A stretch of 21,560 nt of DNA, taken from IMG/VR virus record IMGVR_UViG_3300030108_003339, positions 16,027 through 37,586 of that record; one strand, given 5' to 3'. Below the pieces are notes generated by a model. That model was not told where the DNA came from and made no database searches. It saw nothing but the letters and a program-made list of their open reading frames with translations. The position numbers and the translations under genes were made by a program. Source of the stretch: a virus. The number at the start of each line of letters is the position of its first letter. The stretch's first letter is position 1. Below, one piece after another: positions 1 through 21,560 of this stretch.

Positions 1-122
1 AGGTTGAGCCAATGACGTTAAAAGCTTTTGTAAGAGAGCAAGTAGAAAAAGGTAAAGAGCTCCCGTTTGATTTATTTGGTGTCTATATCGCTAATAAAGC
101 AAAACTAACAACGAAGGAGTAA
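1..122 (+). CDS. 3' end of an unknown phage protein (partial)
   Basis: An open frame enters from the left edge (first full codon at base 3) and ends with TAA at 120-122, giving 39 visible residues that end in LTTKE. The visible part reads like the end of a folded protein (KAFVREQVEKGKELPFDLFG) but I do not recognise its family. It is followed after one base by the next gene, whose ribosome binding site AAGGAGT (114-120) lies inside the last codons, so the two are probably in one operon with the replication genes downstream. Confidence 0.7.
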   Translation, partial: VEPMTLKAFVREQVEKGKELPFDLFGVYIANKAKLTTKE

Positions 123-123
123 T

Positions 124-903
124 ATGTCGATAAAGAACAAAATCACGGTAAAACCGAACAACGCTTTGGCAACAGTGGACATTGAAAAATTTGCGGATCA
201 AGGTTTCGATAACATTGATAGTAAAAGTCTACAATTACCGTTTCTAAAAATATTGTCACAACTTTCACCACAAGTAACACAAGGTGATCAAAAGTTTATG
301 GCACAAGCAAGACCAGGAATGATAATTAATACAGTTACAGATAAATTGTATGATGGCGTTAAAGGTATCTTAGTTATACCTGCATTCTATAAGTTTGAAT
401 ACATTGAGTGGGCAGATAGAGGCCAAGAGGGCAGCACTGCACCAAGAAATGTATATGCAGCTGATAGTGATATTATGAGTAAAACAACAAGAGGAGATGA
501 TGGTAAAGATAGATTGGCTAACGGTCACTATATTGAAGAAACTGCATCTCACTATGTTGTGATTTGCGAAGATGCTATGGCATCAGAAGCATTAATTACT
601 ATGAAGTCTACTCAAAGAAAAAAATCTAAGAAGTGGAATTCGATGATGAATTTAATGCAGGTACCTAAAAAAGATGGAAAAGGTTTTTTTAGACCTGCAC
701 CATTCACTCAATTGTACAGGCTTAAAACTGTTCTAGAGAAAAATAATTTAGGTTCATGGTATGGCTGGGAAATAACTTCAGAAGGTACATGCGAAAGTCA
801 AAGTTTAGTTGAAAGAGCAGCTAAGTTTAGACAATCTGTCATGGGTGGCACTGTCAAAGTTAAACACGGTCAAGAAGAAACAGCAGTTAAAACACCATTT
901 TAA
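124..903 (+). CDS. Putative phage single-stranded DNA-binding protein
   Basis: This 259-residue protein starts at ATG 124 behind AAGGAGT. It resembles a family common in phages of alphaproteobacteria, recognised by LPFLKILSQLSPQVTQGD (about residues 38-55), then GMI.NTVT..LYDG, then MKSTQ.KKS.KWNSMM near residues 160-174, and a C-terminus ending in PF. Members are often annotated as SSB-like because they sit in replication modules; a terminal aromatic residue is also typical of SSB and T7 gp2.5 tails, although this tail is not strongly acidic. It lies two bases upstream of the primase gene, which fits a role in coating single strands during phage replication. The gene is certain; the function is inference from position and remembered family resemblance. 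It could instead be another recombination or replication accessory protein. Confidence 0.6.
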   Translation: MSIKNKITVKPNNALATVDIEKFADQGFDNIDSKSLQLPFLKILSQLSPQVTQGDQKFMAQARPGMIINTVTDKLYDGVKGILVIPAFYKFEYIEWADRGQEGSTAPRNVYAADSDIMSKTTRGDDGKDRLANGHYIEETASHYVVICEDAMASEALITMKSTQRKKSKKWNSMMNLMQVPKKDGKGFFRPAPFTQLYRLKTVLEKNNLGSWYGWEITSEGTCESQSLVERAAKFRQSVMGGTVKVKHGQEETAVKTPF

Positions 904-905
904 TT

Positions 906-2477
906 ATGGAGTTTGTAGAAACCTTGGAACAGTTTAAAAAGCTGTTCCAGGGAACTGATAGTTATTATGGTAAGTCCAAACCTTTGGGACAGAAAAACTC
1001 AAGGGGTAAAGAAGAATATAAACATTGGACAGAAAAAACTAATATTACAGACAAAGAGTGGTTGGATCATCTGGAGGGTAAAAGTTATACTGGGATTATT
1101 CCAATACGTGATGACAGCACTTGTAGTTGGGGAGTCATTGATGTTGATAGGTATAATATTAATCACAAACAGTTTATTAAATTAATTAGGCAACGAAAGT
1201 ATCCGTTTATACCCTACAGATCTAAATCAAATGGATTACATTTAATCTTACATCTGTCACATAAAGTTCCAGCTAAGGACATGAGAAAAAAATTAATTAT
1301 GATTGCATCAGATCTTGGTGTCAATGATAAAACAACTGACATATTTCCAGCACAAGACAAAGTAGATTTATCAGATCCTGATTGGGAAAAAAAACAGTTA
1401 GGGCAATTTGTTAACTTACCATATCAAAATGCAAAATTTCCTACACGTTGTGCTATGGATGATGATGGAAACAGTTTAAAATATGTAGATTATCTAGCCT
1501 ATGCAAAAAAATTTGTAATTACGAAAGAACATTTTTACGATTTAAAAACATCTAATGATGATGAAAATAAACACTGGCCAAACTGCGTAAATAAATTTGT
1601 AAAGAATCAAGTGCAAGAGGGTGAGGGTCGTAATGATGCTATGTTTAATGTAGGCATATTAGCTAAGAAAATAAATCCTGATAAGGATTATTATGAAGAG
1701 ATGATACGAGATCTTAATAAAAAAATCTGTGTGCCACCATTAAATCCTAAAGAATTGAATAAAGTTATGGAGCAAGTTGGAAAACACGATTATAGTTACA
1801 AGTGTGGGACATCTATTGCTAGGTCTTTTTGTAATGGATCTAGACAATGTGCCAAAAGAAAATTTGGAATTGGTATTAATGAAGCTATGCCTGAAGTTGG
1901 TAAGTTAATTAAAGTAAATACGTATCCAGATCCTTACTGGTTGTTACCTATACAAGGTAAGATGGTTCGATTAGAAACAAAACAATTATACCAACAGATG
2001 CTTTTAGGCGAGAAGTTATTAGCACACGATATTATTTGGAGACCTTTAAAACCTAGTAAAAGAGATCCTGACCCATACAGAGATTGGCTAGAAGATTTAA
2101 TAACAAATAAAAAAGATATGGAAGACGTTGATCGTGAAGATGAACGTGAAGAGATATTTAATATAAGAATGGTTAAATTTTTAGAAGATACTAACGTAGC
2201 TGATGAATTTGATCAGATAGATCATGAGAATATATGGCACGATGATACGGAAATGAGATTTAAATTAGATACGTTTAGACAGTTTATGAAAAAACAAGGC
2301 TATAATTGGTCTGAAAAAGATTGTACTATGTATTTGAAGGAAAACGATTGTGGCCAAAGTAAAAAATTCCAAGGTAACAATACGAGGCATTGGGTCTCAA
2401 CGTTACCAAAACAAACAGAGCATAAAAACAAAAATGTCAAATTCAATAAAAAGAAAACTCCATGGGAAGACAATTAA
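906..2477 (+). CDS. DNA primase, archaeo-eukaryotic (TOTE-type) primase-polymerase
   Basis: This 523-residue protein carries a catalytic AEP primase core in its first ~190 residues. WGVIDVD puts the metal-binding aspartates at D79 and D81, SKSNGLHLIL (about 107-116) is the S-x-H/GxHL motif, and TDIFPAQ with NLPYQ (about 144-173) is the third motif region. A GRNDAMFNVG stretch near 241-250 fits a PriCT-like helical domain, and C300, C309 and C315 look like part of a metal-binding knuckle. The C-terminal ~190 residues are charged and unassigned. It should make primers for the PolA-type polymerase encoded downstream. It starts two bases after the preceding stop with no clear Shine-Dalgarno, suggesting translational coupling. 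Its 3' end overlaps the helicase gene in another frame. Confidence 0.85.
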   Translation: MEFVETLEQFKKLFQGTDSYYGKSKPLGQKNSRGKEEYKHWTEKTNITDKEWLDHLEGKSYTGIIPIRDDSTCSWGVIDVDRYNINHKQFIKLIRQRKYPFIPYRSKSNGLHLILHLSHKVPAKDMRKKLIMIASDLGVNDKTTDIFPAQDKVDLSDPDWEKKQLGQFVNLPYQNAKFPTRCAMDDDGNSLKYVDYLAYAKKFVITKEHFYDLKTSNDDENKHWPNCVNKFVKNQVQEGEGRNDAMFNVGILAKKINPDKDYYEEMIRDLNKKICVPPLNPKELNKVMEQVGKHDYSYKCGTSIARSFCNGSRQCAKRKFGIGINEAMPEVGKLIKVNTYPDPYWLLPIQGKMVRLETKQLYQQMLLGEKLLAHDIIWRPLKPSKRDPDPYRDWLEDLITNKKDMEDVDREDEREEIFNIRMVKFLEDTNVADEFDQIDHENIWHDDTEMRFKLDTFRQFMKKQGYNWSEKDCTMYLKENDCGQSKKFQGNNTRHWVSTLPKQTEHKNKNVKFNKKKTPWEDN

Positions 2478-4050
2478 GTTTTACGGGCCACCGGGCACCG
2501 GAAAGACTCATAGATTGTTACAAAGAGCCAAGAGATTTTTAAGACGGGGAGTTTTACCCGATGAGATTTGTTATATCTCGTTTACAAACAAAGCTGTGCA
2601 AGAATGTTTGGACAGAGTAAGGAAAGAATTTAAAGGTTATGATGAGGATGATTTTAAATATTTTAGAACACTTCATAGTTTAGCGAGACAACAATTTGCA
2701 GAGATACCTGTGTTAGATCCAAGAGTTGATATGCTGCAGTTTCATACAGAGTATGGCACTATCAAAATTAATTATAAGCCCAACTGGGATGATCAAAACG
2801 TATACAACAATTGGTCATTACAAATTTACGACAAAGCAAGAAACATGAAGATAGATCCTATATCTTTATATAAGAAAGAACCTAGGAAGAAAGTAAGGTT
2901 ACAACAATTTAAATCCATCATACATAATTATGAAAGATATAAAACTTTTGAGGTAGAACCAGGTCAATTTAAAAACGATCGTTTAGATTTTACCGATATG
3001 GTTCAGAAGTTTATTACATCTGGATTAGCTATAAATTTTAAAGTGTTAATGGTTGATGAAGCACAAGACCTTACTCCTCTGCAGTGGGACATGGTTGTTA
3101 AATTAGCTTTGAATGCAGACAAAGTTTATCTTGCTGGTGATGATGATCAAGCAATCTATGAGTGGAATGGTGCAGATGTATCTTACTTTCAAACATTTCC
3201 AGGTAAATCTAAAATATTAAATAAATCAAGAAGATTAAATAAAAAAGTACACTTCTTTGCTAAATGTTTATTAAATGGAATGGAAGGTCATAGAGTAGAA
3301 AAAGAATTTGAATCTAACGATAAGGACGGAGAGATATATAGATGGAGCTCACTACGTAAAGTACCTTTTAAAAACAATGGTAACTGGATGGTGCTAGCTA
3401 GAATAAATGACGTTAAGAAAGAATTACAAGAAGAAGCAAAAGGTATGGGTTTATACTTTCAGGACATGAAGGGAAATAAATCTTATGATATGAATCAATG
3501 GAAGGCCATACAAGATTGGGAGAAGATTTGTAATGGTGGTGCAATTACCAGAGAAGATGCGTGCATCATGTATAATTATCTTTTAAATATAGATCATGGC
3601 TACCGGTCAGCGGACAGCAAAAAGTGGAGCTTTGCTCACCCGAATCAACTTTTTAATTATGATGAGTTACACATGCGTGGTGGTATGGTTGAAGAAAAGG
3701 GTACTTGGCAAGAAGCATTTAAAAGAAAGTTTAAGGACTCGGAAAAAAGATACTTCATGAAATTAATCGAATCAGAGGTAAATTTAGATGAGAGAGCTCC
3801 TATCTTGATTGACACTATTCACCAAGTAAAAGGTGGGGAAGCAGATAATGTAATATTATCCTCTAAATGTAACTTTCCATCACACTATGAAAGAAAATCA
3901 TTATTAAATAAAATACAAGAGTTAAGAGTTTGGTACACAGGGGTGACCAGAGCAATTAATACCCTGCATTTATTAGGTACATTTCATAAGTATAATTTTC
4001 CGTTGAGTAAATATTATAAATTGTATAAAAGTAATTATGTCGGTTTTTAA
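2434..4050 (+). CDS. Superfamily 1 DNA helicase (UvrD/Dda-like)
   Basis: A 538-residue ATP-dependent helicase. Motif I GPPGTGKT is at residues 18-25, motif Ia-like CYISFTNKA follows, Walker B/motif II is VDEAQD near 207-212, motif III is LAGDDDQAIYEWNG near 234-247, motif V-like IHQVKGGEADNVIL near 461, and motif VI VWYTGVTRA near 500. These are the standard SF1A motifs shared by UvrD, Rep, RecD2 and T4 Dda. An in-frame ATG at 2350 would add 28 residues but would lie 128 bases inside the primase gene. I chose the ATG at 2434, which leaves a normal distance to motif I and a 44-base overlap. It probably unwinds the phage fork; the family does not separate replicative from recombinational roles. 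Confidence 0.88.
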   Translation: MSNSIKRKLHGKTIKFYGPPGTGKTHRLLQRAKRFLRRGVLPDEICYISFTNKAVQECLDRVRKEFKGYDEDDFKYFRTLHSLARQQFAEIPVLDPRVDMLQFHTEYGTIKINYKPNWDDQNVYNNWSLQIYDKARNMKIDPISLYKKEPRKKVRLQQFKSIIHNYERYKTFEVEPGQFKNDRLDFTDMVQKFITSGLAINFKVLMVDEAQDLTPLQWDMVVKLALNADKVYLAGDDDQAIYEWNGADVSYFQTFPGKSKILNKSRRLNKKVHFFAKCLLNGMEGHRVEKEFESNDKDGEIYRWSSLRKVPFKNNGNWMVLARINDVKKELQEEAKGMGLYFQDMKGNKSYDMNQWKAIQDWEKICNGGAITREDACIMYNYLLNIDHGYRSADSKKWSFAHPNQLFNYDELHMRGGMVEEKGTWQEAFKRKFKDSEKRYFMKLIESEVNLDERAPILIDTIHQVKGGEADNVILSSKCNFPSHYERKSLLNKIQELRVWYTGVTRAINTLHLLGTFHKYNFPLSKYYKLYKSNYVGF

Positions 4051-4249
4051 AAAACAAGAAGGTGGAACACACTATCAATCCTTTGCCATACAGCCGGCAC
4101 AATACTCAATAAAGAATAAGTTACCCTGGCCAGAAGGAGAAGCTATAAAATATATTTCAAGACACAAATTGAAGGGTGGTAAGAAAGATTTGTTAAAAGC
4201 TAAACATTGTATAGATATGATAATAGATAGAGATTATGGCAAAGATTGA
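4037..4249 (+). CDS. DUF3310 domain protein
   Basis: A 70-residue protein matching the DUF3310 pattern over most of its length: GGTHYQSFAIQPAQY near the start, then EAIKYISRHKLKGGKKDLLKAKH and a final CIDMII helix. DUF3310 is a small, mostly phage domain. It forms part of T7 gp1.7, reported as a nucleotide kinase-like protein, but its role as a stand-alone domain is unsettled. The gene overlaps the helicase by 14 bases and the methyltransferase by 14 bases, so it is translated within the replication operon. Nucleotide metabolism is a reasonable guess, not shown by the sequence. Confidence 0.82.
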   Translation: MSVFKKQEGGTHYQSFAIQPAQYSIKNKLPWPEGEAIKYISRHKLKGGKKDLLKAKHCIDMIIDRDYGKD

Positions 4250-4904
4250 TGCAATTTTTTTTGAACGTGCACAAAAGCGTTTCAATATTAAGTTTAAAAA
4301 TGTATTAGACATTGGAGCTGCTGCAGGCGATTGGTCAGGTCATGTAAAAAAATTTAATCCTGATGCAAAGTTCACATTAATAGAACCAAATAAATTACAT
4401 AACGAAAGATTAAAAAGTTTAGGTAAAGTTCACAATGTTTATTTGAGTGATAAAGTAACTGAAAAAGACTTTTATGTTAGTCAAGATCCCTTTCAACAGA
4501 CTGGTAATGGTTTCTACAAAGAAAAATCTAATGTGCCTTTCAATAAAACTACTGTTAAAACCGAATTATTAGAAACAATCGTAGGTGATGAAGAGTTTGA
4601 TTTGATAAAACTTGATGTGCAAGGAGCAGAGGTTGAAGTAATTAAAGGTGGTATGCTTACTTTTCAAAAAGCTAAATGGCTACAAGTTGAAGTTCCTGTT
4701 TTTGAATACAACATTGGATCTCCTAGTATGTATCATTTATTAGGTAATTTAAAAGCCATTGGTTTTTATCCATTCGATATAGCTCAAATATTATTTAATG
4801 TTAGATGTTTGTACATTGATTATATTTTTGTAAATCGTAATTTACCACAACATGAAGCGGAAAATGCTGTAGTTAATTTTACAAAGTATGAGGTAAAGAA
4901 ATGA
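4236..4904 (+). CDS. FkbM-family SAM-dependent methyltransferase
   Basis: A 222-residue Rossmann-fold methyltransferase. Motif I VLDIGAAAGDWSGH (residues 23-36) binds S-adenosylmethionine, FTLIEPN (46-52) supplies the acidic ribose-binding residue E50, and FDLIKLDVQGAEVEVIKGG (about 120-138) is the signature of the FkbM family. FkbM enzymes usually O-methylate sugars or small molecules, so the substrate of a copy placed between a helicase operon and a DNA polymerase is unclear. It could act on a modified base, host envelope glycan or virion glycan. It overlaps DUF3310 by 14 bases at the start and a tiny membrane ORF by ATGA at the end. Confidence 0.83.
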   Translation: MAKIDAIFFERAQKRFNIKFKNVLDIGAAAGDWSGHVKKFNPDAKFTLIEPNKLHNERLKSLGKVHNVYLSDKVTEKDFYVSQDPFQQTGNGFYKEKSNVPFNKTTVKTELLETIVGDEEFDLIKLDVQGAEVEVIKGGMLTFQKAKWLQVEVPVFEYNIGSPSMYHLLGNLKAIGFYPFDIAQILFNVRCLYIDYIFVNRNLPQHEAENAVVNFTKYEVKK

Positions 4905-4987
4905 TTTCTTTATCTTTGGGTATAATATTATTTGTATTTTTTTGCGTTTGTCTTTTATTAGCTTTGTGGGATAACGAGAAGCCATGA
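4901..4987 (+). CDS. Small single-pass membrane peptide (28 aa)
   Basis: A 28-codon frame starts at ATG 4901, overlapping the methyltransferase stop as ATGA (4901-4904), and ends with TGA 4985-4987, overlapping the polymerase start as ATGA (4984-4987). It fills the gap between the two genes exactly. After the first residues it is one hydrophobic stretch (LGIILFVFFCVCLLLALW, about residues 6-23) followed by DNEKP, so it would be a single transmembrane helix. The AAAGAA before the start is a weak ribosome binding site. The perfect start/stop coupling on both sides argues that it is translated. Function unknown. Confidence 0.6.
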   Translation: MISLSLGIILFVFFCVCLLLALWDNEKP

Positions 4988-6858
4988 GTCATCAATTAAA
5001 TTTTATTTATAATGATTCTGATTGGGTATGTCCTTCAGAGTATCCTGATTTAAGAGCTGCCGATGAAATAGCTATAGACTTAGAAACAAAAGATCCTGAT
5101 CTTAAAAAATATGGTGCTGGTTGGGCTTATGGCAAAGGTCACATCGTAGGTTTTGCCGTGGCTGCACTTGGTAAACAATATTATTTTCCAATAGCACACG
5201 ACGCCGGTGGTAACATGGATTTGGACATTACGGTTGCCTGGATGCAAGATTTATTAAAACAACCTAGCACAAAAATATTTCATAATGCTGCCTATGATTT
5301 AGGTTGGTTAAAATTTAATAATTTTGAGGTTAACGGACCTATTGTAGATACTATGATTGCAGCAGCATTGATTGATGAGAATAGATGGAGTTTCTCACTT
5401 AATGCATGTGCTAAAGATTATTTAGGTGAAATAAAAAACGAAACATTCTTAAATGAAAAAGCTAAAGAGTGGGGCATAGACGCTAAACAGGATTTATGGA
5501 AAATGCCAGCTGGTTACGTAGGTTTTTACGCAGAACAAGATGCTGGCTTAACATTAAGACTTTGGCAAAGATTTAAGGCTGAAATACAACAACAATCTTT
5601 AAATGATGTTTGGGATATGGAAATGCAATTGTTACCTATCTTACATAAAATGAGGGCCACTGGAATTAGAGTCGATGAAGATAAGGCTGTATTGTTAAAA
5701 AAAGAATTTAAGCAAAAAGAGTCATTGTTATTATCTAAAATAAAAAAAGAAACTAGTTTAAATGTAGATATATGGGCTGCAAGAAGTGTAGCTAAAATAT
5801 TTGACAGAATAGGAGTTGATTATCCACGGACACCGAAATCAGGAGAGCCATCTTTTACAACAAATTGGTTAGCAAATTGTGAGCATCCTATAGCAAAATT
5901 AGTTAAAGAAGCTAGAGAAATAAATAAGTTTCATTCAACATTTATAGATTCAATACAAAGATACGTTCATAAAGGAAGAATACACGCAGAGATAAATCAA
6001 CTAAGATCAGATCAAGGAGGTACTGTATCAGGAAGATTATCTTATGCTAATCCTAATTTACAACAAATACCAGCACGTAATAAAGAATTTGGTGACAAGA
6101 TTCGTTCTTTGTTTTTACCTGAGGAAGGTAAACAATGGGGTTCATTTGATTATTCACAACAAGAACCAAGATTAGTAGCACATTATTCATCGGCCATCGG
6201 ACAAAACTTAGATGGATCTGATGAGTTCATACAAGCCTATCAAGACGAATCAGCTGACTTTCATCAAATTGTAGCTGATATGGCACAGATATCCAGGACA
6301 CAAGCAAAGACAATAAATTTAGGATTGTTTTATGGTATGGGTAAAAATAAACTTTCTAAAGAGTTAGGTATTTCAAAAGACAAAGCTGAAATATTATTAA
6401 ATCAATACAATAGCAGAGTTCCTTTTGTAAAAAAATTAGCTGAAGCTGTAACACAATCAGCTAGTAAGTTTGGTTTTATAAGAACTATTAAAGGTAGAAA
6501 ATGTAGGTTTGATAAATGGGAGCCTATGACTTTTGGTATGAATCAAGCTATGAATTATAATGAAGCTAAAGCTAATTATGGTAATAACATAAGACGTGCT
6601 TTTACTTACAAGGCATTAAATAGACTTATACAAGGATCAGCAGCTGACCAAGCAAAACAAGCTATGATAGATTGTTACAATGCAGGATTTATGCCTATGT
6701 TACAAATCCATGATGAATTATGTTTTAGTATTTATAATGATGATGATATAATGAAAATAAAACAAGAAATGGAAAACTCAATAGAAGATTTAAGAGTACC
6801 ATTTAAAGTTGACGTAGCAAAAGGTTTAAGTTGGGGAGAAACACATGATAATGACTGA
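4984..6858 (+). CDS. polA: Family A DNA polymerase with 3'-5' exonuclease
   Basis: A 624-residue replicative polymerase of the phage PolA type. The exonuclease has all three motifs: IDLET with D32 and E34, FHNAAYDLGWL near 99-109, and YAEQD with Y182 and D186. The polymerase domain shows SGRLSYANPNLQQIP, motif A DYSQQEPRLVAHYS from about 389, motif B running from R438 through K442 to Y450, and motif C HDE at 576-578. There is no 5'-3' nuclease domain, as usual for phage enzymes. The motif B residue matching E. coli F762 is leucine (L446), a variant known from marine phages and linked in the literature to slower or temperate replication. The gene overlaps the preceding microORF by ATGA. Confidence 0.95.
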   Translation: MSHQLNFIYNDSDWVCPSEYPDLRAADEIAIDLETKDPDLKKYGAGWAYGKGHIVGFAVAALGKQYYFPIAHDAGGNMDLDITVAWMQDLLKQPSTKIFHNAAYDLGWLKFNNFEVNGPIVDTMIAAALIDENRWSFSLNACAKDYLGEIKNETFLNEKAKEWGIDAKQDLWKMPAGYVGFYAEQDAGLTLRLWQRFKAEIQQQSLNDVWDMEMQLLPILHKMRATGIRVDEDKAVLLKKEFKQKESLLLSKIKKETSLNVDIWAARSVAKIFDRIGVDYPRTPKSGEPSFTTNWLANCEHPIAKLVKEAREINKFHSTFIDSIQRYVHKGRIHAEINQLRSDQGGTVSGRLSYANPNLQQIPARNKEFGDKIRSLFLPEEGKQWGSFDYSQQEPRLVAHYSSAIGQNLDGSDEFIQAYQDESADFHQIVADMAQISRTQAKTINLGLFYGMGKNKLSKELGISKDKAEILLNQYNSRVPFVKKLAEAVTQSASKFGFIRTIKGRKCRFDKWEPMTFGMNQAMNYNEAKANYGNNIRRAFTYKALNRLIQGSAADQAKQAMIDCYNAGFMPMLQIHDELCFSIYNDDDIMKIKQEMENSIEDLRVPFKVDVAKGLSWGETHDND

Positions 6859-7087
6859 TAAAGACGCTAAAGATTTTTATGATGAAATTGAAAAAATAAA
6901 AAAAGGTAAAAAAGTAGAAAGATATGTGCCCATGGATGAAAGAAATATATCTTGTATGAGATGTAAAGATAAGCGAGAAATTTATGTGTACAAGGATACA
7001 AGTGAAGGAACTGCAGTTAGAGTTGATTGCCCCATGTGTAGTCCACAACGGCCACCGGAAGAATTAAGACGAGATGGTTTAATTTAA
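6845..7087 (+). CDS. Small zinc-ribbon-like protein
   Basis: An 80-residue protein with two Cys pairs, SCMRCK and DCPMCS, separated by about 25 residues that include alternating hydrophobic and charged positions. This is the layout of a treble-clef or zinc-ribbon finger. The N-terminal 30 residues are lysine-rich and helical. The start at 6845 has GGGGAG (6833-6838) seven bases upstream; an in-frame ATG at 6851 is the alternative. It overlaps the end of the polymerase gene by 14 bases and so belongs to the replication operon. It ends tail to tail with the leftward gene cluster, sharing a few bases with it (7079-7087). Exact role unknown; nucleic-acid binding is plausible. Confidence 0.72.
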   Translation: MIMTDKDAKDFYDEIEKIKKGKKVERYVPMDERNISCMRCKDKREIYVYKDTSEGTAVRVDCPMCSPQRPPEELRRDGLI

Positions 7088-7288
7088 GTAACCTGTGCCT
7101 TCTTTACGATTTTTCCAACGTTTTTTCCAAGACCAAGAATTAAGTTTAGATGACCAATGCTCTATAATTGCATAATACTTATCTAACTGCTTTAAGAATA
7201 ATTTTTTAATAATAGTTTTTATATCAGGAATTGTCTGCAAAATTTTTAAGCTCTTCTTTTTTTTCTTTGTTGTGGCAAATCTTACCAA
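7079..7288 (-). CDS. Small Trp/Lys-rich unknown protein, start uncertain
   Basis: The leftward frame has 69 codons from ATG at 7288. The first ~15 residues overlap the preceding gene by 65 bases and are low-complexity lysine, so the true start may be the TTG at 7240 (about 53 residues). The conserved-looking core is YYAIIEHWSSKLNSWSWKKRW, with four tryptophans, followed by KNRKEGTGYLN. I do not know its function. It is the last gene of the leftward cluster and meets the zinc-ribbon gene tail to tail. Confidence 0.45.
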   Translation of the reverse strand: MVRFATTKKKKKSLKILQTIPDIKTIIKKLFLKQLDKYYAIIEHWSSKLNSWSWKKRWKNRKEGTGYLN

Positions 7289-7436
7289 TTAATTTATCTA
7301 TTTCTTCGATATGTTGAGGGTGCTCACCTATACCTACTGAATTTTCTAAATATATTTTTATTGTGGCGTCAGCTTCCGCTATGGCAGCGTCGTATTTTTT
7401 TTCTAGAGCGTCAAGGATAGCGTTCTTAATTGTCAT
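7224..7436 (-). CDS. Small unknown protein (70 aa), helical
   Basis: A leftward 70-residue frame beginning MTIKNAILDALEKKYDAAIAE, with alternating acidic and alanine-rich helical segments, a central GEHPQHIEEIDKLIGKI, and a lysine/glutamate-rich end. It looks like a small all-helical protein. No clear Shine-Dalgarno is seen before the start. It overlaps the following gene and lies 23 bases after the preceding one. No function recognised. Confidence 0.65.
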   Translation of the reverse strand: MTIKNAILDALEKKYDAAIAEADATIKIYLENSVGIGEHPQHIEEIDKLIGKICHNKEKKEELKNFADNS

Positions 7437-7459
7437 AAAACAATTCTGTTGTAGCTTTA

Positions 7460-7648
7460 TTAGCTATAAATGTCAAAAAGTCCTTCTGAAGCATCAATTA
7501 CGCTTTGTTCATTGATTCTTTTTTTCAGACTTTTAATTTCAATATCAATCCACTTCATATCAGGTGTTACTCTCTTCTGAGATAACGCCTGGTTTGCCCA
7601 CTTGGACTCCAATTGAAGTTTCTTTGATATCAACTCCTGCAGTGCCAT
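7460..7648 (-). CDS. Small helical unknown protein overlapping its neighbour
   Basis: A 62-residue leftward protein starting MALQELISKKLQLESKW and continuing as charged amphipathic helix, possibly a short coiled coil. The ATG at 7648 is preceded on its own strand by GAGGAGATAAAAA, an excellent ribosome binding site, which is the main reason to accept this start. Its first 89 bases overlap the end of the 90-residue gene 7560-7832 in another frame. Function unknown. Confidence 0.6.
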   Translation of the reverse strand: MALQELISKKLQLESKWANQALSQKRVTPDMKWIDIEIKSLKKRINEQSVIDASEGLFDIYS

Positions 7649-7832
7649 TTTTTATCTCCTCATATGTGATGAAGGTTCTAGTTTTATCGTAGAAGTCTTC
7701 ACCTTGACATTGAAGCTCCCCGGCTTTCATTTTTCTTTCAGCTAGTTTCAAAGCTTCGCCGTCGTTTTCAGCACTTAGTGTCCCATTAAAATACTTCCCT
7801 TTGTATCGTATCTGAACAAAATAGTGCTTCAT
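7560..7832 (-). CDS. Small unknown protein (90 aa)
   Basis: A leftward 90-residue protein. The first half (MKHYFVQIRYKGKYFNGTLS) looks like beta strands, followed by a helix AENDGEALKLAERKMKAG, then a polar tail. It follows the secreted-protein gene by 6 bases and its distal third overlaps the next gene by 89 bases. The alpha/beta pattern is typical of small phage proteins that modify host functions, but no family is recognised. Confidence 0.65.
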   Translation of the reverse strand: MKHYFVQIRYKGKYFNGTLSAENDGEALKLAERKMKAGELQCQGEDFYDKTRTFITYEEIKNGTAGVDIKETSIGVQVGKPGVISEESNT

Positions 7833-7838
7833 AAGACA

Positions 7839-8081
7839 CTATATACCATATATTGTATTTTGTGCAACCCCATGGAGTTTAACCTCTTCGCAGGTAAATT
7901 TAGTAGCTAATTTATTTTTTTCTACCACATCTTGATTTAGATTTTTCAATATTACACTAGATTCTTTATATGCATAATACATGCAATCGTTCCAGGAATT
8001 GAATTGATTAGGGTAAGTAATGGGTGGTGTACAGGTAGTATCTAAAAAAGAACACACCGCTATTGTCAAAAAAAACTTCAT
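7839..8081 (-). CDS. Small secreted or membrane-anchored Cys-containing protein
   Basis: The first leftward gene of the cluster encodes 80 residues. The N-terminus MKFFLTIAVCSFLDTTC is a short positively charged and hydrophobic segment, fitting a signal peptide or anchor. Four cysteines (about residues 10, 17, 33 and 64) could form disulphides after export. A GGGAT stretch lies just before the start. Its promoter must lie in or near the 72-base gap (8082-8153) shared with the divergent rightward cluster. Function unknown. Confidence 0.65.
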   Translation of the reverse strand: MKFFLTIAVCSFLDTTCTPPITYPNQFNSWNDCMYYAYKESSVILKNLNQDVVEKNKLATKFTCEEVKLHGVAQNTIYGI

Positions 8082-8099
8082 TATTATCCCATTTTATTC

Positions 8100-8128
8100 T
8101 TGCTTTTTTTATAAAGAATGTTTAAATA
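8100..8128 (+). promoter_or_regulatory. Possible sigma-70 promoter for the rightward small-gene cluster
   Basis: TTGCTT at 8100-8105 and TAAATA at 8123-8128 are separated by 17 bases, in the 72-base gap between divergent gene clusters. AAGGAG precedes the ATG at 8154. The boxes are imperfect and the region is AT-rich, so this is tentative. Confidence 0.35.
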
Positions 8129-8153
8129 AAAATATAACTAGAAGGAGTATAAC

Positions 8154-8399
8154 ATGAACTATAAACCAAAGTTAGTCAGTGACAATAATGACATGGTGCA
8201 TGAAATAGACGCTCAAACAAAAGCAATACTTGTTGAGTTAAGTTCTGATGGAAAAATTGTTTTCTATGTTGATGGGTTAAAGGTTGATGCCCAAAAATAT
8301 TTTGAACATCATAAAGCTAGTATTGATTTTCATAAGATTATGGATTTCATACAACAAACATTAGATAAGGCATCACTTAAAGGAGAAAAAGTACAATGA
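8154..8399 (+). CDS. Small unknown protein (81 aa)
   Basis: An 81-residue protein starting behind GAAGGAGTATAAC, a good ribosome binding site. It has a beta-rich front (TKAILVELSSDGKIVFYVDG) and a helical back (SIDFHKIMDFIQQTLDKA). It is the first gene of the rightward small-gene cluster and overlaps the next gene by ATGA at 8396-8399. I do not recognise the family. Confidence 0.72.
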   Translation: MNYKPKLVSDNNDMVHEIDAQTKAILVELSSDGKIVFYVDGLKVDAQKYFEHHKASIDFHKIMDFIQQTLDKASLKGEKVQ

Positions 8400-8671
8400 T
8401 CAAAAACACAATACTAAAATCTAACTGTCCTGAATGGAGAGAGTTTGCATCTAAGGTAGATAATATCCTACAAGATATGGTAACACTAGATGCTAATGGT
8501 AATCCTGTAGAACAAGGATCTATGTATTTTGATGATGCAGTAAAAAAGATTACTGCTTGTCAATTAGATATACTTGGATCACCAACCTATCCAATCAATG
8601 AGTTTGTTGCAAAAGAACTTGTAAAGATTGAGGTAGAACGAAGAAATCTTGAATTTATGGAGAACGCATAA
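8396..8671 (+). CDS. Small unknown protein (91 aa)
   Basis: A 91-residue soluble protein, mostly helical by composition, with two cysteines (CPEWREF near the start and KKITACQLDIL in the middle). It is coupled to the previous gene by ATGA and its own stop TAA shares a base with the next ATG (TAATG at 8669-8673). Function unknown. Confidence 0.7.
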   Translation: MIKNTILKSNCPEWREFASKVDNILQDMVTLDANGNPVEQGSMYFDDAVKKITACQLDILGSPTYPINEFVAKELVKIEVERRNLEFMENA

Positions 8672-8775
8672 TGGGACCTTTGATAACTAGAACCATATTA
8701 ACAGCCATTTTATTAATTAGTCCAAAGATATTATTAATATTATTCGGTTTATTATTATATGCCATCATTGCATAA
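8671..8775 (+). CDS. Hydrophobic 34-residue membrane peptide
   Basis: The frame from ATG 8671 to TAA 8773-8775 encodes 34 residues, nearly all hydrophobic: TRTILTAILLISPKILLILF and onward to LLYAIIA. This would be one long or two short transmembrane helices with a Ser-Pro-Lys turn between them. Start and end overlap the neighbouring genes. A holin-like or membrane-modulating peptide is possible; nothing proves it. Confidence 0.5.
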   Translation: MGPLITRTILTAILLISPKILLILFGLLLYAIIA

Positions 8776-8944
8776 ATCTTGGCAGGATAAACGTATTGCA
8801 GCGATTAACAGAAAAATACAAAGATCTGCTAATCCAAGAGCAATGACAGAAGGACTTTTATGTGAAGTTGAAAGACTGTATAAAACAAAGTGCAAAAACA
8901 AAAAGGAGTATAAAGCATGGATATCAATAAATGGAAATCAGTAG
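8759..8944 (+). CDS. Small basic unknown protein (61 aa)
   Basis: A 61-residue basic, helix-rich protein (MPSLHKSWQDKRIAAINRKI onward) with two cysteines near residues 35 and 45. It overlaps the hydrophobic peptide gene by 17 bases and the next gene by 28 bases. The long stop overlap and lack of a clear ribosome binding site lower confidence. Function unknown. Confidence 0.55.
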   Translation: MPSLHKSWQDKRIAAINRKIQRSANPRAMTEGLLCEVERLYKTKCKNKKEYKAWISINGNQ

Positions 8945-9135
8945 CAATTGATGTAGACACCTACGCTATTGTTAAGGCCATGGGCAAGCAAGGATTTAGA
9001 GGCCCTGGTGCTATGATCGCCAAATTGGTTGATTCCGAAGCAAAAAAATTAGCAAAGAAGAATGGGGTATCTCCCGAATCATTCAAAGCTAAGCTGCTTG
9101 CAGAAGGCAAATCACTTACAAAATCAAAAAAATAA
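8917..9135 (+). CDS. Small basic protein, possibly ribbon-helix-helix
   Basis: A 72-residue protein behind AAAAAGGAGTATAAAGC, a strong ribosome binding site. SVAIDVDTYAIVKAMGKQG followed by GPGAMIAKLVDSEAKKLAKK resembles the strand-helix-helix pattern of MetJ/Arc-type DNA-binding proteins, with a lysine-rich tail. This is pattern resemblance only. If right, it is a candidate regulator for the operator-like repeats seen later in the window. It ends just before a strong hairpin (9148-9176), so it probably closes this transcript. Confidence 0.65.
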   Translation: MDINKWKSVAIDVDTYAIVKAMGKQGFRGPGAMIAKLVDSEAKKLAKKNGVSPESFKAKLLAEGKSLTKSKK

Positions 9136-9147
9136 TACTTGAAATAA

Positions 9148-9176
9148 ACCCTATAAGTATGTATTGCTTATAGGGT
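9148..9176. terminator. Terminator-like hairpin
   Basis: ACCCTATAAG (9148-9157) pairs perfectly with CTTATAGGGT (9167-9176) around a 9-base loop. The rightward flank lacks a clean T run; the leftward flank reads TTTATTTC, so it could terminate either strand. It sits 12 bases after the stop of the preceding gene. Confidence 0.55.
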
Positions 9177-9213
9177 ATTCCTCAACCTTATGAAAAGAAG
9201 GGGTTTCAAATCT

Positions 9214-9239
9214 TCTTATTATCACAGAATAACGAACAC
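9214..9239 (+). repeat. Copy 1 of a 26-bp intergenic element
   Basis: This stretch matches 10599-10623 with a few differences around a common core CACAGAATA-N-CG-N-ACAC. It lies 30 bases upstream of the next gene. A protein-binding site or promoter part is possible. Confidence 0.4.
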
Positions 9240-9268
9240 AATTTTTTATTAATTAATAGGAGATTGTT

Positions 9269-9511
9269 ATGGCAGCGGTAAAACCATTAGACTTGGTACT
9301 TGATGAAGCTCTTGATAAGCTAGTTATCATTAGCCCAGACAAGAGAACTTACGACAGTATTACCTCTGTTATGTTCCAATTATATTGTGGAAATGATTAT
9401 GGTATGGGGGATAATAACCTTAGCTTTTTAGATAAAGTTGAGAACAACTGGAGAAAAGGACGTAAACGAGTAGCAAAAATTCGTGGTTTGTCCCTAGTTA
9501 AAAATGCTTAG
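9269..9511 (+). CDS. Small unknown protein (80 aa)
   Basis: An 80-residue protein behind TAGGAGATTGTT, a clear ribosome binding site. The first half is hydrophobic and helical (LDLVLDEALDKLVIISPDK) and the C-terminus is basic (NNWRKGRKRVAKIRG), so it may bind nucleic acid. It starts a new transcriptional stretch after the 9148-9176 hairpin. Family not recognised. Confidence 0.72.
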   Translation: MAAVKPLDLVLDEALDKLVIISPDKRTYDSITSVMFQLYCGNDYGMGDNNLSFLDKVENNWRKGRKRVAKIRGLSLVKNA

Positions 9512-9540
9512 CTACCAGCTCCCACATCCATGTCTTTTCA

Positions 9541-9741
9541 ATGCTGGTGGCTATGCAAATGTTCTTCGATGATGAACTTCCCTTACTTGATTTTAAATCA
9601 ATAAAAAATATGGACGGCATAGCTAAAATGAAACTCATGGAGGATATTCATGAGGAGACCGAGAATAAAATTAATTCTCATAACTTAAGGTTATTTTACT
9701 ATGACATGCTCTCCATACTTATTAAAAATCATGGGCACTAA
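9541..9741 (+). CDS. Small acidic unknown protein (66 aa)
   Basis: A 66-residue frame with hydrophobic/acidic composition (FFDDELPLLDFKSIKNMDGI near the start) and a helical end. No ribosome binding site is evident before 9541; ATGs at 9553 and 9559 are alternatives. It overlaps the following gene by some bases. Function unknown. Confidence 0.5.
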   Translation: MLVAMQMFFDDELPLLDFKSIKNMDGIAKMKLMEDIHEETENKINSHNLRLFYYDMLSILIKNHGH

Positions 9742-10126
9742 TATTGCAACTGAGTTTGTGCGAGAGCCAAAACCAAGTGATGTCCGTTTATATCAAGCTA
9801 TAATTATTCAAGCTTTTGAAGATTGTCTGTATACAATGGGTGGTAAAAATGAGGCCTATAATAAAAAAGATGCACATGAGTGGTTTATAAACAAGGGTAA
9901 AGATTTTGAAGATATTTGCTACTATGCAGGTTTAGAACCTGATATGGTACATAACCGTTACAAAAAATGTTTAGATGAAAAGATAATAGTATTTACAGAA
10001 GTACAAAGGTATTGGATAGAGTATAAAAATGAGTATGCTAACTACAGAGCTGCTGATTCGAAGGAAGAAAGAAGATCTGTGAAGAAGAGAATAGACATGA
10101 TTAAAAAAAAGTTAGATTTAAAATGA
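9731..10126 (+). CDS. Conserved phage protein of unknown function, possible helix-turn-helix
   Basis: From ATG 9731 this is 131 residues; an in-frame ATG at 9701 would add ten. The pattern RLYQAIIIQAFEDCLYTMGG, then DAHEWFINKGKDFEDICYYAGLEPDMVHNRY, matches a small protein widespread in alphaproteobacterial phages and prophages, in which an acidic/aromatic W(F/L)....DF..(V/I)C..A...P..V core looks like a helix-turn-helix. Its biochemical role is not established as far as I know. The C-terminus is a charged helix. It is coupled to the next gene by ATGA (10123-10126). Confidence 0.75.
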   Translation: MGTNIATEFVREPKPSDVRLYQAIIIQAFEDCLYTMGGKNEAYNKKDAHEWFINKGKDFEDICYYAGLEPDMVHNRYKKCLDEKIIVFTEVQRYWIEYKNEYANYRAADSKEERRSVKKRIDMIKKKLDLK

Positions 10127-10242
10127 GAAAATTTTGTTTATTAATAGTGATTGTACTTTTAGTAGGTTGTGCGAAACCTACAGATCGTGAGTATAATCCT
10201 TGGATTACTCTTTTTAGAATATCTACAGGTGATGTGCGATGA
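10123..10242 (+). CDS. Tiny lipoprotein (39 aa)
   Basis: A 39-residue frame coupled by ATGA to the genes on both sides (10123-10126 and 10239-10242). MRKFCLLIVIVLLVGC is a complete lipoprotein signal peptide: basic start, hydrophobic core, lipobox LVGC with Cys16. The mature part is only 24 residues (AKPTDREYNPWITLF and onward). Phage lipoproteins of this size include Rz1-type spanins and superinfection-exclusion proteins, but there is no overlapping Rz partner here, so the role is open. The exact lipobox and double coupling make translation likely. Confidence 0.65.
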   Translation: MRKFCLLIVIVLLVGCAKPTDREYNPWITLFRISTGDVR

Positions 10243-10454
10243 AACCTATAATGATAACATTGTTATACTTAACTAGTTTTGGTGAAATTAAATTAGATAC
10301 TTTTGAAATATTTATGTCTTGTCATTCTTGGTATGATTTCAATGTAAAAATCCATGAACGTAAACAGCGTAAAATATTTAGTAATCTTTATTATCATGAA
10401 TATAAGGGTAAACAGGTTATTGGGTATGTTTGCGGTGGCAATGAGCCTCGTTAG
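10239..10454 (+). CDS. Small unknown protein, possibly exported
   Basis: A 71-residue protein with a hydrophobic N-terminus (MKPIMITLLYLTSFGEI) that could be a weak signal peptide, and two cysteines (about residues 28 and 65) that could pair outside the cytoplasm. The tail YKGKQVIGYVCGGN is typical of small marine-phage proteins. It directly follows the tiny lipoprotein by ATGA overlap, so the two may act together at the envelope. Family not named. Confidence 0.6.
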   Translation: MKPIMITLLYLTSFGEIKLDTFEIFMSCHSWYDFNVKIHERKQRKIFSNLYYHEYKGKQVIGYVCGGNEPR

Positions 10455-10525
10455 GCGAAGTGAAGAAAAATTAAAATAACTATAATTACTAAAGTTCCTA
10501 AATTAAAATAATCAAGTTCATTCAC
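10451..10525 (-). CDS. Possible leftward 24-residue membrane microprotein
   Basis: On the minus strand AGGAGACCACC precedes GTG (10525-10523), opening 24 codons that end with TAA at 10453-10451. The product MNELDYFNLGTLVIIVILIF plus LHFA would be a single membrane helix. It meets the rightward gene tail to tail. Just upstream on the same strand is a hairpin leader (10545-10591). The ribosome binding site is good, but so short a frame can arise by chance. Confidence 0.35.
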   Translation of the reverse strand: MNELDYFNLGTLVIIVILIFLHFA

Positions 10526-10544
10526 GGTGGTCTCCTAGATTTAA

Positions 10545-10591
10545 GGGCAATCCTTGAAATACTCTGAGGGAGGTTTTCGCTAGGTTTGCCC
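10545..10591 (-). promoter_or_regulatory. Leader hairpin upstream of the leftward microORF
   Basis: GGGCAATCCT (10545-10554) and AGGTTTGCCC (10582-10591) pair over ten positions with one T-T mismatch. On the minus strand the 27-base loop contains CCTCCC, which could pair with the downstream AGGAG ribosome binding site at 10532-10536. That suggests translational control, but it is only inferred from complementarity. Confidence 0.3.
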
Positions 10592-10598
10592 ATACGTA

Positions 10599-10623
10599 TC
10601 TTATAACACAGAATACCGGACAC
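10599..10623 (+). repeat. Copy 2 of the 26-bp intergenic element
   Basis: Matches 9214-9239 around CACAGAATA-N-CG-N-ACAC, with one gap and a few substitutions. Both copies are in intergenic DNA next to hairpins. Confidence 0.4.
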
Positions 10624-10626
10624 CGG

Positions 10627-10664
10627 AAGAAAAAACCCCCTGTGCAGGCTACCGAACAGGGGGT
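10627..10664 (-). terminator. Rho-independent terminator on the minus strand
   Basis: ACCCCCTGT and ACAGGGGGT (10635-10643 and 10656-10664) form a perfect 9-bp stem. The six A residues at 10630-10635 become a U run directly after the stem on the minus strand. The rightward side has no U run, so it should stop leftward transcription. Confidence 0.65.
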
Positions 10665-10761
10665 AGAAAGGTATAACTAAAAAATAACAATTTACGTAAA
10701 AAACCCTAGGGAAATAGGGCCTTAGTTATGTGATATTTATACCACACAATTTAACAATGTA
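10630..10761 (-). ncRNA. Possible minus-strand small RNA
   Basis: On the minus strand a TATAAT box (+ strand ATTATA 10768-10773) would start a transcript near 10761 that meets two terminator-like hairpins in series (10698-10719 and 10627-10664), giving an RNA of about 60 or 130 bases. There is no ORF of note in it. The -35 region is weak (TTAATG with short spacing), so this is a prediction from terminator polarity plus one good -10 box. Confidence 0.3.
10698..10719 (-). terminator. Second minus-strand terminator-like hairpin
   Basis: CCCTA (10704-10708) pairs with TAGGG (10715-10719); on the minus strand the stem is followed by six U residues (A run 10698-10703). The stem is only 5 bp, but polarity agrees with the stronger terminator 35 bases further along the same strand. 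Confidence 0.45.
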
Positions 10762-10819
10762 AAATCTATTATATAGATATTTCAGAGTCATTAACACTTT
10801 CTCTTAGGTCAGCTAAACA

Positions 10820-10920
10820 GGTGGGTCTCATGGGTCTATTTACTATTATTGTTGTATACCAACAATTATAGGTCAATTTAAGGTGGGTCTGTAGGTGTCC
10901 CTCTGGTGGGTCTAGACCCA
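10820..10920 (+). repeat. GGTGGGTCT repeat cluster with a 14-bp palindrome
   Basis: GGTGGGTCT occurs at 10820-10828, 10882-10890 and 10905-10913, with a fourth TGGGTCT at 10831-10837. The last copy runs into its own inverse, forming the perfect palindrome TGGGTCTAGACCCA (10907-10920). A 7-bp inverted repeat ATTGTTG/CAACAAT (10848-10866) lies between. The array sits upstream of the promoter for the terminase-proximal genes, as expected for operators or origin iterons. Confidence 0.6.
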
Positions 10921-10963
10921 TCACAACGTCTTACGGAAGGGCAAAATTCTTAATAGGGTCAGG

Positions 10964-10992
10964 TTTAAATAGGTTGTAGAAATCTATATAAT
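10964..10992 (+). promoter_or_regulatory. Predicted sigma-70 promoter before the TerS operon
   Basis: A perfect TATAAT at 10987-10992 has TTTAAA at 10964-10969, 17 bases upstream. Transcription would start near 10999, almost on the ATG at 11001, so the first tiny ORF would be leaderless. It reads toward the gene at 11094 and TerS. Confidence 0.45.
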
Positions 10993-11000
10993 AAAAAATT

Positions 11001-11075
11001 ATGAGAACTAACAAAGATGATGTCGAAGTTGAAGAAGATAATGGTGAAGATATTGAAGACGACGATAGAGATTAA
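11001..11075 (+). CDS. Possible 24-residue acidic microprotein
   Basis: ATG 11001 opens 24 codons ending at TAA 11073-11075. Well over half of the residues are Asp or Glu (for example VEVEEDNGEDIEDDD). There is no ribosome binding site, and the predicted transcription start is at the ATG. It could be a real acidic peptide or an upstream ORF, or just a low-complexity accident. Confidence 0.3.
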   Translation: MRTNKDDVEVEEDNGEDIEDDDRD

Positions 11076-11093
11076 TTTATATAGGAAAAAATT

Positions 11094-11564
11094 ATGAAAA
11101 CAGGAAAATATTTCTTAGGTGGTGCTGTTAAAGGAGTTGGTGGTAGAGCTGTAAAATTCTTTATGAAACAACCCTTTGTTAGAAAGCAAATAGCCGATAG
11201 AATTACAGAGATTAACAATATTTATGCAAAAGCATCAAAGCCTAAAAACATACCTGCCTCAAAAAGTTTTAAGAATGCTCTTAAAAAAATAGATAAGCAG
11301 GAAGCAAAAGCTTTTATTGTTAGTAAAGAAATGAATAAAAAAGTTCAAGAAGGATATGATGTATTAAAAAAATCAAGGAAGGTAAAATTTGGCCCTAAAG
11401 TAAGCCCTACTGATAGGAGATTAATTCAAGGTATAAGAGACGTAAGAGCAATTCAGTCTAGAATGATTAAAGGTATGAGACAGCTAAGTAGGTATAGAAA
11501 AAGATTAAGTAGAAAAGCGTCAGCCATGATGCAAAAAGAATTATCTGGTAAGAAACCTAACTAA
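11094..11564 (+). CDS. Basic unknown protein upstream of TerS (156 aa)
   Basis: A 156-residue, very basic, mostly helical protein. The start has AGGAAAAAATT before ATG 11094. It opens with KYFLGGAVKGVGGRAVKFF, a glycine-rich amphipathic segment, and ends in a run of basic helices (RQLSRYRKRLSRKASAMM). Its stop shares a base with the TerS start (TAATG), so they are co-translated. High charge suggests DNA or RNA binding, for example as a packaging accessory or minor virion protein; the family is not recognised. Confidence 0.72.
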   Translation: MKTGKYFLGGAVKGVGGRAVKFFMKQPFVRKQIADRITEINNIYAKASKPKNIPASKSFKNALKKIDKQEAKAFIVSKEMNKKVQEGYDVLKKSRKVKFGPKVSPTDRRLIQGIRDVRAIQSRMIKGMRQLSRYRKRLSRKASAMMQKELSGKKPN

Positions 11565-12088
11565 TGTCTGGTCTTAAAAAGAAAGCACTTCGAACTGAGA
11601 AAGATCTCACAATTAAGCAAAAAATGTTTATTGATATTTTAGTTGCTAGTTGGGGCGAGATCACAAAATCAGAAGCTTTAAGACAAGCAAAGTATGAATG
11701 TAAGAATGATAATGATTATTCAGTTATAGCTAGTCGATTAACAAATAGAAAACTCAATCCACACGTATGTAAATATTTAGATAAAAAACTTGAAGAGGCA
11801 TCAGCTAAATTTGAGAGAAACAAAATTAGAAGATATAGAAGACTTGAAAGATTTGCTGATTCAGCAGCAGAAAACAAACAATATTCAGCAGCTGTTAATG
11901 CAGAGTATAGATCAGGTCAGTTAGCTGGTTTATATATTGATAAGAAAGAAGTTAGAGTGTCAGGATTGGAGGGTATGTCACGTGCAGAGCTTGAGAAAAA
12001 ACTCAAAGAGCTATCCAGCAAAATCGATGGTTTCAACGCCAAAACAATCGAAGTTAAGCCAGAGACAAAAGAATTACCTCAAGAGTAA
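11564..12088 (+). CDS. Terminase small subunit
   Basis: A 174-residue protein with the standard small-terminase N-terminus: LTIKQKMFIDILVASWGEI (from about residue 15) and TKSEALRQAKYECKN, the helix-turn-helix that binds the packaging site. A central coiled or helical region (LEEASAKFERNKIRRYRRLERF) and a C-terminal charged tail (GMSRAELEKKLKELSSKI) fit oligomerisation and contact with the large subunit. TerS recognises viral DNA and loads TerL, whose gene lies 3.9 kb downstream instead of adjacent. The GC-rich CTCGTT array in between is a natural candidate for its binding site. Confidence 0.75.
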   Translation: MSGLKKKALRTEKDLTIKQKMFIDILVASWGEITKSEALRQAKYECKNDNDYSVIASRLTNRKLNPHVCKYLDKKLEEASAKFERNKIRRYRRLERFADSAAENKQYSAAVNAEYRSGQLAGLYIDKKEVRVSGLEGMSRAELEKKLKELSSKIDGFNAKTIEVKPETKELPQE

Positions 12089-12162
12089 TAATTGGTCATC
12101 TTTTGTTACAGTTCTAAACGAGATACACAATCCAAATATAAATACATTCGTAGGAGATGTTA

Positions 12163-12459
12163 ATGTCAAAGCGACGAAAAAAAAGTAAGTTTAAAAACGC
12201 TGTTGTAGGTAAAAAGAAATATTATTTTTATAAAATTAGATGGATCGACATAACTGGAGATGCGGGGCATAAGAATGAAGATGAGATGGATAAGCTTGAA
12301 TGCTGCATTATGGTTACACAAGGATACATTTATAAAATAGATAAAAAGAAAAAGACCCTGACCTCATTTGCTACTTTTGATGAGAAAGAAGCTGTATTTA
12401 GTGATACAAACATATTTCCTTTGGGATGTATTTTGAGTAAAACAAAAATCAAAAACTGA
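12163..12459 (+). CDS. Conserved phage protein of unknown function (98 aa)
   Basis: A 98-residue protein starting at ATG 12163 with AGGAG at 12152-12156, six bases upstream; the ATG at 12157 is too close to that site. After a lysine-rich start it shows YKIRWIDITGDAGHKNEDE, then VTQGYIYKIDKKKKTLTSFA and NIFPLGCILSKTKI. This beta-rich pattern, W.DI.GD.G early and a PLGCI end, is a small protein often seen in marine phages near terminase or nuclease genes. I know of no assigned function. Confidence 0.72.
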   Translation: MSKRRKKSKFKNAVVGKKKYYFYKIRWIDITGDAGHKNEDEMDKLECCIMVTQGYIYKIDKKKKTLTSFATFDEKEAVFSDTNIFPLGCILSKTKIKN

Positions 12460-12466
12460 CTTTAAT

Positions 12467-12961
12467 ATGGCAACAAAAAAGCGAGAGTCTAAGCTATCTA
12501 AACTGATTCAAAAAAATTGTAATCAAATACATTTTACCCGCATAGAATCTAGCACAATGAATGGTATTCCTGACTTAAACGGTTGTATAAATGGTAATGG
12601 TTTTTGGATGGAACTAAAATCAGATAAGGTCAAGTATCCGAAGCTATCTAAGTGGCAGATAAGTTGGATAAATAAACATATTAGTTATGGTGGTGTAGTT
12701 ATTATCTGCAATGAGACCCTCTTGCAGAGGTCTATAGAACTATACAGACCGGTGTCCGCTTTCTCGGATCCTCGTTTACTGAAGCCTCGTTTCTCGTTCT
12801 CGAAACCCGTACACTGGCCCTCCTTCCAGGATGCCATAAGGGAGCTGGCAGGACAGAGGAGCTCTCGTTCTCGTTACCTCGTTGAACAATCTCGTTTCTC
12901 GGACAGCATTAGGGACGGCACCGGTAGCCTGTCAGAGCTGGATATGGCACGGGTCTCCTGA
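12467..12961 (+). CDS. PD-(D/E)XK nuclease (VRR-NUC-like) with an unusual C-terminal extension
   Basis: The first ~95 of 164 residues form a compact nuclease of the VRR-NUC/Holliday-resolvase type: NGIPD with catalytic D36, then FWMELKSDK with E49 and K51, then KLSKWQISWINKH and a final strand GGVVIICN. Such phage nucleases are usually about 90-120 residues. From about residue 98 the gene enters a GC-rich array of CTCGTT motifs, and the rest of the protein is serine/arginine-rich (PRFSFSKP, RSSRSRYLVEQSRFSDS). The nuclease core looks intact; the tail seems to be translated repeat DNA. It probably processes branched DNA during recombination or packaging. Confidence 0.75.
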   Translation: MATKKRESKLSKLIQKNCNQIHFTRIESSTMNGIPDLNGCINGNGFWMELKSDKVKYPKLSKWQISWINKHISYGGVVIICNETLLQRSIELYRPVSAFSDPRLLKPRFSFSKPVHWPSFQDAIRELAGQRSSRSRYLVEQSRFSDSIRDGTGSLSELDMARVS

Positions 12962-13002
12962 CCGACGCTCGTTTGTCGTTTCTCGCACTCTCGTTCCTCG
13001 TT
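12763..13002 (+). repeat. CTCGTT motif array in a GC-rich island
   Basis: The exact hexamer CTCGTT occurs ten times on the plus strand in 240 bases (12771, 12786, 12793, 12864, 12870, 12878, 12891, 12968, 12990, 12997), mostly as TCTCGTT or CCTCGTT. Variants CTCGGA, CTCGAA, CTCGCA and GTCGTT fall between them. GC is about 57% over 12781-12960 against about 32% in neighbouring genes. The array spans the nuclease stop codon, so it is not a coding repeat. Spacing is irregular. Extra copies occur at 14180, 15015 and 15034. Confidence 0.75.
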
Positions 13003-13039
13003 TAGGAAGAACCATTGGCAATGGACCGGTAGGAGCACT

Positions 13040-13067
13040 GGAAGGTTGCCTGGCAGAGCAACTTCCC
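13040..13067 (+). other. Hairpin at the end of the GC-rich island
   Basis: GGAAGGTTGC (13040-13049) pairs with GCAACTTCCC (13058-13067) over ten positions with one G-T wobble and one A-C mismatch, around loop CTGGCAGA. It has no T run, so it is a structure or binding site more than a terminator. Confidence 0.4.
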
Positions 13068-13200
13068 TAAGCTAGTTTACGAAAATGAGTTAGTTCCCGT
13101 TTGTCGTTTTAACACTACAACTGATATCTGCTGCTCAAGCTAATGAATACACAGGAGCTGTGTGCTGGTACGGAGCTGTATACATTTTTGCATTTTATTC

Positions 13201-13230
13201 TTGACAATATCCCATCAGGTCTTATATAAC
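13201..13230 (+). promoter_or_regulatory. Strong sigma-70 promoter
   Basis: Consensus TTGACA at 13201-13206 is followed by the overlapping -10 matches TATATA (13223-13228, spacer 16) and TATAAC (13225-13230, spacer 18). It is the best sigma-70 promoter I see in the window. The start site would fall near 13236, exactly where the folded RNA begins. Confidence 0.65.
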
Positions 13231-13235
13231 TTTTC

Positions 13236-13567
13236 TAGATCCAATCAGAGTGTCAAAAGCATTATCGAAAGAGAAGCTACACTCGAGTTCTCTGGTTGGA
13301 TCTGGGGTCAAGTTAAATTAAACTTGAGCTCTGATCCATTGTACTAATACGGCCGATGAGACTGTTCAATGGATCTGGGGTCAAGTAACAGGGCGATGGA
13401 GTAGGGTTATAGAGGTAAGATGCTATAACCAGTAACTGCACTGCTTGACCAGGTTAAGTGAAGAAGGGGACGCCTGGGTAGTAACTTGGCTTAGTCCTAT
13501 GGCTTTCGGGACTATAAACAGACTAGCTGATCGTGGTAGGCATGGTCGCTCTATAAGTCCTACTACC
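13236..13567 (+). ncRNA. Highly structured RNA: ncRNA or long 5' leader
   Basis: Downstream of the promoter at 13201-13230 lie consecutive helices. AGATCCAATCAGAG (13237-13250) pairs with CTCTGGTTGGATCT (13290-13303) with one G-U. TCAAGTT/AACTTGA pair at 13308-13327. A 20-position helix 13322-13341/13367-13386 has two mismatches and one wobble. GGTTATAG/CTATAACC pair at 13405-13430, CCAGG/CCTGG at 13449-13477, TAGTCC/GGACTA at 13492-13514, and GTGGTAGG/CCTACTAC at 13533-13566. GGATCTGGGGTCAAGT occurs twice (13298-13313, 13371-13386), each time closing a stem. AACTTGA (13321-13327) can pair with either of two partners, which suggests alternative folds. No ORF fits. It could be a stand-alone RNA or a regulatory leader of the gene at 13602. 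I could not match it to a known RNA family. Confidence 0.55.
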
Positions 13568-13601
13568 TTCTTAAAAAGGAAAGGTAAACAAAAGGAGAAA
13601 C

Positions 13602-13958
13602 ATGATACCAATTAGAAAAAGAGATATCTGCGAACAACAGCTACGCAAGATGTGCAGAGAAACTGCGGACGGAATTACCGACCCGGACAAAGAGCGTTTG
13701 AACGATACCCATAAGTGGATGGAAAGAGTCTACGATATAGAATGGATCACCTCCAGAGACCACAGTTACAAAGGAGCTAGGTTACTAGTTGCTGGAGGCG
13801 GACCTACGATTTGGGTCAACGTCAAGACGGACGAGGTCGAAGGTTATTGGGCCGGGGACCATTGCACAGAGCCATTCCAGGACAACCTTGGCTTACGGGC
13901 ACATCTAGAGCAACTACACAAAGAAAGTCTAGAGCAACTACACAAAGAAAGGAAATAA
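13602..13958 (+). CDS. Conserved marine-phage protein of unknown function (118 aa)
   Basis: Starts at ATG 13602 behind AAAAGGAGAAAC. The core YDIEWITSRDHSYKGARLLV, then GGGPTIWVNVKTDEVEGYWAGD, is a compact beta-rich domain seen in many marine phages and some bacteria; I know of no assigned activity. The C-terminus carries a perfect tandem duplication of 24 bases (13904-13927 and 13928-13951) that repeats LEQLHKES/LEQLHKER, a recent-looking expansion by replication slippage. It is the first gene after the structured RNA, so its expression may depend on that element. Confidence 0.75.
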   Translation: MIPIRKRDICEQQLRKMCRETADGITDPDKERLNDTHKWMERVYDIEWITSRDHSYKGARLLVAGGGPTIWVNVKTDEVEGYWAGDHCTEPFQDNLGLRAHLEQLHKESLEQLHKERK

Positions 13959-13959
13959 A

Positions 13960-14139
13960 ATGCCATTTTCAAAAAGACAAAGTCACAGACAAAAGAGAAT
14001 TAAAAATGCAAAGATACCGGTTACCGTTAACAACGTAACTAGACAACAGCTCGAAACACTTAAGTGTGAACTACAAATGATGGCAACACCTTGGAAAAAA
14101 CAAGGTGTTGATATCCAGGTTGGTAAGAAGGTGGCATGA
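13960..14139 (+). CDS. Small basic protein (59 aa)
   Basis: ATG 13960, with AAAGGAAATAAA just before it, opens 59 codons ending TGA 14137-14139. The product starts MPFSKRQSHRQKRIKNAKIP, very basic, then VTVNNVTRQQLETLKCELQMM, a strand and helix, and ends basic. It may bind nucleic acid. It begins one base after the stop of the upstream gene and overlaps the next by ATGA (14136-14139), so all three are one operon. Confidence 0.65.
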   Translation: MPFSKRQSHRQKRIKNAKIPVTVNNVTRQQLETLKCELQMMATPWKKQGVDIQVGKKVA

Positions 14140-14255
14140 CTTTAATCATGTTTATCCTAATTGTTCTGTTTCTAGTTCCCTCGTTTTCGGGAGGCCTGAT
14201 AATTATACTACTAGCATGTTGGTGGGCCCTGCAAGCAGGTTTCTCCTTCTTCTAA
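14136..14255 (+). CDS. Tiny two-helix membrane protein (39 aa), holin-like
   Basis: ATG 14136 overlaps the previous stop as ATGA. The 39 residues form two hydrophobic stretches, TLIMFILIVLFLVPSF and LIIILLACWWALQAGF, joined by a short SGG turn. That hairpin topology suits a small holin or other membrane peptide. A CTCGTT motif (14180) falls inside it. No lysis partner is visible next to it, so holin is a guess. Confidence 0.5.
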   Translation: MTLIMFILIVLFLVPSFSGGLIIILLACWWALQAGFSFF

Positions 14256-14256
14256 T

Positions 14257-14307
14257 CCCGTCTCGTGTCGTTCTTAATTACAACTTAGAATGATTCTAAA
14301 CTAGACA
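14257..14307 (+). repeat. Copy A of a ~50-bp direct repeat with an inverted repeat
   Basis: Matches 14368-14417 with one substitution and one inserted A. It contains GTGTCGTT and the 15-base palindrome TTAGAATGATTCTAA (14285-14299). It begins right after the stop of the 39-residue membrane gene. Confidence 0.7.
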
Positions 14308-14367
14308 CAAGCTCTGCCGGGCAACTTTCACCACAACTTCCACCACCGCCACCAGCTCTTACTGGTT

Positions 14368-14417
14368 CCCGTATCGTGTCGTTCTTATTACAACTTAGAA
14401 TGATTCTAAACTAGACA
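14368..14417 (+). repeat. Copy B of the ~50-bp direct repeat
   Basis: Second copy, with its TTAGAATGATTCTAA palindrome at 14395-14409. The 60-base spacer between copies is C-rich with a small ACCAG/CTGGT hairpin and has no ORF. The two palindromes are 110 bases apart. They look like paired operators upstream of the promoter-like element at 14479. Confidence 0.7.
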
Positions 14418-14478
14418 ATTAACGGGGTCTCCAGAGAAAATCGTGTGGAAATGCAACTATGTTTGCCATATTTTTTTA

Positions 14479-14506
14479 TTGACTTATATATGGGATATGA
14501 TAAGAC
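14479..14506 (+). promoter_or_regulatory. Promoter-like element, copy 1
   Basis: Starts TTGAC and ends with TGGGATATGATAAGAC (14491-14506); TTGA and this 16-mer are 8 bases apart, exactly as in the copy at 15159-15186. It lies 29 bases before the start at 14536. The spacing does not suit a standard sigma-70 promoter, so a phage-specific promoter is possible. Confidence 0.5.
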
Positions 14507-14535
14507 TAGGGTTAAAGATAACAAAGGAGAAAAAT

Positions 14536-14994
14536 ATGGGATTAGATCAATACGCTCACCTTCGTGGTAAAGAGATAAATTGGAAGAAATATTATTCCGA
14601 TGATGAAAAAGAAAGCAAAGAGGAAGCTGAGCACGTTTTCGTTTGGCGAAAACATGCAAGACTTCAAACGTTCTTTGCTCGTAAGTGGGGTGAACAAAAT
14701 GAAGCTGAACAAAAGAAAAGAAATAAACGCTTGAGTTCGCACCCGATGGATTTAGGTCATCTCGGATTTAATGCGGGTGATGAAGTCTATATTACGGAAG
14801 AAGTAGTTAGGGAGTTAGAGGAGGAAATAAAAAATAACTATCATAATTCTTTCTGCTCGGACGGATTTTTTTGGGGTCAACAGTTCCAAGAAGAATCAGT
14901 AAAAGAATACAAAGCCCAGGACAAGAAGTTCATTAAGTGGTGTAAAGAACAAATTAAAAATAAAAAAGTTCCTATCTACACTTGTAGTTGGTAA
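14536..14994 (+). CDS. MGLDQYA-type phage protein of unknown function
   Basis: I chose ATG 14536 (152 residues), with AAAGGAGAAAAAT before it; an upstream in-frame ATG at 14443 would read through the promoter-like element. The product begins MGLDQYAHLRGKEI and has VWRKHARLQTFFARKW in the middle, the two hallmarks of a small family common in phages and bacteria (MGLD.Y start, (Y/V)WRK.. motif). The family has no settled biochemical role that I know of. The C-terminal half is charged and ends in YTCSW. A terminator follows at 15008. Confidence 0.8.
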   Translation: MGLDQYAHLRGKEINWKKYYSDDEKESKEEAEHVFVWRKHARLQTFFARKWGEQNEAEQKKRNKRLSSHPMDLGHLGFNAGDEVYITEEVVRELEEEIKNNYHNSFCSDGFFWGQQFQEESVKEYKAQDKKFIKWCKEQIKNKKVPIYTCSW

Positions 14995-15007
14995 TACTTT
15001 GCCGTTT

Positions 15008-15044
15008 GCCGTCGCTCGTTGGCGACGGCTCGGCTCGTTTGTTT
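15008..15044 (+). terminator. GC-rich terminator hairpin
   Basis: GCCGTCGC (15008-15015) pairs perfectly with GCGACGGC (15022-15029) around TCGTTG, followed after a few bases by TTTGTTTT (15037-15044). It ends the transcript of the MGLDQYA gene. Two CTCGTT motifs (15015 and 15034) overlap it. Confidence 0.6.
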
Positions 15045-15158
15045 TATACACAACAAAGGCTGCACCGTTAGCCACAAGTTCCTGGAGGGTTCTGAAAAAG
15101 TTCTTTATTTGTTTGTGGAAAACTCAAAATGAACAAACCTAAAATGAACACAAAGCTA

Positions 15159-15186
15159 TTGATATTAATGTGGGATATGATAAGAC
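15159..15186 (+). promoter_or_regulatory. Promoter-like element, copy 2
   Basis: TTGA at 15159 and TGGGATATGATAAGAC at 15171-15186, with the same 28-base length as the element at 14479. It lies 34 bases before the start at 15221 and is the obvious promoter candidate for that gene pair. Confidence 0.5.
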
Positions 15187-15220
15187 AGTAGCATAGTTCA
15201 ACAAACAATGAGGTGTAACT

Positions 15221-15547
15221 ATGAGTACAGCGAAAAAGGTAAGGCTAAAGCAAGACGAAGAGAAACTTGTTGTTGCTTATGCTAACCTTAAGTTAAAACA
15301 AAATAGATTAGCCAAAGAATTGGACACTATGAAACAAGGTGTTGTTAATCTATTTGAAGATAAAAAAGTAAATGTTATCTTTGCTAAAGATAAGCAAGAT
15401 AACATCTTTGGAATTCAGCGTATCAATCGTAAAAGAAAAAAGTTTGATACTGCTAATTTCAAAATCAAGCATACTGATTTATTCAATAAGTTCACAAGTG
15501 AAATTGAATATAATGAGTACAAAGCATTAGGTGATACTAATGCCTAA
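15221..15547 (+). CDS. Unknown protein, coiled coil N-terminus (108 aa)
   Basis: A 108-residue protein behind TGAGGTGTAACT. The first ~45 residues (KVRLKQDEEKLVVAYANLKL then KELDTMKQGVVNLF) have a heptad-like pattern suggesting a coiled coil. The middle is beta-like (VNVIFAKDKQDNIFGIQRI) and the end is charged. It follows a copy of the 28-base promoter-like element. It overlaps the next gene by 8 bases if that starts at 15540. Family unknown. Confidence 0.7.
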   Translation: MSTAKKVRLKQDEEKLVVAYANLKLKQNRLAKELDTMKQGVVNLFEDKKVNVIFAKDKQDNIFGIQRINRKRKKFDTANFKIKHTDLFNKFTSEIEYNEYKALGDTNA

Positions 15548-15785
15548 TGTTCCTATGAACATAAGCAAAGTCTTAGCGGAGCAATCCGCTAAGACTAACA
15601 TAACTAAAAATACTAATTTAAATCCTGATGCAATCAGTAAATTAAATTACGAGGTTATGTATAAAATGTTGGAGGGTGAGGTTGAAAAGTTAATAATAGA
15701 AAACCAAGGTAACCCTTTAATAGATGACTTTAAAAATAAGATTGTAAATAAATTTAATTACTTAATATCAAAGTTAAGTAATTAG
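15540..15785 (+). CDS. Small unknown protein upstream of TerL (81 aa)
   Basis: From ATG 15540 the product is 81 residues, MPNVPMNISKVLAEQSAKTN onward, with a helical C-terminus (YKMLEGEVEKLIIENQGN). AGGTGAT at 15529-15535 is suitably placed; a GTG at 15531 is an alternative start. It overlaps the upstream gene by 8 bases. Position just before the terminase large subunit suggests a late or packaging-associated role, but no family is recognised. Confidence 0.65.
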   Translation: MPNVPMNISKVLAEQSAKTNITKNTNLNPDAISKLNYEVMYKMLEGEVEKLIIENQGNPLIDDFKNKIVNKFNYLISKLSN

Positions 15786-15794
15786 ATTAACAAC

Positions 15795-15826
15795 GCACCG
15801 ATGGCGGGTAACACCGCCATAGGTGT
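15795..15826 (+). other. Strong hairpin after the small gene
   Basis: ATGGCGG (15801-15807) pairs with CCGCCAT (15814-15820) around GTAACA; after a G-A mismatch, five more positions (GCACC with GGTGT, including one wobble) extend the stem. No T run follows, so it may be a weak terminator, an mRNA processing site or a packaging element. Confidence 0.5.
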
Positions 15827-15890
15827 ATCCAGAAGGCTCATAAAAATCAACGACCTGCAACTTTAAAAATTAACTGTTCAACTACGTTGG

Positions 15891-15913
15891 TACGCCCAGC
15901 TGCGCTGGGCGTA
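15891..15913 (+). other. Perfect 10-bp hairpin before TerL
   Basis: TACGCCCAGC (15891-15900) and GCTGGGCGTA (15904-15913) pair perfectly around a 3-base TGC loop. It lacks a T run on either side. It lies about 50 bases before the predicted TerL promoter and could act as a terminator or a protein-binding cruciform. Confidence 0.5.
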
Positions 15914-15961
15914 AAGCTTTAGTAAGCAACTTGAATAGATGTAGTTATGTGCCAAACTATA

Positions 15962-15970
15962 TGGTATAAA
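15962..15970 (+). promoter_or_regulatory. Extended -10 promoter for TerL
   Basis: TGGTATAAA (15962-15970) fits the TGnTATAAT extended -10 pattern 25 bases before the TerL start. There is no good -35, which extended -10 promoters tolerate. Confidence 0.45.
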
Positions 15971-15995
15971 AGGGGACCCAAATAATTAGAATTTT

Positions 15996-17480
15996 ATGGC
16001 AAGTCTAGATAATTTTACAGATGACGAACTACGGGCGTTAATTTTAAAAAAACAAATCGAATTTATAAAATTATGTCAGGACAACTTTTTGATCTTTGTT
16101 CGTGCCATGTGGCCAGATTTTATTTGTAGAGATACCACAGATCCTACAAAGTTTGGACATCATCAAATTATTGCAAAAGAATTTGAATCTATAGCAACTG
16201 GAAAGCACAATCGTTTGATTGTAAATATGCCACCAAGACATACTAAGTCTGAGTTTGCATCTTATTTATTTCCAGCTTGGATGATAGGTCGTAATCCTAA
16301 AATGAAACTTATGCAGGTTTCACACAACGCTGAACTTGCAACAAGGTTCGGTAGCAAAGTCAGAAACTTAATGGAGACTGAAGACTACAAAAGTATTTTC
16401 GGAGATGTTAAACTTCGTGAAGATAGTAAGGCTAAGGGACGTTGGGAGACCAATCATGGTGGAGAATACTTTGCAGCGGGGGTAGGCGGTTCTATTACAG
16501 GACGAGGGGCGGATCTTCTTATTATCGATGACCCACATACAGAACAAGATTCTATGTCTGATTCAGCAATGGATCGTGCATTTGATTGGTATAGTTCAGG
16601 ACCCAGACAAAGACTTCAACCAGGTGGTTCTATTGTTGTTGTCATGACAAGATGGGCTACCGATGATTTAACAGGGAGGCTCATCAAATCACAAGCTGAG
16701 CCTAAGTCTGATAAGTGGCGAACAATATCATTCCCCGCCATACTTGAAAGTGGGAATCCTGTCTGGCCAGAATATTGGAAATTAGATGAATTAGAATCTG
16801 TCAAAGCATCTGTCTCAACAAAAAATTGGAATGCACAATATATGCAAGATCCAACATCAGAAGAAGGTGCGATTATTAAAAGAGATTGGTGGCAAGATTG
16901 GGAGTATGAAAAAATTCCTGCACTAAAACATGTTATACAAAGTTATGATACTGCGTTCTCTAAAAAAGAAACCGCAGATTATTCTGCGATTACAACATGG
17001 GGAATATTTCAACCAGCAGAGGGTTATGAGGATTGTATTATTTTATTAGATGCTATGAAAGGCAGATATGATTTTCCTGATTTAAAAAATTTAGCATTAG
17101 AACAATATCAATACTGGCAACCTGAAACCGTTATTATTGAAGCTAAAGCATCTGGTCAACCTTTAATACATGAGTTAAGAAGAGCTGGTATTCCTGTAGT
17201 AGATTATGTTCCAGCTAAAGGTAGAGATAAACACACTAGAATAAACTCCGTGGCTCCAGTGTTTGAATCAGCTATGGTTTATGCCCCTTTACATGAAAAA
17301 TTTGCCCAAGAGGTGATCGAAGAATGTGCTGCCTTTCCTAATGGACAATACGATGACTATGTTGATTCAATGACCCAAGCTGTGATAAGATTCAGACAAG
17401 GTGGATTTATAAGCACTTATACTGATGAATTAGATGCACCAAACTTTAAGATAGAAAAGGAACATAAGTATTATGGCTAA
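15996..17480 (+). CDS. Terminase large subunit
   Basis: A 494-residue DNA packaging motor. The ATPase has a Walker A-type MPPRHTKSEFAS (M78 to about 89, with K84), GGSITGRGADLLIIDDPH with Walker B D178/D179, and coupling motif VVVMTRWATDDL. The C-terminal RNase H-like nuclease shows SYDTAFSK with D318, VIIEAKASG with E382, and YDDYVDSM with D453/D454/D457 for metal binding. TerL cuts concatemeric DNA and pumps it into the prohead with TerS. It is the first clear late gene; its end overlaps the following gene by 8 bases. Confidence 0.93.
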   Translation: MASLDNFTDDELRALILKKQIEFIKLCQDNFLIFVRAMWPDFICRDTTDPTKFGHHQIIAKEFESIATGKHNRLIVNMPPRHTKSEFASYLFPAWMIGRNPKMKLMQVSHNAELATRFGSKVRNLMETEDYKSIFGDVKLREDSKAKGRWETNHGGEYFAAGVGGSITGRGADLLIIDDPHTEQDSMSDSAMDRAFDWYSSGPRQRLQPGGSIVVVMTRWATDDLTGRLIKSQAEPKSDKWRTISFPAILESGNPVWPEYWKLDELESVKASVSTKNWNAQYMQDPTSEEGAIIKRDWWQDWEYEKIPALKHVIQSYDTAFSKKETADYSAITTWGIFQPAEGYEDCIILLDAMKGRYDFPDLKNLALEQYQYWQPETVIIEAKASGQPLIHELRRAGIPVVDYVPAKGRDKHTRINSVAPVFESAMVYAPLHEKFAQEVIEECAAFPNGQYDDYVDSMTQAVIRFRQGGFISTYTDELDAPNFKIEKEHKYYG

Positions 17481-19665
17481 CATGAGTTTTAAAAAATATT
17501 TAGAAGGTAGATCTAAATTTGAAAAACAAAAAAGTAAAGAAAAATTATTAGAAGATTACAAAAAATTTAAACAAAGACAAAAAGTTATGGAGCAAAAAAC
17601 TCAGGCATCATCAGGTAAGATGATAGATAAAGAAAAAAAATCAATAAAAAGATTTAAAAAAGCTTTAGGTAGTAAAATGAAAAAGCCAAAACCTGGCTCT
17701 TATGATTATCAATTACAGGAAACGATGAAACCAAAATACAAAGGTATGTTAAAAGGTGGTCAATCAAAAATTGCTAAAAAAGCTCCACCATTTAATAAAA
17801 TTGATGCAAAAGATTTTGCTGTTCTTAGAGCTGAAAAAGCAAAAGGCAGAGGTAAAGGTTTACAAGACGAGAAAATGAAACCAGGTAAAATGATGAAAGC
17901 TAAAAGAGGTGACTTTATGAAAAGAAGAATGCAACTTGCAGGACTTGGAAGTGGTAAAGTAAAAGGCATGGGTCAAGCAACTGGTTACAAAAAATATTTA
18001 AAAGGATTAAAAAAAATAAGTGAAGAGGGAAAAATGAAAAGGATGAAAAGTCCAAAATTTAGTCCCGCAAACCCTGATGCACCTTTCGGTGTTAAAGCTT
18101 TAGGTTTCAAAAGTGAAGATGCATACTATAACAAAATGATGAAAGACCCAAAATTTGCAAAAATAGTTAGTAAAACAAGAGGTGACAAAAGTTTACCAGC
18201 AGCTGTTGATAATAGATTGAGAGAATTACGTGCAAGTGCTAGACTTGATAAGATAAATAAAAATCCTAAAACAAAAAAAATGCTTGAAAAGGGTATAAGA
18301 TTTGGAACTAAAGCAGCAAAAGCCACAAGAATAGGTAAGATCGCAGCCGGTGTTGCAGGAGCAGCATTATTAGCTAAAGCTGGTTTAGAAAAATTATACG
18401 AGAAAAGAACTGGTAAAAGAGCACCCACAAAAAGACCTAAGAGAAAAATGGGTGGTGGTATGATGAAGAAGCCTATTATGGCATCATCAGGATTACTCGC
18501 AGGAATAAGTGGCGTTAAAAAAGCTGCAAATATAATAGATGAAAAGAGAGAACAAAGAATACAAAAAAAAGTGGATAGAGATGCCATGATTAATAAAGCT
18601 AGAAAAGCAATCCAGGGTAAAATGACTATAGGAGATAAAACACTAGTTTATTCATTAGCTCAATCTATGAAAAATAAGGACAGACTTACTCAAAAAGACT
18701 TAGAACTAGCTGCAGATATTGTAAAAAAGATACCACGAACAATGCCAAAAGCTAAGATAAGAGATGATATAGGTATACAAAAAATCAAAGAGCTTATAAA
18801 AAACAGACCTCGAAACAAAATGGGTGGTGGTATGATGAAGAAACCTATGATGGCTAATGTTGGAATTTTGGCAGGAAGAGAAGGTAAGAAAAAACTTATG
18901 GAACAAAGAGCCAAAGATAGAAAAACAGATAGAGATAAAGCAAATAAATCTCTATCACAAATGCAAGTTCAAAAAGGAAGAGAAAAAGCTAAAAAAGTTT
19001 TAGGAAAAATGAGAAATTTTAAAAATCAAGCAACAGGTTTTGTAAAAGAAATAGGTGGTTTTAAAAAAGGCAAAATGATGATGGGTGGCGGATTAACAGA
19101 AGCTACTAAAAGATTAAAAGCTCAAGGCAAAATGGGCGGTGGCATGATGCAACGACCTATGATGGCAAGCGTGGGTAAACTTGCAAAGAAAAAAGGTTTA
19201 CCAATTCCATTAATAAAAAATACAAAATTCAATTTTAAAAGTGTGGGAAAGTTTCCATATGTCAAAGTTAACAAAAAAATGGGCGGTGGCATGATGCAAC
19301 GACCTATGATGGCTATGGGTTATGACACAGGAGATTTAGCATCAGCAGAAAATGTATATAAAAAAATAAAAGCTAAAGACAGAAAAAAAGCTACAAGAGA
19401 AGCTTTAGAAAGAATGGAAGAAAAAAGAAAAAAAAGAAAAAAAGAATCACGAGACCCAATAGGTCCAGGCAATTTTAGTGGTAGAGGTACGAAACCACCA
19501 AGACCAGCACCAAGACCAGGCGTAGGTATTCCAAATGTTCCTGGAAGATTAGGAGGACAACCAGTAATACCAACACCTAAATTAGCAGTTCCACAAATGT
19601 CTACTGGTAGTTCAGTAACCGTTAAAGTTAAACTAGGTAGAAATAAACCTACTAAATTATTTTAG
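17473..19665 (+). CDS. Lys-rich protein with KMGGGMM repeats, probably virion-associated
   Basis: A 730-residue, very basic, low-complexity protein that overlaps TerL by 8 bases. It carries four copies of KMGGGMM(K/Q)(K/R)P(I/M)MA near residues 325, 449, 553 and 602, plus a degenerate MMMGGGL near 535. Spacers between them are basic helices. One hydrophobic stretch (IAAGVAGAALLAKAG, about residues 289-303) could insert in a membrane. The C-terminus is proline-rich (PPRPAPRPGVGIPNVPGR). Similar Gly/Met-repeat proteins lie between terminase and portal genes in marine phages. An internal or ejected virion protein is likely, but not shown. Confidence 0.7.
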   Translation: MANMSFKKYLEGRSKFEKQKSKEKLLEDYKKFKQRQKVMEQKTQASSGKMIDKEKKSIKRFKKALGSKMKKPKPGSYDYQLQETMKPKYKGMLKGGQSKIAKKAPPFNKIDAKDFAVLRAEKAKGRGKGLQDEKMKPGKMMKAKRGDFMKRRMQLAGLGSGKVKGMGQATGYKKYLKGLKKISEEGKMKRMKSPKFSPANPDAPFGVKALGFKSEDAYYNKMMKDPKFAKIVSKTRGDKSLPAAVDNRLRELRASARLDKINKNPKTKKMLEKGIRFGTKAAKATRIGKIAAGVAGAALLAKAGLEKLYEKRTGKRAPTKRPKRKMGGGMMKKPIMASSGLLAGISGVKKAANIIDEKREQRIQKKVDRDAMINKARKAIQGKMTIGDKTLVYSLAQSMKNKDRLTQKDLELAADIVKKIPRTMPKAKIRDDIGIQKIKELIKNRPRNKMGGGMMKKPMMANVGILAGREGKKKLMEQRAKDRKTDRDKANKSLSQMQVQKGREKAKKVLGKMRNFKNQATGFVKEIGGFKKGKMMMGGGLTEATKRLKAQGKMGGGMMQRPMMASVGKLAKKKGLPIPLIKNTKFNFKSVGKFPYVKVNKKMGGGMMQRPMMAMGYDTGDLASAENVYKKIKAKDRKKATREALERMEEKRKKRKKESRDPIGPGNFSGRGTKPPRPAPRPGVGIPNVPGRLGGQPVIPTPKLAVPQMSTGSSVTVKVKLGRNKPTKLF
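19129..19166 (+). repeat. 38-bp exact repeat inside the repeat protein gene, copy 1
   Basis: Encodes the third KMGGGMMQRPMMA motif. It is identical at the DNA level to 19276-19313, including synonymous positions, whereas motifs one and two use other codons. This points to recent duplication or gene conversion. Confidence 0.75.
19276..19313 (+). repeat. 38-bp exact repeat inside the repeat protein gene, copy 2
   Basis: Encodes the fourth motif, identical in all 38 bases to 19129-19166; the copies are 147 bases apart, keeping frame. Confidence 0.75.
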
Positions 19666-19673
19666 GAGGGTTA

Positions 19674-21554
19674 ATGTCCCTCAAAGGTATCTTACAGGGC
19701 TTAGGTAAACTAATCACAAAAAAGGCTAAGCCTGCACAGGCCACCGGTCAGCAACAAAAGCTAATAACTTACACACCAGAAACAAGAAAACTGCCTGCAA
19801 CAGAAATTGTTAAAAAAGACTTAGTGCCTGTAAATCCTAGATTACAAACTGGTGATTTACAAATGGGTGAAAAGGTACAGCCTTTGTTTGGTTCATCAAC
19901 TTATGATTGGGCTATGAGAAAAGGACCCGGTAAATATTCTGCTGATGAATGGGTAGACCATTTAACATCTTCACGTAAAGTAAACTTTAAAATATTTGGA
20001 CAACCCACAAGTAGAATTGAGAGAGGTACAAAATCTTTTACTTACGATAGAGGTAGATACGCAGGTAAAACTGCAAACATAAACAAAGAAGAATTATTTG
20101 ATTCAAATGTTGCTGTATTTGATGAAGGTGGTGAACTTGCTGGTGGATTACTTGCTGCAGCTAAAAAATATAATTTAAAATTATCTGCACAAGATATTGG
20201 TAATTTTTTAAGAGGTAACCCAGCTAATAGATTGAAAGCTGTAACGTATTCAGATGATGCGATGGCGAATTTTGCGTACAGACCTGCTTTAGTACAAGCA
20301 CAAGGAATAGCAAACACAGTAAAAAGACAATTTCCTGCCATGGCAGAAAGATTTGATACATTAAATTTACATGTTAAGACTATTGAAAGAGGTATAGAAA
20401 AAGGAATGCTAAATGATGTTAAAGAGGGTTACAGAGCTTTTTCTGGAGAACTTAGAGGCATACTGCAAGCGAATGTAGGGACAGAAGCACGTAGACAATT
20501 GAATGCCATGAAAGGTTCTATAGATGAAGTTTATGCTAAAGCCACTGGTGCGAGATCCGGTGTCAAACCTACACGGTATCGTGCTGAGGAAAGCTATACA
20601 TTCCAAGGTGGTCAAAATTATAAAGAAACTGTTTTTGTTTTGGATGAACCCATTGCAACAAATACAAGTCCGATGAAAACTATGGGACACTTTACTGAAT
20701 TAAAAAATAATTTATTTCATGTAAGATATGATGTTAGATCAACGCCTAACGGTAAGAAAGCTTTTGTAATACATGAAATTCAATCAGATGCAAATCAAAG
20801 TATTGCAAAGTCTTTAACAGCTAAAGAGGCCTTTGGTCCCAACGTAAGGTATAATCCCTTTCAAAGACAAACTGAAACTATGTTACTTATAGATCAAAGA
20901 AATAAATTATTACAAAACGTAAATAATTTGACAAATGCTGATGTAGCTGCATTACAAACTATAAATAAAGAAATTGCTAAACTTGGAGGGACAAGAAGTA
21001 AAGCCCAAGATTATTATCCTTTATTAGATTCAGATGCATATGGAGACTATGTGTTAAAGTATTTATTAAACAAAGCGGCTAAAGAGAAAGTTGATTTTGT
21101 TGCAGTCATGCCATTTGATAAATTACATTTTAGACAAGGTTACAAAGCAGGTAATGAAAGATTTTATGGTTATGCGAGTGGTAAAGGTATCAACAAAAAA
21201 GGTAAATCAATAATGGCAGATCTAATGAAAAAAACTGCTAAATTCCAAGATTCAAAAGCTGGACCCATAAAAATATCTTTATCTGATCCTAAGCTGCCAT
21301 ACAAAAAATTAAAAACTAATACATTTAAATATCCTCAAAAACACTCGTTAGCCGGGAAAGAAATTAAAAGTGTATATCATGAAGAGGCTTTCGAAAAACA
21401 AGTAGAAAGTGGACTTAGATCAATAACACCTGATAATCCGAATTTGTATTTTGATGCTTTTGCTGTTGAGGTTAAACCTGGTATGGCTTATACTCAAAAG
21501 CTGTACAAACGAGAGGGAGGGCTTGTAGTGGATATATTCAAACCTCTATGTTAA
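19674..21554 (+). CDS. Large EIQSD-motif protein, probably internal or ejected virion protein
   Basis: A 626-residue protein starting at ATG 19674 behind AGGAGGGTTA, one of the best ribosome binding sites in the window. Near the middle it has HVRYDVR, then KKAFVIHEIQSDANQS (E368 to D372), followed by VDFVAVMPFDK about 100 residues later. This arrangement, an EIQSD strand followed by an (R/D)xxVAxx segment, is known from large phage proteins including polyvalent-type ones, where it forms a conserved domain of unknown activity. The ~350-residue N-terminal part is unassigned. It ends KREGGLVVDIFKPLC. Position after TerL and the repeat protein suggests packaging into the virion. Confidence 0.7.
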   Translation: MSLKGILQGLGKLITKKAKPAQATGQQQKLITYTPETRKLPATEIVKKDLVPVNPRLQTGDLQMGEKVQPLFGSSTYDWAMRKGPGKYSADEWVDHLTSSRKVNFKIFGQPTSRIERGTKSFTYDRGRYAGKTANINKEELFDSNVAVFDEGGELAGGLLAAAKKYNLKLSAQDIGNFLRGNPANRLKAVTYSDDAMANFAYRPALVQAQGIANTVKRQFPAMAERFDTLNLHVKTIERGIEKGMLNDVKEGYRAFSGELRGILQANVGTEARRQLNAMKGSIDEVYAKATGARSGVKPTRYRAEESYTFQGGQNYKETVFVLDEPIATNTSPMKTMGHFTELKNNLFHVRYDVRSTPNGKKAFVIHEIQSDANQSIAKSLTAKEAFGPNVRYNPFQRQTETMLLIDQRNKLLQNVNNLTNADVAALQTINKEIAKLGGTRSKAQDYYPLLDSDAYGDYVLKYLLNKAAKEKVDFVAVMPFDKLHFRQGYKAGNERFYGYASGKGINKKGKSIMADLMKKTAKFQDSKAGPIKISLSDPKLPYKKLKTNTFKYPQKHSLAGKEIKSVYHEEAFEKQVESGLRSITPDNPNLYFDAFAVEVKPGMAYTQKLYKREGGLVVDIFKPLC

Positions 21555-21560
21555 TTTAGA

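Follow-up and report, generated by a model that had tools for sequence, protein, structure and literature searches.

An array of short repeats, all pointing in one direction, lies at the 3' end of the nuclease gene NUC in the window analyzed here (the whole stretch of 21,560 nucleotides, part of a 37.6-kb virus record and kin of Pelagibacter phage HTVC023P). The array is conserved in place among relatives, its word changes from one branch of these phages to another, and further copies of the word occupy a fixed position before promoter-like elements. This raises the possibility, which we favor tentatively, that the array is a multicopy operator for a putative lineage-specific regulator. It would function at the DNA level as a docking array, its many one-direction copies presenting the recognition word of a putative DNA-binding protein that we infer to be of the phage lineage itself. 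This protein would bind the main array at the NUC end as well as the copies that lie close to promoters of the accessory-gene island, from NUC to TerL, and its binding would set the timing of transcription of the island genes by the host RNA polymerase. A role of the array in gene activation is more likely than one in the initiation of packaging. Family scans identified no cognate regulator in these phages.

The main array (12771 to 13002, plus strand) consists of ten exact CTCGTT hexamers starting at 12771, 12786, 12793, 12864, 12870, 12878, 12891, 12968, 12990, and 12997, which bears out the ten one-strand copies reported in a first-pass annotation of this DNA. The whole window holds 20 copies on both strands, compared with an expectation of 5.0 (standard deviation, 2.2), and none of 100 shuffles reaches 20. 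A degenerate last unit, CCCGTTTGTCGTT, is found at 13096 to 13108 on the plus strand, about 92 bp ahead of the -35 in the promoter-like element that follows. The array had been placed in a GC-rich island of about 57%, and GC is indeed 0.57 over 12800 to 12999, against about 0.30 to 0.35 upstream. The intergenic filler of the island (12800 to 14450, and in relatives) is GC rich in contrast to the AT-rich genome, contains many CTGCAGCTGG-like words, and differs between close relatives.

The genes are arranged in the order g11094, TerS (11564 to 12088), g12157, NUC (12467 to 12961), island genes, and TerL (15996 to 17480), with TerS, NUC, and TerL on the plus strand. The array thus lies between TerS and TerL, as had been stated, although two genes intervene between TerS and the array end. 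It begins inside NUC, with most of it in the 3' third of the gene, passes the stop codon, and sits upstream of the promoter-like element P1. Among 77 relatives, hexamers inside the NUC open reading frame fall in frame 1 (252 copies), frame 2 (132 copies), and frame 0 (10 copies), so that a single reading frame does not account for the array, in agreement with the earlier view that it is not driven by coding. TerS was assigned as the terminase small subunit gene through Terminase_2 matches, obtained for 11 of the 12 family members aligned (best E value, 1.9e-5), and the HTVC023P annotation, and TerL is the large subunit gene. The structure predicted for TerS has short N-terminal helices followed by one long helix. 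NUC is a VRR-NUC/Hjc-like nuclease gene, as Pfam VRR_NUC and Hjc each match 5 of the 15 members of its family (best E values, 8e-4 and 4e-4, respectively). NUC and the array are the most constant neighbors of each other. The protein itself is unlikely to bind the array word, because its predicted structure is nearest to Holliday junction resolvases and because characterized VRR-NUC proteins are structure selective, according to the accessible part of the source (PMC4103454).

Relatives were gathered by TerL, TerS, and pattern searches. The first-pass annotation had proposed checking whether the array is kept in place when sequence diverges, and it is: 79 of 90 unique loci with both a TerS and a NUC match harbor at least four CTCGTT copies within 2.5 kb after TerS, while TerS identity drops to 64%. 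Among the 11 loci below this cutoff, the contigs of L134, L114, and L199 end within about 740 bp of TerS, L065 and L075 (both of the GTTGACC group), L001, and L079 carry words other than CTCGTT, and L141, L113, L037, and L111 truly lack the array, which is therefore dispensable. In 900-bp regions of 62 deduplicated relatives, about 600 forward CTCGTT copies were counted versus 5 reverse copies (about 120-fold), with 0.08 to 0.48 expected per region, and neighboring copies are mostly 6 or 7 bases apart within groups and 68 to 80 apart between groups. Parsimony reconstruction of the array class takes 7 steps with the NUC tree and 6 with the TerS tree, which does not discriminate between the two. 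A DNA-pattern scan for the array gave matches mainly from the window's own clade. One match, L186/G016, is an unrelated virus with opposite-direction arrays at its two ends and was judged to be a chance or end-repeat match. The matches listed by another such scan were largely background and were left out of the analysis.

Other branches harbor another word in the same place. GCTTGNN heptads are present at the 3' end of NUC in all 16 HTVC027P-type loci in which NUC is usable, and the word is GCTCGC in 023Pt_psg01, GTTGAC in L070, and GCTATG in L079; of four L070-group members inspected, two (L055 and L065) have just two or three copies. The HTVC023P branch provides weaker support, as a word cluster was detected (P < 0.05 versus shuffles) in 22 of 32 loci, with words that differ and units of 20 to 75 bp. 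A NUC match was obtained in only 64 of the 168 loci covered by this cross-branch search. HTVC023P and HTVC027P have one recorded host strain and two different array words, indicating that the host does not set the word and that it is not the word of a host factor. A Chi-like host motif was dropped for the same reason.

The link to transcription comes from copies of the word near promoter-like elements. P1 (TTGACA, 16 bases, TATATA; 13201 to 13228) was recognized by sequence and is conserved downstream of the array in relatives. A second module contains a degenerate doublet, CTCGTGTCGTT, followed by the palindrome TTAGAATGATTCTAA (14262 to 14299), a repeat of this element consisting of ATCGTGTCGTT and the palindrome (14373 to 14409), and the promoter-like element P2 (TTGACT...GGGATATGATAAGAC; 14479 to 14506). 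Two further CTCGTT copies, starting at 15015 and 15034 (15015 to 15039), the first in a hairpin loop, are located ahead of promoter-like P3 (core, 15172 to 15186), and all of these features are on the plus strand. A strict sigma-70 scan found neither P1 nor P2, and both are promoter-like only. Each occurrence of the palindrome is perfect (14285 to 14299 and 14395 to 14409), and in module 2 of relatives it is kept about 20 bp after a CTCGTT pair. After P1, a 372-nucleotide leader (13234 to 13605) has a predicted fold much more stable than those of its shuffles (z = -3.66; 0 of 100). It matches nothing in Rfam, and the fetched loci contain no relative of it longer than 120 bases.

Two promoter-like elements that differ in their cores are each preceded, in the window's clade, by a pair of CTCGTT copies at 70 to 110 bp. 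The nearest upstream CTCGTT is at 75 to 99 bp for 52% of 128 promoter-like elements, compared with 4% of random points, and elsewhere for the remaining 48%. These counts come from related phages, so that the number of independent placements is two or three and not 128. These elements are from 58 islands, the 62 regions minus 4 that were too short; 4 more islands have no promoter-like element. When P2 cores were picked without regard to CTCGTT, 56 of 108 had a copy within 150 bp upstream, mostly at 100 to 140 bp, and 2 of 108 had a reverse copy, with eight shifted control windows giving 0 to 39 of 95 to 108, some about a third. Copies at a fixed distance to promoters, which would be expected of an operator array, are thus observed, the promoters themselves being predictions.

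The HTVC027P clade displays a closer arrangement with its own word. All of the 12 loci have GCTTG in the 260 bp upstream of gp33, and TTGACA lies within 3 bases of a heptad before gp33 in 10 of them, as judged by eye from the printed sequences; in HTVC027P itself, heptads likewise adjoin the -35 of gp34. Tandem GCTTGNNGCTTG has 17 matches in the 57.6-kb HTVC027P genome; the main array accounts for 10 of them, the DNA before gp33 for 4, that before gp34 for 2, and the rest of the genome for 1. Weighing against an operator, the largest cluster of copies is the one in and after NUC, which in this clade faces no promoter. In RNA sequencing of HTVC027P infection, the part of the report available to us places gp33 and gp34, and no other genes, in an extra temporal cluster that is high at 6 to 9 h (PMC12753301). 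This is the single experimental evidence that touches the array; it is indirect and concerns one phage, and gp33 and gp34 are neighbors on one strand that may share a transcript. HTVC027P is described in the same part of that report as having no RNA polymerase of its own (PMC12753301), and the array would help to explain the timing of accessory genes in such a phage.

The same copies bear on two other explanations. One is that they form an RNA-level element (a Rho-type site, decoy, or small RNA) in the NUC transcript, which we regard as highly improbable: CTCGTT is pyrimidine rich and copies often follow stop codons, but the words of other branches are not pyrimidine rich, the HTVC027P arrays at gp33 and gp34 are upstream of those genes' own -35, and the RNA folding of 12760 to 13180 is ordinary (z = 0.46). 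The array displays neither the Rfam match nor the unusual fold of a structured RNA family; no match was found at gathering scores, the one subthreshold chance match being outside the array, and a tRNA scan of the array detected nothing. The other is that same-direction repeats flank island cassettes and allow their exchange or loss by homologous recombination. One-direction copies do occur at gene ends, in a region of variable gene content among close relatives, and HTVC027P gp33 is flanked by same-direction arrays. The tight promoter distance and strict strand bias, however, exceed what recombination requires, and the array-less loci have kept no leftover copy of the word, making a cassette boundary improbable.

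The first-pass annotation had suggested a pac/cosB-type site recognized by TerS, and a second repeat array linked to TerS is instructive in this respect. Array 1 (10819 to 10923), upstream of TerS, has direct GGTGGGTCT-type copies spaced 9, 53, 12, and 11 and one inverted copy, laid out as two direct copies, about 44 AT-rich bases, three direct copies, and the inverted one. AT-rich inverted repeats flank it. The core spacing is present in 46 of 65 loci (33, and 13 with one extra match), a count that leaves out L001 and L003, which gave no match; most of the others are near variants, and the inverted copy is found in 62 of 65. The array 1 word follows the TerS clade, being GTATC, GGGTC, or GTCCC; some arrays of the window's clade mix words. 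NFSDI occurs in the TerS helix region of the GTATC group only. This covariation is a single nested change and does not amount to repeated evidence. The layout recurs in HTVC023P with the word CTAGGA. A third repeat cluster (GCACAA, G000 7470 to 7683, also in G001) proved to be a Gln/Ala-rich coding repeat.

A site recognized by TerS would be expected to have a word that tracks TerS specificity and to be present in phages with the same TerS. CTCGTT, however, is unchanged over TerS identities of 64 to 100% and over all three array 1 words. L141, L113, L037, and L111 have no array, and the TerS of L141 is 97.6% identical to that of array-bearing L166 and falls among those of array-bearing phages in the TerS tree. 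Together with the copies at promoter-like elements, these results contradict recognition of the CTCGTT array by TerS (11564 to 12088), and TerS binding does not appear to be the best reading of this array. Array 1 would be the better candidate for the TerS site (cosB/pac) and is, more generally, a strong pac/cos or origin candidate. A conserved array that switches between branches and a TerS-linked array that switches independently would provide natural paired data for finding two cognate proteins.

One-direction repeats at the end of a gene are a typical feature of phage origins, and lambda and SPP1 have iterons inside or near genes. By analogy, the CTCGTT copies might be iterons that bind an initiator at a replication origin, but this is quite improbable. 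The fixed spacing expected of iterons is found in array 1 instead (9, 53, 12, and 11), and the CTCGTT array has spacing peaks at 6, 7, and 68 to 80 but varies in copy number and layout. Unit length and number also differ between branches (6, 7, about 20, and about 45 to 75 bp), and GC skew is nearly monotonic over seven genomes or fragments, with no turn at the array.

A rather unlikely but more serious alternative is a packaging initiation site, in which terminase would cut at an inverted repeat in NUC and the directional array downstream would be the binding part. The inverted repeat (12714 to 12733) is just before the array, at about NUC codons 75 to 90 and about 40 bp ahead of the first hexamer, with a fixed place and branch-specific letters. 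Scores of at least 7 were obtained for 47 of 127 unique NUC sequences versus 3 shuffled ones, and for 0 or 1 in four other NUC windows. Contig left ends pile up here in relatives. Contigs were fetched via TerL (267 left limited, 259 placed), with NUC codon 85 as the anchor; among 104 left ends within 1,500 bp of it, 9 fall in the 50-bp bin from -50 to 0, compared with 1.6 on average in each of the 59 other bins, the bin in question having been picked after the counts were seen and the chance, by our own rough Poisson estimate multiplied by 60 bins, being below 1 in 100. L479, L432, L068, and L083, from different branches, start 0 to 3 bases before an inverted repeat, and both ends of the contig G022, which at 59.6 kb is about as long as a genome, fall within the array. 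The seven hexamers and IHF site of P1 pac inside pacA, as given in the part of the source at hand, would be a precedent by analogy (PMC10028697).

Other observations weigh against packaging. L033, an array-less relative of the L141 kind, likewise starts at the inverted-repeat place, so that the cut, if real, does not need the array, and array-less L141 has nearly the same TerS as L166. Most contigs cross the site, and three right ends occur there (at -54, -51, and -21), making assembly breaks possible. A weak search by NUC N-terminal query revealed, by eye, no right end at the inverted repeat among the best 80 of 390 matches, those nearest to the window. G018 (the L479 record, 62,993 bp) circles the genome more than once, and its passes, and hence its repeated ends, differ (96.6% and 79% identity), for which reason it seems to join two strains. 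As to other records, end overlaps are 163 bases in G023 and 98 bases in G024, with no exact overlap in G003, G013, G011, W03, or W01. The pile-up is a lead only, as it concerns contigs and not virion reads, and assemblers can break where strains diverge.

The two readings divide the evidence between them. The pile-up is accounted for by packaging only and is left without explanation by an operator; the promoter pattern is accounted for by regulation only, and packaging leaves the recurrence of the word at promoters unexplained, with array 1, adjoining TerS, being more like a TerS site. The earlier pac/cosB proposal thus retains in-place conservation and the left-end pile-up and loses recognition by TerS. 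Common to the two is the need for a phage protein able to recognize a word specific to its lineage. We assign a small chance to a two-part element, in which the inverted repeat and array would start packaging and the same protein-word pair would control the island promoters. If so, one fast-changing phage code would couple transcription timing to packaging, leaving lineages blind to the DNA of others.

HTVC023P-type phages are widespread in the ocean, as far as the available part of the source describes (PMC9599517), and we found no description of their regulatory or packaging sites in the PMC literature. Among known systems, the pac site of P1, inside pacA, comprises, according to the part of the source consulted, an IHF site, Dam sites, and seven TGATCA/G hexamers spread over 161 bp (PMC10028697). 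It resembles the array reported here in having repeated hexamers within a coding gene near packaging genes, whereas here 4 to 15 copies of a word without GATC extend over at least 350 bp, promoter-like elements have extra copies, and relatives that lack the array break the link to TerS. In lambda, the R sites of cosB are repeated binding sites beside cosN. An inverted repeat followed by repeated putative binding sites near terminase genes recalls lambda cosN/cosB and HK97 cos, but the copy number of the array varies freely, the candidate with fixed spacing is array 1, and ends are known from contigs only. Activators of the OmpR/PhoB and SARP types bind tandem direct repeats against the -35. 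The HTVC027P heptads that abut TTGACA before gp33 and gp34 are similar; in the window's clade, by contrast, the repeats are 70 to 110 bp upstream of the -35, and the large cluster is in a gene. The PeSLs of T4-type phages are mobile regulatory cassettes with stem-loop modules. They share with the island promoter-bearing intergenic modules between variable genes, but the part held in common here is a directional word and not a stem-loop.

Follow-up and report, generated by a model that had tools for sequence, protein, structure and literature searches.

The HIV-1 dimerisation initiation site is a palindromic hexamer that forms a kissing interaction on the viral genomic RNA, with few palindromes in use. 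GOLLD and ROOL, which are large and ornate RNAs of phages, assemble into multimeric cages made of RNA only, and OLE is a dimeric ornate RNA whose symmetric L9.3 kissing loop switches between GGCC, GAUC and AGCU (PMC12286853). Loop changes that preserve a palindrome (GGCC to GAUC or AGCU) have been taken to show that OLE and GOLLD form symmetric kissing loops between molecules (PMC12286853).

How do the arrays described here compare with these RNAs? The first was found in a 21,560-nt stretch of viral DNA, the window (positions 16,027 to 37,586 of IMG/VR virus record IMGVR_UViG_3300030108_003339); positions below are those of the window unless a relative is named. Like GOLLD and ROOL, the arrays are phage-encoded, non-coding and highly structured, have no assigned function, and have symmetric loops that we infer from palindrome changes. 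Whereas GOLLD and ROOL have a defined consensus fold with few switching loops, the arrays have no fixed overall architecture, exchangeable modules and a very large loop repertoire. OLE differs from them in sequence and fold; it is not modular, being one fixed RNA with a defined dimer. With the HIV-1 site the arrays share a purine-flanked self-complementary hexamer in a hairpin loop, but they have many modules and 62 palindromes.

An earlier, sequence-only reading of the window had recognised no known RNA family, and Rfam searches agree: the window has no match at gathering score, the array has none at E ≤ 10, and 20 related loci of the same stem type (dialect 1, below) have none either, the GOLLD, ROOL and OLE models included. 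Rfam covers none of the modules. A Flavobacterium-1 domain (RF02976) does lie behind the modules of pelagiphage HTVC027P (90.2 bits) and of one related contig (L226, 102.8 bits), in the same non-coding region and on the same strand. The Rfam model of this motif, which has no assigned function, spans 121 nt, includes no modules and has no match in the window. Type III toxin-antitoxin repeats and CRISPR or TIGR arrays are likewise tandem repeats with variable parts; unlike theirs, the variable parts of the arrays are folded, are common to several phages and are exchanged as units. A CRISPR or TIGR array was rejected because the variable parts are folded and covarying and turn up again in other contigs, and because no effector gene is among the recurrent array neighbours; no cas, tas or toxin gene was recognised there. 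A tRNA or tmRNA array was rejected for want of an ARAGORN match. So was an integron attC array, since on reading the repeats lack the R'/R'' core (GTTRRRY/RYYYAAC) and the variable parts of 25-90 bases are non-coding. Resemblances to RNase P, a group I intron and the hammerhead were matches by eye only and were dropped. We found no paper describing these arrays in the open-access literature, although absence there is no proof of novelty. The pelagiphage literature searched does not mention non-coding RNA, the HTVC027P transcriptome paper makes no mention of non-coding or intergenic transcripts (PMC12753301), and the array RNA is without annotation in the phage records examined.

The array in the window

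The sequence-only reading had placed a promoter-like element, two hairpins and a repeated 16-mer correctly; exact copies of the 16-mer, GGATCTGGGGTCAAGT, lie at 13298 and 13371. The element is a sigma-70-like promoter on the plus strand (13201..13230), with TTGACA at 13201-13206 and a −10 box that is either TATATA (13223-13228, spacer 16) or TATAAC (13225-13230, spacer 18). It had been called a consensus promoter; both boxes are in place, but the −10 hexamer is imperfect, for which reason a generic sigma-70 scan leaves the promoter at 13201 out of its list. The promoter is conserved in a near relative (L122), and the RNA behind it differs there.

All parts of the array lie on the plus strand. 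The first, module x1 (13236..13313), consists of a truncated left stem (AGATCC), the module and the first GGATCTGGGGTCAAGT (13298-13313). Its hairpin begins at 13236, as had been proposed, with a helix of 15 bp in the minimum free energy (MFE) fold rather than 14 (13236-13250 with 13290-13304); covariation across 174 distinct units backs this type of stem. The self-complementary octamer ACTCGAGT (13281..13288) in x1 is a candidate kissing loop. No homologue of x1 was found among the sampled arrays. A short linker follows (13314..13328), where pairing is possible between TCAAGT in the first repeat and ACTTGA in the left repeat that comes next. Module x2 (13323..13386) is made up of CTTGAGCTCTGATCC (13323-13337), ATTGTACTAATACGGCCGATGAGACTGTTCAAT (13338-13370) and the second GGATCTGGGGTCAAGT (13371-13386), and its hairpin pairs 13323-13341 with 13367-13385 around an enclosed 13342-13366. 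This stem runs over about 19-20 positions with one G.G and one U.U mismatch, as the 20 positions and two mismatches of the earlier description imply. The loop palindrome of x2 is CGGCCG (13350..13355), replaced by CGCGCG in four relatives (L302, L343, L345, L346); the module is common to 11 arrays including the window's, several of which use the other stem dialect.

Module y (13387..13450) has the stem GGTTATAG...CTATAACC and is closed by pairing of GGTCAAGT (13379-13386) with CTTGACC (13444-13450). A second y-type module, GGTTAAGT-GAAGAAGGGGACGCCTGGGTAGTA-ACTTGGC (13452..13490), is identical at 36 of 37 positions to a y module of another contig (L044). The 3' structured part (13491..13567), with an AGTCC...GGACT hairpin and the pairing GTGGTAG...CTACTAC, rests on MFE folding only, and no homologue of it was found among related arrays. 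The region as a whole has a folding z-score of −2.78, with 0 of 100 shuffles as stable. A terminator scan of the region found none, so the 3' end of the transcript is not fixed. Open reading frames overlap the region; the near relative, whose sequence differs, does not keep them. Downstream lies a gene for a 118-aa protein of unassigned family (13602..13958, plus strand), and about 41 related array loci have a homologue of it in the equivalent downstream position and orientation.

Module exchange at one locus

Neither the exchange of modules nor the switching of palindromic loops is visible from the window alone; both come from its relatives. Related arrays occur in more than 200 contigs of marine viruses and in one single-cell assembly of SAR11; the cultured pelagiphage HTVC027P has one too, in which the stem is changed. 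The 16-mer GGATCTGGGGTCAAGT is exact in at least 119 IMG/VR stretches, all examined ones being arrays of the same kind. The contigs are metagenomic and some are near-identical, and these and the following counts are illustrative lower bounds rather than independent observations.

The arrays use two stem dialects. In dialect 1 the conserved stem halves are CTTGAGCCCTGATCC...GGATCTGGGGTCAAGT and in dialect 2 CTGATCCCTGATC...GATCTGGGATCAG, and in both they enclose exchangeable modules of 25-90 bases, which we collected by means of anchors in the shared stems. A dialect-1 array has the form AACTTGAGCCCTGATCC-x-GGATCTGGGGTCAAGT-y-ACTTGGCC, or CTTGACC at the end, with x and y freely combined, and one y is found behind different x in different contigs. 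Dialect 2 (CTGATCCCTGATC-x-GATCTGGGATCAG) occurs in at least 120 stretches, and the window's x module also occurs within it (L260, L302, L333, L336). Four dialect-2 contigs (L205, L219, L258, L304) have a more constant RNA core, TGTTGTAGCTGTGGGAATTGACCCACTATAGTTCAGGTCGCGAT...GGCCCGGTAAGGTTGCAAACTGAAAGGCCCGCCTGCGCAGGACAACA, between modules, which looks like a separate unnamed domain.

The 566 sampled modules fall into 413 scaffold clusters, from which the Chao1 estimate is about 1300 scaffolds, and 48 of the 88 multi-member clusters are not confined to a single position or dialect. The locus is hypervariable, and phages that are otherwise near-identical carry different RNAs: in the near relative, the DNA on both sides of the array, promoter included, is near-identical to the window's, and the RNA between is a different one.

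The arrays form one syntenic locus, in most cases near TerS and TerL in a single group of phages, because the same neighbours recur in array contigs: among 300 of them TerS is present in 206, GP88 in 216, a VRR-NUC-like nuclease in 184, TerL in 144 and a nearby divergent gene of no known family in 178. In each phage genome that was searched as a whole record, the arrays are confined to one place. Their proximity to the terminase genes deserves mention but proves nothing; it is the only feature that points towards a packaging RNA of the phi29 pRNA type, which acts on the terminase motor. By terminase, the nearest cultured relatives are the pelagiphages HTVC023P and HTVC027P. In HTVC027P a dialect-2 array, on the minus strand of record MN698241 at about 17,680-18,220, is read from its own TTGACA...TATATATT promoter. 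The gene for gp35, a 333-aa protein of no known family (L146 6641-7639), is transcribed divergently from that promoter, and its relatives are the divergent gene of the 178 contigs. Phage records gave no BLAST match to the 1.2-kb region or to one unit by itself, though HTVC027P has the other dialect. When bacterial genomes were searched with gaps allowed, one contig came up; it is of phage origin, belongs to the assembly of an uncultured Pelagibacteraceae cell and has the array followed by a homologue of the 13602 gene. SAR11 are the ocean's most abundant bacteria, and they and their phages are among the most numerous marine life forms. SAR11 cells infected by pelagiphages lose detectable ribosomes (PMC11066056).

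A large module pool exchanged at one locus also fits a different role, that of a monomeric decoy or antitoxin-like RNA whose modules bind, or protect against, a host nuclease or defence protein. Its diversity would then reflect an arms race, and the palindromes would be secondary. Some elements, for example GGCTCCTGGGTCATGAGCCATGATAATAACTGACCC (L121 6020-6080, L123, L124, L090), read as H-type pseudoknots, which occur in type III antitoxin RNAs. However, a decoy does not predict the change of one palindromic loop to another described below, and no recurrent array neighbour is a known RNA binder, a recognisable toxin or an RNA-binding partner; we consider this explanation unlikely. The GGCTCCTGGGTCATGAGCCATGATAATAACTGACCC element of one of these contigs (L090) is a compensated version, CCTGAG/CTCAGG.

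Covarying stems and transcription

Covariation in dialect 1 was computed directly from 174 distinct units, with modules at least 90% alike removed. The module-closing positions 6-10 are Watson-Crick pairs in 84, 93, 93, 69 and 72% of units, against 57, 36, 37, 29 and 28% after shuffling. Many pair types contribute at positions not covered by the anchors, and when only the upper stem is used as anchor, covariation between dialects is seen in the lower stem (position 5: 98% vs 50%). Homologues thus show the compensatory changes that the predicted stems call for; the window's y module has a homologue (L176) in which GGTTATAG/CTATAACC has become GGTTATGG/CCATAACC, a compensated double change. U.G is frequent in the dialect-1 stems, where two positions have 26 and 36 such pairs, and A.C is rare. 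Because G-U is frequent and A-C hardly occurs in the covarying stems, the plus strand is the one that folds. The y modules are also closed by covarying pairs (66% vs 27%), which extend GGUCAAG/CUUGRCC. As the x-stem and y-closing pairs both covary, the right repeat has real partners on both sides.

ACTTGA (13322) can indeed pair with either TCAAGT copy, as had been noticed from the sequence, and this raises the question of a switch. The mutually exclusive folds proposed on this basis are plausible in the window's dialect, in which the GGUCAAGU strand covaries with partners on both sides. They are not general, since the second dialect closes the next module with its own stem, and the upper x stem can also coexist with the y stem and stack on it. 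A structured 5' leader, in which two TCAAGT copies compete for ACTTGA in a riboswitch-like control of the genes from 13602, would suit a right repeat that pairs with either side. The gene follows the RNA directly in the window and in the near relative (L122), and the promoter scan lists nothing between the array and the start codon. Most relatives examined, however, have a region of CAAGC repeats and a separate TTGACA promoter between the array and the next gene, and the downstream genes differ between dialects. There is no Rfam riboswitch match, and a conserved riboswitch core is absent because modules are exchanged. A leader for these genes, as the sequence-only reading had suggested, is accordingly possible in the window but not the general rule, and as an explanation of the RNA it is improbable. 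We rejected a riboswitch or cis-leader class on the same grounds, the exchange of modules and the intervening promoters of relatives; the position in the window alone would fit.

Promoters are also enriched upstream of the arrays. The pattern TTGAC[AT]-N15-19-TAnnAT, in matching orientation and at most 250 nt upstream of the first module, is present at 164 of 411 arrays (40%); at two control distances the counts were 9 of 379 and 2 of 336 (1-2%). Together with the stem covariation in homologues and the lack of an Rfam match in the window, this enrichment upholds the suggestion of an undescribed phage non-coding RNA. The arrays probably represent a non-coding RNA of pelagiphages, made from the plus strand through the TTGACA promoter by host RNA polymerase; because the promoter is sigma-70-like, the host enzyme would be expected to transcribe it during infection.

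Self-complementary loops

Palindromic hexamers are about twice as common in modules as expected (549 observed vs 282±15). Mirror repeats in modules are at expectation (250 vs 255±15), flanking DNA has no enrichment of palindromes (200 vs 235±15), and a shifted-complement control is moderately raised too (374 vs 280±18). A palindromic hexamer is present in 130 of 174 modules (expected 75.8±5.3) and in 177 of 283 (106.9±7.8), with only mild enrichment in y modules (69 of 112, expected 52.6±5.1). There is none in the window's y, m5 and 3' parts or in the x module of the near relative. Overall, 62 of the 64 possible palindromic hexamers occur in modules, and they are predicted to be more unpaired (0.616 vs 0.488, p=4e-14).

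These loops change in a coordinated way. Homologous modules swap one palindrome for another while the flanks stay fixed. Counted as ordered pairs, changed centres that are still perfect palindromes stand to those that are not as 46:13, 46:21 and 16:12 at 2, 4 and 6 differences, the numbers that allow a palindrome to be kept; by a position-symmetry calculation, random change would keep the palindrome in about 7, 2 and 4%. In the same ordered pairs, 106 of 214 changed palindromic centres lose the palindrome, and only 23 of 1268 changed non-palindromic centres become one. Scans with an unconstrained N6 give the same picture; matches to the patterns that lay in unrelated sequence and lacked the stems were excluded on inspection. 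All 11 matches to the x2 scaffold are palindromic (CGGCCG or CGCGCG), as are 30 of 31 matches to a scaffold F1, AGTCAGGAATAAT-N6-TGATG, among which five palindromes occur; the remaining match, CTCGGG, is self-complementary if two G.U pairs are allowed.

Might the palindromes instead act in DNA? As a DNA-level element, the array would provide single-stranded hairpins or dyads for recombination, replication or packaging, and the palindromes would be sites for proteins or enzymes, which is in keeping with a position in the TerS-TerL neighbourhood and with mosaic exchange at short shared sequences. Yet only one strand is folded, a promoter stands in matching orientation at 40% of arrays, the palindromes are found more often in predicted loops, and no single DNA-binding protein could read 62 of 64 palindromes. 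Of the explanations considered, this is the least probable.

What, then, would the loops pair with? Modules of one array seldom share a palindrome (15 of 202 pairs, or 7.4%, vs a 4.3% background), for which reason pairing between modules within one molecule was rejected. A six-base palindrome is unable to pair with itself inside one loop. Since self-pairing within a loop is impossible and sharing within an array is rare, pairing between the loops of two RNA copies is the remaining simple explanation. In a comparison of sequences only, the arrays show the palindrome-preserving change that served as criterion for GOLLD, ROOL and OLE (PMC12286853).

We therefore favour, as likely though by no means certain, a hypervariable phage RNA of modular build, copies of which recognise one another and form multimers through symmetric kissing loops. 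Transcribed during infection, the RNA would fold into a string of autonomous hairpin modules built on a few shared stem sequences, and recombination at these stems, to judge from the mosaic, would swap modules between phages. Many modules would present a self-complementary loop of 6-8 bases that pairs with its counterpart on a second copy of the RNA. A homo-multimer may be held together in this way by several different symmetric kissing loops in each molecule, with a self-specificity that changes often. Candidate roles for such a multimer are a scaffold or cage, by analogy with ROOL and GOLLD, and lineage-specific self-recognition. In the last case, which we regard as possible rather than probable, modules with hypervariable homotypic loops would act in combination to give a lineage-specific multimer, orthogonal to the RNAs of competing phages.

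What are the implications if the loops pair in this way? First, the arrays would be a new kind of self-recognising viral RNA. Second, they would be natural RNA parts that are swapped between genomes like protein domains. Third, they would embody a self-recognition code that evolves through coordinated palindrome changes. Fourth, they would offer a ready-made library of orthogonal kissing loops, on an estimated more than 1000 scaffolds. HTVC027P, which grows on strain HTCC1062, carries a version, and the purpose of self-assembling phage RNAs would thus be testable outside GOLLD and ROOL.

The DNA beside the arrays has repeats of its own. Dense CTCGTT/TCTCG repeats (12760-13105) run through the 3' end of the gene for the VRR-NUC-like nuclease (12467-12961) and past its end, and relatives have CAAGC repeats in the matching place, which also extend the C-terminus of the nuclease (L121 6823-7215). 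The dyad CTTAGAATGATTCTAAA occurs twice downstream of the gene set (14284-14300 and 14394-14410), and the closely similar TTTAGAATNATTCTAAA, perhaps an operator, follows the arrays of many relatives. In relatives, (CAAGC)n tracts beside the arrays run directly into TTGACA-N17-TAGGAT promoters (CAAGCTTGACA), so that the repeat itself supplies the −35 box.
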